From the NCBI GenBank assembly GCA_000237975.1, contig CP003179.1, positions 3,192,270-3,256,269 on the forward strand: a stretch of DNA of 64,000 bases, given 5' to 3'. This DNA comes from Sulfobacillus acidophilus DSM 10332 (lineage in GTDB: Bacteria > Bacillota > Sulfobacillia > Sulfobacillales > Sulfobacillaceae). Below, in pieces: positions 1 to 64,000 of this stretch. The translations under genes and the position numbers were made by a program. The notes under the pieces are model-generated. The model was not told the DNA's origin, searched no databases, and saw only the letters and a list, made by a program, of their open reading frames with translations. Position 1 is the first letter of the stretch, and each line of letters opens with the position of its first letter.

Positions 1-944
1 AGGTACTCGCCAAGGGTGCGCCACGCCGCCTGATAGATGGGGTTGCCCCGGTTGGCTTCACCGAGTGCATGCTTCACAAAGTCCGGCATAAACGGATCGG
101 CTTGGCCTTCCCCCTGCTCCCGTACATAGCGGGCCAGTGCTTGCTCCGAAGCGTATTGCTCCCAACACCCGTAATTGCCGCACGAACACAGGAGCCCGAC
201 CGTCGAAATGGTCGTATGCCCCGCCTCGCCGGCTATCCCGTGATGACCGCGATATAATTGTCCATCCACGATAATTCCTGCGCCGACGCCTATCCCGGCA
301 TTAATAAACAGCATATTCGGAATCGATTGGGCCAAATATTCCGACCAGGCCCCACAATTGGCATCGTTATCAATCACCACCGGATACGGACGCACCTGTT
401 TCAGCGCCTGCACAATCGGCCAATCGTGAATATCCAGGTTCGGCAGGTAGACAACCTGCCCGGTTTGGTAGTTTACCAACCCCGGCAGGGCAATCCCCAC
501 GCCAAAAATGCCGTAAGGACTCTCCGGAAGAGCCTGACGCGCTCGATCAACGGCATCCACCAACCGCTCCAATAAAACGGATTCCCGCATCGGTTGTAAA
601 GTCGGATCCAAATCCGCCCGGTGTTCATAAATTACACGACGGGTCGCATCCGTCATCACCGTATAGAGATGGGAAATCTGCACATCAATACCAATGGCAT
701 AGCCCGCCCGTTCGTTAAACCGGAGAAGAATCGGACGTCGTCCTCCTCGCGAATCCCCGGGCCCGATTTCCCGCACCCACTCCTGCGCAATCAGCTCATC
801 GACCACCGAAGACACGGTCGCCCGATTCAATCCCGTCGCTTGGGAAATCGCCACCCGCGACGTCTGGTCATGTTGGTAGATATAGCGCAGCACCGTGCGT
901 TTATTAAAGGTCCGCATCAAACTGGCATCGACCGAGGTATACAT
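1..944 (-). CDS. ROK-family transcriptional repressor (XylR/NagC type), C-terminus off the window
   Basis: About 314 residues are visible, and the gene runs off the left edge. Reading leftward from the ATG at 944, residues 15-60 form a winged helix-turn-helix (SRVAISQATGLNRATVSSVV). A ROK/actin-like ATPase fold follows, with the zinc-binding signature CSCGNYGCWE near residues 250-260 that is typical of ROK repressors. An AGAGATGGAGAT ribosome binding site precedes the start. The gene is divergent from a sugar ABC importer at 1181, so it most likely represses that operon and is released by a sugar ligand. The ligand cannot be told from the sequence. A kinase-only ROK protein is unlikely because of the N-terminal DNA-binding domain. 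Confidence 0.9.
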   Translation of the reverse strand, partial: MYTSVDASLMRTFNKRTVLRYIYQHDQTSRVAISQATGLNRATVSSVVDELIAQEWVREIGPGDSRGGRRPILLRFNERAGYAIGIDVQISHLYTVMTDATRRVIYEHRADLDPTLQPMRESVLLERLVDAVDRARQALPESPYGIFGVGIALPGLVNYQTGQVVYLPNLDIHDWPIVQALKQVRPYPVVIDNDANCGAWSEYLAQSIPNMLFINAGIGVGAGIIVDGQLYRGHHGIAGEAGHTTISTVGLLCSCGNYGCWEQYASEQALARYVREQGEGQADPFMPDFVKHALGEANRGNPIYQAAWRTLGEY

Positions 945-1130
945 GGCTATCTCCATCTCTTTTAGGGATGTCTTATCAAGAATCACGAAGCATTTGCAAG
1001 TCTTTTGTTTTTAGTTTATCATGCATACGAAGTTGGGTATTGTCCTTGGTGACAAAATCCAAATGGAGATTATTTCCGATATTTTTTGCTAATTTTTTCA
1101 CCACATTGTTTGTTTGACATCCTATGTATC

Positions 1131-1152
1131 TTGGTGGTCCATGCGCCACCAA
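1131..1152. promoter_or_regulatory. Perfect inverted repeat, possible operator of the sugar importer
   Basis: TTGGTGG (1131-1137) and CCACCAA (1146-1152) form a perfect 7-bp inverted repeat with an 8-base centre, 29 bases ahead of the importer start codon. A TTGACA box lies just upstream (1114-1119), though no good -10 sits at 17 bases from it. The position between a ROK repressor and its presumed target suggests an operator or a 5'-leader hairpin. It does not match the classical XylR operator. This is inference. Confidence 0.4.
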
Positions 1153-1180
1153 AACTTCTGAGATAGCGAGGGAGTTATTG

Positions 1181-2479
1181 ATGGGTATTCGGAAGCACGT
1201 TGCCTTAGGTCTCGTCTCGGCGTTGGCGTTAGGCGCTTTGGCCGGTTGTGGCAGCACCTCGTCCACCTCGTCCGCCTCATCCGGTGCCGCTCAATCCAGC
1301 GGCAACCAGCAACTGCAAATTTTCAGCTGGTGGACGGGTGTGGCCAGCAGCAAAGCCCTAAAAGCATTAATTGGGGTATTCAACCAAGAGTACCCGCACA
1401 TTCAGGTCATTAACGAAGCGGTTGCGGGCGGCGCCGGCTCCAATGCCAAAGCCGTTTTAGCCAGTCGAATGGAAGCCGGGAATCCGCCGGGAACGTTCCA
1501 AGTGCACGCCGGCAACGGATCGCTTCTCTCTTGGATTCAAGCCGGCGATATGGCCCCGTTGAATTCTCTTTATCAAAGCCAAGGATGGTATCACGATTTT
1601 CCGAAGAGTCTTCTGAATATGTTGACCGTCAACGGCAAAATTTACGCGGTGCCGGTCGATATGCAGCGGGCCAACGTCCTATGGTACAACCCGAAAATCT
1701 TTAACCAATATCACTTAACCCCACCAACCACCTTCAATCAATTTTTTGCCGACGCCGCCGTATTACAGTCCCATGGAATCACCCCGTTAGCGTTAGCCAA
1801 CCATGGCAACTGGGAAACCACGCTCCTTTATTCCGACGTCCTTTTGGGCACGGTCGGTCCGAAAGAATACACCGCCCTTTTAGACGGCAAAGCGTCTTGG
1901 AATTCCCCCGGGGTTGTGACCGCCACCAATACCTTTTTACACATGATGCAATACACCAATTCCGATTATGAAGCGCTCCACTGGCAACAAGCCGATCAAA
2001 TGGTCGCTCAAGGTCAAGCGGCGATGAATGTCATGGGTGACTGGGCGCAGGGATACTTTACCACGGACTTGCATTTGACACCCGGGACCGGATTTGGTTG
2101 GGCGCCTACTCCCGGAACCCAAGGCACGTTTGCCATGGTATCCGACGTGTTCGGGCTACCCGCCAAACTCTCGAATCCCACCCCGACGCTGGACTTTTTG
2201 AAAGTGCTCGGGTCCCTTAAAGGCCAAGACACCTTTAATCCGTTGAAAGGCACCTTCTCGCCACGGCTGGATGCGGATAAGAGCTTGTATGACGCCTACT
2301 CGCAATCGGCGATGAATTCGTTCAAAAAGGATACGTTGGTCTTAGTCATCGGCCAAGGCGGAGCCAATCCCGGATTTACCCAAGCGTTCGAAAATGCCAT
2401 GGTCAGTTTAGTCAGTTCCCACAACGTCAACCAGTTTATCAGTGCCGTCCAAAGCGCAGCGGCAGCCAATCCCCTCTAA
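1181..2479 (+). CDS. Sugar ABC transporter substrate-binding lipoprotein
   Basis: A 432-residue extracellular solute-binding protein of family 1 (maltose/glucose-type). The start is the ATG at 1181 because GAGGGAG lies at 1168-1174 and because a lipoprotein signal follows directly, with LAGC at residues 20-23 as the lipobox. A Ser/Thr-rich tether follows the lipid-anchored Cys. The mature protein carries family features such as FSWWTG near the N-terminus and conserved Trp-rich binding-cleft segments (GDWAQGYF). It should capture a sugar outside the membrane and deliver it to the permeases at 2540 and 3505. The sequence suggests a glucose/mannose-type binder, but the substrate is not proven. 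Confidence 0.88.
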   Translation: MGIRKHVALGLVSALALGALAGCGSTSSTSSASSGAAQSSGNQQLQIFSWWTGVASSKALKALIGVFNQEYPHIQVINEAVAGGAGSNAKAVLASRMEAGNPPGTFQVHAGNGSLLSWIQAGDMAPLNSLYQSQGWYHDFPKSLLNMLTVNGKIYAVPVDMQRANVLWYNPKIFNQYHLTPPTTFNQFFADAAVLQSHGITPLALANHGNWETTLLYSDVLLGTVGPKEYTALLDGKASWNSPGVVTATNTFLHMMQYTNSDYEALHWQQADQMVAQGQAAMNVMGDWAQGYFTTDLHLTPGTGFGWAPTPGTQGTFAMVSDVFGLPAKLSNPTPTLDFLKVLGSLKGQDTFNPLKGTFSPRLDADKSLYDAYSQSAMNSFKKDTLVLVIGQGGANPGFTQAFENAMVSLVSSHNVNQFISAVQSAAAANPL

Positions 2480-2492
2480 TGCATGACGTCCT

Positions 2493-2515
2493 GGCGGCCT
2501 CAATGAGAGGCCGCC
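2493..2515 (+). promoter_or_regulatory. Intercistronic hairpin after the binding-protein gene
   Basis: GGCGGCCTC (2493-2501) and GAGGCCGCC (2507-2515) form a perfect 9-bp stem with a 5-base loop, between the binding-protein stop and the first permease. No T-run follows, so it is probably an RNA-stabilising or partial-attenuation hairpin. Such structures commonly give excess binding protein over permease in ABC operons. Confidence 0.6.
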
Positions 2516-2539
2516 CTGGGTTGTAAGGGAGATCTTCTG

Positions 2540-3508
2540 ATGGAACAACTGATTCAAACCTCCACCGCGCCCGTCACCCGACGGCGCTTCGGGTCACTCG
2601 ACCGGATTTATCCGGTCCTGACGTTATTGCCCTCTATGGGGCTCTTAGGGATATTCGTCTACGGGTTTATCGTGTGGTCGGGCTACGTATCCTTGACCGA
2701 TTGGAACAGCTTTATCCCTAACTTCCATTGGGCGGGTTTCGCTAACTATCGCCTCATTTTCGAATCCTTTCGGTTTCAGTCGGATCTGCGCAACATCGTG
2801 CTCTTCACGGTCTTCTTCATTCTCGGCAATTTAATCATTGGATTACTCTTAGCCATTCTGATTGACCAGAAAATCCGCGCCGAGAGTTTGTTCCGCAGCA
2901 TTTTCATTTTCCCCATGGCGATTTCCTTTGTCGTCACCGGGGTCATTTGGTCTTGGATCTTAAATCCCGAAACCGGCGTCAATTTGATTTTAAAACATTT
3001 GGGCGTTCATCACCCGCCGGCCTGGTTTTTGAGTACTCGCTTTATCCCCACTATTCATGTCGGATCACTCGACCTCGGCATACCGGTCGCTTTATTGGCG
3101 GTCATTTTAGCCGCTGTTTGGCAAATGTCGGGGTTCGCCATGGCGGTCTATTTAGCCGGTCTCCGCGCGATTCCGGATGAACTCAAAGAGGCCGCCCGTA
3201 TAGACGGGGCCGGCCCCTGGCGAACATTTTGGTCGATTATCTTTCCCCAGTTAAAAGGCACCACGGCCACCATCGTGATTATTCAGGCCGCCGCGTCCTT
3301 GAAAATTTTTGGGTTGATTTATGCCATGACCGGTCCCGGACAAGATTTTGTCACCGACATGCCAAGCCTTAACATGTTTCAAACCACCTTTCAAGGCAAC
3401 GCATTTGCGCAAGGGGCCGCCATCGCCATCGTCTTGCTGCTATTGATGGCTGCATTTACCGTCCCCTATTTGATTTCCATGGTTCGACAAGGGAGGCAAT
3501 CGTCATGA
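2540..3508 (+). CDS. Sugar ABC transporter permease (MalF type)
   Basis: A 322-residue inner-membrane permease of the MalF/UgpA class with about six hydrophobic helices (for example residues 30-52, 88-112 and 120-142). The cytoplasmic EAA loop EAARIDGAGPWRTFW near residues 218-232 docks the ATPase. It has a GGGAGA ribosome binding site 6 bases before the ATG. It overlaps the next permease by four bases (ATGA), showing translational coupling. No ATP-binding subunit is encoded nearby, so the importer probably uses a shared MsmX-type ATPase encoded elsewhere, as is common in Firmicutes. Confidence 0.9.
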   Translation: MEQLIQTSTAPVTRRRFGSLDRIYPVLTLLPSMGLLGIFVYGFIVWSGYVSLTDWNSFIPNFHWAGFANYRLIFESFRFQSDLRNIVLFTVFFILGNLIIGLLLAILIDQKIRAESLFRSIFIFPMAISFVVTGVIWSWILNPETGVNLILKHLGVHHPPAWFLSTRFIPTIHVGSLDLGIPVALLAVILAAVWQMSGFAMAVYLAGLRAIPDELKEAARIDGAGPWRTFWSIIFPQLKGTTATIVIIQAAASLKIFGLIYAMTGPGQDFVTDMPSLNMFQTTFQGNAFAQGAAIAIVLLLLMAAFTVPYLISMVRQGRQSS

Positions 3509-4329
3509 CTCTCGTGCGCCGAGCGAATCGGGTGCTGGTCTACGGTTTGCTGACCATCGCCGCCGTTTTCTATCTCATGCCGGTTTATGTGGTGCTGGTG
3601 ACCAGCCTCAAGTCCAATGCGGCCATTAGCCTTCAATCCATGTGGAGTCTCCCGCTTCATCCCAGCTTGGCGGCTCTCAAGGCGGCCTGGCAACAACTCG
3701 CGCCCAATTTTGGCAACAGCCTTTATTTAACCATTCCGGCCACCCTCATATCCTCTTTATTGGGGGCCCTTAACGGATATGCCTTGGCCAAATGGCGCTT
3801 TAAAGGCTCGGACACCATTTTCTTTCTCATTTTATTAGGCCTTTTCATCCCCTACCAAAGCGTCTTAATTCCTCTCTTACGGGTGATGGACAGCCTCGGT
3901 TTATATAATTCGATTCCCGGATTGATTTTGGTCCATGTGGTCTATGGTATTCCCATAACCACCCTCATCTTTCGGAACTTTTATGCCGCGATCCCGGACG
4001 AAATTCTTGAAGCCGGAAAAATTGACGGCGCCAACTACTGGGGCATCTTCCGATGGATTATGTTGCCCCTTTCAATATCCGGCTTTGTCGTCACGGGCAT
4101 CTGGCAATTTACCCAGGTCTGGAACAACTTTTTGTTCGCGGTGGCCTTAACCAATCCGCCTCATCAACCGGTCACGGTAGCACTGGTCAATATTGCCGGA
4201 AGCCAAACCGTGCAATGGAATGTGCAAATGGCCAGTGCGCTCTTGGTGTCGTTACCGACGTTAGTCGTCTATATTTTCCTCGGCAAATACTTTGTCCGGG
4301 GCCTTTTGGCCGGATCGGTCAAAGGTTAG
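3505..4329 (+). CDS. Sugar ABC transporter permease (MalG type)
   Basis: A 274-residue permease of the MalG/UgpE class. It has an N-terminal membrane helix (residues 10-32), further helices across the protein and the EAA loop EAGKIDGANYWGIFRW near residues 172-187. Its start overlaps the stop of the MalF-type permease (ATGA) and it is the last gene of the three-gene importer operon, closed by the terminator at 4364. It should pair with the upstream permease to form the sugar channel in the cytoplasmic membrane. The substrate is unknown. Confidence 0.9.
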   Translation: MTLVRRANRVLVYGLLTIAAVFYLMPVYVVLVTSLKSNAAISLQSMWSLPLHPSLAALKAAWQQLAPNFGNSLYLTIPATLISSLLGALNGYALAKWRFKGSDTIFFLILLGLFIPYQSVLIPLLRVMDSLGLYNSIPGLILVHVVYGIPITTLIFRNFYAAIPDEILEAGKIDGANYWGIFRWIMLPLSISGFVVTGIWQFTQVWNNFLFAVALTNPPHQPVTVALVNIAGSQTVQWNVQMASALLVSLPTLVVYIFLGKYFVRGLLAGSVKG

Positions 4330-4363
4330 CCGGCGTAAAAAATTGTCCCGAACCCGGAGTCTG

Positions 4364-4400
4364 AGCTTGCGGCCCATGTCGGCGGGGCCGCAAGCTTTTT
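4364..4400 (+). terminator. Intrinsic terminator of the sugar importer operon
   Basis: AGCTTGCGGCC (4364-4374) pairs perfectly with GGCCGCAAGCT (4386-4396), an 11-bp stem with an 11-base loop, and T residues follow. It sits 35 bases after the last importer gene. Confidence 0.88.
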
Positions 4401-4528
4401 CGCGCTATTCCCCAACGGTAACGAATCCGCCGAATCCCATTCACTAACCACGCCTTATGGACGCCACGCTGGAGTCGGCAAGCATTTCCCGCCGATCCGA
4501 AGGTCGATCCATTTTCCCCACCCTTCTC

Positions 4529-4557
4529 TTGACCATCAAGTCATAGGCGTATATTAT
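4529..4557 (+). promoter_or_regulatory. Sigma-A type promoter before the gene at 4670
   Basis: TTGACC (4529-4534), a 17-base spacer and TATTAT (4552-4557) make a near-consensus promoter about 110 bases ahead of the gene at 4670. The rest of the 340-base gap between 4330 and 4669 holds the importer terminator and nothing else I could recognise. The long leader between promoter and gene carries no clear structure. Confidence 0.6.
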
Positions 4558-4669
4558 ACTCCTATTACTAGAATAGATCCCCCATAAAACACATCGAAGG
4601 TAAGCACTTCTTAGGTAAAGTTTCCGCCGTTCAGATGAGAACAGACCATTTCTCGAAAGGGTGATACCC

Positions 4670-5311
4670 ATGACGGTTACCGAAATATGGTATCAAGGAA
4701 CCGAAAATGACTGGAATAGGGCTTTGGAGCAATATTGGTCTCGTGTGAAACCGGAAAATTTGCGCTTGGAACGCGAAATGGATTCTCTGGATCCTCAAAA
4801 GGTCAAAACCATGACCACCGAGGACTTCTATGATTTTCTCTATCACAAATATTTCGTGTGGAAATACACGGCAAAGAACCGTCTCGCCACGACACGAAAG
4901 CAACTGATAAGGTATCGGACCGAGCCGGAGGCATGGGAACGCCTCGGGCTGATTCATAAGAGGCTTTTTACATTGAACCCGGAAGATATAGAAAGCGACT
5001 TGACGCTAGCCCACAGCATCCATGGACTCGGGGTAGCCGGCGCCTCCGGCCTCCTCTCATTACTCTATCCCGCATATTTCGGTACCGTCGACCAATTTGT
5101 CGTCGCCGGGTTACATCAAGTCCCCGACCTCGTGTCCAATCTCCCTCCAAACAAGAAAGACCGGAGTTTGACGATTCAGGACGGGATCACCTTAATTATA
5201 ATCTTCCGCCAAAAGGCAGCCGACCTGAACCGTCGCTTTCACACCACATCTTGGACCCCCAGGAAAATCGATATGGTCCTATGGACACTCCGGGATGACG
5301 ATACGCCATAG
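4670..5311 (+). CDS. Unknown protein with a helix-hairpin-helix (HhH)-like segment
   Basis: A 213-residue soluble protein with no named function. The ATG at 4670 is preferred over the in-frame GTG at 4661 because GAAAGGG (4655-4661) then has proper spacing. Residues near 115-150 read HSIHGLGVAGASGLLSLLYP followed by a conserved-looking Asp (GTVDQFVV). This pattern (Gly-rich hairpin, then Pro-x-x-x-Phe-x-x-x-Asp) resembles the HhH region of DNA-glycosylase-like uncharacterised proteins. The C-terminal PRKIDMVLW also fits those proteins. It has its own promoter and stands alone between the importer and nfo. A DNA-binding or base-excision role is only a guess. No iron-sulfur cysteines are present. 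Confidence 0.6.
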   Translation: MTVTEIWYQGTENDWNRALEQYWSRVKPENLRLEREMDSLDPQKVKTMTTEDFYDFLYHKYFVWKYTAKNRLATTRKQLIRYRTEPEAWERLGLIHKRLFTLNPEDIESDLTLAHSIHGLGVAGASGLLSLLYPAYFGTVDQFVVAGLHQVPDLVSNLPPNKKDRSLTIQDGITLIIIFRQKAADLNRRFHTTSWTPRKIDMVLWTLRDDDTP

Positions 5312-5495
5312 GGATTCCATAAAAGGGGGTTAGCGATTAAAGGCCCTTCCCGGCTCGAGTCACGGAACGATAGATTTCCGGCCTCTCGTGATAACCAGTC
5401 CCCATGCATCATGCAGGGTTAATTCGAGCCGTTTTCCGAAGGCGTTCGACCGTCTTCTGCCGCTCCCTTTTGTCCCTTGTCCTTAAGGACTTTTC

Positions 5496-5524
5496 TTGAC
5501 GTTCCCCCGCTTGCCAGGCATGAT
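5496..5524 (+). promoter_or_regulatory. Possible promoter of the nfo operon
   Basis: TTGACG (5496-5501) and CATGAT (5519-5524) are separated by 17 bases and lie about 50 bases before nfo. The -10 is weak, so confidence is low. The remainder of the 266-base gap (5312-5577) shows no other clear signal. Confidence 0.35.
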
Positions 5525-5577
5525 ACTAAAGGATAAGCCGGGATACCGGTCAGACTTTCGCAAAGGTCGGGAACGAT

Positions 5578-6411
5578 ATGCGCATTGGATGCCATTTAAG
5601 TGTGGCCAAAGGGTTCGCCGAAGCGGTTAAAACGGCGCCCAAACTGGGCGCTAACGCGTTTCAGTATTTCACCAAAAACCCTCGCGGATTTCGGGGAGCG
5701 AAACCCCTCAATGTCGTCGATGCCGAAAACGGCCGTCGTTTGCTCAAGGAACTGGATTTGGTCGCCATCGGTCATGCCCCGTATTTAATCAATTTGGCAT
5801 CCCCCGACGACGAGCTCTACCACTTATCCATTCAAGCCTTAATTCAGGACTTGGCCATCGCGGAAGCTCGCGGCACCTATGGGGTGGTGGTGCATTGTGG
5901 CAAACCAAAGGATCAAGGCGTCGAGTACGGCATTAAGCGGATGCAACAGGCCATCCAAACCGTACTGACCGAATCGTCGGCAACAGGCGTTCTCCTGTTG
6001 ATTGAAAACACCGCGGGGCAAGGCTCTGAGATTGGTACCAGTGTGGACGAGCTTTTAGCCTTGGTGGAACCGTTCCCGGCAGAACGGGTCGGTTTTTGCC
6101 TCGACACCCAGCACGCCTTTGCCGCCGGAGCGTTAACCCGCGAAGACCCCGGGGGATTTGCCGGTTTTTCGACCCCGGAGTATCTTTCCCGTCTGCATGC
6201 GATTCACCTCAATGACAGTAAAGTGCCGTTTAACGGTCACAAAGATCGGCACGAACTCATTGGCCAGGGATTTTTGGGCGAAGAGGCGATACGCCAAATT
6301 CTTACCGATCCGCGGCTTCAAGAGATTCCCTTTTATCTGGAAACGCCCGTCGAGCATGAAAAAGATTATGCAGACGAAATTCGCGTGTGTCGGGCGCTCT
6401 GTGAGCAATAA
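5578..6411 (+). CDS. nfo: Endonuclease IV (AP endonuclease)
   Basis: A 277-residue TIM-barrel AP endonuclease that cuts DNA 5' of abasic sites in base-excision repair. Zinc-ligand motifs of the family are all visible: VVVHCGK near residue 105, LLIENTAGQG near 142, GFCLDTQHAFAAG near 177, and HLNDSKVPFNGHKDRH near 212-227, with a closing ETP near 260. The length matches the family (about 280). The gene leads a short operon with the lipid kinase 17 bases downstream. Regulation is unclear apart from a weak promoter at 5496. Confidence 0.96.
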   Translation: MRIGCHLSVAKGFAEAVKTAPKLGANAFQYFTKNPRGFRGAKPLNVVDAENGRRLLKELDLVAIGHAPYLINLASPDDELYHLSIQALIQDLAIAEARGTYGVVVHCGKPKDQGVEYGIKRMQQAIQTVLTESSATGVLLLIENTAGQGSEIGTSVDELLALVEPFPAERVGFCLDTQHAFAAGALTREDPGGFAGFSTPEYLSRLHAIHLNDSKVPFNGHKDRHELIGQGFLGEEAIRQILTDPRLQEIPFYLETPVEHEKDYADEIRVCRALCEQ

Positions 6412-6428
6412 CATGTTAGGGAGGACTT

Positions 6429-7304
6429 ATGGCGGCCCGCATTATTTTTAATCCTACCGCCGGTAACGGTAAGGCACGACAACTGATGGAGAGCATTCAA
6501 GGGCTGTTACCGGACGATGTGGAAGTCGTCACCACCCAGTATCCTGGCCATGCCGTCGAACTGGCCCGAGAAGTCGCCGAAAACGAAGAGATGACGGTCA
6601 TTTCATTGGGGGGGGACGGTACCCATCATGAAGTGATTAATGGCCTGATGCCCACGGCGAAAGCGACCTTTGCCGTCTTACCCGCCGGTACCGGCAACGA
6701 TTTTGTCCGGATGTTGGGATATCCGACCAATCCGGCGGAAATGCTGCAAATTGCCCTAATGGGCCCAACCCGTCGTTTAGATGTTGGTCGTGTAAATGAC
6801 CAATATTTCCTCACGGTTTCCGGCGTGGGCTTCGATGCCGAAGTCGCCGGATGGGTAAACCGGCACGAAAAACACGGCAATGGCACCTGGGTGTTTTTGC
6901 GCGCCATCTTAAAGCATCTGGCGCAATACCGATCGCAACCGGTAACGGTGACCGTTGACGGTGCAAGCCGCGAGCATATGACGTTTTTAATTGCCGTAGG
7001 TAATAGCCGGTATTATGCAGGAGGGATGTTAATGTGCCCGGAAGCGGGCCTGGACAATGGCCTCTTTCATGTGATTTGGGTCCGTCAGCTGTCCCGTTTA
7101 GCCGTATTGCCCCTATTGGCCCGAGTTTTCCGGGGCAGCCACGTCAAACACCCGGCGGTTGAAACGTTTCTCGCCGCCGAGTTGACCGTGACCGGTCCGC
7201 AACATCTTCTCGTGCATGCGGACGGCGAAATCATCGGGCATTTGCCGGCTACGTTTTCCATCGTCCCGGAAGCCATCCGGGTGCGGGTGGGACGCCCCGT
7301 ATGA
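6429..7304 (+). CDS. Diacylglycerol/lipid kinase (DagK/YegS family)
   Basis: A 291-residue lipid kinase of the diacylglycerol-kinase catalytic family. The nucleotide-binding signature SLGGDGTHHEVINGL (near residues 58-72) and the PAGTGNDFVRMLG motif (near 86-98) identify it. The N-terminal IIFNPTAGNGKA is the family's first strand and loop. GGGAGGAC precedes the ATG. It probably phosphorylates diacylglycerol or a related lipid at the membrane face for phospholipid recycling. It follows nfo closely and overlaps the GH1 gene by four bases (ATGA), so the three genes are one transcription unit. The exact lipid is not shown by the sequence. Confidence 0.9.
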   Translation: MAARIIFNPTAGNGKARQLMESIQGLLPDDVEVVTTQYPGHAVELAREVAENEEMTVISLGGDGTHHEVINGLMPTAKATFAVLPAGTGNDFVRMLGYPTNPAEMLQIALMGPTRRLDVGRVNDQYFLTVSGVGFDAEVAGWVNRHEKHGNGTWVFLRAILKHLAQYRSQPVTVTVDGASREHMTFLIAVGNSRYYAGGMLMCPEAGLDNGLFHVIWVRQLSRLAVLPLLARVFRGSHVKHPAVETFLAAELTVTGPQHLLVHADGEIIGHLPATFSIVPEAIRVRVGRPV

Positions 7305-8515
7305 GCCCGTCATGGCCGTCCTACTGGCCCCCTTTCTTATGGGGCGTGGCCACATCCAGCCACCAAATCGAGGGGGATAATCAGAACGACTGGACCCTAT
7401 GGGAAGAACAAGGCCGCGTTCCCGAGCCGAGCGGAAAGGCCACCAACCATTGGCAACATTGGCCGGACGACTTTGCGCTGCTGAGTGAAATCGGCGTAAA
7501 CGCCTACCGCTTCTCCATCGAGTGGAGTCGCATTCAACCCGCCCCGGATCGCTTTGACTCCGCCGCTATTCGGCAATACCGGAACATGATTGCCTTCTTG
7601 CGGCAAAATCATATCGTCCCCGTCCTGACGCTGCACCACTTTACCCTACCGTTATGGGTGTCTCGTCAACAAGGGGTGCAAAATCCCCGGTTTGCCGAGT
7701 GGTTTCGCCGGTACACGGATGTGGTGATGAATGAACTGGGCGACTTGGTGGATTTATACGTCACCATTAACGAACCGATGGTGCTGGTGGTCATGGGCTA
7801 CCTAATTCGCCGATGGCCGCCCGGTAAAACCGGATTTCGCCGAGCCCTAGGGGTCATCGACCACTTGGTGGAAGCCCACCATGACGCATACGCCGTCATC
7901 AAAAAAGCCCGTCCGAACGCCTGGGTCGGGTTGGCCCATCATGTGATCGATTTTCAACCGTTTAATCCCCGAAACCCGCTCGATCGCATGGACGCCCGTC
8001 TACTCCGGTATCTGATGAACCGTCGGGTCATCCGCCTGGTGGGAACACAACAGGACTTTTTGGGTATGAATTATTACACCCGCCAATATGCGCGCTGGTA
8101 TCGGGGGTTGCATCCTCTCACCACGCGGGGTGGGCAGCTTTTAACCGATATGGGTTGGGAAATCCAACCGGAGGGATTGGAGACGGTTGTCCACGATATC
8201 CCCTTGACCGATAGACCCGTCCTGATTACGGAAAACGGCATCGCAACCGAAGACGACGCCCTTCGGCAGCAATATCTCCGACGCCATCTGACGATCGTTG
8301 CCAACCTTCAACAACAAGGCTTTGCCATTCGTGGATATTTTTACTGGTCTTTTCTGGATAATTTCGAATGGGCGGAAGGCTACCGCCCCCGGTTTGGATT
8401 GGTCGGCATTGATTATCAGACGGAAGAACGCCAAATCCGGCCTAGTGCCCACTGGTATCGGCGAGTGATAGAAGCCAATCGTTCCCGTTATCCTATTAGC
8501 GTACCTGAAGAATAG
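7301..8515 (+). CDS. Glycoside hydrolase family 1 beta-glycosidase
   Basis: A 404-residue GH1 enzyme without a signal peptide, so it is cytoplasmic. The acid/base Glu lies in TINEP (Glu158) and the nucleophile Glu in LITENG (Glu311). The N-terminal FLWGVATSSHQIEG and C-terminal FYWSFLDNFEWAEGYRPRFGL are hallmark GH1 segments. It is somewhat shorter than typical beta-glucosidases (about 440-450), mainly through shorter loops, but all catalytic parts are present. The start overlaps the lipid kinase stop. It probably releases glucose, galactose or a similar sugar from short beta-glycosides. Its 3' end overlaps the convergent gene at 8496 by 20 bases. Confidence 0.94.
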   Translation: MSPSWPSYWPPFLWGVATSSHQIEGDNQNDWTLWEEQGRVPEPSGKATNHWQHWPDDFALLSEIGVNAYRFSIEWSRIQPAPDRFDSAAIRQYRNMIAFLRQNHIVPVLTLHHFTLPLWVSRQQGVQNPRFAEWFRRYTDVVMNELGDLVDLYVTINEPMVLVVMGYLIRRWPPGKTGFRRALGVIDHLVEAHHDAYAVIKKARPNAWVGLAHHVIDFQPFNPRNPLDRMDARLLRYLMNRRVIRLVGTQQDFLGMNYYTRQYARWYRGLHPLTTRGGQLLTDMGWEIQPEGLETVVHDIPLTDRPVLITENGIATEDDALRQQYLRRHLTIVANLQQQGFAIRGYFYWSFLDNFEWAEGYRPRFGLVGIDYQTEERQIRPSAHWYRRVIEANRSRYPISVPEE

Positions 8516-9008
8516 ACGTCACCGGACGCCCGTCTTTAAAACACGCCCGATAGGTGTCGATATCGCATTTGGCGGATTTCCATAGGGTCGTCAACCATTC
8601 CGCCGTGATCGCCGGCTCCCAGCCAATCGCTTTTTGATAGGCGCGTTGTAACCGGACCCGGCTCATTTCCGGCATCGGTTCATGGTCGATGGCTTCCACC
8701 AAATCCACCACCCCTTCCACCTCTTGCACGACCGGTTGAAAGGGAATCTCGTCGCCCAAATTCCGTTCCCGCAACACGTGAAACGCCCGCTCACGGTCGA
8801 TACGCCCTACGCGTTCTTGGATTCGGACCTCAAACGGGCCGATCCGGAGAGGAAACGCGTCCTTAGGCCAATCGGCAAACGCGTTTAATATTTCTTCGCG
8901 CAAGATCATTTCTTCGGATTCCAATTCCCGCAATTGCCGCCGCAAATAGCCTAACCGGGTCACGGCCTGGGCCAGAGCGGGGGTTACGGGCGGTTTTTCT
9001 TGTGCCAT
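8496..9008 (-). CDS. Unknown protein downstream of a DNA methyltransferase
   Basis: A 170-residue protein that I do not recognise. The ATG at 9008 is chosen because GGAGGAGG lies 6 bases upstream of it. Residues 15-45 (LRRQLRELESEEMILREEIL) are strongly helical and could form a short coiled coil. The middle is beta-rich (FPLRIGPFEVRIQERVG) and the C-terminal half is helical with a WKSAKCDIDTYRACF segment. It follows the methyltransferase by 60 bases on the same strand, probably as the last gene of the operon starting near 14511. No nuclease motif (PD-ExK, HNH or GIY-YIG) is visible, so calling it the restriction partner is not supported. Confidence 0.7.
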   Translation of the reverse strand: MAQEKPPVTPALAQAVTRLGYLRRQLRELESEEMILREEILNAFADWPKDAFPLRIGPFEVRIQERVGRIDRERAFHVLRERNLGDEIPFQPVVQEVEGVVDLVEAIDHEPMPEMSRVRLQRAYQKAIGWEPAITAEWLTTLWKSAKCDIDTYRACFKDGRPVTSILQVR

Positions 9009-9068
9009 CGGAGACCTCCTCCACAATCGCTCGGTATTCCATATACCGAACCGATGGGGAATATGCCT

Positions 9069-10355
9069 CTAGGCCCCATCGAACCGCAAGATTACCACGT
9101 GTTCTTGGGTCATGGTGGCACCGGTCTTGCCCGGGACATTGGAGGGGCTGTTAGCCCGCGGCATCCGCTTGTTGGGAATATTACGGGTGATACGATCAAT
9201 GACGGTATAGCCCAGCGGCCGGGAGAGTTCCGCGATAATGACATCGGTGGGTAATACCACCTGCTTGACCGTGCGGTTCGCCACCACCCATCCACATAGT
9301 GCGCCCGGGCGTAACTTTTGCGTGACGGACCGAATGGCCGCCGCCAAGTCTCGATAAAAAGTTGCCACTTCTTGGGCTCGACGCTCGTCTTGCCGCGAAA
9401 TGGCCGTCAGTTGCGCTTGGAGGGTGGCGGACGACAAAGGCGCCTCCGCCTTCCGGTCAGAAGCCGGCGAGACGGACGGTTGTCCCCCTAAAAGCCGCCG
9501 ATCAACACTGCGGGCCTCCGCCGACGAAACGCCCAGCCATTCCAACGAGAGCCGCGAAAACTGACCGTACGCCACCGTTGTCCGCGAATCGCCATAGGGC
9601 GGCGAGGTGACCATCAGATCAAAATAGGCATCCGGCACCCGCGCCAAAAGCCGGGCATCGCCCGCCACAATCCGGGGTAACACCGGCGCCGCTTGAAGGC
9701 TTGGGCGATAGGCTTCGACGCCGGTCGCATAACGCGCGAACGTGGCGCGAAAAACCTCTAAAACGTCGGGGTCCCAGTTTTGCAGTTTATTCGGCGGCAA
9801 CCGATAGAGCTTAAACTCGCCCCGTCGGGTATTCGACACTAACCGGACGGTTTCGCTAAAAGCCATACGGGCCAGATTGCGCACCGCGTCATCCGGCACC
9901 CCGGTTTCCACTTGATGAGCAATGAAGGCTAACGCGTAACTGACCTTGGGTTGAAACCAAAAATCACGTCCTTGAAACTCGGGGATCGGTCCTTGAAATG
10001 TCGCCAATTGGAGCGGGGTTAATACGGCGTCAAAAAACGCCCGGGTCGCGGCCAACGCGTCACCGTCGAGCGGCGTCGTGCGCGCCTGAGCAATTTTCAA
10101 GGCCAAGGGATTTAAATCGTTACCCCAAGCCTCGAGCCCCTGGCGGGCCGCCTCGACTAACACGGTGCCCGCCCCGCAAAAGGGATCCAACAACGTCGAC
10201 GCTTGTCCATGGAGATGCCGCAATCTTTCAATCAACCGACGGGCAACTTGGGGAATCATCATTGCCGGATAGGAATGGATGACGTGAGTCCCTTCTTTGG
10301 TGTCGGCCGTCCGAAAATCCCAGTCCTCGATGGGAAATACCCCGGATAGGGGCAT
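9069..10355 (-). CDS. Site-specific DNA methyltransferase (N4-cytosine/N6-adenine type)
   Basis: A 428-residue SAM-dependent DNA methylase. The SAM-binding motif DPFCGAGTVLVEAA is at residues 57-70 and the catalytic motif TSPPYGDSRTT at 250-260. The N-terminal HSYPAMMIPQ resembles the HPYPAK-type element seen in many N4/N6 methylases. The order of SAM motif first, catalytic motif later places a possible target-recognition region between residues 95 and 235. AGAGGAGG precedes the start. No restriction endonuclease gene is adjacent, so it may be an orphan or regulatory methylase. It lies 41 bases after an AcoX-like gene and 60 bases before an unknown gene. The modified base is undetermined. Confidence 0.88.
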   Translation of the reverse strand: MPLSGVFPIEDWDFRTADTKEGTHVIHSYPAMMIPQVARRLIERLRHLHGQASTLLDPFCGAGTVLVEAARQGLEAWGNDLNPLALKIAQARTTPLDGDALAATRAFFDAVLTPLQLATFQGPIPEFQGRDFWFQPKVSYALAFIAHQVETGVPDDAVRNLARMAFSETVRLVSNTRRGEFKLYRLPPNKLQNWDPDVLEVFRATFARYATGVEAYRPSLQAAPVLPRIVAGDARLLARVPDAYFDLMVTSPPYGDSRTTVAYGQFSRLSLEWLGVSSAEARSVDRRLLGGQPSVSPASDRKAEAPLSSATLQAQLTAISRQDERRAQEVATFYRDLAAAIRSVTQKLRPGALCGWVVANRTVKQVVLPTDVIIAELSRPLGYTVIDRITRNIPNKRMPRANSPSNVPGKTGATMTQEHVVILRFDGA

Positions 10356-10396
10356 GATGGAGCCTCCTCTACTCTTGCGGTTTTCTTATCACGCCG

Positions 10397-11389
10397 TCAG
10401 TCGCGGGAATCCTTGCCGATAGCCCGCAAGATCCGGGACGGATCGAGAATATAGGGCCCGTCCCGTCGCACATGAATGGTCAACCTCTGCCCCGGTTTCA
10501 CCACAATCGTGCGTTCCCCGTCCAAGGCCAAACTGCCCCCCTCCGGCATGGCCAGCGTTAAGGGGTCTTCTAGGGATAAGGGCTGAAAACCTTCCACCCC
10601 AAATCGGCCTAATAAGCCCGGCGCCAATACCGCGGTGACAACCTCGGCCGTATCCGGCGAACCGATCCGGATCCAGACCGCTTGATCGTCTTGCTGCCGT
10701 AACGGCATGACAAAACTGGCGACATTGGACAATCCGGGACGGATCGGATCCGCCACGGCGGCAACCAATCCCAATACGTCTTCCGCATTCCAGACGGCCA
10801 ATGCGCCGGTATAGCGCTGACGCACCAAGGCCACGTCAATGAGCGCCATATCGGCTTGCCCGGTATCTAACGTAAGATGAATCACTTTTTCTCGATACGC
10901 GACATCCGCCGGATCCAACCCCGCCGCGACATAATGCGCGACCGCGTAACCCCCGGCCGTTTGATCGCCAAGATAGCAAGCCACGTTATTGGTACCGCCG
11001 GCCACGGGCAACACGGGAATTCGGGGATGAGCCTGTGCCACGTTCCGTTGAGTTCCGTCGCCCCCCACAACGATTAATGCCTCGGCTCCGGCCTCTTCCA
11101 AAAGATGAACCCACGATTCGGTTGTCTCGTCCTCGCCGGCCCCTAACGGGATCAAATCGATGGGCAACACCCGGTCCATTTCCGATTGCAAATAAGAAAA
11201 AAACCCTTGCCGATCATCCGGCATCATTACCCGCATCCCGCTCACACCGGCGATGCCGGCGAGAATTCGCTTGCCGACCAACGCTTTTTCCGGGCCGGAT
11301 TGCAAAGAGGCTTGAGCCACCAGCCGCCGAATATCTCGGCCGGCCATCGGATTAATAATGAGACCTATGGTGTGAGTTGCGTCCGGCAT
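10397..11389 (-). CDS. ATP-NAD kinase-like protein (AcoX family)
   Basis: A 330-residue protein with the NAD-kinase/diacylglycerol-kinase fold. The N-terminal IGLIINPMAGRD, the nucleotide motif VVGGDGTQRNVAQ near residues 105-117 and the following PVAGGTNNVACYLG (near 126-139) match the AcoX/ATP-NAD-kinase branch. That branch is often found beside acetoin or other 2-oxo-acid dehydrogenase genes, and its substrate is poorly defined. Here no such dehydrogenase is present. Instead the gene lies between a MarR regulator (14-base gap) and a DNA methyltransferase. A cytoplasmic kinase role is inferred from the fold only. Confidence 0.8.
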   Translation of the reverse strand: MPDATHTIGLIINPMAGRDIRRLVAQASLQSGPEKALVGKRILAGIAGVSGMRVMMPDDRQGFFSYLQSEMDRVLPIDLIPLGAGEDETTESWVHLLEEAGAEALIVVGGDGTQRNVAQAHPRIPVLPVAGGTNNVACYLGDQTAGGYAVAHYVAAGLDPADVAYREKVIHLTLDTGQADMALIDVALVRQRYTGALAVWNAEDVLGLVAAVADPIRPGLSNVASFVMPLRQQDDQAVWIRIGSPDTAEVVTAVLAPGLLGRFGVEGFQPLSLEDPLTLAMPEGGSLALDGERTIVVKPGQRLTIHVRRDGPYILDPSRILRAIGKDSRD

Positions 11390-11403
11390 ACCTTATCGTC
11401 CCC

Positions 11404-11853
11404 TTATTCACGAGATTGAAGCGTGTCTGCAAGCCTCGCCAGCCAACGGATACCGGCCTCTTGCACGGCGGGATCGATGGCGTCGGCCAGGTCCCTGAAC
11501 CAGGCTTCCAAAATTCCTTGCTGCCGTTCCCGGGCGGACCGCCCGGCATCCGTCAAGTGAAGCCAGATCAGGCGGCGATCTTGAGGATCGCGGTCTTTCA
11601 CGACAAACCCCTTACGTTCCAGCGCCTCAATGATGCGAGAGGCTGTGGGCCCGGCCAATTGTAACCGATGCGCCACGTTCATGGCCGGTAAGGGCTCCTC
11701 GTCCGCCAAGATGGCCAATGCATGAAATTGGGCCAACGATAATCCGATTCCCGCATCAGGATCCCGAAATAAGCGTTCAAATGCCCGGACCACATAAAAG
11801 AGCTGATCAACCGGATGATCCCGAACGTCTTCGCCTGCCACTCTTCTCACCAC
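11404..11853 (-). CDS. MarR-family transcriptional regulator
   Basis: A 149-residue winged-helix regulator. The recognition region MNVAHRLQLAGPTASRIIEALERKG spans residues 58-82, and the wing signature DPQDRRLIWLHLT follows. These are typical of MarR proteins, which act as dimers and respond to small ligands. The GTG at 11853 is used; an internal GTG at 11841 is also possible because the ribosome binding site is weak. It lies 15 bases after the importer ATPase and 14 before the AcoX-like gene, so it is probably co-transcribed and may control this same operon. The ligand is unknown. Confidence 0.88.
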   Translation of the reverse strand: MVRRVAGEDVRDHPVDQLFYVVRAFERLFRDPDAGIGLSLAQFHALAILADEEPLPAMNVAHRLQLAGPTASRIIEALERKGFVVKDRDPQDRRLIWLHLTDAGRSARERQQGILEAWFRDLADAIDPAVQEAGIRWLARLADTLQSRE

Positions 11854-11868
11854 CTGATGGACCGCATC

Positions 11869-12660
11869 CTACCTCCCATTATCGCCCCCTTGAGTCGCTT
11901 CGCCAATCCAGGAATCGGCGGGAGCCCCGCGTAATAGTTTTAATACCTGCTTTTTTAATTCGATAAACTCCCGCGACATCACCAAATCCCATTTGCGCGG
12001 GCGATTAAAAGGCACCGAAATCCGCCGGACAATCGTGCCCGGACGGGCCGACAGGACAACCACCTGGTCTCCCAATAACAGCGCTTCGTCCACGTCATGC
12101 GTGACAAATAACACGGTCGGGTGGTCGGTACGCCATAAATTTAATAAAAACCGCTGCATCTCCTGCCGCGTTTCGGCATCCAACGCCCCAAAAGGTTCGT
12201 CCATTAATAAAATGGCCGGGCGTAACAATAACGCCCGACCAATGGCGACCCGTTGTTGCATGCCACCCGACAATTGATGAGGATAGTGCCGTTCAAATCC
12301 CTGAAGGCCCATGGCCTCTACCATGGCGTCGACCGGAGCCGGGTCAAACCGTCGGCCTTCGCGCGCCCGCAGCCCAAATCCCAAATTATCCGCGACCGTC
12401 AGCCAAGGCAATAACGTCGGTTGTTGAAACACCACCACCCGATCAGGCCCCGGCCGTTCGATGGGCGCTCCATTTACCAACAACTGCCCTGCCGAGGGGA
12501 ATTCAAATCCCGCAATTAAATTCAGTAACGTCGTCTTTCCGCAACCGCTCGGCCCGACGACCGTGACAAATTCCCCGTCCTGCACGGTCAGACGAATCCC
12601 TTGTAACGCCCAGAGTGGGGGATCGCCAAAGCTTTTATCGACATCACGGACTTCAATCAT
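11869..12660 (-). CDS. ABC transporter ATPase, taurine/sulfonate/nitrate type (TauB/SsuB-like)
   Basis: A 263-residue ABC ATPase. Walker A is GPSGCGKTT (near residues 38-46), the signature LSGGMQQRVAIGRAL is near 130-144 and Walker B ILLMDEPFGALD near 151-162, all typical of the SsuB/TauB group. The ATG at 12660 overlaps the stop of the binding-protein gene (ATGA), and AAAGGAA lies upstream. It energises uptake through the permease at 13708. Substrates of this group include sulfonates, nitrate, thiamine precursors and aromatic acids, so the exact substrate is open. Confidence 0.92.
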   Translation of the reverse strand: MIEVRDVDKSFGDPPLWALQGIRLTVQDGEFVTVVGPSGCGKTTLLNLIAGFEFPSAGQLLVNGAPIERPGPDRVVVFQQPTLLPWLTVADNLGFGLRAREGRRFDPAPVDAMVEAMGLQGFERHYPHQLSGGMQQRVAIGRALLLRPAILLMDEPFGALDAETRQEMQRFLLNLWRTDHPTVLFVTHDVDEALLLGDQVVVLSARPGTIVRRISVPFNRPRKWDLVMSREFIELKKQVLKLLRGAPADSWIGEATQGGDNGR

Positions 12661-13688
12661 GATCCCGCGGTTCCTTTCAACACTTGGGCACAATACCCTG
12701 GATTGACATATTGCGCCATATTGTGGGGTAAACTCGCAATTTGACCCGTCCGGTATAACCAGGCGGCAGCCGATGTCAAAGAGCGGGTCACCAACGAGTC
12801 GGCGACGCCATTGCCCGATCCCAAACGGCTAGGGGTCAACTGTTGAGCTAAAGTGGTAAAACTGAGGCCGGCGGCTTGGGCTCGCGCTTGACTGGCCGTA
12901 ATCCCGTTAACCTCCGCCATATCCTGATAGGCTTGGGTCGGATGTTGCCGGAAGAATTGTACGCCCAAGCTTTCCGCCCGGATAAAGCCTTCCACCGCTT
13001 TCCGGTGGGTTTGAGCCCAATGCGAATTCACGACGGCCAAATTAAAAATGGGCGCCGTCCGATAGACATTTTGATCGTACATCAACATTTGGCCTCCATC
13101 GGCAGCCATTTCCGTATCAAACGGTACCCAGACGTAGGCCGCGTTGATTTGCCCGGTTTTCCAAGCCGCAACCATTTCGGTAGGCGACATGTTGACCTCG
13201 TTGACTGAGGTCAGCGGAATATGGTCTAGCGTTAACGCGGTTTCTAGTTCAAAAGGTGAGGTAGAACCTTTGACCAAGGCCACACTCTGCCCTTCCAAGC
13301 CTTTTAACGACGTAATGTGGCTTGATTTCCGCACGACCAGGCCTTCTCCCGTCGTATATCGCTCCATGGCCCAAATCACCTCCAACGGCACGCCGCGGGC
13401 AATGGCGGCGGCGGTCGGCGGATTGCCGAGGGTGGTCATGAAGTCTAATTTACCGGACGCCAATGCGGTTAATGCGGCCGGCCCCGATTCAAAGTACTCC
13501 AATTTCACCGGCCCCATCTCTTTTTGAAAGAAATGTTGGGCAATCGCCACAGCCTCCGGATCCGGAGCATTTTCATAGCCGATGGTAATGGGAGCGGACG
13601 CACTCGTCGGATGTGCCGCCGTTCCGCAACCACTCAACACCGCTAAAGCCAGCCCGATTCCGAGGCCCTTGACCACCCGTTTGGTCAT
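12657..13688 (-). CDS. ABC transporter substrate-binding lipoprotein, TauA/SsuA-like
   Basis: A 343-residue lipoprotein of the nitrate/sulfonate/taurine binding family. The ATG at 13688 is chosen because GGGGGAGG precedes it and a lipoprotein signal follows, with the lipobox LSGC near residues 18-21. The mature start (ITIGYENAPDPEAVAIAQ) and the TTLGNPPTAAAIARGVPLE segment closely resemble taurine-binding TauA. It sits 20 bases after the permease gene and overlaps the ATPase gene. It should bind an organosulfonate or a similar small anion outside the cell. Taurine itself is an inference from family resemblance. Confidence 0.88.
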   Translation of the reverse strand: MTKRVVKGLGIGLALAVLSGCGTAAHPTSASAPITIGYENAPDPEAVAIAQHFFQKEMGPVKLEYFESGPAALTALASGKLDFMTTLGNPPTAAAIARGVPLEVIWAMERYTTGEGLVVRKSSHITSLKGLEGQSVALVKGSTSPFELETALTLDHIPLTSVNEVNMSPTEMVAAWKTGQINAAYVWVPFDTEMAADGGQMLMYDQNVYRTAPIFNLAVVNSHWAQTHRKAVEGFIRAESLGVQFFRQHPTQAYQDMAEVNGITASQARAQAAGLSFTTLAQQLTPSRLGSGNGVADSLVTRSLTSAAAWLYRTGQIASLPHNMAQYVNPGYCAQVLKGTAGS

Positions 13689-13707
13689 GCCCGAACCTCC
13701 CCCTTCC

Positions 13708-14511
13708 CTAGCCTTTGCCGGTCCAAAACACCACACGTCGTTCAATAGTCCGCAACACCACTTCCATGGCATACCCGATGAGTCCGATGAAGACGATCCC
13801 GACAAAGACCACACCGGTCCGAAGCTCGCCCCCGGCAATTTCGATCATGGCGCCTAATCCGGATTGCGCCGCGATCATCTCGGCGGCCACCAAACACGTC
13901 CAGGCAATGCCGATCCCGACCCGCATGCCGGTAAAAATATCCGGCAGGACCGACGGTAAAACAATGCCAAAGAACCGTTGCCAAGGGGTTAAGCCGAATA
14001 CGGCCGCCAACCGCAACCGTGTTTCGGGAATCGCACGCACACCGCCCATGGTGCTTAAAATGAGAATGGGCAGCGTACAGAAAAAAATCAAAAGAACTTT
14101 GGACAGCTCGCCAATCCCAAACCAAATCACCAAGACGGGGATATAGGCCAACGGCGGCACCGGGCGAAAAAATTGCAACCAGGGATCAATCGCCAGAAAA
14201 ACCCCGCGATAGGTCGCCATTAAAAATCCCACGGGCACCCCGACGGCCACGGCCGCCAGGAACCCCACAGTAATCCGCCCCAGACTCGCGGCGATATCCT
14301 CCGGCAAGGTATGCCCGCTATATCCGTATACGGTCGTCGCCCAGATATCGTGGGCCACCCTCAAGGGCGAGGGTAAGGCCACCGAGGGGAACCAGTGCAG
14401 CGAAGCCACAACCTGCCACAAAAGAATCCCGGCGACGGCCACGGCCCAAGAAACCGGTGTATCCCGTGATATGACCGACCGCCGAGAGGTAGGCCGGTTC
14501 AGAATCCCCAC
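13708..14511 (-). CDS. ABC transporter permease, TauC/SsuC-like
   Basis: A 267-residue inner-membrane permease with about six helices and the family motif LASSMGGVRAIPETRLRLAA-like loop (seen here as ILSTMGGVRAIPETRLRLAA) in the ATPase-contact region. A GTG at 14511 is chosen because AAGGAGG (about 14521-14527) lies 10 bases upstream. An in-frame GTG at 14541 would extend it by 10 residues but has no ribosome binding site. It is the first gene of the minus-strand run permease, binding protein, ATPase, MarR, AcoX-like, methyltransferase, unknown protein. No clear promoter was found upstream. Confidence 0.88.
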   Translation of the reverse strand: MGILNRPTSRRSVISRDTPVSWAVAVAGILLWQVVASLHWFPSVALPSPLRVAHDIWATTVYGYSGHTLPEDIAASLGRITVGFLAAVAVGVPVGFLMATYRGVFLAIDPWLQFFRPVPPLAYIPVLVIWFGIGELSKVLLIFFCTLPILILSTMGGVRAIPETRLRLAAVFGLTPWQRFFGIVLPSVLPDIFTGMRVGIGIAWTCLVAAEMIAAQSGLGAMIEIAGGELRTGVVFVGIVFIGLIGYAMEVVLRTIERRVVFWTGKG

Positions 14512-14701
14512 GCACTCCCGTCCTCCTTCGCATGGATCCACGTATTCGTCACATGATATGCCGAACGGTTGGGAAAACGCGCTATTGGCGGGATTTTCCT
14601 GTAAAAGCGGTTCGTTTGCCTACCGCAAAATTGTTAAAATCGGTAAGATAGAGAGGTTAGAATCATCGTTCGACAGATGCGGTAAAGGAGGCCCGGCATT
14701 T

Positions 14702-15328
14702 TTGGCAGTCGTATACGATGTCTTGCTGGTCCGTCATGGGGAGAGCGAGGCAAATAAAGCCGGACGTTTAGCATATCGCACCTGGGATCCCCCGCTAACC
14801 GAACTCGGCCAGTCGCAAGCCGTTCATCTGATGCAACAACTGCGGGATTGGCCGGTGAAACACCTGGTCACCAGTCCTTTGTTGCGAGCCCAAATGACAT
14901 TAAAACCGTTAGCGGATCACTTGGGCGTCGTCCCGACCATTTTACCCGGGTTAGCCGAAGTCAATCTGGGTCAATGGGACGGCCAGCGACTCAAAGATTT
15001 GGAGACCGCCAACTCCCCCTCCTTTCGAGCCTGGCGCCAAGATCCGGAGAAAAATCCTCCACCGGACGGGGAATCGATTATGACGGTGGGACAACGCGTC
15101 TTGGCCGCGCTGGAGACCTATGTCAGCACCCAGGATCCGGGATTAACGGTGGCCGCCACCCACGCCGATTGCATTAAAGGCGCCGTATTGGTCATTCTGA
15201 AAGCCGCGGGGCCGAGTGCCCGCAGCCTTTGGGTGCCCAATGGCGGACAACTGTTTATTCGCTATAATCCCCCGCTAAAACAATGGGGTATTATTTTTAG
15301 TCCCTTACAAAAACCGTGGATTCCCTAA
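14702..15328 (+). CDS. Histidine phosphatase (phosphoglycerate mutase-like)
   Basis: A 208-residue histidine-phosphatase-superfamily enzyme. The catalytic LLVRHGESEANKAG begins at about residue 8 and the second catalytic His is in AATHADCIKGAV near residue 158. The TTG at 14702 is chosen because AAAGGAGG (14684-14691) is 10 bases upstream and the catalytic motif comes soon after. GTG or ATG alternatives would add a long unlikely extension. The family covers phosphoglycerate mutases, cobalamin phosphatases and broad phosphatases. Its length and the AGRLAYRTWDPPLTELG segment fit a broad-specificity phosphatase, and the substrate is not known. It is divergent from the taurine-type importer. Confidence 0.85.
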   Translation: MAVVYDVLLVRHGESEANKAGRLAYRTWDPPLTELGQSQAVHLMQQLRDWPVKHLVTSPLLRAQMTLKPLADHLGVVPTILPGLAEVNLGQWDGQRLKDLETANSPSFRAWRQDPEKNPPPDGESIMTVGQRVLAALETYVSTQDPGLTVAATHADCIKGAVLVILKAAGPSARSLWVPNGGQLFIRYNPPLKQWGIIFSPLQKPWIP

Positions 15329-15394
15329 CTAAAACCTAACACCTAATCTCCGTCAAACCGGTTGGAACCGGGGACTTATTGGCAATTTTTCTGG

Positions 15395-15429
15395 AATACC
15401 CGCGGGATTTTCACCGGGTATTTGTTGCT
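15395..15429 (+). terminator. Probable terminator of the phosphatase gene
   Basis: AATACCCG (15395-15402) and CGGGTATT (15415-15422) form a perfect 8-bp stem with a 12-base loop, followed by a T-rich stretch. It lies about 65 bases after the phosphatase stop. The T-run is interrupted, so confidence is moderate. Confidence 0.5.
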
Positions 15430-15452
15430 TTTACTAAAAAATATCGTCATAG

Positions 15453-15481
15453 TTGACATTATTAAGGTGTAAGTCTAACAT
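15453..15481 (+). promoter_or_regulatory. Sigma-A promoter of the PucR-family gene
   Basis: TTGACA (15453-15458), a 17-base spacer and TAACAT (15476-15481) form a strong promoter. Transcription would begin near 15488, about 90 bases before the chosen start codon. Confidence 0.7.
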
Positions 15482-15577
15482 CATATTCATCAAACGAATT
15501 GATGTCTGACAAACGTGTACCGTTCCGTCAAACGGTTGCTAAAATGCATCGACCATTCTGAGCAAGAGGTGAGAAGG

Positions 15578-17065
15578 GTGACCCCCACAGTGCGTGATAT
15601 CCTCAAATCGCCGTCATTTAACGAGAGCCGGGTGATGGGCGGTAGCGAAGGGTTAACTCGTCCCGTCCAATCCATTCGTATGCTTCATTCTCCGCAAGGA
15701 TGGGATAAGGTCGATCCCCATGCGTTCATTCTTGCTCGTAACGATATCGCTCGCGGGCTTTTCGAACGGCCCCGTTGGTCACAATGGCTGGCCGACAAAA
15801 AAATCGCCGGTCTCGGGATTATTGCCGCTCGCCATTTGCCGGCACCACTCGTGGAGTCGATTCGACAAGCCGCCAATTCGCATCAGATACCGGTCTTAGA
15901 CCTGCCCGATTCATTTGAATATGACGAATCCGACATATCGGGTCCCACGCAAGGGAGTGATCCTACCGCGCAAGTATCGCAATTATTAGGATCAACCGAC
16001 GAATGGCCTCATTGGTACGCGCGTTTTGAGCAAAGCCTCCCCTTTCCTGTGATATGGCAACGCTATTCGTTTGAATTGCCGGGAGCCCCCTTGATCCCCA
16101 CCTCGAGCACCCGGGCGTGGCGAGAGCCCATCTGGTTCGGGGATGAATTTTTTGGCTGGCTTGAACGTACCGATAAAGTTACGACCGACAAGTCCTCGGA
16201 CGGATTTTTGTTTCAACACGCGGCCAAAGTCTTAGGATGGAAAATCCAGCAAGAACTCGCTACCAAAACCGCCTGTCTCATGACGTGGTTGGAAAGGCCG
16301 GATCCCAAAGGAGGGGACGCCTGTGTCGAATACTGGCCGACGCCGCTCATGACCGCCGTCGTCGGCATTCCCCCTCATTCGCCGGCATCCGGGCATGTCC
16401 GGACCTTATTGAACGAATTACGCACACTCCCCCTTCTGGCGTCGTTAAGGCCCGCTTACTGGGCGATGGACGGGCAAGTCTTGATGGTTTTCCAAGAGCA
16501 TCCGGAAATGCTCGATTGGCTCGGAAAGGCCCGCGAGGCACTACAAAAAGCCCTAGGGCAACCCATTACCATCGGCCTGAGCGGGCCCTTCAACCAACTG
16601 GAGGATTGGCCGCGGGGATATCGTGAGGCCCGCTTACACTGGCAACACGGCTGGTCGGCCAATCGCCAAGGAGGGGTATTTTATGATTCCCGCCAAGCGT
16701 TTTGGTCTCTAGGCCAGCATCTCGAGCCTCATGTGCGAGACGAATTGATTGAACGAATTCTGGGACCTTTGCTGGAAGCCCGGTCGTCCTCGATTTTACT
16801 GGAAACGTTGATGGTCTACTTTGCTTCCGGAGGTCGCTTAGACGTCGCCGCCAACGAGCTCTATGTTCACCGCAATACGTTGGTCTACCGGTTAAAGCGC
16901 GTGGAAGAAATTCTTCAGCGAGATTTGCATAACCCTGACGATTTGGTGGATATTCGACTGGCCATGAGTCTCTGGCAAGCCCGCGATCCCCGGATTACCG
17001 GCTTTCCTTTTGAATCCCCGGTACTAAGCCAAAAATCGTTCGGCCCCAAAAATTCCTCGGTGTAA
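15578..17065 (+). CDS. PucR-family transcriptional regulator
   Basis: A 495-residue regulator. The N-terminal TPTVRDILKSPSFNESRVMGG begins a purine-catabolism (PucR) ligand domain (residues 1-120), a GGDEF-like middle region follows, and the C-terminal PucR helix-turn-helix is at about residues 410-470 (ANELYVHRNTLVYRLKRVEEIL). The GTG at 15578 is preferred because AGAGGTGAG is upstream and the family normally begins near TVRDIL. An upstream GTG at 15515 is possible. PucR proteins activate catabolic genes in response to purines, amino acids or related ligands. The nearest candidate target is the permease at 17342. The ligand is unknown. Confidence 0.88.
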   Translation: MTPTVRDILKSPSFNESRVMGGSEGLTRPVQSIRMLHSPQGWDKVDPHAFILARNDIARGLFERPRWSQWLADKKIAGLGIIAARHLPAPLVESIRQAANSHQIPVLDLPDSFEYDESDISGPTQGSDPTAQVSQLLGSTDEWPHWYARFEQSLPFPVIWQRYSFELPGAPLIPTSSTRAWREPIWFGDEFFGWLERTDKVTTDKSSDGFLFQHAAKVLGWKIQQELATKTACLMTWLERPDPKGGDACVEYWPTPLMTAVVGIPPHSPASGHVRTLLNELRTLPLLASLRPAYWAMDGQVLMVFQEHPEMLDWLGKAREALQKALGQPITIGLSGPFNQLEDWPRGYREARLHWQHGWSANRQGGVFYDSRQAFWSLGQHLEPHVRDELIERILGPLLEARSSSILLETLMVYFASGGRLDVAANELYVHRNTLVYRLKRVEEILQRDLHNPDDLVDIRLAMSLWQARDPRITGFPFESPVLSQKSFGPKNSSV

Positions 17066-17139
17066 TTCCCGTGCGGTGATTTTCTCGTGCGAAGCCATCT
17101 GGGCCGTTCCGGCAAACGGCCAACAAATCGCGGGAGGGG

Positions 17140-17222
17140 CTCGTATCGACGAGTCGTGAGACCATGCACCGCCCGGTCATGGCGTCGCGGCTCGTCTCGT
17201 CTTGATTGGGCTTATCTCGTCT
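17140..17222. promoter_or_regulatory. Cluster of CTCGT motifs before the TauE/SafE permease
   Basis: A perfect palindrome CTCGT-ATCG-ACGAG lies at 17140-17153. Three CTCGTCT direct copies follow at 17191-17197, 17196-17202 and 17216-17222. They lie in the gap between the PucR gene and the permease, which suggests regulator binding sites. Nothing else was recognised in this 276-base gap. The functional call is inference. Confidence 0.35.
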
Positions 17223-17341
17223 AATGAAATCGGATCCGCCGTTACTGCCCGCCCGGCCTCACCCGGATCTTAAGACTTGCCAAACCGCCACGATTGTCCG
17301 TAAAATCTGATGTCATCTTGTCACGTTTTACGGAGGATCAT

Positions 17342-18079
17342 ATGCATCTTGGAGATTTCACCGCCCCGAGCTATGTTCTCGCCTTTATCATCGTCTTCTT
17401 TGCCTTTGGGATTCGCGGCATGCTGGGGTTTGGATCCGGTCTCATTTCGGTGTCGTTGTTAATTTTTCTGCTGCCCGTAAAAGTCGTGGTGCCGATTGTA
17501 TTTTTATTGGACACGGTGGCCTCGTTAAGTCTGGGAACCTACGACTTCAAGGAAATTCGTTGGAACGAATTGCCCTGGCTGTGGGTCTTCACCATATTGG
17601 GATTAGTCGGCGGCGCCTGGGTTTTAAAGTTGTTGCCCGGCGATCAGGTCACCCTTTTCTTAGGCGTATTTATTCTGCTTTATGTCGGGTATGCCTTCAT
17701 TGTGAAGCCGGAACGGTTGCCCCAAGTATCGAAAGTTTGGGGAGCCCCCTTAGGGTTTTTGGGCGGATTTATCGGCAGCCTCTACGGGGGAGGCGGTCCG
17801 TCGATTGTTGCCTATCTGCAAATGCGCCATCTCGACAAACGAGCTTTTCGAGCTTCGTTTCAGTTCATCGCGATCACAGATAGTGTGGTACGAGGAACCC
17901 TCTATTTTCTCCTCGGTCTTTTGGCCGGTTCCGCCGTCATTTCGGCGCTTTGGCTTTTGCCGGCCGTGGTATTAGGGCTTTGGATAGGAAACCGCCTGCA
18001 TTTTCGGATCGACGCCCGGCGGTTTCAATACCTGGTCCTCTTGGTGTTGGCGGCCACAGGCCTTAAGCTCATGATTTAG
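17342..18079 (+). CDS. TauE/SafE-family membrane permease
   Basis: A 245-residue integral membrane protein with about seven to eight hydrophobic helices. The first helix contains the family's characteristic FGIRGMLGFGSGLISV segment, repeated in inverted form in the second half (GFLGGFIGSLYGGGGPSIV). The ATG at 17342 is chosen because CGGAGG lies about 8 bases upstream. TauE/SafE proteins export sulfite, sulfoacetate or related anions, or import anionic substrates. The PucR regulator upstream may control it. Its stop codon overlaps the stop of the convergent GntR gene. Confidence 0.88.
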   Translation: MHLGDFTAPSYVLAFIIVFFAFGIRGMLGFGSGLISVSLLIFLLPVKVVVPIVFLLDTVASLSLGTYDFKEIRWNELPWLWVFTILGLVGGAWVLKLLPGDQVTLFLGVFILLYVGYAFIVKPERLPQVSKVWGAPLGFLGGFIGSLYGGGGPSIVAYLQMRHLDKRAFRASFQFIAITDSVVRGTLYFLLGLLAGSAVISALWLLPAVVLGLWIGNRLHFRIDARRFQYLVLLVLAATGLKLMI

Positions 18080-18741
18080 TGTACGGGATGATGCTCCGCC
18101 AATACGCGCTGCATCCCGTGCAAGATATTATCCCGCAAGACATTTTTCACGACCTCGAAATCGAGGTGCTGAAATGCCTCAACGATGCGTTCATGTTCGG
18201 CTAGAGAGCGTGCGATTTCGTCTTCCGACTGGATCGAGGCCCGCAACAAATACTTTAAGGGATAGCTGATTTGATGCCACAAGGCAAAAATCACCGTGCC
18301 CCCGCCATGTTCCACAATTTCCTGATGAAATCGGCTGTTATCCGCCGCATATTGCGGATAGTCATGGTGCTGCACGGCCCGATGCATGGAGTGCACGACT
18401 TTTTGCAAGGCCAGGATAAACGTGTCATCCCAATGGGCTTGAATGCGATCGACCGCCAGCAATTCCAGCGCAATCCGCGTTTGATAAAGCGCCTCGATAT
18501 CTTCCGCGGTATAGGTTCGGACGACCGTTCCCCGCCGCGGCACCCGTTCAATCAGACCTTGCACCTGTAACAAGTACAACGCTTCCCGGATGGGCGCCCG
18601 ACTCGTCCGATAGCGATGCGCCAGCTCCCCCTCTTTTAATCGTTCACCCGGTCGAAATTCTCCCGCCAAAATTTGTGCCGCAATTGCCTCGGCAATATTA
18701 AACGGTAAGGGATAGCGAAATGCATCGGTGTCTTGAATCAT
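18076..18741 (-). CDS. GntR-family regulator with FCD domain
   Basis: A 221-residue FadR-subfamily regulator. The N-terminal winged helix spans about residues 12-75 (LKEGELAHRYRTSRAPIREAL, with VPRRGTVVRTYT as the wing), followed by the all-helical FCD ligand domain (residues 85-215) with metal-ligand-type His and Asp residues (DNSRFHQEIVEHGG). The ATG at 18741 follows GGAGGGGG. It lies downstream of the acyl-CoA operon and has its own promoter. FadR-type regulators of this kind often sense acyl-CoAs or organic acids, so control of the neighbouring acyl-CoA genes is plausible but unproven. Confidence 0.9.
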   Translation of the reverse strand: MIQDTDAFRYPLPFNIAEAIAAQILAGEFRPGERLKEGELAHRYRTSRAPIREALYLLQVQGLIERVPRRGTVVRTYTAEDIEALYQTRIALELLAVDRIQAHWDDTFILALQKVVHSMHRAVQHHDYPQYAADNSRFHQEIVEHGGGTVIFALWHQISYPLKYLLRASIQSEDEIARSLAEHERIVEAFQHLDFEVVKNVLRDNILHGMQRVLAEHHPVH

Positions 18742-18761
18742 CAAAACCCCCTCCGTCCCTC

Positions 18762-18792
18762 ATTATACCGACTTCCTCGCCCCCTTGCACAA
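18762..18792 (-). promoter_or_regulatory. Promoter of the GntR/FCD regulator
   Basis: A perfect TATAAT (minus strand, 18767-18762) lies about 20 bases before the regulator's start codon. The best -35 (TTGTGC) sits 19 bases upstream, slightly longer than ideal. Confidence 0.5.
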
Positions 18793-18831
18793 CGTGGTAT
18801 GAGTATTCTTTATTTAATGTGCTATTTTGTA

Positions 18832-18860
18832 TTGACGGACAGTTTTCGGTTGCATAATAG
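18832..18860 (+). promoter_or_regulatory. Plus-strand promoter with no known gene downstream
   Basis: TTGACG (18832-18837), a 17-base spacer and TAATAG (18855-18860) make a good sigma-A promoter that points rightward, into the antisense strand of the acyl-CoA dehydrogenase gene. A palindrome at 18868-18893 follows directly. It may drive an antisense or small RNA, or be fortuitous. The 264-base gap holds only this and the GntR promoter. Confidence 0.45.
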
Positions 18861-18867
18861 GGCTCTG

Positions 18868-18893
18868 TCGACAATCGGTAGGGCCGTTGTCGA
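18868..18893. promoter_or_regulatory. Palindrome/hairpin in the regulator gap
   Basis: TCGACAA (18868-18874) and TTGTCGA (18887-18893) are perfect inverted copies, with an inner CGG/CCG pair that extends the hairpin. It lies right at the expected start of the plus-strand transcript from the promoter at 18832 and between the GntR gene and the acyl-CoA operon, so it may be an operator for the FCD regulator or an RNA structure. Confidence 0.4.
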
Positions 18894-19005
18894 GGCGCAT
18901 TGCCGGCCACGGAGCGCCTGCCCGGCGCACGACCGGCATGACGCACAGTGATAGAAAAGGCGATCCTGTCGTCGGACCATGAAATCCCGAAAAGACGTTC
19001 TCGAC

Positions 19006-20151
19006 TCAATCCAACACATCTTTAGCGATGATCGTCTTCATAATCTCGTTGGTGCCGGCATATATCGGCATTACGGCAATATCCCGATAACGTCGCGCAA
19101 TTTCATAATCCTCCATATATCCGTTGCCGCCATGCAGTTGAAGGCAGGCACCAATTACCGCTTTCGCCGTATCCGTGGCCCACCATTTCGCCATCGAGGC
19201 GTCGCTGACCGTCGCCGAACCCGCCATATGACGCACAACCACGGAATCGACGAATGCGCGACTGACCTGAACCCGGGTACATAACTCCGCCATGGTGAAC
19301 CGAATCGTCTGCAACCGGGATAGCGGTTGGCCAAACTGAATCCGCCGGGTCACGTACTCCCGGGTCAGTTCCAACGCCCGTTCCATACCGGCCTGGGCCG
19401 CAATCGCCACCATCAGGCGTTCTTGCCGTAAATTCTCCGCCAAATACCGAAAGCCTTCACCCTCCTCGCCGAGGAGATGATCGCGCGGAACGCGACAATG
19501 ATCGAAAAAGAGTTCCGCCGTATCTTGACTGTGTTGGCCGATTTTGTGAAACACCCGTCCGCGACGAAATCCGGGCGTGTCGGCTTCGATACACAAGAGA
19601 CTGATGCCACGGTGCGGCGGCTTGGCGGTCGGATCGGTTTTCACCGCCACGACCACCAAATCGGCTTGACCTCCGTTGGTAATAAAGGTTTTTTGCCCGG
19701 TCACCACATAATCGTCCCCGTGGCGCTCGGCCACGGTACGAATCGAGGCAAGATCGGATCCGGCCTCGGGTTCGGTCATGGCAACCGCGGTAATGATGTC
19801 GCCGGAGGCACACCGCGGCAACCAGTGCTCTTTCATTTCCGGACGCGCGTATTGAACAATATACGGCACGACAATGTCGTTATGCAGTCCGATTCCGCCG
19901 AGACCGGATCCGATCCGCTCGAGTTCTTCGGTGATGACCACCGCGTAGCCGAAATCGGCTCCGGATCCTCCGTAGGTTTCCTCGACCATGGGACAAAGAA
20001 ACCCGTGCGAACCCATCTTTCGCCAAAATTCCCGCGGGACTTGCCGCCGGTGTTCCCACTCGGAGAAATACGGGCGAGCCTCGGTATCCAAAAAACGTCG
20101 GAACACCTGCCGGAATTCCTCATGTTCCGGAGTTAAATAGGGATGCGGCAT
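19006..20151 (-). CDS. Acyl-CoA dehydrogenase
   Basis: A 381-residue FAD-dependent acyl-CoA dehydrogenase. Family signatures include AMTEPEAGSDLASIRT near residues 122-137, a QFGQPLSRLQTIRFTMAEL segment near 258-276, and LHGGNGYMEDYEIARRYRDI near 340-359. In this family the catalytic Glu lies in the C-terminal helix region (here GTNE). GGGAGGGAGG precedes the ATG, and the gene follows the SDR gene by 12 bases. It performs the first oxidation of an acyl-CoA in the cytoplasm. With the thiolase, dehydrogenase and CoA-transferase upstream it makes a beta-oxidation-type set. The acyl chain (straight, branched or aromatic) is not evident. Confidence 0.93.
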   Translation of the reverse strand: MPHPYLTPEHEEFRQVFRRFLDTEARPYFSEWEHRRQVPREFWRKMGSHGFLCPMVEETYGGSGADFGYAVVITEELERIGSGLGGIGLHNDIVVPYIVQYARPEMKEHWLPRCASGDIITAVAMTEPEAGSDLASIRTVAERHGDDYVVTGQKTFITNGGQADLVVVAVKTDPTAKPPHRGISLLCIEADTPGFRRGRVFHKIGQHSQDTAELFFDHCRVPRDHLLGEEGEGFRYLAENLRQERLMVAIAAQAGMERALELTREYVTRRIQFGQPLSRLQTIRFTMAELCTRVQVSRAFVDSVVVRHMAGSATVSDASMAKWWATDTAKAVIGACLQLHGGNGYMEDYEIARRYRDIAVMPIYAGTNEIMKTIIAKDVLD

Positions 20152-20163
20152 CGTCCTCCCTCC

Positions 20164-20925
20164 CTAGCGTGGCGCCATCCGAATCGCTCCGTCGAGTCGA
20201 ATCACTTCCCCGTTCAACATCGGATTTTCCACGATGTGCCGGGCCAACAGGCCGTATTCCCGCGGGTTTCCCAGTCTGGACGGAAACGGGACCTGGGCGC
20301 CCAACGAACGGCGAACCTCGTCGGACAACAAGCCGAGCATCGGCGTATCAAAGATGCCCGGCGCAATCGTGACCACCCGAATACCCCATTGGGCCAATTC
20401 GCGGGCAATCGGCAGCGTCATCCCGACGACCGCGCCTTTGGAGGCGGAGTAGGCCGCCTGACCGATTTGGCCTTCAAACGCGGCCACGGATGCCGTATTG
20501 ATGATCACGCCGCGTTCCCCGTCTTCGCCCGGCGGTAGATCCCGCATCGCCCACGCCGTCCACCGAATGACGTTAAAGGTGCCGACCGTATTGACCCAGA
20601 GCACCCGATGAAACGCATCCAGCGAATGAGGGCCGTTTTTGCCCACCACACGCGCCGCAATGCCGATCCCGGCGCAATTGACCGCCCCGGCGATTTGGCC
20701 CCAATCATGCACCAATTCGTCAACCATGCGGTGCACCCCGTCGTCGTCGGTCACGTCGATCGGGTAAAATCGGCCGCCAATCCGGTCGGCCACTTTTTGC
20801 CCGCGTTCCGTGTCGCGATCCACGATGGCGACATGGGCACCGGCCTCATGAAACACTTCCGCGGTAGCCTCGCCCAATCCGGAACCGCCGCCGGTCACAA
20901 TAAATCCGCGTCCCTCGATCCGCAT
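20164..20925 (-). CDS. Short-chain dehydrogenase, 3-hydroxyacyl-CoA dehydrogenase type 2-like
   Basis: A 253-residue SDR oxidoreductase. The NAD-binding GGGSGLG is at residues 12-18, NCAGIG near 84-89, and the catalytic YSASK motif near 160. An Asp after the second strand (IVDRD) favours NAD over NADP. The overall sequence resembles type-2 (HSD17B10-like) 3-hydroxyacyl-CoA dehydrogenases, which fits its place between a thiolase and an acyl-CoA dehydrogenase. GGAGGG precedes the ATG. It probably oxidises the 3-hydroxyacyl-CoA intermediate. Confidence 0.9.
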
Positions 20926-20945
20926 CCGTATCCCTCCGTGTATAT

Positions 20946-22109
20946 TTAGATTCGTTCAATAATCGTCGCGTTGGCCATTCCGCCGCCCTCGCAGATCGCC
21001 ATCAACCCGTAGCGCGCCTGATGAAGCTCCAACGCATTCAAGAGCGTTGCGGTAATCCGGGTGCCGGTCGCCCCCAACGGGTGTCCGAGCGCGATCGCGC
21101 CCCCGTTCACGTTGACACGTTCCATGGGCACGCCGATCTCCCGTTGCCAGGCCAGCACCACAGACGCAAAGGCTTCATTGACCTCGAACAAATCAATTTG
21201 GCCGACCGACAGACCGGCCCGGTCCAACACTTTACGGGTGGCCGGGATGGGCCCGGTCAGCATGGTCACCGGATCGACACCAACCAGGGCAAATGACACG
21301 AACCGCGCCCGCGGCCGAAGGCCCAGCCTTTCCGCCACATCCCGGCGCATCACCAAGGCGGCGCTGGCCCCGTCGGAAATTTGGCTGGCATTCCCTGCGG
21401 TAATGAGCTCCAGATCGGGGAACGCCGGCGGCAAGCCGAGCATTTTCTCCACCGTGGTGTCCGGCCGAATCCCCTCGTCGGACTGAAACAGCGTCCCGTC
21501 GGCCAAGGTTACCGGCACGATTTCCTGGTCAAACGCCCCCGACGATTGGGCACGAAACGCGCGCTGATGGCTTTCAAAACCGAAGGCATCCAAATCCTCC
21601 CGGCGTAAATTCCATTCCTTGGCAATCAATTCCGCTCCTAATGCCTGGTCAAAAAATTCCCGTCCGTAACGGTCGAGGCGGTAACGTTCATAAAGGGACG
21701 GTGTCATGGGAAACCCTTGGACTTTTACCGTACTCATCATCGGCACCCGCGACATCGATTCCACACCGGCCGCGATTGCAACGTCATAGGCCCCCGCCAA
21801 AATCCCCTGGGCGGCAAAATGAAGAGCTTGCAGACTCGAACCGCATTGTCGGTCAATCGTAACCGCCGGGACCGATTCCGGCAGCCCGGCCGCGAGCCAG
21901 GCGTTGCGCCCGATATTGACCGCTTGCTCCCCCACTTGATCGACACAGCCGACAATCACGTCGTCGACCAGTTCCGGATTCAGCCGATTACGCCGGATCA
22001 CTTGCCGAAACACGCCGGCCAGCAAATCGATCGGATGCACGTCGGCCAAACGGCCGCGCCGGCGACCGATGGGGGTGCGCACCGCATCCACAATGACTGC
22101 ATCAACCAT
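20946..22109 (-). CDS. Thiolase (acetyl-CoA acyltransferase)
   Basis: A 387-residue thiolase. The nucleophilic Cys is in DRQCGSSLQAL (near residue 88), the His in NGGAIALGHPLGATGTR (near 343) and the second catalytic Cys in CEGGGMANATI near the C-terminus (about 374). The N-terminal IVDAVRTPIGRRRG is standard. TAGGAGG precedes the ATG. It would cleave 3-ketoacyl-CoA to acetyl-CoA (or propionyl-CoA) in the same pathway as its neighbours, though biosynthetic condensation cannot be excluded. Confidence 0.94.
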   Translation of the reverse strand: MVDAVIVDAVRTPIGRRRGRLADVHPIDLLAGVFRQVIRRNRLNPELVDDVIVGCVDQVGEQAVNIGRNAWLAAGLPESVPAVTIDRQCGSSLQALHFAAQGILAGAYDVAIAAGVESMSRVPMMSTVKVQGFPMTPSLYERYRLDRYGREFFDQALGAELIAKEWNLRREDLDAFGFESHQRAFRAQSSGAFDQEIVPVTLADGTLFQSDEGIRPDTTVEKMLGLPPAFPDLELITAGNASQISDGASAALVMRRDVAERLGLRPRARFVSFALVGVDPVTMLTGPIPATRKVLDRAGLSVGQIDLFEVNEAFASVVLAWQREIGVPMERVNVNGGAIALGHPLGATGTRITATLLNALELHQARYGLMAICEGGGMANATIIERI

Positions 22110-22130
22110 GTTCTCGCCTCCTATATGCGG

Positions 22131-23072
22131 TTAAGCCAATCCGGCCGCTTCCGGCACGGACAGCACCGGGGTCAAACACGCGTCCGCCTTTTGGGCCGTT
22201 TCGCACCATTCCTCGAACGGGCGTGCGGCAAAACACGCCACAATAGCCCGGTAAATCGGATTATGCGGTGTGGCGTCGCTAAATTGAAAAGGAATCCATT
22301 CCGGATGTCCCACGGCGTCGCAAAAATTTTTCCAGAATTTAGGCTCCAATGCGGCAAGCGCCATCCACCGTCCATCTTGGGTGCGGTATAGACGATAACA
22401 GACCACCCGCCCGGACAGCTCGGCAAATCCCCGCTCCCCGGTCAGCCGCCAAACGGCCGTATAGAGCGTCAACAGACGTTTTAAGGCATCGGTCATCGAG
22501 ATGTCCAAAAACGCCCCCCGGCCGGTACGCTCGCGGTCCACCAAGGCCGCCAAAATCGCCGTCACCGCAGCTTCTCCGCCGATAAGGTCCGCCCACTGAA
22601 CCACCGGTACTGCCGGACCGCCCGAGGCGTGTTCGGACAAGGACAAGAGCCCGCTCAACGCCTGGTAATTCAGGTCATGCCCCGCCTGGGCCGCCAACGG
22701 CCCAGTCTGGCCGTAACCGGTCAACGAACAGTAGATTAACCGGGGATTCACGACCGCCAAGGTGTCATAATCGATTCCGAGCCGAGCCGCCACACCGGGC
22801 CGAAATCCCTCCAACACCACGTCGGCGTCGACCGCCATCTCTCGTACCAACGCCTTCCCGTCCATTGATGTCAGATCCACTTCTCGAAGCGTTTTGCCGT
22901 CCGCGTGGAACTGAAACACCACCCCGACTCCGTCGTTCAGCGGTCCGGTCCACCGGGCCGGGTCACCGCCGGGAGGCTCGATCTTCCACACCGTGGCCCC
23001 AAGATCACGTAGGCGTGAGGAGGCGTGAGGACCGGGCAAGAGCATCGTAAAATCGAGTACCGTAATTCCCAT
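22131..23072 (-). CDS. CaiB/BaiF-family CoA-transferase or racemase, C-terminally short
   Basis: A family III CoA-transferase-like protein of 313 residues. The N-terminal GITVLDFTMLLPGPHASSRL, the following EPPGGDPAR and the Asp-containing GHDLNYQALSG segment (near residue 130) resemble alpha-methylacyl-CoA racemases. The protein ends right after CLTPVLSVPEA, where relatives continue for roughly 50 more residues, so it looks truncated. The start is uncertain: ATG at 23072 is given, but GTG codons at 23090 or 23087 and an ATG at 23078 are possible. It is the first gene of the minus-strand acyl-CoA operon and probably activates or racemises a branched acyl-CoA. Confidence 0.82.
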   Translation of the reverse strand: MGITVLDFTMLLPGPHASSRLRDLGATVWKIEPPGGDPARWTGPLNDGVGVVFQFHADGKTLREVDLTSMDGKALVREMAVDADVVLEGFRPGVAARLGIDYDTLAVVNPRLIYCSLTGYGQTGPLAAQAGHDLNYQALSGLLSLSEHASGGPAVPVVQWADLIGGEAAVTAILAALVDRERTGRGAFLDISMTDALKRLLTLYTAVWRLTGERGFAELSGRVVCYRLYRTQDGRWMALAALEPKFWKNFCDAVGHPEWIPFQFSDATPHNPIYRAIVACFAARPFEEWCETAQKADACLTPVLSVPEAAGLA

Positions 23073-23225
23073 TAACATGGCATGCACCACTATCACTGAC
23101 CTGATGAGACCTAGACAGCCGCTCCAATCCCGTTATAGTATAAATCAAATCGATTGAACTCTGATAGTATTGCCATCTGCAAAAATTTAGCGACGGCAAT
23201 CCTTCGGACAAAGGGGATGGCACGA

Positions 23226-24839
23226 ATGATGCAAACACCGCTCAACTTGTTTAATTTGTTCGATTATTCTCAAAAGATGTATCGCGACAAATGGATTGTC
23301 ACCCGCACCCCGGACGGTATACATCGGTATCAATATAGCGAGTTCGGAAACCGGGTCCGGAGGTTGTCCGGTGCGTTGCGGACCCTCGGCGTACAGCCCG
23401 GCGATCGGGTCGGTACGTTGGCATGGAACGATTTCCGCCATTTGGAGATTTATTTTGCGGTACCGCTCATGGGTGCCGTCTTACACACCATCAACCTCCG
23501 CCTGTCGACCGACCATATTCGCTATATTGTCAATCATGCGGGCGACCGGGTGTTATTCGTCGACGAAAGTCTTTTGCCGCTGTTGGAACCCATCCGCGAT
23601 CAATTGCCGTCGGTAGAACACGTGATTGTGCTGGGGACCACACCGGAACCGAACCAGAGTCCGATTCAACCGGCTGATGCCTATGAGGATCTGTTGCGGC
23701 GCGCCGCGCCCTTGGACGATTATGACCCCGATTGGCCGGAAAACAGCCCCTTAGGCATGTGCTACACATCCGCCACCACCGGCAACCCGAAAGGTGTCGT
23801 GTATTCGCACCGCGGAATCTTTTTGCACAGCATGGCCATGGGACTGGCCAACACGTCGGCACTATCCGAAAGCGATACGGTGATGCCCATCGTGCCCATG
23901 TTTCACGCCAACGCGTGGGGACTGCCGTTTGCCGCTGTCTGGTTTGGCAGCAACATCGTCCTGCCGGGTCCCGCCCCGACTCCCGGTGATTTGGTCCAAC
24001 TCATGGCGGACGAACGGGTAACGGTGGCGGCCGGGGTTCCCACCGTCTGGCTGGGCGTCGCCAACGTGTTGGAGCGACAACCCGTCCGGTTGTCCCTCCG
24101 GATGGCGCTCTGTGGCGGATCGGCGGCGCCGCCGGCGCTCATCCGAACGTTTGAAGACAGGTTCGGTGTACCGTTCGCCCATGCCTACGGCATGACCGAA
24201 ACGAGCCCCTTGGCCACTTTTTCGCGTCTGAAAAGCACCCTCGCGGACCGCACGGAGGACGAACGGCTGGCCATCCGGGCTACCCAGGGGTTGTTGGTCC
24301 CCGGGCTTTTCATGCGGCTGGTGCGTGACGGTGAAGACGTGCCGTGGGACGGCGAATCGATGGGCGAGCTGTGGCTTCGGGGCCCATGGATAGCCGACGA
24401 ATATTACCACGACGCACGAACCCGGGACAGCTTTGAAGACGGTTGGCTGAAAACCGGCGATGTCGCCACCATCAACCCGGATGGTTATGTTCGGCTGGTC
24501 GACCGCACCAAAGACCTCGTCAAGAGCGGCGGAGAATGGATTTCTTCTGTCGATCTGGAAAACGCCTTGATGGCCCATCCCGCTGTCTTTGAAGCGGCCG
24601 TGGTCGGCGTGCCCCATCCCAAGTGGGACGAGCGGCCATTGGCCTTCGTGGTGCCGAAAGACGGGCAGTCCGTCGGCAAAGAGGAGCTTCTGGCACATTT
24701 GGCCCAAACCTTCCCGAAATGGTGGCTACCTGACGACGTCATCATCTTGCCGGAGATTCCCAAAACCTCGGTCGGGAAATTCATGAAACGGGCGTTACGC
24801 GAACAGTACCGCGACCATTTGACAAAGACCGCTTCATAA
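23226..24839 (+). CDS. Acyl-CoA synthetase (long/medium-chain AMP-forming ligase)
   Basis: A 537-residue AMP-binding ligase. The phosphate-binding motif YTSATTGNPKGVVYSHRG is near residues 179-196, the adenine motif HAYGMTETSPLA near 318-329, the hinge GDVATINPDGYVRLVDR near 418-434 and the catalytic Lys segment KTSVGKFMKRALR near the C-terminus. The ATG at 23226 is preferred over 23217 because AAAGGGG (23210-23216) then has a 9-base spacing. It is divergent from the acyl-CoA operon and should activate a fatty or related carboxylic acid to its CoA thioester. Confidence 0.92.
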   Translation: MMQTPLNLFNLFDYSQKMYRDKWIVTRTPDGIHRYQYSEFGNRVRRLSGALRTLGVQPGDRVGTLAWNDFRHLEIYFAVPLMGAVLHTINLRLSTDHIRYIVNHAGDRVLFVDESLLPLLEPIRDQLPSVEHVIVLGTTPEPNQSPIQPADAYEDLLRRAAPLDDYDPDWPENSPLGMCYTSATTGNPKGVVYSHRGIFLHSMAMGLANTSALSESDTVMPIVPMFHANAWGLPFAAVWFGSNIVLPGPAPTPGDLVQLMADERVTVAAGVPTVWLGVANVLERQPVRLSLRMALCGGSAAPPALIRTFEDRFGVPFAHAYGMTETSPLATFSRLKSTLADRTEDERLAIRATQGLLVPGLFMRLVRDGEDVPWDGESMGELWLRGPWIADEYYHDARTRDSFEDGWLKTGDVATINPDGYVRLVDRTKDLVKSGGEWISSVDLENALMAHPAVFEAAVVGVPHPKWDERPLAFVVPKDGQSVGKEELLAHLAQTFPKWWLPDDVIILPEIPKTSVGKFMKRALREQYRDHLTKTAS

Positions 24840-24858
24840 TAGAAGGGGGGACCGCCCC

Positions 24859-26346
24859 ATGCCCAGCATTGGTGAAATCCTGGCGCGCCAGGCCCACCGG
24901 GTTCCCCGGCGCACCGCACTGATTTTTGGCGACCGTCAATATACCTATCAAGAACTTACCCGACAGGTCAACCAAACGGCCCACGTGTTGGCTAGTCAGC
25001 CGGTCGGCCGCGGGGACCGGGTCGCGCTGATGGCACCCAACAACGACAATTTTATCCTCGCCTATTACGCCTTACTCCGTCTCGGCGCGATTGTGGTCCC
25101 GATCAATGTCCGCCTCGCCCCGCCGGAGCTCCGTTACCAGTTGGAAGACAGCCAAAGCCGACTGATCGTCTATGATCCCGCCCTAACCGCCACCGTGCTG
25201 GCCGGTACCCCCACCGGAGTAGGGCGGTTGTCGATTAGTGACCTCGAGGAGTTACGCCGGCGGGCCTCGCCCAACCCGCCCGCCGTCCACGTGGAAGAGA
25301 CGGATGATGCCCAGATTCTTTATACGTCCGGAACCACCGGCCGACCCAAAGGCGTCCTGATGGACCACCACCGGATCATTTGGACCGGGTTAAATGTGGT
25401 CACCGGGGTCGGACTTCGGGAAGGCGAACGGCTACTCCATGTGGCGCCTCTCTATCATTCGGCGGAGCTCGACCTCTTTTTAATGGGCGGGACCTATGTG
25501 GCGGCCACTCATATTGTCTTGGGGGAGTTCCACCCCCGCCGGGTATTGGAAACGTTGGCCGAACAGCGCGTTACGGCCTTTTTTGGTGTCCCCACCATGT
25601 ATCAAATGATGTTACGGGAAGATCTCTTAGATCGTCTAGATCTATCCGCTTGGCGCATTGGAATGTTCGGGGCGGCTCCGATGCCGCCGGCAACGGTTTT
25701 GGAATGGGCCCGCCGGTTGCCGGGATTGACTTTATACAATTTGGCGGGACTGACCGAAATGGGTCCGGGCGGGGTATATCTGGGCGGCCCGGAGCTGTTG
25801 GCCCATCCCGGCGCCGCGGGCCGACCGATTCTGAACACAGAGGCCCGAGTCGTTACCGAGGACGGTCGGGATACCGCCCCGGGCGAGGTGGGCGAACTGA
25901 TCTTGCGGGGCGAAACCCTCATGAAAGGCTATTGGAACAATCCCGCTGCCACCGCCGACGCCATTCGGGACGGATGGCTCTACACCGGCGACTTGGCGAG
26001 CCGGGACCAGGACGGGCTCATTACCCTGGTCGACCGGAAGAAGGACCTGATCATCACCGGCGGGATGAACGTGTATTCGGTGGAGGTGGAGCATGCCGTC
26101 TTAAGTCACCCGGCCGTGCTGGATTGTGCGGTCATCGGGCTGCCCCATCCCGATTATGGGGAAACGGTAACCGCGGTTGTCACCCTGGTGCCGGGCGAGA
26201 CGTTGACATTGGAAGAACTCCGGGAACATTGCCGGCCCCTGATTGCCGATTATAAAATTCCCCGGCGCCTCTTTTTGGGATCGGTCCCCCGGAACGCGTC
26301 AGGCAAGATCCTAAAATTCCGGCTACGCCAGCAATACCGAAGCTAA
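24859..26346 (+). CDS. Acyl-CoA synthetase (AMP-forming)
   Basis: A 495-residue AMP-binding enzyme. Motifs are LYTSGTTGRPKGVLMDHHR (near residues 154-172), LAGLTEMGPGG (near 294), TGDLASRDQDGLITLVDRKK (near 374-393) and SGKILKFRLRQQ at the C-terminus with the catalytic Lys. AGAAGGGGGG precedes the ATG, 19 bases after the upstream ligase gene, so the two are co-transcribed. The overall pattern is like medium-chain or aromatic acid:CoA ligases. The two ligases may act on different acids. Its substrate is not identifiable from sequence. Confidence 0.92.
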   Translation: MPSIGEILARQAHRVPRRTALIFGDRQYTYQELTRQVNQTAHVLASQPVGRGDRVALMAPNNDNFILAYYALLRLGAIVVPINVRLAPPELRYQLEDSQSRLIVYDPALTATVLAGTPTGVGRLSISDLEELRRRASPNPPAVHVEETDDAQILYTSGTTGRPKGVLMDHHRIIWTGLNVVTGVGLREGERLLHVAPLYHSAELDLFLMGGTYVAATHIVLGEFHPRRVLETLAEQRVTAFFGVPTMYQMMLREDLLDRLDLSAWRIGMFGAAPMPPATVLEWARRLPGLTLYNLAGLTEMGPGGVYLGGPELLAHPGAAGRPILNTEARVVTEDGRDTAPGEVGELILRGETLMKGYWNNPAATADAIRDGWLYTGDLASRDQDGLITLVDRKKDLIITGGMNVYSVEVEHAVLSHPAVLDCAVIGLPHPDYGETVTAVVTLVPGETLTLEELREHCRPLIADYKIPRRLFLGSVPRNASGKILKFRLRQQYRS

Positions 26347-26760
26347 GGTCGATATCAGGTGGCACCCAAGAAATTATGGCACAAAACGGTCTTTATTCGC
26401 ATCCTGGGGCCAAGGAGAGAACCCGTCCGTTCTGGCAACCGCCAAAGAAGCCTGTGGGCTCGGCACGTTCCGTGAGAGGGAATCACCGGCGGATCTGGCT
26501 ACCGCCGTCAGTCGTTGGTCGAACCTGACGCCAGAGTCTCGTATGACAACGGATTGATAGGGCCTTCAGGTCATTGAGCATCTTCAAAATCTTAGCAACC
26601 GGCTTATGCTGGGGGGTCTTCCCCCGAAAAATGACCCGGCTTCCGAGAACGTTACTTAACTCGACGGATTCCTCCATTGCCTTCATACGGCCTTGGGTGA
26701 ATGAGGGGACATGAAAACCTTCGCCGACGATAGACTGATCCCGAAAGGAGTGTGATAATT
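26347..26760. other. Gap with possible decayed coding debris
   Basis: No intact gene is seen in these 414 bases. One plus-strand frame (about 26348-26560) reads protein-like without a start (for example SPADLATAVSRWSNLTPESR) and ends at a stop near 26560. A minus-strand frame (about 26483-26740) also reads smoothly (KAMEESVELSNVLGSRVIFR). Both may be remains of lost genes or chance. GAAAGGAG for the next gene lies at 26743-26750. Confidence 0.3.
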
Positions 26761-28053
26761 GTGAAATCGTTTCCGTCGAATCCCCCTGGTGCCTCCGTCC
26801 GGTTAACCGGCGAGCAAAAAAATACCTTCTGGGCCGCTTGGACAGGTTGGCTTTTAGACGGTATGGACTCGGTGATTTATGCCTTGGTATTGGCGCCGGC
26901 CATGAAAGAGCTCTTACCACGGAGCGGTATCGTTCCTTCGACGGGGAACGTGGCATTTTACGGATCCCTCTTGTTTGCCTTGTTTTTAATCGGATGGGGC
27001 CTTTCCTTCATTTGGGGACCTATCGCCGACCGCATGGGCCGCGCCAAAACCCTGATGCTTACCATTTTGGTCTACTCCGTGTTTACCTTTTTGAGCGGAT
27101 TTGCCCAAAACATTGACGAGCTGGCCCTTTTTCGACTGCTGGCCGGCCTCGGCATCGGTGGGGAATGGTCGATGGCGGGCACCTTGGTGGCCGAAGCCTG
27201 GCCCGAAAGTCGCCGCAAAATGGGCGCCGGATATCTCCAAACCGGTTATTATGCAGGGTTTTTTATTGCCGCAGCCTTGAATTACACAGTTGGTGCGACG
27301 TTTGGCTGGCGGGCCATGTTCTTTTGCGGCCTGATTCCAGCCGCCGTCGCATTTTGGGTGCTCGTGTCCGTCAAAGAGCCGGCCCTTTTCGAAAAGACGA
27401 AAGCCCACGCCGATACACGCGCCCCGTTATCGAAAATCTTTGATAGGGGTTACCGGAAGCGTACCCTGGTCAACGCGGCGTTATTAACCATAGCTATTAT
27501 TGGCCTATGGGCGGGCAGTGTGTACGAGCCGACCGCCATCACCCAACTGGCCCTCAAATCCGGGCATAGCCCCGTACAGGCCGTGCATCTGGCGTCTTTA
27601 GGAACGGGCCTATTATCTCTCGGCACCATTCTCGGGTGCATTATCTTAGTTCCGTTGGCCGAGCGATGGGGCCGGAAAACCACGTTAGCGCTGTATTTTA
27701 GCTTGATGATCGTCAGCATTGGGTTAGCGTTCGGCTGGGCTTTTTATCTGCCGCACGCCCTCCTGCCGTTTATGTTTCTGCTGTTCTTTTTGGGCATCGG
27801 CGGCGGTAACTTTGCCATGTTCAGTCTCTGGCTTCCTGAGCAGTATCCCACCGACCGTCGGGCTACGGCCTTTGCCTTTTCCACCTCCGCCGGGCGGTTC
27901 ATCGGGGCCGCCGTGACTTTTCTCATCGGGTCCTTAGTCCACCAGATGGGAACGCTCGGCACACCGGTGGCGCTAACCGCCATTGCCTTTCTTGTCGGCC
28001 TCCTCATCATTCCCGGCGGCACGGAAACTCGCGGTCTTCCTCTTCCCGAATAA
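26761..28053 (+). CDS. MFS transporter, organic/aromatic acid type
   Basis: A 430-residue major facilitator protein with twelve predicted helices and the loop-2/3 signature GPIADRMGRAKTLM (near residues 84-97). A related ERWGRKTTLALY loop lies in the second half (near 300-311). The GTG at 26761 is chosen because GGAG then has 10-base spacing, whereas the GTG at 26752 is too close. The sequence WLLDGMDSVIYALVL in helix 1 resembles acid:proton symporters of the AAHS/sialate type. Lying between acyl-CoA ligases and acetyl-CoA synthetase, it probably imports the carboxylic acid that they activate. Confidence 0.9.
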   Translation: MKSFPSNPPGASVRLTGEQKNTFWAAWTGWLLDGMDSVIYALVLAPAMKELLPRSGIVPSTGNVAFYGSLLFALFLIGWGLSFIWGPIADRMGRAKTLMLTILVYSVFTFLSGFAQNIDELALFRLLAGLGIGGEWSMAGTLVAEAWPESRRKMGAGYLQTGYYAGFFIAAALNYTVGATFGWRAMFFCGLIPAAVAFWVLVSVKEPALFEKTKAHADTRAPLSKIFDRGYRKRTLVNAALLTIAIIGLWAGSVYEPTAITQLALKSGHSPVQAVHLASLGTGLLSLGTILGCIILVPLAERWGRKTTLALYFSLMIVSIGLAFGWAFYLPHALLPFMFLLFFLGIGGGNFAMFSLWLPEQYPTDRRATAFAFSTSAGRFIGAAVTFLIGSLVHQMGTLGTPVALTAIAFLVGLLIIPGGTETRGLPLPE

Positions 28054-28062
28054 CAGGTATAC

Positions 28063-28106
28063 CCGGCTTCGGTACTTCCGGGCCGAAGCCGGTTGCTTGT
28101 CTTTTC
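28063..28106 (+). terminator. Intrinsic terminator of the MFS gene
   Basis: CCGGCTTCGG (28063-28072) and CCGAAGCCGG (28083-28092) form a perfect 10-bp stem, followed by the T-rich TTGCTTGTCTTTT. It ends the run of ligases and MFS transporter 10 bases after the MFS stop. Confidence 0.8.
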
Positions 28107-28154
28107 CGACAATTCATGGCATATATGGGGAAAACGACCGCTAGGAGGAGTGTT

Positions 28155-30035
28155 ATGGCCTCGGACGATATCGAAAAATTCTTGGATAACTCTCGTGAGT
28201 ACCCGCCTCCGGCTCATGTGGCGACTTGGAACATCCCCCGCTGGGATGAGGCCTATGAGAGCGCCCGGGACCCGATCGCCTATTGGCATCGCATCGCCCA
28301 AAACCGCACCTGGCTTACCCCTTATGACACCGTGAAGACAGGAGACTGGCCTGACGTGGCCTGGTTTTCCGGCGGCGTCACGAATATTACCTTGGATTGT
28401 CTGGACCGCCACCTCGACACCATCGGCGACCAGATTGCCTACATCGCCCTTACGGAACAGGGATTAGACCGACAACTGACCTACCGCGAACTGGCCGCCG
28501 AAGTGAATCAAATCGCCGGAGCCCTTAAAGCCGTCGGTGTTCACCGCGGCGACCGCGTGATTATCTACATGCCCTTAATTTGGCAAGGCATTGCGGCCAT
28601 GCTGGCCACGGCCCGCATCGGTGCCATTCATAGTGTGGTGTATGCCGGACTCGGCACGGCCGCCTTACGGAACCGGATTGACCAAGCCGAGGCGAAGGTC
28701 GTGTTGACCGCCGATGTGACGTGGCGCCGGGGAAAAGCGATTCCCTTACTCCCCATTGTGGAAGAAGCGGTCCGCGACGCCTCGGACGTGACCCCGATCG
28801 TACTGCGTCGGGATCCCGCGACCGTTCTCCCTGAGCACTTTCGCGATTGGGCAAGCTGGCTTTTGGACGCGGACGTGCCCGTATCGGCGGAACCCATGAA
28901 CGCGGAAGATCCCCTCTTCATTCTTTTTACGTCGGGCACCACAGGTAGCCCCAAAGGAGCCGTTTTTGTCCACGGGGGCTATTCCGTCGGCGTCCCCGAA
29001 CTCTTACGCCAAGCCATTTATTATCAACCGGGTGATGTTTTTTGGTGCATGTCCGATATCGGATGGATTGTCGGTCATTCGCTGATCGTCTACGGCCCCT
29101 TGATTAACGGGATGACGACCGTAATTCGGGAGGGGGCACCCGACGCGCCGACACCCGATGCGGTCTGGGATACCATCGAACGCTACCGGGTCACCAAACT
29201 TTATACCGCCCCGACGACCGTCCGGATGCTCCGCCGCATCGGCACCGAAGCGGCCAAGGCCCATGACCTGTCGTCCCTGCAACTGGTCGCCTGTGCGGGT
29301 GAACCCCTCAATCCCGAAGCGTGGCGTTGGCTATATGACGACGTGGGACACCAACAGATTGCCGTGGTGGATAACTGGTGGCAAACCGAAACGGCGGCTC
29401 CCACCATCGGCACCTGGCCATCCTTGCCGGTCCGTCCCGGAAAAGCCGGCAAACCGTTTCCCGGAGTCGGGGTACGCATTGTCGATCGTACCGGACACCC
29501 TCTGCCGGCCGGGCAAGGCGGCCTCTTGACGTTGACGGAACCGCTGCCCCAAATGTTTCGCGATGTGTGGAACAACCATGCCCGCTATCGGGAATATTTC
29601 ACGGCCATCCCCGGCTCCTATCTGTCCGGCGATGTCGCCGTCCAAGACGAAGCCGGTTATATTGAGGTGCTGGGCCGGGCCGATGACGTCCTCAATGTCG
29701 CCGGCCACCGTGTCGGCACGGCCGATGTGGAATCGGCTCTGGTCTCCCATCCCTGGGTCGCGGAAGCGGCCACCATCGGCATTCCGGATCCCCTGAAAGG
29801 AGAGGCCATCGTTGTCTACGTCGTGTTGCGCACGCACCCGGATATTTCTGATGCCGAGATAACCGAAACCCTCATCCGGCACGTCCGGCATGAGTTAGGA
29901 CCCATCGCGACACCGGAAGCGATTCGCATCGTCGACAAGCTGCCGAAAACGCGGAGTGGAAAAATTATGCGCCGCGTCGTGAAAGCTTGGGAGCTTGGCC
30001 AGGATCCGGGGGATTTGACGACCCTTGACGAATAG
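28155..30035 (+). CDS. Acetyl-/propionyl-CoA synthetase (AMP-forming)
   Basis: A 626-residue AMP-forming synthetase of the Acs type. The phosphate loop FTSGTTGSPKGAVFVHGG is near residues 256-273, DNWWQTETAAP near 405-415, SGDVAVQDEAGYIEVLGRADD near 488-508, and the acetylation/catalytic Lys segment PKTRSGKIMRRVV near 595-607. The ATG at 28155 is chosen for GGAGGAG at 28144-28150. It lacks a membrane segment. It should convert acetate or propionate to the CoA thioester, completing the local acyl-CoA metabolism. Propionate versus acetate cannot be decided from sequence alone. Confidence 0.92.
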   Translation: MASDDIEKFLDNSREYPPPAHVATWNIPRWDEAYESARDPIAYWHRIAQNRTWLTPYDTVKTGDWPDVAWFSGGVTNITLDCLDRHLDTIGDQIAYIALTEQGLDRQLTYRELAAEVNQIAGALKAVGVHRGDRVIIYMPLIWQGIAAMLATARIGAIHSVVYAGLGTAALRNRIDQAEAKVVLTADVTWRRGKAIPLLPIVEEAVRDASDVTPIVLRRDPATVLPEHFRDWASWLLDADVPVSAEPMNAEDPLFILFTSGTTGSPKGAVFVHGGYSVGVPELLRQAIYYQPGDVFWCMSDIGWIVGHSLIVYGPLINGMTTVIREGAPDAPTPDAVWDTIERYRVTKLYTAPTTVRMLRRIGTEAAKAHDLSSLQLVACAGEPLNPEAWRWLYDDVGHQQIAVVDNWWQTETAAPTIGTWPSLPVRPGKAGKPFPGVGVRIVDRTGHPLPAGQGGLLTLTEPLPQMFRDVWNNHARYREYFTAIPGSYLSGDVAVQDEAGYIEVLGRADDVLNVAGHRVGTADVESALVSHPWVAEAATIGIPDPLKGEAIVVYVVLRTHPDISDAEITETLIRHVRHELGPIATPEAIRIVDKLPKTRSGKIMRRVVKAWELGQDPGDLTTLDE

Positions 30036-30040
30036 TTCGC

Positions 30041-30069
30041 TTGTCAAGTCCATCCGGGTTCTATAGACT
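30041..30069 (+). promoter_or_regulatory. Promoter of the cobalamin riboswitch/btu operon
   Basis: TTGTCA (30041-30046), a 17-base spacer and TAGACT (30064-30069) give a fair sigma-A promoter; TATAGA at 30062 is an alternative -10. It lies just upstream of the riboswitch. Confidence 0.45.
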
Positions 30070-30079
30070 GAAAAACAAC

Positions 30080-30224
30080 CGAATTGCAGGTGCATAACAG
30101 GGAATCAGGTGCAAATCCTGAACGGCACCCGCCACTGTCACGGAGAGCGGGATACGTCACAACCCACCGTTGGAAGGCGTATCCCACCGCGATGATCCGG
30201 AAGTCAGGAGACCTACCTGCAATA
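30080..30224 (+). promoter_or_regulatory. Cobalamin (B12) riboswitch
   Basis: The aptamer is bounded by the closing stem GCAGGTG (from 30086) and CACCTGC-type partner (ends at 30220). It contains the conserved GGGAATC, GGTGC, CCTGAACGG and CCCGCCACTGT core and the B12-box AAGTCAGGAGACCTACC. It precedes the btuF-like gene by about 100 bases. The downstream CCTTCTC (30276-30282) can pair with GAGAAGG (30305-30311), the ribosome binding site, so control is probably at translation initiation. Confidence 0.93.
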
Positions 30225-30319
30225 TTCGGGCGAGCCTGCGGGTTGTCGGGCGCCGCCTTCTTTTGGTTGTGCGGCCCTTCTCCCTCCAAGCTCAATTTGC
30301 CTGAGAGAAGGACAGCCAT

Positions 30320-31261
30320 ATGCCTTTCTGGAAAAAGAGCGTGGGTCTTGTTGTCACGGTCACGGCCGGTCTTTTGGCATTGACCGGTTGCGGCGGTACC
30401 TCGTCGTCAACCGCGGCGGCCCCACCGGCCCCGCTTCACCTGACCGATGACGTAGGCCACACGATTACCCTCACCCACCCGGCCACGCGTATCGTAGCCC
30501 TCGAACCCAGCAACACGGTGATTGCTCTGGAATTAGGGCTAAAACGGGATTTGGTCGGTATCGATCAGGAATCTTTTCAGTATACGCCGAGCCCTTGGAA
30601 CCACCAGTTATCCGGATTAAAAAGCATCGGAGCGTCTTATCCCGGAATCAGTACCGAACAGATCGTCGCCGCCCGTCCGGATTTGGTCCTGGCGACAACC
30701 GGTATTCATGGACTATCCAGTCTCAGCCAATTTCATATCCCCGTGTTAACGTTGAATCCCACGAATATTAACGGGGTGTACCATGATATGCTGCTGGTCG
30801 GTCAGGCGACCGGGCATGAATCCCAAGCCGAGGCCGTGATTCACCAGATGCAGCATCAAATGGCCCAAATTGAAGCCCAAGTGGCCAAAACCAAGAACCG
30901 CCCGACCGTCTTTTATGATCTGGGCCAACTGTACACGGCCGGTCCCGGCACGTTCATCAATTCCTTAATTGAGCTGGCGGGCGCAAAGAATGTCGGCGCC
31001 GCCTTATCCACTCAGGAATGGCCGCAAGTGACCGCGGAACAAGTGGTCAAGGCCGACCCGTCAATTATTCTGATCGACTCCGGGGCGGGCGAAACCGTCG
31101 CTCAAGAAGAACGACAAGCGGGTTTTGATGCCATTAGCGCCGTCAAAACCGGTCATGTCTACGAGCTGCCGAACCCGTCGTACGTCAACGAACCGTCGCC
31201 GGCGTTGGTCATGGGCCTGGAAGAACTGGTCCATATCTTCCATCCGCACGTCAAAATTTAG
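30320..31261 (+). CDS. btuF: Cobalamin/siderophore-type substrate-binding lipoprotein (BtuF-like)
   Basis: A 313-residue periplasmic-binding-protein-like lipoprotein of the FecB/BtuF class. The lipobox LTGC is near residues 21-24, followed by a Ser/Thr/Ala linker and DDVGHTITLTHPATRIVALEPS, the standard start of the domain. The GAGAAGG ribosome binding site at 30305-30311 fixes the ATG at 30320 and is the likely riboswitch-controlled site. It captures vitamin B12 or a corrinoid outside the membrane. The cobalamin riboswitch makes a B12 substrate much more likely than an iron-siderophore. It leads a btuF-btuC-btuD operon. Confidence 0.88.
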   Translation: MPFWKKSVGLVVTVTAGLLALTGCGGTSSSTAAAPPAPLHLTDDVGHTITLTHPATRIVALEPSNTVIALELGLKRDLVGIDQESFQYTPSPWNHQLSGLKSIGASYPGISTEQIVAARPDLVLATTGIHGLSSLSQFHIPVLTLNPTNINGVYHDMLLVGQATGHESQAEAVIHQMQHQMAQIEAQVAKTKNRPTVFYDLGQLYTAGPGTFINSLIELAGAKNVGAALSTQEWPQVTAEQVVKADPSIILIDSGAGETVAQEERQAGFDAISAVKTGHVYELPNPSYVNEPSPALVMGLEELVHIFHPHVKI

Positions 31262-31271
31262 AGGTGGCCGA

Positions 31272-32261
31272 ATGAAGACCGGGCGGAACGTGGCGGGAGC
31301 TTTGGGTCTTCTGTTGCTGGCGGTGATTCTGGGGGTCATGCACGGGCCGACCCCCATCACGCCGGCCACCGTGGTGGCCGATGTCTTTCATCCCAATGCG
31401 TCGATCGCCAGCATCATCATCTGGCAAATTCGTATGCCCCGGGTGGTCGCGGCCGCCTTGGTCGGAGGTTCGTTGGCCGTAGCGGGGGCGGTCATGCAAG
31501 CTTTGCTACAAAATCCGTTGGCGGACCCGTATATCGTCGGAGCGTCTTCAGGAGCCGGATTGGGGGCTATTTTGGCGGAAGAATGGCTTCCGCGCGTGGG
31601 GGCCATAGCCCCGGGCGCCTTTTTGGGAGCTCTCGGCGCCGTGATGCTCTCTTATCTCATCTCGCGCGGACGACGCTTTAACGCCATGCTAACCCTGATT
31701 CTGGCGGGATATGCGGTCGGGGTCATCTTGACCTCCGTCTCGACGTTTCTCATGCTACTGAACCGAGAGGAATTGACCAGCATCTTTGCGTGGGAAGTCG
31801 GCGGCATTCATGGCATGACGTGGGGACAAGTCAAATGGGCGGCGCTATTGATGGTCCTCGCCCTACTACTGATCTGGCCCTGGGCCGATGAAATGAATGC
31901 CCTCTTATTAGGCGAAGAAGAAGCCCACCATTTAGGCGTTCCGGTCCGGCGGGTCCGGTTTCTTTTATTGCTGGCCGCCAGCCTGTTAACCGCTTCGGCC
32001 GTCTATCTCAGCGGACTGATCGGTTTTGTCGGATTGGTCGTACCGCACATCATCCGCCGACTCCAAGGCCCGAATCATCGTACTTTGATTCCGTTAAGTT
32101 TTTTGGTCGGGGCCGCCTTTCTGACCTTAGCCGACGTGGTGGCCGAAACTATGCCGGTGGTGGGGAGTATTCCGGTCGGCCTGGTGACCGCGTTTTTGGG
32201 AGGACCGTACTTTCTCTATCTGCTGGTTCAGCAAAATCGGGGGCGTGCCGTATGGGGTTAG
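31272..32261 (+). CDS. btuC: FecCD/BtuC-family permease
   Basis: A 329-residue permease of the BtuC/FecCD family with about ten helices. Family motifs include IRMPRVVAAALVGGSLAVAG (near residues 53-72), QNPLADPYIVGASSGAGLGA (near 80-99) and GLVVPHIIRRLQGPNHRTL (near 260-278). The ATG at 31272 follows GAGGTGG at 31261-31267. It starts 10 bases after the binding-protein gene and overlaps the ATPase gene by ten bases. It forms the membrane channel of the corrinoid importer. Confidence 0.92.
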   Translation: MKTGRNVAGALGLLLLAVILGVMHGPTPITPATVVADVFHPNASIASIIIWQIRMPRVVAAALVGGSLAVAGAVMQALLQNPLADPYIVGASSGAGLGAILAEEWLPRVGAIAPGAFLGALGAVMLSYLISRGRRFNAMLTLILAGYAVGVILTSVSTFLMLLNREELTSIFAWEVGGIHGMTWGQVKWAALLMVLALLLIWPWADEMNALLLGEEEAHHLGVPVRRVRFLLLLAASLLTASAVYLSGLIGFVGLVVPHIIRRLQGPNHRTLIPLSFLVGAAFLTLADVVAETMPVVGSIPVGLVTAFLGGPYFLYLLVQQNRGRAVWG

Positions 32262-33061
32262 AGCGGAAGAAGACCGACGCGATCGTCGAATGGGATACGG
32301 TCCTCTACCGCTGGCCGGGTGGGGACCGGTCTTTCGGTCCGGTAAACGGGTCGATCCAAGCGGGTACCTGGATTGGCCTCATCGGACCCAACGGGGCCGG
32401 CAAGTCCACTCTGTTACGGCTGACGGCCGGCTTTCTCACGCCGGAATCCGGCTCCATCCGCATTGGCGGACAACCCGTTCATCGCCTAACGGCGGCCAAC
32501 CGGGCACGCTTGGTTGCCTCCGTTCCCCAAGTCTTGAATACGCAATTCGATTTAACCGTCGCCGAAGTGGTAAACCTCGGCCGACTGGCCCGACGCCATT
32601 GGCGCGACCGCTGGGGATGGTCAGGCCGAACCCTTGAACCGGAAATCACGGAGGCCTTGCACCAAGTCGGCCTCTGGGAGCTTCGGGATCGGCCCTTTGC
32701 GTCGCTGTCGGGGGGTGAAGCCAAGCGAGTATTACTCGCTTCGGCCCTCGTACAACAATCCCCGGTTCTCCTCTTGGATGAGCCGACCTCGCATTTAGAT
32801 CCCGGGCATGCCCGCCACTTTCTGAACTTGGTCCAGCAGTTGGTCCGTCACCACCAGAGAACCGTGATCATGGCCTATCACGACTTAACCACCATTGGGC
32901 TGTACGTCGACCAAGTGTGGGTCATCCATCACGGCCACGTGGTTCTGTCCGGTCCTCCGGATGACATTCTGACGCATCCACGACTCGCCGAAATCTATCA
33001 AACGGAATTCCTCCGTTTGACCCACCCCCGCACGAATCGACCGATGTTGCTGTTCCCGTAA
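32252..33061 (+). CDS. btuD: BtuD/FecE-family ABC ATPase
   Basis: A 269-residue ATPase. Walker A is LIGPNGAGKST (near residues 43-53), the signature LSGGEAKRVLLASALVQQ (near 152-169) and Walker B VLLLDEPTSHLD (near 172-183). The ATG at 32252 lies inside the permease stop region (10-base overlap). It powers the btuFC importer. The length and fold match the family. The substrate follows from the upstream cobalamin riboswitch. Confidence 0.92.
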   Translation: MGLERKKTDAIVEWDTVLYRWPGGDRSFGPVNGSIQAGTWIGLIGPNGAGKSTLLRLTAGFLTPESGSIRIGGQPVHRLTAANRARLVASVPQVLNTQFDLTVAEVVNLGRLARRHWRDRWGWSGRTLEPEITEALHQVGLWELRDRPFASLSGGEAKRVLLASALVQQSPVLLLDEPTSHLDPGHARHFLNLVQQLVRHHQRTVIMAYHDLTTIGLYVDQVWVIHHGHVVLSGPPDDILTHPRLAEIYQTEFLRLTHPRTNRPMLLFP

Positions 33062-33137
33062 TTCTTCCTAAATGGCCTGGCAGCGCACGCTGTCCCGCTA
33101 TAATTTTAAGAGGAGCAGAAACGTTGGAGGTTTGGCC

Positions 33138-34364
33138 ATGGACGGCTTATTGACGGTGTCAATGATTGTCAAAAACGAAGAAATCTTTTTGCCGCGGTGC
33201 CTCGAATCGGTTCAAGGGGTGGCCGACGATATTGTCATCGTGGACACCGGTTCCACCGATCAAACGCTGGCCATTGCCCATCAATTCGGCGCCCGAACTC
33301 GTCAAATCGAATGGCCCAACGATTTTGCAAAAGCCCGGAACGTCTCGTTAGAGATGGTGCAAACCCCGTGGGTACTGGTCATGGACGCCGACGAGGTGCT
33401 GGTTGCCGAGGACATACCCCGGCTTGAAAAAGCCATCAAAGAACCCTTTGCCGACGCTTATAACATCCGCATCGTGTCATTAGCCAATAAGGCGGAAAAC
33501 ATTAGCGAAAGCTATGTCGCCCGACTCTTTCGACATGTCCCGGGGATTTTTTGGGAAGGTAAAATCCATGAACAAATCATTCCGTCCCTTATTCGGGCCA
33601 AATTAACCCTCATGCAATTAAACGTGCGGTTGCTACACTATGGGTACATGGACGGGGTAAGTCACGAACGGAACAAGGGAGAGCGCAACCTCCAATTATT
33701 ATTGGAAGCCTTAAAAGACAACCCGAAAGATGCCTATCTTACATGGCAGCTTAGTCAAACCTATCTTGGACTTAACCGTTCCGAAGAAGCCCAAGCCATG
33801 GCCCGCAAGGTATTTAAGCTGATAACGCCGGATAGTCCGTTTCACCCGTTAACCTATGTTTTATTGGCCAAGGCCTATTGGCAAGGTAATCGCCCCCGTA
33901 AAGCCTTAACCGTACTCGAGGAGGCTGCCTTTCAATATCCCACGTTTACCGATCTCTTTTTTTTACAGGGATTGATTCGGACCCACCTTAAAGAATGGGA
34001 CAAGGCTCTTTACGCTTTCCGCCAATGCCTCAAATTAGGCGAGCCGCAGGGATTTTTGATTACCGAAACCGGTGTCGGGAGCTTTAAGGCGCTTTTCCGC
34101 ATTGCCCAATGCCATACGAATCTGCATCAAACCAAAGAAGCTCTTGCTCACCTATTGATGGCCATCAAAATACAACCAACGTTCCGTGAAGCCTGGCAGC
34201 TCTTATTTCTCTTATTTAACGGCCGACCTATCGAAGAGTTGGCGCAAACCGTCCAAATGGTTCTGACCGCCCCTCAAATTGCCGCCGCATTTTCCACTTG
34301 GCCTGAGCGCGATGCCAATGAAGAGGCCCTCGTCCGCTACATTGGCTCCCTATCCGTCTCCTGA
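33138..34364 (+). CDS. Glycosyltransferase family 2 with tetratricopeptide repeats
   Basis: A 408-residue protein. The N-terminal half (about 1-200) is a GT2 catalytic domain with the start LLTVSMIVKNEEIFLPRCLESV, DTGSTDQT and the metal-binding MDADEVL. The C-terminal half (about 210-400) is built of TPR-like repeats (for example DAYLTWQLSQTYLGLNRSEE and CHTNLHQTKEALAHL). The ATG at 33138 is preferred since TTGGAGG lies upstream. This two-part architecture is common in GT2 enzymes that modify proteins or glycopeptides. Because flagellin genes lie just downstream, a role in flagellin glycosylation is plausible. Confidence 0.85.
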   Translation: MDGLLTVSMIVKNEEIFLPRCLESVQGVADDIVIVDTGSTDQTLAIAHQFGARTRQIEWPNDFAKARNVSLEMVQTPWVLVMDADEVLVAEDIPRLEKAIKEPFADAYNIRIVSLANKAENISESYVARLFRHVPGIFWEGKIHEQIIPSLIRAKLTLMQLNVRLLHYGYMDGVSHERNKGERNLQLLLEALKDNPKDAYLTWQLSQTYLGLNRSEEAQAMARKVFKLITPDSPFHPLTYVLLAKAYWQGNRPRKALTVLEEAAFQYPTFTDLFFLQGLIRTHLKEWDKALYAFRQCLKLGEPQGFLITETGVGSFKALFRIAQCHTNLHQTKEALAHLLMAIKIQPTFREAWQLLFLLFNGRPIEELAQTVQMVLTAPQIAAAFSTWPERDANEEALVRYIGSLSVS

Positions 34365-34568
34365 TCGGCCGAAATGTTCCCTGCGGTTGATTTTCGGAAG
34401 AGTCCACTCCACTGCACGTTGGAAACGATCTTGCGTAATGACCGGCCGATCAAGAATAAAACCCGGTAAATACGTCCCGGGCGAGTGAGCCAATGAGCAA
34501 AAGATTTTCCCGTTATCTTATAGGATTTTTCGTCTATTCCACGCGATTTCACTTAATCGACGGATCCA

Positions 34569-35000
34569 TTATCCCGAAAAATTGACGGTCATCTTTTGCT
34601 CCGACGTTTCCTCCAAACGGGTCGGATTTCCCTGGCGTCCTTGAATAAAATGTTTTAGCCCGTCAATCAAGTGACCTACGACCTCGATGACCGGATCAAG
34701 GTCCTCTGCCCTATGTGACGTTTGCACAAAGGCTACCGTGCGCCAGCAATATAAATAGAGATTCGTCATCGTATCGGCATGCGGATGCTCGGGATTTACC
34801 GTCTCCGCTAACCCCGCAAAAATATCTTGGGCTAATCGCCCATGGCGGACCGTTAAATCCCACTTTTGAGCGCGGATGGCATTCTGACACTCTCGTAGTC
34901 CCTTCAACGCAGCCTCATATAGCATTAAACCCAACTCCTCCGTACTGGCGGTATGGATTTTTGCCATCTGGTAGCGTAATAAGGCCTCTGGATTATTCAT
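34569..35000 (-). CDS. fliS: Flagellar chaperone FliS
   Basis: A 143-residue FliS, the chaperone that binds the flagellin C-terminus in the cytoplasm. The conserved start region NNPEALLRYQMAKIHTASTEELGLMLYEAAL (residues 3-33) and the helical body with LYLYCWRTVAF identify it. The ATG at 35000 is chosen because AGGAGGG lies 9 bases upstream; an in-frame GTG at 35006 is too close. The fliD stop is 6 bases away. It is highly charged in the normal way, unlike the exported flagellar proteins beside it. Confidence 0.92.
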   Translation of the reverse strand: MNNPEALLRYQMAKIHTASTEELGLMLYEAALKGLRECQNAIRAQKWDLTVRHGRLAQDIFAGLAETVNPEHPHADTMTNLYLYCWRTVAFVQTSHRAEDLDPVIEVVGHLIDGLKHFIQGRQGNPTRLEETSEQKMTVNFSG

Positions 35001-35005
35001 CTCCA

Positions 35006-36475
35006 CTACCCTCCTGACTGGCTATTTGAATTAGGACTATATAAGTTCGTAAGCAATTGGTTTTCCGATGCTGCCGAAGTAATGGCATTTACCCACTGGC
35101 CATATTCGGTAATCGCTTGATTTTGAAGAGCCACTAATTGATTATCCGCCATGGTCATGTTACTTTGGGCTTGCGCAACCTCCGTTTGAAGTTGTGCTAT
35201 AGCCTCTCCGGTCGTGCTATTCGTTCCGTTCTCAAACCCGTTGAGGATGGTCGATACGGCACCGGATATTGCCTCGAAAACATTTTGTACCGCGGTAGGA
35301 TTACTGTTCAAGGCCGCTTGCAAGGTCGCTTGATTAAGCGTCATCGTGCCATTATCGGATGAGCTGAAAGTAATCCCTAAATCGGCCAACGACTGATAGG
35401 GATTAGAACTTAACGTCGTATTACCGTACCATTGCCCCAACGATGCTTCGACCTGATTCATTACCATAACCGGGATAGGAGAAGTCAGAACCTGATTCGG
35501 GTTTACCTGAAAGTTTGCCGCACCCGTTTGCAGACCCGCTCCAGGCATAGTGGATAATGCCAGGTTTTCGGTATCCTTGACCCACTGGTTCCAATCATTA
35601 ACAAACGATTGGACGTTCTGAACCATCGCAGAAGTGTCCGGCCCTATCGTTATTGTCGTCGTGCCCGTGCCCACTGCACTCAAGGTCACCCCTGGGATCG
35701 CATTCGTGATCGCATTATTATTGCTAAAGTCGATAATATTAGATGTATTGGATCCGAATTGAAGGGTCCCAGGACTTGCGGCTTGAAGAACGACCGAGCT
35801 TAGCTTTGCCCCTGAACTATTCACAAAGCCTAGGGTGTAAAGAGGATCCGACGATCCGCCATCGGCATAGTAAATCGTCTGATCGGTTTGATTAGCTTGG
35901 ATTTGTAAGGTATATTGGCCGCTTGCCGGCGACACGACGGTAGCTGTCACGCCCATATTCGCATTATCAATAGCTTGTGCGATTTGGTCCAACGTTTCGC
36001 CGGATGTCACGCTAATCCATGTCGAGGACGACGTGGGCGCCGATCCTAATTGGATGCTAAAACTTCCGGTAATGCCTAGAGCCGTGGTAGGGCTTGAAAT
36101 TGCACTGGGTGGTTGCCCTTGGTCAAGCTCCGCGGCGGCTAACGAGTCGACTTGTATCGAGTAAGATCCCGACTGTGCACTGCCGTCTACCGCCACGTTA
36201 TTAATGACCTGAGTATTACTCGATGTCCCGGATAATTGTTGATAAGTCGTCGAATCCGTCAACGTCGTTAAGCTGGATAATACCGCGGCGGCATCGCCTT
36301 TCAGGGTAGTCCACGCGCTTTCCTGTGCCTGAAAAGAGTTCACTTGATTATTTAATGTCGTTATTTGTTGCTGTACCCCTGACGTCATCAGTGCCTCGAA
36401 TTGTTGCAAAGACATATCGTTCAACAATTGGGCAATGGGATTATTACCAAATAAGCCTCCGAGATTTATCGCCAC
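35006..36475 (-). CDS. fliD: Flagellar filament cap protein FliD
   Basis: A 489-residue filament cap protein. The N-terminal FliD domain (residues 1-100) has coiled-coil character (MSLQQFEALMTSGVQQQI), and the C-terminal FliD domain begins near 230-250 and ends in a coiled coil (AQAQSNMTMADNQLVALQNQ). A count of the translation shows three Lys and no Arg in 489 residues, a striking depletion. It lies 66 bases after flagellin, with a perfect hairpin between them, and 6 bases before fliS. It caps the growing filament and folds flagellin on the outside of the cell. Confidence 0.93.
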   Translation of the reverse strand: MAINLGGLFGNNPIAQLLNDMSLQQFEALMTSGVQQQITTLNNQVNSFQAQESAWTTLKGDAAAVLSSLTTLTDSTTYQQLSGTSSNTQVINNVAVDGSAQSGSYSIQVDSLAAAELDQGQPPSAISSPTTALGITGSFSIQLGSAPTSSSTWISVTSGETLDQIAQAIDNANMGVTATVVSPASGQYTLQIQANQTDQTIYYADGGSSDPLYTLGFVNSSGAKLSSVVLQAASPGTLQFGSNTSNIIDFSNNNAITNAIPGVTLSAVGTGTTTITIGPDTSAMVQNVQSFVNDWNQWVKDTENLALSTMPGAGLQTGAANFQVNPNQVLTSPIPVMVMNQVEASLGQWYGNTTLSSNPYQSLADLGITFSSSDNGTMTLNQATLQAALNSNPTAVQNVFEAISGAVSTILNGFENGTNSTTGEAIAQLQTEVAQAQSNMTMADNQLVALQNQAITEYGQWVNAITSAASENQLLTNLYSPNSNSQSGG

Positions 36476-36503
36476 CGAAAGACCCTCCTTCCGTCTCGAG
36501 CGA

Positions 36504-36528
36504 TTCCGGGCGGTTAACCCGCCCGGAA
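36504..36528 (-). promoter_or_regulatory. Hairpin between flagellin and fliD
   Basis: TTCCGGGCGG (36504-36513) pairs with CCGCCCGGAA (36519-36528), a perfect 10-bp stem. It follows the flagellin stop on the minus strand. No T-run follows, so it is probably a processing or stabilising structure and may allow much flagellin mRNA with limited fliD expression. Confidence 0.55.
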
Positions 36529-36541
36529 CCTTATCCGCCGG

Positions 36542-37720
36542 TTATCCCAACAGTTTCAACACTAATTGAGGTAGTTGCTGAGCCGTTTGGAGAGCCTGAA
36601 TACCTGTTTGAGCCAATATCTGTTCTTGGGCAAACTGACTGGTTACCGAGGCCATGTTAGCATCCATGATCGTGGACCGCGAGGCCTGCAGATTGGTGGT
36701 CTCGGTTTGCAGGTTACTAATCGTGGTATTGATCTGATCCAGGTTAGCCCCCACTTGCGACTGGGCATTGCTTAAGATGGCCAGCGCATTTTGGGCCTGT
36801 GTGATCGCATACTGAGCACCGCCCTGAGACGTTACGTTGATGGTGCTCAACCCTAAGGACGCGCTGTTAAAGTTACCGAAGTTAACCGTCATGGTGTCCG
36901 GCGTGGCATTATTGGGACCGGTCTGAAACTCTAACGTCGATTGGGCCGACACGCTAAAGTTCGCGCCTACCGGTCCAGTGGCCGTTTCCACATCATATTG
37001 GTTGACCTGAACGACAAACGAAGTGGTCGCCGTGCCCGCGTTGCCACCGGCAACCACTTGAAGCGAAATAGCCGAGGTCGTATTAATGTTGGTAATACTT
37101 GCCGCCGCCACAGTGGCTCCGTTCTGATAAACCGTAACAACATCGATGTTGCTGACGCTGACCCCGTTAATGGTCGCACTCGAAACAAATTGCACACTGA
37201 CCGAATACGCACCGGATACGGCCGCGCCTGAGTCCGAACCCAAATACACATTCGTAACCCCGGCGGAACCCGTAGCGGCCACATTCGCCGTCTGGGCTCC
37301 GTACTGCCCTCCGAGCACAACTTCGTTGTTGTAGGAAAGATTCTGGGAAACATTGTCCAGTGTTGCTAAAAGTTGCGTAATTTGATCTTGAATCGCCTGC
37401 GTGTTCTGGGCGTTGTTAGTGCTGTTGGACGCTTGAGTCGCTAGTTGCTGAATTTGTTGCACAATCTGGATGTCGGTCTGGATACCCCCATTAGCCACAT
37501 TCAACAAATTCGACGCCTCATTGGCATTGGACAGTGCTGCATTGGTACCGCCCAACTCGCCCGTCATGAGGTTGGCAATGGCTAATCCGGAAGGATTGTC
37601 GGCAGGCGAGTTGATTTGTAAGCCGGTCGACATCTCCTGTTCGATTTGTTGCAAGGTGTTGTTCGTCTGATAAAGCGCATTCTGCGCAAAAAGCGCAGGC
37701 ACATTGGTATTGATGATCAT
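36542..37720 (-). CDS. hag: Flagellin
   Basis: A 392-residue flagellin. The conserved D0/D1 ends are clear: MIINTNVPALFAQNAL with STGLQINSPADNPSGLAIAN (N-terminal) and QVGANLDQINTTISNL with ANMASVTSQFAQEQILAQTG (C-terminal). The centre is Ser/Thr/Asn/Ala-rich. The whole protein holds one Lys (near the last residues) and one Arg, and no Cys, an extreme basic-residue loss that fits exposure at low pH. AAGGAGGAT (minus strand, 37734-37726) is the ribosome binding site. The protein is secreted through the flagellar type III channel and polymerises into the filament. Neighbouring glycosyltransferases suggest glycosylation. Confidence 0.95.
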   Translation of the reverse strand: MIINTNVPALFAQNALYQTNNTLQQIEQEMSTGLQINSPADNPSGLAIANLMTGELGGTNAALSNANEASNLLNVANGGIQTDIQIVQQIQQLATQASNSTNNAQNTQAIQDQITQLLATLDNVSQNLSYNNEVVLGGQYGAQTANVAATGSAGVTNVYLGSDSGAAVSGAYSVSVQFVSSATINGVSVSNIDVVTVYQNGATVAAASITNINTTSAISLQVVAGGNAGTATTSFVVQVNQYDVETATGPVGANFSVSAQSTLEFQTGPNNATPDTMTVNFGNFNSASLGLSTINVTSQGGAQYAITQAQNALAILSNAQSQVGANLDQINTTISNLQTETTNLQASRSTIMDANMASVTSQFAQEQILAQTGIQALQTAQQLPQLVLKLLG

Positions 37721-37725
37721 CGTTC

Positions 37726-37734
37726 ATCCTCCTT
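37726..37734 (-). promoter_or_regulatory. Flagellin ribosome binding site, also a possible CsrA site
   Basis: On the minus strand the sequence CAAGGAGGATGA includes the ribosome binding site AAGGAGG and resembles the CsrA recognition pattern with its central GGA. In Bacillus subtilis one CsrA site overlaps the hag ribosome binding site in just this way. The assignment here is by analogy. Confidence 0.5.
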
Positions 37735-37745
37735 GATTTTGAAGA

Positions 37746-37762
37746 CCCAACATCCTGTTGGG
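37746..37762 (-). promoter_or_regulatory. Leader hairpin with a GGA loop, candidate CsrA site
   Basis: On the minus strand CCCAACA-GGA-TGTTGGG is a perfect 7-bp stem with a GGA loop, and ACAGGATGT matches the CsrA consensus. It lies about 15-20 bases upstream of the flagellin ribosome binding site, in the 5' leader. The arrangement (hairpin site plus a second site at the ribosome binding site) copies the CsrA-controlled hag leader of B. subtilis. Confidence 0.6.
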
Positions 37763-37873
37763 CGATTCATATTCTAATGTACCGGGTTGATCTATAGGTC
37801 ACCAAAAATTAGACGAGAAATTCCCTATCATTTACGCTTATAGGTGGACTAGTTCAATATTGGGAGGACATTT

Positions 37874-40093
37874 ATGCGGATTTTGTGGGAAGGCCCAGTA
37901 TATCGTCCCTTAAGTCTTGATAAAATCAACCGGAATTTGTGCCTGCAAGGCCTCGCCCACGGCCATGAAGTGATTGTCCGACCAACGGAACCGGCTTCAC
38001 CCGACACCCCCCCGGACGAAGGATCCTTAGCCAAAATCAAACCCATTCTCGGAGGCTACGAACCCGCAGATTGGCATGTCCGCCATATGTGGCCACCCTA
38101 TTGGAGCAACCGGTGTGGGCCGTTGATTCTCAATCAACCGTGGGAATTTGGTGTTATTCCCGATCAATGGATCGAGCCGATAAGGCACCGGGTAGCTAAA
38201 CTCATCGTGCCTTCGCATGCCGTTCAAGAAATGTTTCTGGAATCGGGTATCCCCCGGGAAAAAATCACTGTCATCCCTAATGGCGTTGACCCCTCCATTT
38301 ATCATCCGTACGGGCCGACTGTCTCCTTGCCGTTACAGCATAAGACGGTATTTCTATGGGTTGGAGGGTTTCTCCCGCGAAAGGGGCTGGATATCTTAAT
38401 TAAGGCCTATCTGAAAGCATTTCACAAAAATGACGATGTGCTCCTGTTAATTAAAGCGGTAGGCCTTAAAAGCGCCTACAAAGATACCCTATTCCCCCCA
38501 GAACTTGTTGATGCGCTGAATAATCCCAACGCGCCTCCGATCAACCTGATTCATCAAGATCTGGACGAAATGCAAATGGCGGGCCTCTATCGATCGGTCA
38601 CCGCATTGATTTCCCCGTATCGTGGGGAGGGCTTTAACCTTCCTGTCCTAGAAGCTATGACCACCGGATGTTTGGTTGCGGCCAGCGATACGAATCCAAC
38701 GAACGAATTTGTTCCCGACCACGTGGGATGGCGTATTCCGGGAACTCGCCAATATTCCGCCGTAGAATATTCCACCAAGCCGGGCTGGCAGTTTGAGCCG
38801 AACCTTGAGGGTTTGATCGAAGTTCTACGGACGATCGCCAACCTTTCTAGAGATGAACGGAATCGGCGGAGCGAAGCCGGAAGACACTGGGCTTTACAAC
38901 GTTATTCATGGGAACGAATATGGCAAGGTTGGGAAGAGGTATTACAAGATCCCCCGGTGAAAAATCACTGGTTCTTGGCATCGCCTCCGCCAAATCACAT
39001 CATCTGGCATGGACCGATCCGTAATGCTTCCGGATATGCCGCAGAATCCCGGGCATTTCTGAAAGCCCTGCCGGCCACCGGCATTTTACCGCGTATTATC
39101 GATGCTAGCGGCATGCAAAAAGATAGCGTTACGCCGGAAGAAGAAACCTTTTTACGCGCTTTAGAACAAATTCCGGTGAGCCGCAACACCCTCGCGATTC
39201 ATAGCGTACCGGCCTGGGGCGCCATCAGACGCCGCCAAGGGGTCGACCTTATCCGAACCATGTTTGAGACGAACGCAATTCCTGAAGAATGGCCTAAGAT
39301 TTTAAACAATTTCCCGGGGGTTATTGTACCGAGTCAATTTAACCGAAATACGTTTATTGAATCCGGAATCTCTGATGAGAAAATCTTTATTACCCCTAGC
39401 CCGGTCAACACGGATTTATATCGTCCCCCGACAAACCCAAAACCGGGTAACCGTCTAAAATTTATTTCCATTTTCGATTGGATCGATCGGAAAGGTTGGG
39501 ATGTGCTTATTAAGGCATGGATTTCCGCATTTACCCCGAACGATCCCGTTCAACTAGTCATTAAGACGACACGGATAGCCAATCAAACGGCCGATCCCCG
39601 ACAAGCCATCGTAAAACTCGTCGAATCCCAAGGCTATCACATCGACCATATCGCACCCATTCAAGTCATAATCGAACAATGGACAGAACCCCAAATTGTC
39701 GCTTTTTATCAAGCTGCCGATGTTTTTGTGCTACCGACCCGCGGTGAAGGATGGGGTCGACCAATTCTCGAAGCTATGGCAACCGGTCTATTGGTTATTG
39801 CAACAGATTGGAGCGGTCAAACCGATTATTTAAACTCTTCCAATGCACTCCCTCTCAAAACCAAGGGGATTAGACCTGTTCCGGTTAATACCGATATGGC
39901 CGTTTTGAAAGGACAGATGTGGGCTGAACCGGACGTCGATCATTTAATTGAATTATTGAGATGGAGCCGAGACCATTTTTCGCACACCGAAAATATCCGC
40001 CGTCAAGCACGCCTGACCGCCGAATTGTATCACCCTACGAAAGTGATTATACAATTGGTCGAGGTGCTTGCCCAATTTGGCATCCAGGTTTAA
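37874..40093 (+). CDS. Tandem two-domain glycosyltransferase (GT4-GT4)
   Basis: A 739-residue protein of two GT-B glycosyltransferase units in tandem. The first (about residues 1-365) has IPREKITVIPNGVDPSIY and the E-x7-E motif in RGEGFNLPVLEAMTTG. The second (about 370-739) begins HIIWHGPIRNASGYAAESRA and has RGEGWGRPILEAMATG. GGGAGGACA precedes the ATG at 37874. It is divergent from flagellin and convergent with the GDP-sugar gene at 40090 (4-base overlap). Both domains look active, so it could add two sugars in turn. A role in flagellar or surface glycan synthesis is inferred. Confidence 0.88.
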   Translation: MRILWEGPVYRPLSLDKINRNLCLQGLAHGHEVIVRPTEPASPDTPPDEGSLAKIKPILGGYEPADWHVRHMWPPYWSNRCGPLILNQPWEFGVIPDQWIEPIRHRVAKLIVPSHAVQEMFLESGIPREKITVIPNGVDPSIYHPYGPTVSLPLQHKTVFLWVGGFLPRKGLDILIKAYLKAFHKNDDVLLLIKAVGLKSAYKDTLFPPELVDALNNPNAPPINLIHQDLDEMQMAGLYRSVTALISPYRGEGFNLPVLEAMTTGCLVAASDTNPTNEFVPDHVGWRIPGTRQYSAVEYSTKPGWQFEPNLEGLIEVLRTIANLSRDERNRRSEAGRHWALQRYSWERIWQGWEEVLQDPPVKNHWFLASPPPNHIIWHGPIRNASGYAAESRAFLKALPATGILPRIIDASGMQKDSVTPEEETFLRALEQIPVSRNTLAIHSVPAWGAIRRRQGVDLIRTMFETNAIPEEWPKILNNFPGVIVPSQFNRNTFIESGISDEKIFITPSPVNTDLYRPPTNPKPGNRLKFISIFDWIDRKGWDVLIKAWISAFTPNDPVQLVIKTTRIANQTADPRQAIVKLVESQGYHIDHIAPIQVIIEQWTEPQIVAFYQAADVFVLPTRGEGWGRPILEAMATGLLVIATDWSGQTDYLNSSNALPLKTKGIRPVPVNTDMAVLKGQMWAEPDVDHLIELLRWSRDHFSHTENIRRQARLTAELYHPTKVIIQLVEVLAQFGIQV

Positions 40094-40983
40094 TTGACGG
40101 ACGTTAAAATGTCTTGGAGCGTTTTCTCCCACGGAATACGCGGTCGCCAACCGGAAATCCGCTCGAACCGGCGAGGGTCCCCAATCAACACGGGGACCTC
40201 CTGAGGGCGGTATCGTTGAACATCTTGTTCAACCACCAAATCCCGTCGGTTACTAAGGCGAACCAAATCATGTAAAATCTCTTGAAGACTTCGCCCAACA
40301 CCCGAACACAAGTTATATACGCCGGAAATTGTTGGCGACTCGATGGCCCAAGAATACGCCGAGACCACATCCCGGACATCAAGAAAATCACGAATAACCG
40401 ACAAATCTCCCACGCGAATAATCTTGGTGGCGGGGTTGCGAATTTGATGAACAAATGAAGGAATCGCAAAAGCTGGAGATTGTCCCGGGCCGATATGGTT
40501 GAACGGACGAAAAATGGTGAGCCGAGGGGATTGACCGCTAGCCCCTTGTAGCTGGGTTAATAATTGTTCCACAGCGGCTTTGGATATACCGTAAGGATTT
40601 TTTGGCCGCATAGGCATCTCTTCCGAAAGGGGTTGACTTCCATAACTACCGTAGACTTCGGAAGAACTGATATAAATAAAATGTTGAATCGGCAAGCCGC
40701 GAATCGCTTCCCACAAGTTTAACGTGCCTAAAACATTCACGGCAAATGTTGATTGAGGGTGGGTCCAAGAGTGTTTAACGGAACTTTGTGCCGCCAAATG
40801 AATGATAACCTCGGGAATAACCGGCTCCAGGGCTTGTGCCACTTCCGACGGATTCAACAAATTCACTGGACAGTTAGCCGCAGCCGGTCCGCACCACTCG
40901 ATAATGTGATGACCTCGATCACGCAATACCAACTTCAAATGTTGTCCAACAAATCCGTCTGCTCCCGTCATCAGGATACGCAA
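40090..40983 (-). CDS. GDP-6-deoxy-4-keto-hexose reductase (NAD-dependent epimerase family)
   Basis: A 297-residue extended SDR. The nucleotide-binding GADGFVGQHL is at residues 7-16, the Ser/Tyr/Lys catalytic set is in YISSSEVYGSYG (near 108-119) and PYGISKAA (near 132-139). Its close coupling to GDP-mannose 4,6-dehydratase (20 bases upstream) suggests GDP-4-dehydro-6-deoxy-D-mannose reductase (Rmd type), which makes GDP-D-rhamnose. Other 4-ketoreductases (for GDP-talose or GDP-fucose-like sugars) remain possible. Confidence 0.82.
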   Translation of the reverse strand: MRILMTGADGFVGQHLKLVLRDRGHHIIEWCGPAAANCPVNLLNPSEVAQALEPVIPEVIIHLAAQSSVKHSWTHPQSTFAVNVLGTLNLWEAIRGLPIQHFIYISSSEVYGSYGSQPLSEEMPMRPKNPYGISKAAVEQLLTQLQGASGQSPRLTIFRPFNHIGPGQSPAFAIPSFVHQIRNPATKIIRVGDLSVIRDFLDVRDVVSAYSWAIESPTISGVYNLCSGVGRSLQEILHDLVRLSNRRDLVVEQDVQRYRPQEVPVLIGDPRRFERISGWRPRIPWEKTLQDILTSVN

Positions 40984-41003
40984 TCATTAGCCCTCCACAT
41001 CCT

Positions 41004-42002
41004 CTATTGCCTAAGCGGCTGATGCAATGCGGTGCCCCCATGACGGGCAACCAAATTGATATCCGCCTCAACCATTAATTGGATTAATTGGTCAAATGTG
41101 ATGCTCGGCTGCCAACCTAAATTCTTGCGTGCTTTTGACGCATCGCCAATTAATAAGTCGACCTCGGCAGGACGAACCAGTTGAGGATCCAATTTCACAT
41201 ATTGTCGATAATCGAGGCCCGCCATCTGAAAGCTTTTTTCTACCCATTCTCGAACGCTGTGAGTTTCTCCGGTCGCCAACACATAATCGTCGGGTTGATC
41301 CGCTTGCAACATGCGCCACATACCTTCAACATAGTCCGGGGCATAACCCCAATCCCTTTGGGCCTCCAAATTACCGAGTCGCAATTCATGACGAAGTCCG
41401 GCTTTGATTTGAGCCACGGCATACGTCACCTTGCGTGTCAGAAACTCCAATCCGCGTCGAGGAGATTCATGGTTAAATAATATGCCAGAACATGCAAACA
41501 GACCATAACTTTCCCGGTAATTGACCGTAATCCAGTGCCCGTATAATTTGGATACCCCATAAGGACTTCGCGGGTAGAACGGCGTCGTTTCGTTTTGAGG
41601 CACGCATTGGGCCTTTCCGAACATTTCACTGGTAGATGCTTGATAGAAACGGATACGAGGGTTGACGTCCATAATCGCATTCAATAGACGGGTCACCCCA
41701 AGAGCGGTTACCTCACCGGTTAAAATCGCCTGGCTCCAACTCTCGGGAACAAACGATTGGGCCGCTAAATTATAAATTTCGTCGGGACGGGTTTTTTCTA
41801 TAATTTGACGGAGGGATCGCTCGTCTAACAGATCTCCAGACACCAAGTGCAGCCGATCCGACAAATGATTAATCCGCTCGGTTGGTGTGGTGCTTGTCCG
41901 TCGAATGATTCCATAGACGGTATAATTTTTTTGGAGGAGAAGCTCTGCCAGATACGATCCGTCTTGACCGGTAACACCTGTGATTAGGGCCGTTTTGGCC
42001 AT
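41004..42002 (-). CDS. gmd: GDP-mannose 4,6-dehydratase
   Basis: A 332-residue extended SDR. The N-terminal [19 protein letters not shown] (residues 5-23), [13 protein letters not shown] (near 80-92), the catalytic Tyr-Lys in [15 protein letters not shown] (near 142-156) and [15 protein letters not shown] (near 177-191) are all hallmark segments. It turns GDP-D-mannose into GDP-4-keto-6-deoxymannose using bound NADP. It is followed by the reductase and preceded by a methyltransferase on the same strand, forming a deoxyhexose set next to the flagellar genes. Confidence 0.95.
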
Positions 42003-42059
42003 TCCCTACCCACCTCTCAAATTTACTGACTGTAGACTCGCGTGTAATATTGCGCCAAG

Positions 42060-42737
42060 TTATCGAAGAGTTTCTTTATATGCGATAACCGCATAGTCTT
42101 GTGGACCATATAACCATTGATTTAATACGTGAGCGTTGGGAACGGAAAGAGGCACTTGCATATGTTGGGGGACCGGAGAAAAATATTCAATCGTCGACGA
42201 TGAGAATCCCGCTTCGGAAACCATAAACTGCAAAAGCTCCGGAGGTAGAGGAAGAACGTGAGTCGGATCGTACGCAAAATGGTTCCAGGCCCATAATGAT
42301 GACACATTGACGGTTTCAAAGATAACCATTCCCCCGACATCAAGTGCATCAAAAGCGAGATTCAGAACTTCCCAAACCATGGGAGCCGTCCAATGTTCCA
42401 ATACTTGAAAAGCCGTGATGACCGAAAAGGAATGGGCCGACTGACTGCGAAGAAATTCCAACGCATCACGGCAAACCACATGGAGTCCCTGATTTTTGAG
42501 GTTTTCCGCTAACAGGGGATTAAGCTCGATACCTATAGAAGATATTTTGGCCGCATTTAAGACCGTCAACCATTCTCCCCGACCGGATCCAATATCCATC
42601 ACAGGCTTTTGAAGAACATTGTAAACCTCTTGAACTCTGGTTAAATATCGGGATTCCTGATCCTGCCTAATCCTCTCAACCGGTCCCCGAAATTGATCCG
42701 CCAGCCTGTTCATCAATTCATCCCATGATTTCGCCAT
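42060..42737 (-). CDS. Class I SAM-dependent methyltransferase
   Basis: A 225-residue methyltransferase. The SAM-binding motif VMDIGSGRGEW is near residues 46-56, the acidic loop IGIELNP near 68-74 and the post-I VITAFQVLEHW near 105-115. The remaining helices (for example FAYDPTHVLPLPPELLQFM) are common in sugar or lipid O-methyltransferases of glycan clusters. A Gly-rich ribosome binding site lies upstream within a GC-rich stem (CCCCCC at 42744-42749 and GGGGGG at 42762-42767). It leads the methyltransferase-gmd-reductase run and may methylate the deoxy sugar. Confidence 0.82.
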   Translation of the reverse strand: MAKSWDELMNRLADQFRGPVERIRQDQESRYLTRVQEVYNVLQKPVMDIGSGRGEWLTVLNAAKISSIGIELNPLLAENLKNQGLHVVCRDALEFLRSQSAHSFSVITAFQVLEHWTAPMVWEVLNLAFDALDVGGMVIFETVNVSSLWAWNHFAYDPTHVLPLPPELLQFMVSEAGFSSSTIEYFSPVPQHMQVPLSVPNAHVLNQWLYGPQDYAVIAYKETLR

Positions 42738-42804
42738 CCGTATCCCCCCATGACCAGTGTAGGGGGGGCACTATCAAAACGCCAAATGACAAGCACGCTT
42801 TAAA

Positions 42805-44985
42805 TTAATTTTTGCCGGGTTCAATCATCACCTTAATCGGTCCCTCACGTTGGACCACATTGGCATAGGTGATGCCACGGCCACGAGCGAATTCGATGGA
42901 AAGGGTGCCCCCGGCGATGTGCAGGCGATCGAGATAGAGTTCGTTGATCCACGGCGGCAACTCCGGTTGCTGAATCCGGACTTCGTGGCCATGCACGGTA
43001 ATCCCGAGCCAAAGCCGTAACAGAAAGAAAGGAACCGCCGCCGACCAGGCTTGGGGGTTACACGCCACCGGATATTGCACAGGCCCGGCTCCGGCTCGGC
43101 GGGTAAATCCGCAATAGAGTTCCGGCAGGCGCCCTAAGGGAAAGAATTGGGCCGCCTCGTATAATTGCTGGGACAGCTGCATGAGTTCCTTAATGGCTCC
43201 CTGAGTCTTTAAGCCCCAGGCAATAATCGCGTTATCGTGCGGCCAGACCGACCCGTTATGATAGCTCATCGGGTTATAAAAGGGCGCGCTTTGGGCCAAC
43301 GTACGAATCCCGTACCCTGACACCATGTCGGCCTGAAAGAGCCGCCGAATCACCTGACGCGCTTCCGTTGGCGTTAGAATACCGGTAAATAACAGGTGGC
43401 CTTCGTTGGACGTTTTCGCCCGAATGGGCCGCTTTTTTCCATCGAGGGCATACACTAACGCCTTATCCGGCCCTTGGATAAAGCGGTCCATAAACCGCTC
43501 GCGAAGCGCGCGGGCTTGTTCTAGAGCCCACTCGGCCCGCTCGGTGTCCCCTAACGCCCGAAAGAGCTCCGCCGCTTTTTTCATCGCATCATAGGCATAC
43601 CCCTGTACTTCAATCAGCGCGATTGGCGGTTCGGCCAACTGCCCCTGCTCATCCATGACCGAATCAAAAGAGTCTTTCCACCCTTGGTTTTCCAATCCTA
43701 CGGCCGAACGGCGGAGATATTCCAATAATCCGTCGCCGTCTCGGTCCCCATAACGGACCACCCATTCGGCCGCCCGGATGAGCGGCTCGGCCAGTTCTTT
43801 CAGAAAATCCAATCGGTTGGTAAAGCGATAGGTCTCATACACGGCAATCAGCCACCAAAGCGTACTGTCTATCGATCCGTAATAGGGGGTATGAGGGATT
43901 TCACCAGCCCCTGCCAGCTCTCCTTGGCGGAACTCATGAAGAATTTTACCAGGTTCCTCGTCCCGCCAATCGTTGAGGGCTTGACCCTGCAGCTTGGCCA
44001 AAAATCGTAAACTCTCTTCCGCAATGGTCGGCGTCAACAACAAGGTCTCAATGCCGGTGATCGCCGCATCACGCCCAAACGGCGCCACATACCAGGGAAT
44101 CCCGGCGTCAATAATGCGACCCTCGGGATACGTGGTCATCAACGCCCGCATGTCATCGGTCGCCTGCCGGAGCATCTGGTTATAGACCCGGTTGTCCGTT
44201 TCAATCGCGGTACACTGATCGCGCCAATCCCTCACCGCCCGGGCTTGGCGTAACGCCGCCCAAGTAAAATGCCGGGACAAGGGTACCGGGGACAGCCCCG
44301 CGCCGGCGCCAAGCTCCGCCGCCACCGAAAAATAACGATAGACTTTCGTCCGGGGATGTAAGATGACGTGAAAGACGGCTTCCAAAAATTGATCGACAGG
44401 ACGCCAACCATCGGGTTCGGGGTCGATGACGATGCGAGTGGTTCGCAGTCGATCGTCCAAACCGGCATAGCGAAACATGGCCTCATGTTGGTCGGTTTCA
44501 ACCCCTAACGCAAATCCGCGCCGGGTCCTTTCTACGACGCCCCGAATCTCGAAGATATCCCGAAAATCGGCGGCAAACCGAAACCTGACCGTCAAAGGTA
44601 CCGCTTCTCGAGAAAAATTCATCATCCGCACCCGGGCATAAAGCCGGTCGGCAACGACCAGCGTGAGACGGAGATGAAGCGTATGGGCCAAGATGGAACG
44701 TCCTTCGATCACCATGTCGGGATTGGTCATATCGATTTGGGCACGGTTCATATGATAAATGGCGGAAGACAAAACGACCGGGCGTTCGTCCTCGAGCCAC
44801 CATTCAATCCCGTTTAAAAACCGGGTATCCCGAAAATAGAGTCCGGCTTCCGGCGAAGGCCCGTGCCCGTCCGCGGGTTGGACCAGAAAGAGGGGGCCGT
44901 CCTTTAAGACGATTAACCCCCCGTCATTTCCCACCTCGAGTTGTCTGGGTCCGCCAATCGGTTCAGGGCGCCACCGGCTGGTCAT
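42805..44985 (-). CDS. Amylo-alpha-1,6-glucosidase-like glycoside hydrolase
   Basis: A 726-residue protein of the glycogen-debranching/GH family with an N-terminal beta-rich domain (residues 1-270, with GLYFRDTRFLNGIEWWL) and a C-terminal (alpha/alpha)6 domain (about 280-700) with IPWYVAPFGRDAAITGIETL and SYHNGSVWPHDNAIIAWGL. The central Asp/Glu cluster near residues 390-430 (GDRDGDGLLEY) is probably catalytic. No signal peptide is seen. Its start overlaps the GT4 gene by 23 bases. Members act on alpha-glucans or alpha-glucosides. The pairing with a GT4 enzyme suggests a shared alpha-glucan or glucosylated solute, but the true substrate is unknown. Confidence 0.82.
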   Translation of the reverse strand: MTSRWRPEPIGGPRQLEVGNDGGLIVLKDGPLFLVQPADGHGPSPEAGLYFRDTRFLNGIEWWLEDERPVVLSSAIYHMNRAQIDMTNPDMVIEGRSILAHTLHLRLTLVVADRLYARVRMMNFSREAVPLTVRFRFAADFRDIFEIRGVVERTRRGFALGVETDQHEAMFRYAGLDDRLRTTRIVIDPEPDGWRPVDQFLEAVFHVILHPRTKVYRYFSVAAELGAGAGLSPVPLSRHFTWAALRQARAVRDWRDQCTAIETDNRVYNQMLRQATDDMRALMTTYPEGRIIDAGIPWYVAPFGRDAAITGIETLLLTPTIAEESLRFLAKLQGQALNDWRDEEPGKILHEFRQGELAGAGEIPHTPYYGSIDSTLWWLIAVYETYRFTNRLDFLKELAEPLIRAAEWVVRYGDRDGDGLLEYLRRSAVGLENQGWKDSFDSVMDEQGQLAEPPIALIEVQGYAYDAMKKAAELFRALGDTERAEWALEQARALRERFMDRFIQGPDKALVYALDGKKRPIRAKTSNEGHLLFTGILTPTEARQVIRRLFQADMVSGYGIRTLAQSAPFYNPMSYHNGSVWPHDNAIIAWGLKTQGAIKELMQLSQQLYEAAQFFPLGRLPELYCGFTRRAGAGPVQYPVACNPQAWSAAVPFFLLRLWLGITVHGHEVRIQQPELPPWINELYLDRLHIAGGTLSIEFARGRGITYANVVQREGPIKVMIEPGKN

Positions 44986-46156
44986 GTGATATCTCCACTC
45001 CCGTTGCCGCTAATAGAATGCTTTCGGTCTCTTTGACCATGCGTTCCGCCGTAAACCAATCCCACACGCGTTGCCGCGCACCGGCCGCCAACCGGGCGGC
45101 CAGCGGGCGATCGGTCAAGAGCGTTTTCAGCGCCTCGGCTAACGCCTCCGGATGATTCGGATCCACGATCCACCCGCTTTGGCGATGTCGGACAATTTCC
45201 GGCATCCCACCGGCACGCGTGACGACAACCGGTTTTTCCCGCGCCATCGCTTCAATCACCACAATCCCAAAGGGTTCGGGAAATACCGACGGATAGACGA
45301 CGACATCGGCGGCGTCATACGCCGCCCGAATTTCCGGCCACTGAAAAGTATATATGCCAACATGCTCTTCGAGGTGATATTCTCGAATTTTGTCCTGGAT
45401 TTGCTGGATCTCGCGATTTTGCACACTATCCCAGTCGACCGTGAGACTCGTGCCCGCCAACAGGAGATAGGCGTCGGGGACATATTGCCGTACCAGCCGA
45501 AACGCTTCCACGACCACTAACGATCCTTTCGCCAGACTCATGCGTGCGGGATGAAAAATCACCGGTCGCCCTTTCATCGCCGCAAACACATATTGCGGGT
45601 TAGGGGGCTCTTGCAGCCAATCGGTCGTCACCCCATGATGCACGACCCGCATTTGGTCACGGGCATAGCCCCATTCCACCATGTCGTCGAGCGTGTGTTG
45701 ACTGACCGCAATCACCGCATCGTAAGCGGGCGCATATTGCGCCATCTGCTGAAACAACGCGTCATGCCAACTGTTGTGGGCGGTCAGCACCAGGCCCCGT
45801 CCGTGATGCCGATTCCACGCCAATACCGCTTCTAAGGGGATAGGAGAAAAGTAGTGCCAATTATGCACGTGGATCACATCCGGGTTGACCCGCGACAAAA
45901 ATTCGCCGATTTCGTTGAACAGATCGGTCGCCTTTTCCTCAAACAGTTTCGGTGACATCCGATTCAAATCCAATAAGGACGTGCGGTAGACCGGCATGCC
46001 TTTCACCACGGATTTAGCCGGTAGCCCCCCTGGTTGTCCGGTTAACAACGCGACCTGATGCCCTCGCTGAACCAACGCCGGTCCCAAAATCGACAGATGG
46101 GTCTCCACCCCACCAATTGTCGGGGGAAAAGCCCAATGCAATTCGGCAATGCGCAT
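44963..46156 (-). CDS. Glycosyltransferase family 4
   Basis: A 397-residue GT-B glycosyltransferase. The N-terminal MRIAELHWAFPPTIGGVETHL is typical of GT4, VIHVHNWHYFSPI lies near residue 98-110 and the E-x7-E motif is in EPFGIVVIEAMA (near 290-301), followed by VTRAGGMPEIV. The ATG at 46156 is fixed by GGAGGTG 8 bases upstream. It has no membrane anchor. It overlaps the debranching-type hydrolase gene, so the two are translationally coupled. The donor and acceptor cannot be named from sequence. Confidence 0.9.
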   Translation of the reverse strand: MRIAELHWAFPPTIGGVETHLSILGPALVQRGHQVALLTGQPGGLPAKSVVKGMPVYRTSLLDLNRMSPKLFEEKATDLFNEIGEFLSRVNPDVIHVHNWHYFSPIPLEAVLAWNRHHGRGLVLTAHNSWHDALFQQMAQYAPAYDAVIAVSQHTLDDMVEWGYARDQMRVVHHGVTTDWLQEPPNPQYVFAAMKGRPVIFHPARMSLAKGSLVVVEAFRLVRQYVPDAYLLLAGTSLTVDWDSVQNREIQQIQDKIREYHLEEHVGIYTFQWPEIRAAYDAADVVVYPSVFPEPFGIVVIEAMAREKPVVVTRAGGMPEIVRHRQSGWIVDPNHPEALAEALKTLLTDRPLAARLAAGARQRVWDWFTAERMVKETESILLAATGVEISHDQPVAP

Positions 46157-46361
46157 TTGGCTGACACCTCCACACAATCCTTCCTCTAGCCGTAGTCTTA
46201 TTCCGTTAAGGTCGTTCGAATTCCGTCGGATTTTCGAACACGGCAAAACTAGGACGCATGGTAACATGCCCCCTCCTGCCCCGAACTAACCATCTTTAGA
46301 AATTTTGGGAAGAAGGCGGGGATCAATCCCCTTCTGTCTGGTATTTTATGGACCACCGCGG

Positions 46362-46392
46362 AAAAATCAATGGGGGGGCGCACCCGCCCCCC
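46362..46392 (-). terminator. Intrinsic terminator of the MBL/NifX/RmlD-like operon
   Basis: On the minus strand GGGGGGCG (46392-46385) and CGCCCCCC (46380-46373) form an 8-bp stem with a 4-base loop, followed by ATTGA and TTTTT (46366-46362). It closes the operon that ends at 46404. Confidence 0.75.
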
Positions 46393-46403
46393 TCATGGCA
46401 ATC

Positions 46404-47267
46404 TTAACGAAACTGATCCCACGGCAGATCGTGAAGGCTCTCGGTGATACGGTACGTCGAATATTGGGTGATGAGCCCTCCGTTTAACGGACGGGGCGCC
46501 GGCAACTTGAGCAACGCCAATGTCACCGGCTCGATGGTCACGTTCGTCAGCCCTGCCAAACGCAAGATATTTTCGGTCAGCTGATAGCGGCTCAGCCGCT
46601 CGGGACCGACGAGATGAAGAATTCCCCGAAAACCGTCGTCCACGGCGCGAATCGACATCGTGGCCAAGGCATCGGCCGGCGTTGGGGTGCTGATTTGATC
46701 GACGGCCGCCCGAATCGGCTGGTGCGTCCGGGCCGCGTGGACCAACCGCCAAATAAAGTTTCGCGGTCCCGGCTCCCGACTATAGATCCAGGCGGGGCGA
46801 ATCACGACGGTCTTTTCATACTGTAACAAGAGCCGTTCCGCTTCCGTCTTTTGGCTGCCGTAGTGTTGCAAAGGATGCGTCGGCGCCGTTTCGTCGTAAG
46901 GGCCGGCTTCCCCGTCAAAAACATAATCGGTCGAATAAAACACCAACGTCGCACGACGTTCGGCCGCCGCCTGCATCACCGTATAAGGACCCGTCACATT
47001 AATCCGCGCACTACCGTCGGGATCCCGTTGGCATGCATCGACGTCGGCCTGAGCCGCCGGCAACCAGACGACATCGGGACGCCACGCGCTAAACGCCTCC
47101 TCCACCCGAGTCGCATCCGTCATATCGAGGGGATATAGTCCCGGGGTTTCCCGACTGCCATAGGTCCCCGTCACGGTCAGCCGGGAATCGGCCGACAAGG
47201 CTTTCCATAAGGCTCCGCCGACTTGCCCCGAGGCGCCGATAACGAGATGGCGTGGACTACCGGGCAT
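46404..47267 (-). CDS. RmlD-like (dTDP-4-dehydrorhamnose reductase family) protein
   Basis: A 287-residue SDR of the RmlD/MAT2B type. The nucleotide motif GASGQVGGAL is at residues 12-21, YSTDYVFDGEAGPYDE (near 107-122) is a hallmark segment, and the catalytic Tyr-Lys lies in HYGSQKTEAERLLL (near 131-144). It overlaps the NifX-like gene by 11 bases, showing coupling. No other dTDP-rhamnose genes (rmlA, rmlB, rmlC) are in the window, so the substrate may be another keto-sugar. It ends at the terminator at 46362. Confidence 0.82.
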   Translation of the reverse strand: MPGSPRHLVIGASGQVGGALWKALSADSRLTVTGTYGSRETPGLYPLDMTDATRVEEAFSAWRPDVVWLPAAQADVDACQRDPDGSARINVTGPYTVMQAAAERRATLVFYSTDYVFDGEAGPYDETAPTHPLQHYGSQKTEAERLLLQYEKTVVIRPAWIYSREPGPRNFIWRLVHAARTHQPIRAAVDQISTPTPADALATMSIRAVDDGFRGILHLVGPERLSRYQLTENILRLAGLTNVTIEPVTLALLKLPAPRPLNGGLITQYSTYRITESLHDLPWDQFR

Positions 47268-47583
47268 GCTGCAAAACCACGTCTTTAGCCGGTCCGCTCA
47301 CCCCGGTTACGATTTGAATCCCCATCCGGCCTAACATATGTTCCATCCCGGGACCCATGTGGCCGGTGATGACCTGGTTGACCTGATGATCCAGTAAAAA
47401 CCGTGCAATCCGCGCATGGTGTTGGCCTTCGCCGCCCTCATCATGCAGCCGATCCCACTCGACGTGCTCTACCTGCCAATCTTGAATCGCCCCGTTTTCT
47501 ACCGTCGCCAACGCGACGTCACGGGCTTTGCCCCACCCGCCGCCCACCATTCCGTCCGGGGTTACGGCAATCGCCACTTTCAT
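47257..47583 (-). CDS. NifX/dinitrogenase iron-molybdenum cofactor-family protein
   Basis: A 108-residue single-domain protein of the NifX/NifB C-terminal family. The pattern MKVAIAVTPDGMVGGGWGKA, the internal EGQHHARIARFL, and VNQVITGHMGPGMEHMLGRMG fit the family fold. AAGGAGGA precedes the ATG. Small stand-alone members occur widely outside nitrogen fixation and may carry metal clusters. No nif genes are near, so cofactor delivery to nitrogenase is unlikely. It follows an MBL-fold hydrolase and is coupled to the RmlD-like gene. Confidence 0.78.
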   Translation of the reverse strand: MKVAIAVTPDGMVGGGWGKARDVALATVENGAIQDWQVEHVEWDRLHDEGGEGQHHARIARFLLDHQVNQVITGHMGPGMEHMLGRMGIQIVTGVSGPAKDVVLQHAR

Positions 47584-47601
47584 GAGACATCCTCCTTCGG
47601 G

Positions 47602-48540
47602 TTATAACTTACCGGCTGCCCGCTTTTGCAGGTACACCAATATCCCTTGGCTATTCAGCATGATATCCAAAGACAACGGGTTGACATTCGCCACCTCATG
47701 ACCGTGTTGTCGCAAATCCTGCCGAATGGCTCCCATTAATGTCTGACGTACCTCCTCCAAAGAGGAATCGGGTGTCAACCGGGGTAAAAATTCCTGAATC
47801 ACCTGAATCCCGTGGCGGGAAAACCGAAAAGCGTCCGCAGCCGGCTCGGTCACCCCAAAGTGGGTGTGATAGATGCGGGTAATACCCAACCCTTCTAACC
47901 GGGATAAGGTCTTCAGCATCACCTCCGGATCAAAGTCGGACGGGGTGGTGGTCGGAAATCCATAGACAAAAGACCAGCCGGTATAGCCGGGCTGGTACCG
48001 AATGCCGACCGTATCCCCAGAAAAAAGCCCCCCGGTGTGCCGATCGAGGACACAGGTATGATGCTTCGCATGTCCTGGAGTATCGTAAAAAACCAATTCT
48101 CGGTCCCCCAGATTCACCACCGATTGATCGTCTTCTATGACGACCTGTGCGGCGGGCACCGGCACCAAGGGTCCAAACAGGTCCTCCAGTTGCTCCCCGT
48201 AAACGGCACGCGCCCCTTCTTCAAGCCGGCTCGGATCAATCAGATGCCGGGCCGCCCGCGGATGACAGTGCAAGATCGCTTGGGGGGCTTTTTGCATGAC
48301 CTGTCCCACTCCCCCGGCATGATCCAGGTGCACATGGGTAACGATCACATGCCGCAGCTGTTCCAGCGAGAGCCCGACTTCCCGCAATCCCTCGACCAAG
48401 GCTTCATGAGAGCGAGCCGATCCGGTTTCTACAAGTGTGGGCTCTTCCGCTAAAATGACGTACGCCGAGGAGCGATAGGGGCGTCCCTCTTCGAAAAGAT
48501 CGATCCCCCAAATGCCATCCCCTGCCGAAAAAATCGCCAT
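47602..48540 (-). CDS. MBL-fold metallo-hydrolase
   Basis: A 312-residue metallo-beta-lactamase-fold protein. The metal-binding motif THVHLDHAGG is near residues 64-73, a second His in DTPGHAKHHTCVLD (near 154-167), an Asp-containing LFSGDTVG (near 172-179) and a distal His in HTHFGVTEP. AAGGAGGGG precedes the ATG. The longer C-terminal region (after about 230) is helical. It may hydrolyse a thioester, lactone or phosphoester. It leads the MBL, NifX-like, RmlD-like operon. The substrate is not known. Confidence 0.88.
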   Translation of the reverse strand: MAIFSAGDGIWGIDLFEEGRPYRSSAYVILAEEPTLVETGSARSHEALVEGLREVGLSLEQLRHVIVTHVHLDHAGGVGQVMQKAPQAILHCHPRAARHLIDPSRLEEGARAVYGEQLEDLFGPLVPVPAAQVVIEDDQSVVNLGDRELVFYDTPGHAKHHTCVLDRHTGGLFSGDTVGIRYQPGYTGWSFVYGFPTTTPSDFDPEVMLKTLSRLEGLGITRIYHTHFGVTEPAADAFRFSRHGIQVIQEFLPRLTPDSSLEEVRQTLMGAIRQDLRQHGHEVANVNPLSLDIMLNSQGILVYLQKRAAGKL

Positions 48541-48689
48541 GACACCCCTCCTTGTTCCTTCTGCTTTTCAGTATAGCGGAATCTTTCCGGTATGCGGTGT
48601 TCGGCGAAATGGTCCACTTTCAAACCGGGCGCAGGCGCCATCGGTTCCCTCGGCAGACACGCCGTCCGCCAATTGCCGTTTTCGTGGCA

Positions 48690-48719
48690 TTGACAATCTC
48701 CCTCATATCTTAGTAACCT
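48690..48719 (+). promoter_or_regulatory. Promoter of the methionine-salvage operon
   Basis: TTGACA (48690-48695) with TAACCT (48714-48719) 18 bases away, or TAGTAA (48711-48716) 15 bases away, gives a fair sigma-A promoter. It lies about 25 bases ahead of the SAM riboswitch. Confidence 0.5.
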
Positions 48720-48742
48720 ATTTCACAAATACTATCCGATGA

Positions 48743-48842
48743 CTCTTATCCAGACAGGTGGAGGGAACGGCCCGATGAAACCTGGGCAACCGGCCGACCG
48801 GTGCGGTGCCAATTCCGACGGCGTGAGCCGGGAGATGAGAGA
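48743..48842 (+). promoter_or_regulatory. SAM-I (S-box) riboswitch
   Basis: Helix P1 pairs CTCTTATC (from 48743) with GAGATGAGAG (ends 48842). The S-box core is present: CCAGACAGGTGGAGGGA, GGCCCGATGAAACC, GGCAACC and GGTGCCAATTCC. It precedes a terminator and the mtnW start. High SAM should close the aptamer, allow the terminator and switch off methionine salvage. The match to the family is strong. Confidence 0.95.
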
Positions 48843-48850
48843 GGTTTTGG

Positions 48851-48880
48851 CCCTCTTTCGTCTAGGGAAAGGGGGTTTTT
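48851..48880 (+). terminator. SAM-controlled terminator overlapping the mtnW ribosome binding site
   Basis: CCCTCTTTC (48851-48859) pairs with GAAAGGGGG (48867-48875) and five T residues follow. The ribosome binding site AAAGGGGG is part of the 3' arm and the ATG is at 48883, so the same hairpin can block both transcription and translation. Confidence 0.8.
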
Positions 48881-48882
48881 CC

Positions 48883-50025
48883 ATGGCAGATGACAACACG
48901 GTCTATATTACGGCACGCTACCGAGTGCCGTGGCAGCAAGATGTAACGAAACGCGCCGAACACATCGCCGTCGGTATGACGGTCGGATCCTGGACCGATT
49001 TGCCGGATGCGCGAAAGCCCCATCTACGGCGGTATCTGGGCCAAGTCAAAGATGTATGGCGAGACGGTTCCGATGCGCTGATGGACATCCAATATCCGTT
49101 GGAGAACGTCCGGCCCCACATCGCCTCGCTATTAACCGTGGTATTCGGCAAAGTCTCTTTAGATGGCCAAATTCGGCTGGAAGGCCTCGAGCTGCCTTCC
49201 GCCTACACGGACCAATTTCCTGGCCCTCGTTGGGGAATTCCCGGTATTCGGCAAATTTTAAACGTACCCCAACGTCCTCTGGTGATGTCGATCTTCAAGA
49301 GTGAAAACGGACGATATCTTGACGAGTTTGCCGACGCTTTTGAAGCGCAAATCAATGGCGGCGTGGATCTGGTTAAAGACGACGAAATCTTTCTGGCCGA
49401 TCAATTCGCGCCATTAGTCGAACGGATTCAAGTAGCCCGTGATCGACTGAACGAACGGACCCAGCGTACGGGACAAAAAGGCCTTTACATCGTCAATGTC
49501 AACGGGTCACCGGCCACGATTCTCAAAACCTGTGAAAAAGCCGCGCGGGCAGGAGCCGACGGATTTCTCATCAGCGGATACACGGTAGGATTGGACATTT
49601 TGAGCGATATTCGGCGAGAAAATATTCCGGGCATCTTGGTCCTTCATCCGGCGTTTGTGGGCGGACAAATCGCCGATAGCCATTTCGGCGTGCATCCCGC
49701 CATTTTACTAGGCACTTTGCCACGGCTGGCCGGGGCCGACATCGTCTTATATCCCTCGCCCTACGGCAGCGTTTCGCTACCGGCGGCCGATTCCTTCGCA
49801 GTTGCCGAGAACCTCCGGGCTTCGGACGATGGTCATCTCCCGGTGTGGCCCGGCCCTTCCGCGGGCATTCATGTGGGGATGCTACCTACGCTCTTTCGGG
49901 ATTTTGGTCCCGATGTCATTATTAATGCCGGGGGTGCGGTCCATGGCCATCCGGACGGCACCGAGGCCGGTGCCCGGGTGCTGGTCGAGGCCGCTCAACG
50001 GTTTCAGGAGGTAACAGCGCAATGA
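48883..50025 (+). CDS. mtnW: 2,3-diketo-5-methylthiopentyl-1-phosphate enolase (RuBisCO-like protein)
   Basis: A 380-residue RuBisCO-like protein of methionine salvage. The barrel contains GGVDLVKDDEIF (near residues 162-173), which carries the Lys and acidic residues equivalent to the metal and carbamate site of RuBisCO, and HPAFVG plus HFGVHPAILLG later. The start at 48883 is set by the riboswitch terminator, whose 3' arm carries the ribosome binding site. It is the first gene of the operon mtnW-mtnX-mtnB-mtnD-aminotransferase, and it enolises the diketo intermediate in the methylthioadenosine recycling pathway. It is not a CO2-fixing enzyme. Confidence 0.93.
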   Translation: MADDNTVYITARYRVPWQQDVTKRAEHIAVGMTVGSWTDLPDARKPHLRRYLGQVKDVWRDGSDALMDIQYPLENVRPHIASLLTVVFGKVSLDGQIRLEGLELPSAYTDQFPGPRWGIPGIRQILNVPQRPLVMSIFKSENGRYLDEFADAFEAQINGGVDLVKDDEIFLADQFAPLVERIQVARDRLNERTQRTGQKGLYIVNVNGSPATILKTCEKAARAGADGFLISGYTVGLDILSDIRRENIPGILVLHPAFVGGQIADSHFGVHPAILLGTLPRLAGADIVLYPSPYGSVSLPAADSFAVAENLRASDDGHLPVWPGPSAGIHVGMLPTLFRDFGPDVIINAGGAVHGHPDGTEAGARVLVEAAQRFQEVTAQ

Positions 50026-50705
50026 CCCCTCCTCCGTTTGTCGTTGTCTCGGATTTTGACGGAACGATCACCGAAAAAGATCTGGTGGTTGCTCTCACTA
50101 CCTTCGTCGATCCCGCAAATATCGAACGGGTTCGCCAAATCAATCACCGTCAATTGGCGCTGAAGCCGGGGCTCGCCCAACTGTTTTCCACCTTGCCGTC
50201 CAGCCGCCGAACCGAGTACGAAGCTTTCTGTGCCCAAAACGGGCGACTGCGCACCGGGTATCACGCATTTCGACAAGCGCTGGCCGACCAAGGGATTCCC
50301 TTTTACCTGGTTTCGAACGGACTGGATTTCATCATTGATGCCGTCTTAGGACCGCCGACCGCCGGGGAATACCGCATCACCAATCGGGCCATATTTGACA
50401 CCTCGGTGATTACAATCGATTGGCAATATCCTTGCGAACCTCCTTGCCCGGGAGGGTGCGGCTTATGTAAACATCGCGTCATTCGGGAACTTCAATCCCA
50501 CTATCAAGCGCCTGTCGTCTTAATCGGAGACGGCATCACGGATTGGAACGGCGCCCAAGTCGCCGACCGGGTATACGCACGCGCACGCCTGAGCGAGATG
50601 ATGACCGCACATCACATGCCCTATCGGCCTTTTGACACTTTTAACGAGGTGTGGCAGGACTTAAGCGATGCCCTGGCCCATCCCGATATTTTTCAAGGAC
50701 GGTGA
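50022..50705 (+). CDS. mtnX: 2-hydroxy-3-keto-5-methylthiopentenyl-1-phosphate phosphatase
   Basis: A 227-residue HAD phosphatase. The nucleophile motif VVSDFDGTITEKD is at residues 7-19, the Lys/ser region FYLVSNGLDFII near 92-103 and VVLIGDGITDWNGA near 164-177. It overlaps mtnW by four bases (ATGA) and the GTG start of mtnB. It removes the phosphate from the enol product of MtnW. A Cys-rich CEPPCPGGCGLC segment near residue 140-151 is notable and could bind metal, which I cannot confirm. Confidence 0.92.
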   Translation: MTPPPFVVVSDFDGTITEKDLVVALTTFVDPANIERVRQINHRQLALKPGLAQLFSTLPSSRRTEYEAFCAQNGRLRTGYHAFRQALADQGIPFYLVSNGLDFIIDAVLGPPTAGEYRITNRAIFDTSVITIDWQYPCEPPCPGGCGLCKHRVIRELQSHYQAPVVLIGDGITDWNGAQVADRVYARARLSEMMTAHHMPYRPFDTFNEVWQDLSDALAHPDIFQGR

Positions 50706-51340
50706 TTCCCCTGGATTTCACGCCGGTATCCACTCTCATGACCATAAGCCGTCGGTTGGCCGAATACGGCTGGCTGCCCGCAACCTCCGGTAATCTTTCG
50801 CTAAAAGCTCCGGATACCTCGGTCTGGATTACCCGTAGCGGAGCCGACAAACAGGTCTTGGCGGCCGAGGACATTTTACACATGAGTCCTTCCGGTATGA
50901 TATTAGCCGGCCAGGGGAAGCCCTCTTTTGAGACGGCCATTCACTTGGCCATTTACCAGGTAACCGACGCGACCGCGGTGTTTCACGTCCACACTGTCGC
51001 CAATAACCTGATCGCTCGATACGGCACACACGGCACGGTCACGCTCGGTCCCCATGAAATGGTGAAAGCCCTGGACCATTGGGAAGAGACCGCCCAATTG
51101 CATCTACCCGTTTTGCCCAATTTGTTGGATATGGACCAACTTGCCCGGCGCATCGTTGACCGTCTCGACCCCAAGGTGCCGGGGATCCTCCTCGAAAATC
51201 ATGGGATCTATGTGTTCGGCCGGTCTCCGGCCCTGGCGCTGCGCTATCTCGAAGCGTGGGAGTTTTTATTTCGGTGGACGCTGGAAAGTCGGCTCCATGA
51301 TGCGTTGGATCGCTTGTTATTGCTCAATAATCGGATATAG
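50702..51340 (+). CDS. mtnB: Methylthioribulose-1-phosphate dehydratase
   Basis: A 212-residue class II aldolase-type enzyme. The segment LAEYGWLPATSGNLSLK (near residues 19-35), the zinc ligands HVHTVANN (near 97-104) and a later His in LLENHGIYVFG (near 175) are the family signature. The GTG at 50702 overlaps the mtnX stop (GTGA), with AAGGA close by. An internal ATG at 50738 would lose a piece of the fold. It dehydrates methylthioribulose-1-phosphate to the diketo substrate of MtnW. Confidence 0.92.
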   Translation: MIPLDFTPVSTLMTISRRLAEYGWLPATSGNLSLKAPDTSVWITRSGADKQVLAAEDILHMSPSGMILAGQGKPSFETAIHLAIYQVTDATAVFHVHTVANNLIARYGTHGTVTLGPHEMVKALDHWEETAQLHLPVLPNLLDMDQLARRIVDRLDPKVPGILLENHGIYVFGRSPALALRYLEAWEFLFRWTLESRLHDALDRLLLLNNRI

Positions 51341-51354
51341 GAGGGTTCACGGCT

Positions 51355-51882
51355 ATGGCCAAAGTTTACGATCGCACGAACCAAAAAGAGGTACCGGAAT
51401 CTGAATTAATTCCTTATCTAGCCGCCCACGGTATTCATTATGAATATTGGCCGATTGATCGGCTGCCGGATTCATTGCGGACCCAGAAAACCTTATCGGC
51501 CGAAGAGCAATCCCAAGTGATCGCGGCATTCGCCCCGGAACTCCAACGCATGAGTCGGGATTACGGCTATATCTCCCACGACGTGGTGGTATTGAACACC
51601 GTCAGTACCCCCAATCTCGATGAGCTGTTGGCCAATTTTGAGCGGTTTCATCGGCACAGCGAAGATGAAGTGCGCTTTATCGTCGATGGAGCCGGTGTCT
51701 TTACCCTTGAACGGGAAGGGGATCTATTCGATGTCACGGTCTATGCCGGTGATTTGATTTCTGTCCCCCGAGGCACTCGCCATTACTTTACCTTAACCGA
51801 GACCCGAAACGTGAAAGCCATTCGCCTGTTTCAAACGCGGGAAGGTTGGGTGGCCATCTACGACGAGGAGGCTGTCTCATGA
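51355..51882 (+). CDS. mtnD: Acireductone dioxygenase
   Basis: A 175-residue cupin dioxygenase. The metal ligands are in FHRHSEDEVRFIVDGAG (H-x-H-x3-E, near residues 97-113) and in RGTRHYFTLTE (near 140-150). GGAGGG precedes the ATG. The stop overlaps the start of the aminotransferase gene (ATGA). It cleaves acireductone to the 2-oxo acid of methionine plus formate (iron form). The metal choice cannot be told from sequence. Confidence 0.95.
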   Translation: MAKVYDRTNQKEVPESELIPYLAAHGIHYEYWPIDRLPDSLRTQKTLSAEEQSQVIAAFAPELQRMSRDYGYISHDVVVLNTVSTPNLDELLANFERFHRHSEDEVRFIVDGAGVFTLEREGDLFDVTVYAGDLISVPRGTRHYFTLTETRNVKAIRLFQTREGWVAIYDEEAVS

Positions 51883-53039
51883 TTCGGCCGGCCGATCGCA
51901 TACGGCGCCTTCCCCATCAATTATTCGCCGGTCTGGTGGCAAAAATTGAAGAGAAGCGGCGTCAAGGCGTCGATGTCATTAATTTAGGGCAGGGAAATCC
52001 GGATCAACCCACCCCGCCGCATATTATCGAGGCGTTAAAGGCGGCGGCCGACGATCCCGCCTATCATCGTTATATTTCCTTTCGGGGCCTCCCCGCCTTA
52101 AAAGCCGCCGTAGCGGAATGGTATCGCGAACGGTATGGGGTCACCCTTGACCCGGCAACCGAAATCGCTATCCTCATCGGCAGTAAAATTGGGTTGGAGG
52201 AAGTTTCATTAGCTCTGCTAAACGCCGGGGATACGGCTCTGGCCCCGGATCCCGGCTACCCTGATTACTGGTCAGGCATTGCGTTAGCCGGAGCCGAGAT
52301 GAGACCTTGGCGGCTCGATCCGGCGGCCGGATTTTTACCGAACCCAGCAGAAATTACGGAAGATATCCGCTTAGCGTTCCTCAACTATCCCAATAACCCG
52401 ACTGGGCGTATGGCGCCCCCGGCGTTTTACGATCAGGTAATCGAACGGGCGGTAAAAACGGGGACCGTCTTGGCTCACGATTTGGCCTATGGAGACATTG
52501 TCTACGACCAAAAGACCGCCGTCAGTTTACTGGCCCGCCCGGGCGGTAAAGATACCGGCGTTGAATTCACGACCTTGTCCAAATCGTATAATATGGCCGG
52601 TTGGCGATTAGGTTTTGCGGCGGGCAATGCCACCGTCATCCGTTATCTCGAGCTCTTGCAAGATCACCTGCATTGCAGCCAATTTGGGGCGATTCAGGCA
52701 GCCGGTATTGCCGCCTTAAAAACTCCGCTCCCCCTGATTGAAGAGGTGCGAAACTTATATCAGGCTCGCCGGGACCGATTTATATCATCGGCTCGGGAGA
52801 ACGGTTGGGAGATTCCGCCGTCGGCCGGGTCCATTTTTCTCTGGTGTCCGGTGCCGACCACCAAAACTTCTTGGGAATGGGCCGAACTACTTCTCGAAGA
52901 AACCGGGGTGATGGTTGCCCCCGGTACCGGATTTGGCGAATCCGGGGAAGGCTATGTCCGGATTGCCCTCACAGAACCCGAAGACCGGTTGGCCCTAGCA
53001 GCCCAGCGCATTGCCAATCGGTTGTTACAACCTATTTAA
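51879..53039 (+). CDS. mtnE: Class I/II aminotransferase, probable methionine-salvage transaminase
   Basis: A 386-residue PLP-dependent aminotransferase. The start region has NLGQGNPDQPTPPHI (near residues 35-49), the aromatic-cofactor motif DPGYPDYWSG (near 125-134), NYPNNPTGRMAPP (near 167-179) and the PLP Lys in TLSKSYNMAGWRLGFAAG (near 230-247). Being last in the mtn operon, it is likely to convert 2-oxo-4-methylthiobutanoate to methionine. The family alone would not prove this, so the mtnE symbol rests on context. Confidence 0.85.
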   Translation: MIRPADRIRRLPHQLFAGLVAKIEEKRRQGVDVINLGQGNPDQPTPPHIIEALKAAADDPAYHRYISFRGLPALKAAVAEWYRERYGVTLDPATEIAILIGSKIGLEEVSLALLNAGDTALAPDPGYPDYWSGIALAGAEMRPWRLDPAAGFLPNPAEITEDIRLAFLNYPNNPTGRMAPPAFYDQVIERAVKTGTVLAHDLAYGDIVYDQKTAVSLLARPGGKDTGVEFTTLSKSYNMAGWRLGFAAGNATVIRYLELLQDHLHCSQFGAIQAAGIAALKTPLPLIEEVRNLYQARRDRFISSARENGWEIPPSAGSIFLWCPVPTTKTSWEWAELLLEETGVMVAPGTGFGESGEGYVRIALTEPEDRLALAAQRIANRLLQPI

Positions 53040-53211
53040 AGTATCCATGGATTACGGCTACTCCAGCGGGATTTCCTAGGCACGCCCTACGTTTAATATT
53101 ATTGAACAACACGAAGCATGAGAAATTGGGTGCCACAAAGCGTGAGACTCAATACTACTTTCTACCTTCAATGGAGGTGTTAACGCCAGAATTAAAATGA
53201 TCCAGATCGCC

Positions 53212-53830
53212 GGAATGACGAAATCCGACACCAATACACCAAGCCGGGCCAGCAGGCACAAGTAGATTTTGGGTTCTTTGGCTACGACGATGTGGCCGGG
53301 CCCCAAAAGCTATGACCTATGCTGAGTTGGCCTGGCGCCCACAGCAACACCAGAGATCGTGGCATTGGCGTTTGATGATCGGTTGAGCCTGTTGTTGGAT
53401 GCAGAATGGGCTGCCCGCCAAAAACGTCAATTGTCCCGACGATTGCGGGAAGCGCAGTGGCGCTTCCCTGCGACCCCTGAAGATATCGATTATCATACTC
53501 CTCGGCAATGGAATACGAATTGATTCGCCAGTTATTTGCGGGGCATTGGATGTGGGAAATTCGCTATCAACGCGCGATCATAATTATCAGCCCAGTGGCA
53601 CGGCGTGTTTGCTGATTCCACTATCGCCGACGCGATCCTCGACCGCGTCGGCCATCAGGCCTATCAGATTGAACCCTGGGGCGAGTCCTTGCGGAAATCT
53701 TTCCAAATTGGGCAGCATCCGGTATAATAGAATTTTAACTCGCCTATGGGGTGGCGATATATCGGACTACCCGGTGGCAAATTACCGGACACCCTGGTGG
53801 CGAATTACTGGAATACCTGGTGGATTAAGC
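53212..53830 (+). pseudogene. Decayed IS21-family element (istA and istB fragments)
   Basis: Several frames carry broken IS21 coding sequence. An istA integrase fragment reads KPGQQAQVDFGFFG (about 53241-53315). istB is split into an N-terminal part (53344-53523: ALAFDDRLSLLLDAEWAARQ and TPEDIDYHTPRQW), a frame-shifted piece (ELIRQLFAGHW, 53517 onward, then a worn Walker-like NYQPSGT), and a C-terminal part (about 53620-53705: [19 protein letters not shown]). Much of the ATPase core is deleted. Three degenerate 23-bp repeats lie at the right end. It sits directly against the CRISPR array. No gene here can work. Confidence 0.8.
53751..53819. repeat. Three tandem 23-bp repeats at the IS21 remnant end
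   Basis: Three head-to-tail copies start at 53751, 53774 and 53797, each beginning GTGGC and sharing the pattern GTGGC(G/A)A-TA-C-GG. Such short repeats near IS21 ends act as transposase binding sites, so this is the likely terminal region of the decayed element. Confidence 0.6.
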
Positions 53831-53840
53831 CGGAATACGC

Positions 53841-53851
53841 AGGCTATAAAC
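53841..53851 (-). repeat. Degenerate terminal CRISPR repeat (partial)
   Basis: Only 11 bases (AGGCTATAAAC on the plus strand) match the CRISPR repeat. They lie 34 bases to the left of the first full repeat, which is the normal spacer distance. It is the oldest repeat at the trailer end and has either decayed or been cut by the IS21 remnant. Confidence 0.75.
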
Positions 53852-53885
53852 GTCCCTGTCGTCATATTAGCCTGGCCGCCACTCT

Positions 53886-56607
53886 GTTTCAATTCCTCAT
53901 AGGTAGGCTATAAACCAGCCACATGATACGATGAAGGCGCACCAAAAAAGTTTCAATTCCTCATAGGTAGGCTATAAACCCGGCAGGCGTTCTTTTTCCC
54001 GCTTGGTTAGGCGGGTTTCAATTCCTCATAGGTAGGCTATAAACCGCCTGTTGGACACATACCTGCGTGAACGGAGAGAGTTTCAATTCCTCATAGGTAG
54101 GCTATAAACGATGAGTCATCCTTCAACCACTCCCTCCAATCGCGGTTTCAATTCCTCATAGGTAGGCTATAAACCCGACTTGGTTACCGAACTGTTAGAC
54201 GTGATACCGGTTTCAATTCCTCATAGGTAGGCTATAAACTCACAACAAATCACCCCACTTGCAAAATTGAACAGTTTCAATTCCTCATAGGTAGGCTATA
54301 AACTAACATCCACGGTACGGTACGCTGAAAGGGAATCTAGTTTCAATTCCTCATAGGTAGGCTATAAACCAAAATCCACCGCCAAGGGTCCGGACAGAAA
54401 TTTGGTTTCAATTCCTCATAGGTAGGCTATAAACGGGATTTCTCAGCCATGTTCTGTCCTCCTTACCAGTTTCAATTCCTCATAGGTAGGCTATAAACTG
54501 TTAGCGCAGCAACAGTTCGCCGGCTGGGAAGACGTTTCAATTCCTCATAGGTAGGCTATAAACTATGCGTTACCGACAGCGTAGATTACCACGATGCCGG
54601 GTTTCAATTCCTCATAGGTAGGCTATAAACAACAGCCGGGCAACACCGTCAATGGCACCGGGTCGGTTTCAATTCCTCATAGGTAGGCTATAAACCGCAA
54701 CTCATCAACAACCCGCCGACCTGTAACGCAGTTTCAATTCCTCATAGGTAGGCTATAAACTGCATGAGCATCTATTCGCTCCTCCATATGAGGGAGTTTC
54801 AATTCCTCATAGGTAGGCTATAAACCCTACCGCTTGGCGCCAGTCGCTTGGCGCACTGTGTTTCAATTCCTCATAGGTAGGCTATAAACCATACGCCCGT
54901 GGGTTTCGTGGCGATATGCGTCAAAGTTTCAATTCCTCATAGGTAGGCTATAAACGGAAATCGCCGAAGATGCGTACTGCGCGGAACGGCAAAGTTTCAA
55001 TTCCTCATAGGTAGGCTATAAACATCGGGTTCCGTGCTGTGGACGGCGTCCCGTAATCATGTTTCAATTCCTCATAGGTAGGCTATAAACCGGTCTTTCG
55101 CTGGCAGGGCCGCCTCTACGATTATGTTTCAATTCCTCATAGGTAGGCTATAAACTTATGCTGGGCGAAGAGGCCGGTGCCTTCATTGACGGTTTCAATT
55201 CCTCATAGGTAGGCTATAAACCGCCCCCGCTCCCCGGTGATCGGCACCACGGCGTTCAGTTTCAATTCCTCATAGGTAGGCTATAAACGCGCTCCTCGCC
55301 TTCCAACATGACCGCCTGTTTTGGGTTTCAATTCCTCATAGGTAGGCTATAAACTGGATGCGCCGCACAATCGCGGCGATTTCCTGAATGTTTCAATTCC
55401 TCATAGGTAGGCTATAAACGGGCCTATCGGCACATTCTGACCACGTTGTCGGATGTTTCAATTCCTCATAGGTAGGCTATAAACATCAGCGCGTTCACGA
55501 CGCCTGGATGGCGGAAAAGGTTTCAATTCCTCATAGGTAGGCTATAAACTCCCCATCGTCTCGGCGATGAAGGCCCAGTAGGAAGTTTCAATTCCTCATA
55601 GGTAGGCTATAAACTGTATCTCGCACGATTAGGCGCTGTGCAACGGGTAGGTTTCAATTCCTCATAGGTAGGCTATAAACCAGCCACGGTAGGCTACGAT
55701 GATAGTGAATTGAGAGTTTCAATTCCTCATAGGTAGGCTATAAACCCACTTCGAGCGAGGATAAGTGGCCCGGTTCCCAGTTTCAATTCCTCATAGGTAG
55801 GCTATAAACTCGGCTTCCGGCGAAACGGTGGGATTGGGATTGGCGGGTTTCAATTCCTCATAGGTAGGCTATAAACGCTTGGACGACCCGAATTGCCGAG
55901 GCGTGACGGATCCGTTTCAATTCCTCATAGGTAGGCTATAAACGTCGACGGGTTCCACGCTATGCCAGTCGATGGTGGGTTTCAATTCCTCATAGGTAGG
56001 CTATAAACTGGTGGCGGCGGATCCGTATTCTGACGGATTTTTAATTGTTTCAATTCCTCATAGGTAGGCTATAAACGGGGCCTTGTCCCAGCCGCCCGCG
56101 CCCCAGGGAGTGGTTTCAATTCCTCATAGGTAGGCTATAAACCCACTCGGCCGGCACGTCTGGCACGGTTTGCTCGCGGTTTCAATTCCTCATAGGTAGG
56201 CTATAAACCGGCGAAGGCCATGAGCCAGATCTACCATGATTCGGCGGTTTCAATTCCTCATAGGTAGGCTATAAACGCGAGCCAACTGCCATGATGCGGA
56301 CTGACCTCCCGGGGTTTCAATTCCTCATAGGTAGGCTATAAACCTATCCCTCCTCCCATTCGCTCGGACTGGTGGCCCGGTTTCAATTCCTCATAGGTAG
56401 GCTATAAACCCAGAAAACCCGAAAAAAAGAAATGTTGACATCCGGTTTCAATTCCTCATAGGTAGGCTATAAACGTAATCATACGGCCTCACCGGCATCG
56501 CCACGTAGGAGGTTTCAATTCCTCATAGGTAGGCTATAAACTCGGCACAGAAGCCACGTTAAATGGAGCCCTAACAGGTTTCAATTCCTCATAGGTAGGC
56601 TATAAAC
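53886..56607 (-). CRISPR. CRISPR array, 42 repeats and 41 spacers
   Basis: A 30-base repeat, GTTTCAATTC...GCTATAAAC as shown on the plus strand, occurs 42 times without visible variation. Spacers are 34-38 bases. Read on the minus strand the repeat ends in ATTGAAAC, the usual 5' handle of type I-B crRNAs, so the array is transcribed leftward. The leader and newest spacers are therefore at the right end next to the cas genes, and the oldest spacers at the left. An extra degenerate repeat and a 34-base spacer lie to the left (53841-53885). No spacer target could be searched. Confidence 0.98.
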
Positions 56608-56860
56608 CCATTTTGCGCTGATAAATTATAGATCGTCAAGAACAGTCGTGCATACTTTTGATACTAACCGGAAATCTAAAACCGCGGTAATGTGCTTAAA
56701 ATTCTTAGTTTATAACCCCAAATCCGATTGTTGTCGATCCCCCGGCGATTTTTGCCCAAATGGTCACCGACAACATTTGAATAAATGATTATAATGTATC
56801 CTAACCCCGAATTCCCTTCTAAGGTTTATTTGTCCTATATGCAGCATGATGCGTGAAGGA
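56608..56860 (-). promoter_or_regulatory. CRISPR leader region
   Basis: An AT-rich non-coding stretch lies at the right end of the array, where a leader is expected for leftward transcription. A perfect TATAAT (minus strand, 56630-56625) lies close to the first repeat, though no matching -35 was found. A 10-bp inverted repeat with one mismatch (ATTGTTGTCG at 56727-56736 and CGACAACATT at 56768-56777) flanks a 31-base centre and may be an insertion-sequence end rather than leader. Confidence 0.5.
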
Positions 56861-56907
56861 TGAAGGGCATAACCTGGGAATATCTAAGATGGCACGCCGT
56901 GCGCCCC

Positions 56908-57172
56908 TGTCTCATTACTGTAAACCGCTCACGCACTTTATTGAGGACGGATGGAACATCGAAAACAACCGCGGTAAACGGGCCATTAACACTTACCTTG
57001 AGTCTCATTCAAACGGCCAAAACGGCTTGGAACCACGGGCCTATCGGAATATCTCTTCGAATACTTGCTGCAGAACGATCCGCGAGGCCGACTGCTTACC
57101 CTGGTCCGCCACTATAGGTTTTGCAAAAGAAAACCAATTAATTGCCTACCCAAATACCTGCGCAGATTATTG
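56908..57172 (+). pseudogene. IS66-like transposase C-terminal fragment, frame-shifted
   Basis: In one frame it reads PLTHFIEDGWNIENNRGKRAI, matching the IS66 transposase segment with LEDGRLEIDNNAAERA-type sequence. SLIQTAKTA and LFEYLLQNDPRGRLL appear in a second frame and NGLEPRAY in the first, so the gene is broken by frameshifts. It lies between the CRISPR leader and cas2, and has no start or inverted-repeat end that I could assign. Confidence 0.6.
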
Positions 57173-57224
57173 AAAAATCAACCGATAGCGTTTAGCTGGG
57201 ATGGGACATTTTTTCCGTAATCTT

Positions 57225-57488
57225 TTAAAGAATATCTCCCTCGGAAACTTTGGGTGTACCGAGAGCCATCCTCGAAGCATATCGAGGAGTCGGTATAGTA
57301 TAAATTAAAATATAATCCTCAGCCGGATTCACTATATCTCTGAGTCGTTGAGTCAATTGACGAAGTTTACCCTCAGTTATTTCTCCTTCAAAGACCGAGT
57401 TCTGTACCCAATTTAAATATTGTCGACAGGTTTTAAGAATTTTGGGATCCCGTTTGATTCCAGCATCGTACACTAAAATGACATACAT
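57225..57488 (-). CDS. cas2: CRISPR-associated endonuclease Cas2
   Basis: An 87-residue Cas2. The start MYVILVYDAGIKRDPKILKTC has the conserved Asp at residue 8, and WVQNSVFEGEIT (near 27-38) is typical. GGGAG precedes the ATG. It lies 13 bases after cas1 and is the last gene of the leftward cas operon. With Cas1 it integrates new spacers. Downstream comes the IS66-like debris and the array leader. Confidence 0.96.
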   Translation of the reverse strand: MYVILVYDAGIKRDPKILKTCRQYLNWVQNSVFEGEITEGKLRQLTQRLRDIVNPAEDYILIYTIPTPRYASRMALGTPKVSEGDIL

Positions 57489-57501
57489 GAGTCACAGCTC
57501 C

Positions 57502-58494
57502 CTACCATAGGGCCACAAAGGGATCATATATTGATTCGCCGAGTAAATGTTTCTCAAGTTTATACAATTCCATCCTTATAAGACGACGATACGATATGTT
57601 TCGACGACTCTTTCGGTGAAAAATAACGGCACGCAATTTTTCATCATACTGACTTACAAACGTTTTTCGGGCCGCTTCATCCATTATAATGCCGCCCTTG
57701 ACACGCTGAAATTGATCTACGGTAATCATTCGTTTATTAATCAACGTAAAAATGAGCCGATCCACTAAAATAGGCTTAAATATTTCCGCCACGTCCAAGT
57801 TCAGAGAAAACCGGCGATGATTTGTCGCATGTAAATATCCAATCCGGGGATCAAGATGGGTTTTATATATTTCACTTAGAACCGTCGTGTACATCAAGGT
57901 ATTACCAAAGCTAACCAAAGCATTGAGGGCATTTGTGGGCGGCCTTCGGCTACGGCCTTCCCAACGAAACTCTGTGCGCTCAACAATGTGATCGAAGCCG
58001 TCAAAATACAAGTCCCGGATATTTCCTTCAATCGCCATGAGTTGATCAATTGATTCTTGATGGGCAATCAATACCTCCAATTCAGCCATCCGTTCCCGAA
58101 TTTCCTCAACCGGCTTACCCCGTCGATGATAATATTCAAGAACCTTTCCCATATTTCGAGATGCCCCCATCACAAACGCTCGCGCTAAAAATCGACGTTG
58201 ATCTCCATCTAAATAAGCAGCCGCTTGTTTGAGCGTCATATGCCCAGAGGCGTAATGTTCACGAGGGTAAAAAGAACCTATGTAATATCCATAATGATTT
58301 AGATAATGCAAGATAATTTCATGATCTGCCAGAAACTCAAGAAAGCGTTTATTAAACGATACCTCGCCATGAATGTAAATGGCACCCACATTTTCTATAG
58401 GTATGTAACGCTTTTCAGTTGCACTTTGGAAATACAGTGTCTTTCCCTTCTGATGAAATTCACCGGATGAAAAAACATGCAATATTCGATCCAT
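57502..58494 (-). CDS. cas1: CRISPR-associated integrase Cas1 (type I-B)
   Basis: A 330-residue Cas1. The beta-rich N-terminal domain begins MDRILHVFSSGEF, and the catalytic Glu (about 156, in MAIEGNIRDLYF), His (about 222, in IGYLHATNHRRFS) and the second Glu (about 237, in LDVAEIFKP) are in place. The ATG at 58494 is fixed by TTGGAG 8 bases upstream, and the cas4 stop is 4 bases before it. It inserts spacers together with Cas2, probably guided by Cas4. A longer reading frame from 58596 overlaps cas4 and is not used. Confidence 0.96.
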   Translation of the reverse strand: MDRILHVFSSGEFHQKGKTLYFQSATEKRYIPIENVGAIYIHGEVSFNKRFLEFLADHEIILHYLNHYGYYIGSFYPREHYASGHMTLKQAAAYLDGDQRRFLARAFVMGASRNMGKVLEYYHRRGKPVEEIRERMAELEVLIAHQESIDQLMAIEGNIRDLYFDGFDHIVERTEFRWEGRSRRPPTNALNALVSFGNTLMYTTVLSEIYKTHLDPRIGYLHATNHRRFSLNLDVAEIFKPILVDRLIFTLINKRMITVDQFQRVKGGIIMDEAARKTFVSQYDEKLRAVIFHRKSRRNISYRRLIRMELYKLEKHLLGESIYDPFVALW

Positions 58495-58498
58495 ATTC

Positions 58499-59011
58499 TC
58501 AACTCCAACAAAAATCCCTGTAGGCACAATGAGCACACCATTTAATCCACTCAGGAGCAGGTGGTACCGGTTGGTCGATAATGGCCAGGATACCACGATA
58601 AATGATCTCTAATTGGTCTCGCAAATTATCCGTTAAGTAGACCACTTCTTTCCGCCGCTCTTCCGGAAAGCGCAATTCCCCAGAGGCTTGGACACCTCGT
58701 AATTCCAATTGCCTCAGATAGTGAGCCAGCTGTAATCGCGCACTATCCACAGCCTGACTGCTTTTTTTGATTTCAATAACCACGAGATCTCCATTTTTCT
58801 CAATGACCCGATCTAATCGATTTACCCCTAACAAAACCTCCTCGCCGTCTTTGGTCAACGCACGCTCGTGTAAAAATCGCCCGTAATCGAGGTTGGGGTC
58901 GTCTTCATCGGGTTGAATCGCATGGGTCATCAACCACACTTCACGTCGGCAAATCGCATAGTACCATACCCACGTTCCTTGAATACGGAGTTCCGGCAAG
59001 TCGTCTACCAT
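58499..59011 (-). CDS. cas4: CRISPR-associated exonuclease Cas4
   Basis: A 170-residue RecB-like Cas4. Four Cys at 21, 159, 162 and 168 (ICRRE and CAHCAYRDFC) can hold an iron-sulfur cluster. The nuclease core has RLDRVIEKNGDLVVIEIKKS (near 66-85), with the D/E/K set and later Gln (QLAHYLRQL). GGAGG lies 10 bases before the ATG at 59011. The start overlaps the cas3 stop. It trims and orients prespacers for Cas1-Cas2. Confidence 0.95.
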   Translation of the reverse strand: MVDDLPELRIQGTWVWYYAICRREVWLMTHAIQPDEDDPNLDYGRFLHERALTKDGEEVLLGVNRLDRVIEKNGDLVVIEIKKSSQAVDSARLQLAHYLRQLELRGVQASGELRFPEERRKEVVYLTDNLRDQLEIIYRGILAIIDQPVPPAPEWIKWCAHCAYRDFCWS

Positions 59012-61377
59012 ATAACGGTTTCCTCCCGGGCTTCATGCAAAAACCAGCCTGCTAAGCCAAGGTCGACGGAATAATTGTGCGGATCTGCAATTTTCTGAAT
59101 GGCCACCAGAGGATCCATGTCGGATAGGGCCCGTCCAACCCGATAAGGAACAGAAGTTACAAAACGTTCGACGAGCGATAAAAATCGTTTACGATTAGTG
59201 AATGATAATGATCGATAGGTTTTCGGATCTCGCCAACGCTCATATAGCGTATCGAGAGTTACCGAAAAGCTACCTAATAAGTTACGCGTGTCGTCATCGA
59301 GCCATAGGGTCGGATTCTCCGCATCTCCTGCTACAGGCACAAACAGTGGTTCACGGTCATAAACACTATAGAACGGTTCGAGCCCGGCTAGTTGACTCCA
59401 TTGTCCATTTGCGGCTTTTCGGACTTTATCCATCACCGCACTATAATGGTTACGCTCAAATACCGTCTGATAATAGTCCTCAATCCATTTATTCATATCG
59501 ATTTCATCGTATTGAATGCCGGGACGTAGTACCCGATCTGTCTCCTCTCGCATGATAGCGTCACGGTACACCATACCACGTGAATCTCGCCCGTCATCCC
59601 TTATCAAATCAAATACCGTAATTCGACCGGGATCCCCTTTTTCATGATGACGGTTGAGCCGTCCAGCCGCTTGCACTATTGACGGAAGAATTGGCCGTGC
59701 ACGAAACATCCTAGCAAAACTAATATCAACGCCAGCCTCTAATGTTTGTGTAGCAATGACACAAAAAGGCTCCCCTTTGTTTACCTTTTCTCGAATGATA
59801 CGCAATTGGTAAGCCTTGTGGAGTCCGTGCATAGCACCATGTAGAGTAAGAACGGTCCACGAACAATCTGGATACTGAAGTTCCCATGCGTGATAAATTC
59901 TTGCCACGTCCCCCACTGTGTTTACCATGATCACCACACTAGGAAACCCTTCTACTATTGCGTTTCTGCCTTCTTCCACAACTCGTTCAACCGTCCATGG
60001 ATCATCGGCTACATTCACGACATAGCGTATAAGGGTAGGGGGTAGGGGAGGAGCTACAATCATGGCCGGTGGTTCTGGTAATTGGGCATGAGTCACGGGA
60101 GGTACTGTAGCAGACATGATTAACGCTGACGCATCCATTGAACGACAGGTTGCTTCAAGACCAAAAAGAAATGCATTCCAAACAGTTACATCAATAATTT
60201 GGGGCTCATCAATAATAAGCACTGTCCGTTCTAAGGCAGCTAACCGAATCGATTGTTGAGCAGTATAGGGGAAAATTGCACGAAACAATTGATTAAATGT
60301 AGTAACTACAATTGGTGATTGCCATGACTCAAGTGCTAACAATACCCCCTCCGGCTGTTCACGCATATCAGACGGATGGTCAGGTAAGCTCAAGTGATGA
60401 TGAACCATCACCGAGAGGCCCGTGATGTCACGCAATATAGATGCCGTTTGATCTACTATTGATAAATAGGGGGCGACGTATATGAGCCGATTGGCTCGTC
60501 CCTCGGAAATAACCTGTAAGGCATGACGGATTGCGGTAAGCGTTTTACCGCTTCCGGTAGGCATTTGGAGAATGGTTAACATTCGTGATCCTTGTAATGC
60601 TAATTGATTCAACACAAAATCTTGCGCCTCTTCCCGATATGCCTGAATGACCGAACTACCAATCTGATCTCGGGTGCTTAAATGAACCTCTATTTTGTCA
60701 AGTGCTTGACGGGCCGCTTGAGGAGAAATTCCAGGATCCTCTTCAATGTTCGCCGCATCAAATCGATCGGCCTGAATCAGGCGGCTAGTATATGCCCGTT
60801 GAATCTGCAATCGAAACTCGTCAGGAGTTGACAATGGCGGCAAATTCAGCCACCATTGCTGCCAAGTTCGACTTAAGCGACGAAGCTCACCATCTAATCT
60901 AGCGGGATCCGCAGGTAAAAAAGCAGCATAATCTGGCACGTGCTGGGATAAGAACTCGCGAACGTCTACCCAGTTTACTTCGTAAATAGCGGCCGGCTCC
61001 CAGCCAGCAATCCATGGCGGCGTTCTTTCTATATCCCCTAAAGGGGCGTGATGATGGGCTAAATCACGAGTAATCCACATCACAGTTCGACGCTCGGCAT
61101 CTTTTAATGATTGACGACTTACCAAATAAAAATATACTGCAGATCCGAGAAATGCATGGTGAACGCCCGGGGCATTTTGACGGATATACTGTTGCCAACT
61201 CAAGCTGGCTTTCCCCAAATCATGCAAAAGGCCAGCTAAAAGAAGATAGTCTCGATCATGCCCGGTCAGGCGCCGACTCGCCCAATGCCCCACTGTAGAC
61301 AAATGGTCGGTCAACAAAAATTCCCGATCACCTTGACGAGGTCTGGCGATACATTCACTAAGTTTCGGCATTACCAT
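59005..61377 (-). CDS. cas3: CRISPR-associated helicase-nuclease Cas3 (HD fused)
   Basis: A 790-residue Cas3 with both activities. The HD nuclease domain (residues 1-200) has His25, LLHDLGK at 51-57 and HHHAP near 108-112. The helicase has Walker A MPTGSGKT at 272-279, DEPQ at 390-393 and SAT at 422-424, with the QAAGRLNRH motif VI further on. The start at 61377 overlaps the cas5 stop by 7 bases. It unwinds and degrades target DNA once recruited by Cascade. The domains look complete, with no missing catalytic residue. Confidence 0.96.
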   Translation of the reverse strand: MVMPKLSECIARPRQGDREFLLTDHLSTVGHWASRRLTGHDRDYLLLAGLLHDLGKASLSWQQYIRQNAPGVHHAFLGSAVYFYLVSRQSLKDAERRTVMWITRDLAHHHAPLGDIERTPPWIAGWEPAAIYEVNWVDVREFLSQHVPDYAAFLPADPARLDGELRRLSRTWQQWWLNLPPLSTPDEFRLQIQRAYTSRLIQADRFDAANIEEDPGISPQAARQALDKIEVHLSTRDQIGSSVIQAYREEAQDFVLNQLALQGSRMLTILQMPTGSGKTLTAIRHALQVISEGRANRLIYVAPYLSIVDQTASILRDITGLSVMVHHHLSLPDHPSDMREQPEGVLLALESWQSPIVVTTFNQLFRAIFPYTAQQSIRLAALERTVLIIDEPQIIDVTVWNAFLFGLEATCRSMDASALIMSATVPPVTHAQLPEPPAMIVAPPLPPTLIRYVVNVADDPWTVERVVEEGRNAIVEGFPSVVIMVNTVGDVARIYHAWELQYPDCSWTVLTLHGAMHGLHKAYQLRIIREKVNKGEPFCVIATQTLEAGVDISFARMFRARPILPSIVQAAGRLNRHHEKGDPGRITVFDLIRDDGRDSRGMVYRDAIMREETDRVLRPGIQYDEIDMNKWIEDYYQTVFERNHYSAVMDKVRKAANGQWSQLAGLEPFYSVYDREPLFVPVAGDAENPTLWLDDDTRNLLGSFSVTLDTLYERWRDPKTYRSLSFTNRKRFLSLVERFVTSVPYRVGRALSDMDPLVAIQKIADPHNYSVDLGLAGWFLHEAREETVIW

Positions 61378-62069
61378 AACGCTATTAATCCCGTTTCATC
61401 CGGAGTATAGACAAATCGTACCGCTGGATGCACCTGATGCGCTACCTTTACTCGATATGGACGTAAGTTGCGTTCATAAATAAATGCCATGGTTCCGCGA
61501 AACCGCCGCCCATCGAGTGCTTGGTATAAAACTCCACCCACCCGCGCAAAAGAAACACCGGGTTCAGGCTCTATTTCCGTCACCGCATGCACAGGTATTA
61601 CCGTCACAAGTGGTTTCGGAACCAATCCCTCAGCTCCCCATTCCCGTAATTGATAACGCCCCTCCCATTCCGGATAGGTTAATGCAAAAGCAGACCCTAA
61701 ATAGGTGGGATAAGTTGAACGGCCTTGTGAAACCCATGTTGCCAATTCATCAATAAGTGGACCACTATAATAAATTCGATAATGTGGATTGACCACCATT
61801 TCTACGGCAGTCGGCCGATTGAACATAGGACCTGATTCAAGAAACCCTTTGCCTAACATCGATAATTGTTGAACACGCGTTTGCACCGGATGCACCAATG
61901 ATACGCCTGTCCAAGAATCCTCCGGCCATGTCTCTCGCCCGAGAATAGCCGCTAACAATCCCCTCAGAGCGGTGCGCGTAATAAAGGGATAAGTGGCATG
62001 AGTCGACGTGGTATCAGGCCGACGAAAGTGGGCCAAGGGACCTCGAAGCTCAAAAACCATGACGTCCAT
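61371..62069 (-). CDS. cas5: CRISPR-associated protein Cas5 (type I-B)
   Basis: A 232-residue Cas5. The N-terminal VFELRGPLAHFRRPDTTSTH followed by YPFITRTALRGLLAAILG (near residues 29-46) is the typical RAMP start. A glycine-rich FRGTMAFIYERNLRP segment lies near 190-204. The ATG at 62069 (TGAGG 8 bases upstream) is preferred over a TTG at 62090 that would overlap cas7. Cas5 caps the 5' handle of the crRNA in Cascade. The gene is overlapped by cas3. Confidence 0.92.
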   Translation of the reverse strand: MDVMVFELRGPLAHFRRPDTTSTHATYPFITRTALRGLLAAILGRETWPEDSWTGVSLVHPVQTRVQQLSMLGKGFLESGPMFNRPTAVEMVVNPHYRIYYSGPLIDELATWVSQGRSTYPTYLGSAFALTYPEWEGRYQLREWGAEGLVPKPLVTVIPVHAVTEIEPEPGVSFARVGGVLYQALDGRRFRGTMAFIYERNLRPYRVKVAHQVHPAVRFVYTPDETGLIALW

Positions 62070-62079
62070 CGAATAGGCC

Positions 62080-63039
62080 TCACTCTTCAAATACGTGATA
62101 TTCCGCGTCTAAGCGAGGTGTCATTTGAAGCAGAGGATTATGCCATACACGAATCCGCGCAATTTTCGCTCGAGCGGCGTTTAACCGTTCTTGAAGACTT
62201 GCCACATCAAGTATGATATCCGCTACGTTCGTTGGTGGGCTGGTGGTGAATTCGGTGTGCACCGTTTCCTCGAGGTAGCCTAATCGGAAAAAAGGATCGT
62301 GATATTCTACATGAACGAGTAACAAGGGAGATTGCAAACCGCGGCCACGAGCCTGACGGAATAACGTTCCATTCCATAATCCTTCCAACAATAAGTCGAC
62401 GTCACTCTCGGTCATCCCCGACTGAGCCGCCAATGTATGATTAATAATGCCGGGCATCACAAACATCGCAAAGGGCGTCGTCCATGTAGTCCAAATTGTT
62501 CCCTGAGTCTTTCCCTCATTTTCTCCTCCGTCGCCCTTAGCCGTTTCATCTTTCGATGGCATTACGACCGTACCTTGCACATAATGGGTGGCAACCGGAT
62601 GAAGAGAATGAGCCCAACCGAACTGGACCGGACCGGTAACATGAAAGCTAACGCTCTTGACCGAAAATACCGTTCCGAATACCCGTGCATCAAAAGCGTG
62701 GGCCAAAAGCGCTTTTTGGCGTTCGACGGCATCATTTGGATTGGCTCCAGCCCGTTCCCAAATTGTTTTGGCTAAACTATCCCGACCTAAAAGTTTTCCA
62801 TCAGCTGTACGTTCCTCTCTAACAAACACGAACCGATCTTTATTCGGCCCACCATCGGGATACTTGGCTAAAACGTAGTCCCGAACATCTCGTTTAATAC
62901 TAACGTCAGAAAGGGAGATCCTTCCGTCATCTTCACCAAAAATACGGCGTGCATCACTATCCGCTAACGGATCACGATTGGGAATGCCATCTTTAACAGA
63001 CTTAATAAAAAGTATTTCGCCATTACGTGGGGTTGACAC
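62080..63039 (-). CDS. cas7: CRISPR-associated protein Cas7 (Csh2-like, type I-B)
   Basis: A 319-residue Cas7 of the Csd2/Csh2 group. NRDPLADSDARRI near residues 21-33 replaces the usual NPNGDPD element, and VTGPVQFGWAHSLHPVATHYV (near 152-172) is the strong family motif. Basic residues and a Gly-rich FRQARGRGLQSPLLL (near 251-265) fit a crRNA backbone subunit. It starts 5 bases after the cas8-like gene and overlaps cas5's region. It forms the helical backbone of Cascade. Confidence 0.93.
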   Translation of the reverse strand: MSTPRNGEILFIKSVKDGIPNRDPLADSDARRIFGEDDGRISLSDVSIKRDVRDYVLAKYPDGGPNKDRFVFVREERTADGKLLGRDSLAKTIWERAGANPNDAVERQKALLAHAFDARVFGTVFSVKSVSFHVTGPVQFGWAHSLHPVATHYVQGTVVMPSKDETAKGDGGENEGKTQGTIWTTWTTPFAMFVMPGIINHTLAAQSGMTESDVDLLLEGLWNGTLFRQARGRGLQSPLLLVHVEYHDPFFRLGYLEETVHTEFTTSPPTNVADIILDVASLQERLNAARAKIARIRVWHNPLLQMTPRLDAEYHVFEE

Positions 63040-63044
63040 TAGAA

Positions 63045-63983
63045 TTATGCCTCCTTAAATACTTCTTCGTTGTCAATTTCTCCGCCTAATGGAAGCCGAT
63101 ACAATCCATAACCTGCCCAAAACGACGACATAAAACGATCTTTATGTCGTTGAATGTCTTCAGATTGCCGCAAAAACTCCGAAAGACACAGAGCTACTTT
63201 TTGCACAAAACGTTGATTCAAGGGCATCTGTAATTTTAAAGCGAGTTCTTCGATTCGGCCCAACGCACGGTGACCTATCACATCTGGTGTCAAGTTAGAA
63301 CCAAACGTCATCACCCGACTTTGCAGATAATCTTTATGCGTTTTGTTGTAGTAGTGTTGGGCAAATTGGTGAACCGTCAATCCCATCATGAACCCTAGAT
63401 CTTCCAAATTATCTATTTGCCAATTGTTAACGTCTTTACCCCACATGGTCAATAACGTCTGCCATGGTTTCATAACCTGCCCCCTCTCAAAAGACTCTAT
63501 GGTTGACATATATTGGTACCAAAACTGATGAAACAACGCATATTGCTTCGCTAAGACCTGAAAGAGCGTCCATTGACGGGGATCAAGGCCTATTGTTCGC
63601 CCGTAGTCCGTTAAATTTTGGGAGACACGCTCAACTACTCGTTCCCGAGATAACGGGCGATGATGAAGAACGGTGCTAAGTGCAGCCCATAGAGCCCCAC
63701 TACCGTACATGCGCCCCAACAAAGCCGGTAAAGACGTTGGACGTAGTTCCAGGTTTGCGGCCTCATAATTTAAATCACCGACTAATCCGGATAACCGGTC
63801 TATATCGGATGGCATAATGTCGTCTACATAAGACCACAATTGAACATCCGCGTTGCTAACCGAATAGTAGATAGTCGCTAATCGATAGGTATCTTGATCT
63901 AACTCCTCCGGTAACATCAAAGGGATGCCTAGCACTTGATCGAGATGTCTAACTGCCCCTGATGTTTCGACTGTACTCTCCAT
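63045..63983 (-). CDS. Cas8-type large-subunit protein, possibly cut at the window edge
   Basis: 312 residues from the ATG at 63983. The reading frame stays open to the right edge of the window, so this may be only the C-terminal part of a larger cas8b gene. It is mostly alpha-helical with aromatic-rich segments (LFHQFWYQYMSTIESF, FMSSFWAGYGLYRLPL). No zinc motif is visible. A weak CGAGG lies about 11 bases before the ATG. Its place directly before cas7 is where Cas8b (Csh1) belongs in type I-B, but the sequence motifs alone would not prove this. Confidence 0.65.
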   Translation of the reverse strand: MESTVETSGAVRHLDQVLGIPLMLPEELDQDTYRLATIYYSVSNADVQLWSYVDDIMPSDIDRLSGLVGDLNYEAANLELRPTSLPALLGRMYGSGALWAALSTVLHHRPLSRERVVERVSQNLTDYGRTIGLDPRQWTLFQVLAKQYALFHQFWYQYMSTIESFERGQVMKPWQTLLTMWGKDVNNWQIDNLEDLGFMMGLTVHQFAQHYYNKTHKDYLQSRVMTFGSNLTPDVIGHRALGRIEELALKLQMPLNQRFVQKVALCLSEFLRQSEDIQRHKDRFMSSFWAGYGLYRLPLGGEIDNEEVFKEA

Positions 63984-64000
63984 TTTTTGAATGCCTCGAA

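Follow-up and report, generated by a model that had tools for sequence, protein, structure and literature searches.

The flagellum of Sulfobacillus acidophilus DSM 10332 is likely an ordinary bacterial flagellum that has been stripped of charge, as an adaptation of its permanent external parts to acid. In the axis proteins that are assembled outside the membrane, most or nearly all lysine and arginine (K+R) and about half of the aspartate and glutamate (D+E) are gone, and glutamine and asparagine (Q+N) are the main gains. The stretch analyzed here (the window) comprises 64,000 nucleotides of a genome of 3,557,831 bases on two contigs. Within it, fliC, fliD, and fliS form a single row on the minus strand:

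36542..37720, minus strand: fliC, flagellin, 392 amino acids (Pfam Flagellin_N and Flagellin_C domains and an AlphaFold model)
35006..36475, minus strand: fliD, filament cap, 489 amino acids (Pfam FliD_N and FliD_C)
34569..35006, minus strand: fliS, cytoplasmic flagellin chaperone, 145 amino acids (Pfam FliS), used as an internal control

All Pfam matches for Flagellin_N/C, FliD_N/C, and FliS exceeded their cutoffs, and FliC scored 96.8 bits for Flagellin_N and 49.7 bits for Flagellin_C. The AlphaFold model of FliC (m2d91c8f8b880; mean pLDDT of 80) has long paired N- and C-terminal helices (D0/D1 core) and an outer beta domain and compares to core filament flagellins in the PDB with a TM-score of ~0.8 (normalized by target). 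In fold, Pfam families, and fliD and fliS neighbors, this flagellin resembles those of Salmonella, E. coli, and B. subtilis, but the latter contain ~7 to 9% K+R, and Salmonella filaments disassemble in acid, with wild-type filaments depolymerizing in 50 mM HCl (PMC6637544).

By translation, FliC contains 1 Lys, 1 Arg, 0 His, 10 Asp, and 9 Glu residues (0.5% K+R, 4.8% D+E, and 23% Q+N), compared with ~8% K+R in the rest of the phylum and ~11% D+E normally, and FliD contains 3 Lys, 0 Arg, 0 His, 18 Asp, and 12 Glu residues (0.6% K+R; 30 D+E). This recount was identical to the original prediction, which gave one Lys and one Arg for FliC and three Lys and no Arg for FliD and had also called the neighboring FliS normally charged; FliS has 5 Lys and 9 Arg residues (14 K+R; 9.7%), an ordinary charge. 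Chance is excluded as a cause: even with a base rate of 7.5% K+R, about what flagellins usually contain, the probability of finding ≤2 K/R in 392 residues is P = 3e-11, and that of finding ≤3 in 489 residues is P = 3e-13.

As a same-genome control, we used 284 open reading frames (ORFs) of ≥200 amino acids from sampled stretches (~300 kb, along with the window and the flagellar gene cluster). These ORFs were split by signal peptide with a crude rule, and from that split we draw on just the values for lipoproteins and the ranking of flagellar proteins. Equal depletion in cytoplasmic proteins, named beforehand as evidence that would speak against acid adaptation, was looked for, and cytosolic ORFs were normal (median of 10.5% K+R; 193 ORFs). 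The six lowest K+R contents among the 284 ORFs belonged to FliC, FliD, FlgE, FlgK, FlgF, and FlgL. The cytosolic flagellar proteins FliG, FliM, FliI, and FliS of this genome had 13.2, 12.2, 11.6, and 9.7% K+R, respectively.

The depletion first noted for FliC and FliD held for both, but it was not confined to those two genes, since FlgE, FlgK, FlgL, FlgD, FlgF, FlgG, and FliE were depleted too. Axial proteins were identified by Pfam, and FlgB and FlgC were identified from Flg_bb_rod matches together with position and sequence. The K+R contents (E. coli K-12 values in parentheses) were 0.5% (7.2%) for FliC, 0.6% (7.1%) for FliD, and 0.7% (3.0%) for the hook cap FlgD; 1.7% (4.5%) for the hook protein FlgE and 1.7% (6.2%) and 2.6% (8.2%) for the junction proteins FlgK and FlgL; and 2.3% (6.8%), 2.9% (5.4%), 4.3% (7.5%), and 5.0% (9.4%) for the rod proteins FlgF, FlgG, FlgC, and FlgB. 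The depletion is thus graded, from 4 to 5% in the proximal rod (FlgB/FlgC) through 1.7 to 3% in the distal rod and hook to ~0.5% in the filament and cap. FliE (L084:16115-16408) had no K/R among its 97 residues and ~1% D+E (6.7% K+R in E. coli K-12). It is located at the rod base yet lacks K/R, a misfit with a simple distance gradient.

Two other groups of proteins bear on exposure as such. The peptidoglycan-binding part of MotB in this genome had 7% K+R, and the lipoproteins of the sampled stretches had ~5%. Since these proteins meet the same acid and are far less depleted, location outside the cell is insufficient by itself, and we propose that membership in a polymer is an extra factor beyond exposure. 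The solute-binding-type lipoproteins in the window (1124-2479 and 30320-31261) also had ~5% K+R, about half of the usual content, which is the same trend in a weaker form.

A bias in codon usage or base composition, or a saving of nitrogen, could in principle lower K+R in the absence of any selection on charge. However, fliS and the remaining genome use Lys and Arg freely, and Gln and Asn substitute for the lost residues, such that nitrogen per residue is 1.24 versus 1.27 in E. coli FliC. With fliS normal and nitrogen per residue about equal to that of E. coli FliC, we regard this explanation as refuted and its probability as vanishingly small.

The original prediction had proposed comparing the K+R contents of FliC and FliD with habitat pH, and the expected drop was seen again in acid-living species, known by name, from other lineages. 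Among the Sulfobacillales, each of the 25 flagellins measured contained 0.26 to 2.54% K+R, whereas ~80 flagellins from the remaining phylum contained 3.8 to 11.2% (median of ~8%; Mann-Whitney P = 1.5e-13). Sulfobacillales FliD proteins mostly had 0.4 to 2.2% K+R, while their FliS proteins had 7 to 11%. In a scan of named species, which was seeded with Sulfobacillales flagellins and so favors low-K/R sequences, flagellin K+R was 0.82% in Acidithiobacillus ferriphilus, 0.81% in At. ferrivorans, 0.90% in Sulfoacidibacillus thermotolerans, 1.9% in Acidocella, 2.3% in Acidisoma silvae, and mostly 2.7 to 4% in Eremiobacterota metagenome-assembled genomes. Normal flagellins from the same scan came from Sporolactobacillus (5.8%), Leptolinea (7.0%), the alkaliphile Alkalicoccus (7.4%), and Clostridium thailandense (9.8%). 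FliD broadly paralleled flagellin, with 0.93% K+R in At. ferrivorans, 0.58% in Sulfoacidibacillus, and 7 to 12% in Leptolinea, Alkalicoccus, and C. thailandense. Growth optima have been given as pH 1.9 to 2.4 for Sulfobacillus thermosulfidooxidans and pH 2 to 3 for At. thiooxidans (PMC11318048) and as pH 2.5 for At. ferrivorans (PMC10050440).

Nearly all Acidithiobacillales flagellins had 0.8 to 2.0% K+R. Two outlier genomes had 6 to 7% (L242 in G248, 7.1%; L272 in G304, 6.1%) and are perhaps neutral-pH members of the order. Alicyclobacillales and Acetobacteraceae flagellins were each divided into low- and normal-K+R sets. We also looked for the same depletion in many neutral-pH flagellins, the second kind of counterevidence named in advance: neutral-type flagellins ranged from 3.8 to 11.2% K+R and unselected gammaproteobacterial flagellins from 4.0 to 10.8%, and E. 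coli FliC had 7.2%. The acidic residues fell as well, with D+E contents of 4.8% in S. acidophilus flagellin and near 2% in Acidithiobacillus, versus ~11% in normal flagellins. Three flagellins of the same phylum (L014, L037, and L108) had ~5% K+R and 19 to 23% D+E, an opposite pattern that is expected of alkaline or salty habitats. Adaptation to heat was rejected as an explanation, because a flagellin from another order of the same class has 7.8% K+R and that of the cold-tolerant At. ferrivorans has 0.81%; the cluster of the 7.8% flagellin is presumably Thermaerobacter-like. At the level of sequence, removal of charge recurs in acid-living lineages, and the link to acid comes from the named species.

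One Acidithiobacillales genome (G292), from a bacterium with an outer membrane, was followed along the whole axis. Its K+R contents were 0% for FlgD, 0.8% for FliC, 0.9% for FliD, 1.7% for FlgL, 1.7% for FlgE, 2.0% for FlgK, 3.1% for FlgG, and 4.9% for FlgF, while the periplasmic parts stayed at 6 to 8% (FlgC, 7.1%; FlgB, 7.6%; FliE, 6.7%; FlgI, 7.4%; FlgH, 6.2%). Depletion in this genome therefore starts at about the place where the structure exits the envelope. The same genome has two separate sets of flagellar genes (C1 1245284-1266532 and 1938132-1952941), and each set encodes a FlgL and a FliK of its own along with a low-K/R flagellin.

Low-K/R flagellins occur independently in Sulfobacillales, Acidithiobacillus, Sulfoacidibacillus and relatives, and Acidocella/Acidisoma, and a single origin was rejected. 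A flagellin tree was built from the conserved ends of the protein (92 rows), with <2.4% K+R taken as clearly low and >4.4% as clearly normal. On this tree, the low/normal state required at least three changes, and forcing all low-K/R rows into one clade was rejected (AU P = 3e-56). These results bear on the possibility that one odd flagellin lineage spread among acid dwellers by common descent or transfer and that its composition is an inherited quirk on which selection never acted. Two features of the tree fit such a history: the low-K/R flagellins of iron-oxidizing Acidithiobacillus and acidophilic Acetobacteraceae, which belong to two proteobacterial classes, fall in one strongly supported clade, resembling transfer, and Sulfobacillales flagellins lie close to the low-K/R flagellins of Alicyclobacillales. 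The rows of the cross-class clade are L201, L218, L178, L213, L199, L216, and L217 (At. ferriphilus/ferrivorans and acidophilic Alphaproteobacteria). The clade suggests that an acid-type flagellin may have been transferred between Acidithiobacillus and acidophilic Acetobacteraceae, but this transfer is itself not firm, as forcing Acetobacteraceae into one clade was not rejected (AU P = 0.09), and transfer among acid dwellers would in itself point to selection. Moreover, besides rejection of the single clade and the need for at least three changes, the trait is common to flagellins as diverged as 30% identity, and FliD and the hook and junction proteins show the depletion too. We therefore consider inheritance without selection very unlikely. 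On this tree, the low-K/R state had at least three origins or acquisitions, a number that is approximate because shared composition can draw such sequences together on a tree.

The original prediction had attributed the depletion to adaptation of surface-exposed proteins to low pH. That cause is supported by the contrast within the genome and by the recurrence in acidophiles, and a physical reason can be suggested from calculated charge. With textbook pKa values, the net charge at pH 7 was -17 for both S. acidophilus FliC and E. coli FliC, while at pH 2 it was +2.8 for S. acidophilus FliC versus +36.4 for E. coli FliC. Flagellar filaments pack roughly two subunits per nanometer. With an external pH of around 2, protonation would neutralize Asp and Glu and leave charge on Lys and Arg alone, such that a normal flagellin would carry ~+30 to +36 per tightly packed subunit, and the filament would be pushed apart by self-repulsion, like the filaments of neutral bacteria in acid. 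Removal of the basic residues would leave each subunit near zero charge (~+3), and the filament could remain assembled. In the least supported step, sugars added by neighboring glycosyltransferases may hold the neutral filament soluble. We infer that acid stability is the property that was selected.

The depleted axial proteins are all exported through the type III route, and the same pattern might arise if an inverted (inside-positive) membrane potential restricted the type III machine to chains with few positive charges. Such an inverted potential is mentioned for acidophiles (PMC10050440). Against this idea, FliK and FlgM pass through the same channel and have 5.9 to 12.9% and 8 to 10% K+R, respectively, in acidophiles whose FliC is near 1 to 3%, and FlgB and FlgC, also type III exported, have 7 to 8% in Acidithiobacillales. 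Neither FliK nor FlgM had a Pfam match in the S. acidophilus genome, where we have a FliK candidate assigned by position only, with 14.1% K+R. Because FliK and FlgM are exported but not axial and are normally charged in other acidophiles, a limit on export is largely ruled out and, in our judgment, very unlikely; the pattern argues instead for adaptation of the permanent external parts.

Removal of K/R could also leave extracellular trypsin-like proteases without cutting sites. No surface protein is more exposed or more abundant than the filament, and trypsin sites are exactly what vanished. Trypsin-like cutting does not, however, predict the fall in Asp and Glu (4.8% in S. acidophilus FliC and ~2% in that of Acidithiobacillus, versus ~11%), neutral bacteria encounter such proteases as well and retain K/R, and trypsin-like enzymes have poor activity near pH 2. 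We find protease resistance a highly improbable cause. Since D+E is half or less of normal, charge in general is reduced, and not basic charge alone.

Three sites in fliC bear on which basic residues go and which stay:

37586..37624, minus strand: RINSA-type motif GLQINSPADNPSG, FliC residues 33 to 45, with Gln replacing Arg (from the codons)
36677..36679, minus strand: codon of Arg348, the sole arginine of FliC (from the residue count)
36554..36556, minus strand: Lys389 codon, within the VLKLLG sequence at the C terminus of FliC (from flagellin comparison)

Loss of the basic residue from the RINS motif, as originally described, holds for this flagellin but not as a universal rule: among low-K/R flagellins, some from Sulfobacillales and many from Alicyclobacillales retain K or R there. 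The Lys near the C terminus is the sole basic position common to all 12 of the 12 Sulfobacillales flagellins compared. K/R occurred within the last six residues in 35 of 40 low-K/R flagellins versus 25 of 35 normal ones; because a C-terminal K/R is usual in normal flagellins too, a separate function for this position is probable. The survival of this Lys where all other basic residues go may be a pointer to positions that matter.

The fliC-fliD-fliS row is flanked by two glycosyltransferase genes:

33072..34364, plus strand: GT2 glycosyltransferase with TPR repeats, convergent neighbor of fliS, putative flagellin glycosyltransferase
37874..40093, plus strand: two-domain GT4 glycosyltransferase, divergent neighbor of fliC, putative glycosylation gene

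Where fliD and fliS were both located in a Sulfobacillales genome, the order fliC-fliD-fliS is mostly the same; a GT2-TPR homologue adjoins the row in most Sulfobacillales loci, and the two-domain GT4 gene is present at several Sulfobacillales fliC loci. Next to fliC in the loci of Acidithiobacillus, Acidocella, and Sulfoacidibacillus, no homologue was found. The region from 37874 to 46267 of the window contains the GT4 gene, two GDP-mannose-dehydratase/epimerase-type genes, a methyltransferase, a glycogen-debranching-type enzyme, and a GT4. Together with 33072-34364, this region is a candidate flagellin glycosylation island. Glycosyltransferases beside a flagellin stripped of charge recall the pili of Sulfolobus, in which few charges go with heavy glycosylation.

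That external proteins of acidophiles may be poor in basic or charged residues is already well known from pili (PMC7347861, PMC11016768) and from certain enzymes (PMC6172347). The type IV pili of Sulfolobus/Saccharolobus have ~1.5% charged residues, versus ~10% in a neutral-pH Pyrobaculum pilin, and are Ser/Thr rich and heavily O-glycosylated, which has been read as acid adaptation (PMC7347861). They are likewise external acidophile filaments with very few charges, but the archaeal pilin has another fold and export route and a hydrophobic core; in the flagellum described here, K/R alone is nearly absent (D+E is about half of normal), and a multiprotein axis is depleted. PilV of At. thiooxidans has 4 Glu, 2 Arg, and 1 Lys, and the purified protein is stable across a wide pH range (PMC11016768). 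It too is a charge-poor surface filament protein of a bacterial acidophile, but that case concerns one type IV pilin, which was compared neither between lineages nor with other parts of an assembly. The acid-stable alpha-amylase of Alicyclobacillus acidocaldarius has 6.4% H+R+K, a reduction in basic residues for which repulsion of positive charges was invoked; the maltose-binding protein of the same species, cited in the same review, shows the opposite trend (PMC6172347). As a secreted acidophile protein with fewer basic residues, the amylase has been given the identical explanation, but it is a soluble enzyme and its reduction is mild. In the open-access literature, we found no report of K/R-poor bacterial flagella, of a gradient along the axis, or of recurrence across lineages.

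These findings would give a simple answer to how a protein polymer many micrometers long holds at pH 2, namely, by dropping the residues that stay charged, and the pattern distinguishes permanent external parts from merely exported ones. As a tentative generalization, for which we see somewhat less than an even case, the outer flagellar axis of extreme acidophiles may be nearly charge-free, with a K+R loss that sets in at exit from the envelope and deepens tipward, that had several origins or acquisitions, and that would let FliC and FliD K+R gauge the pH at which uncultured bacteria live. Flagellin K+R would then be a sequence marker of acid life that can be read in metagenomes.
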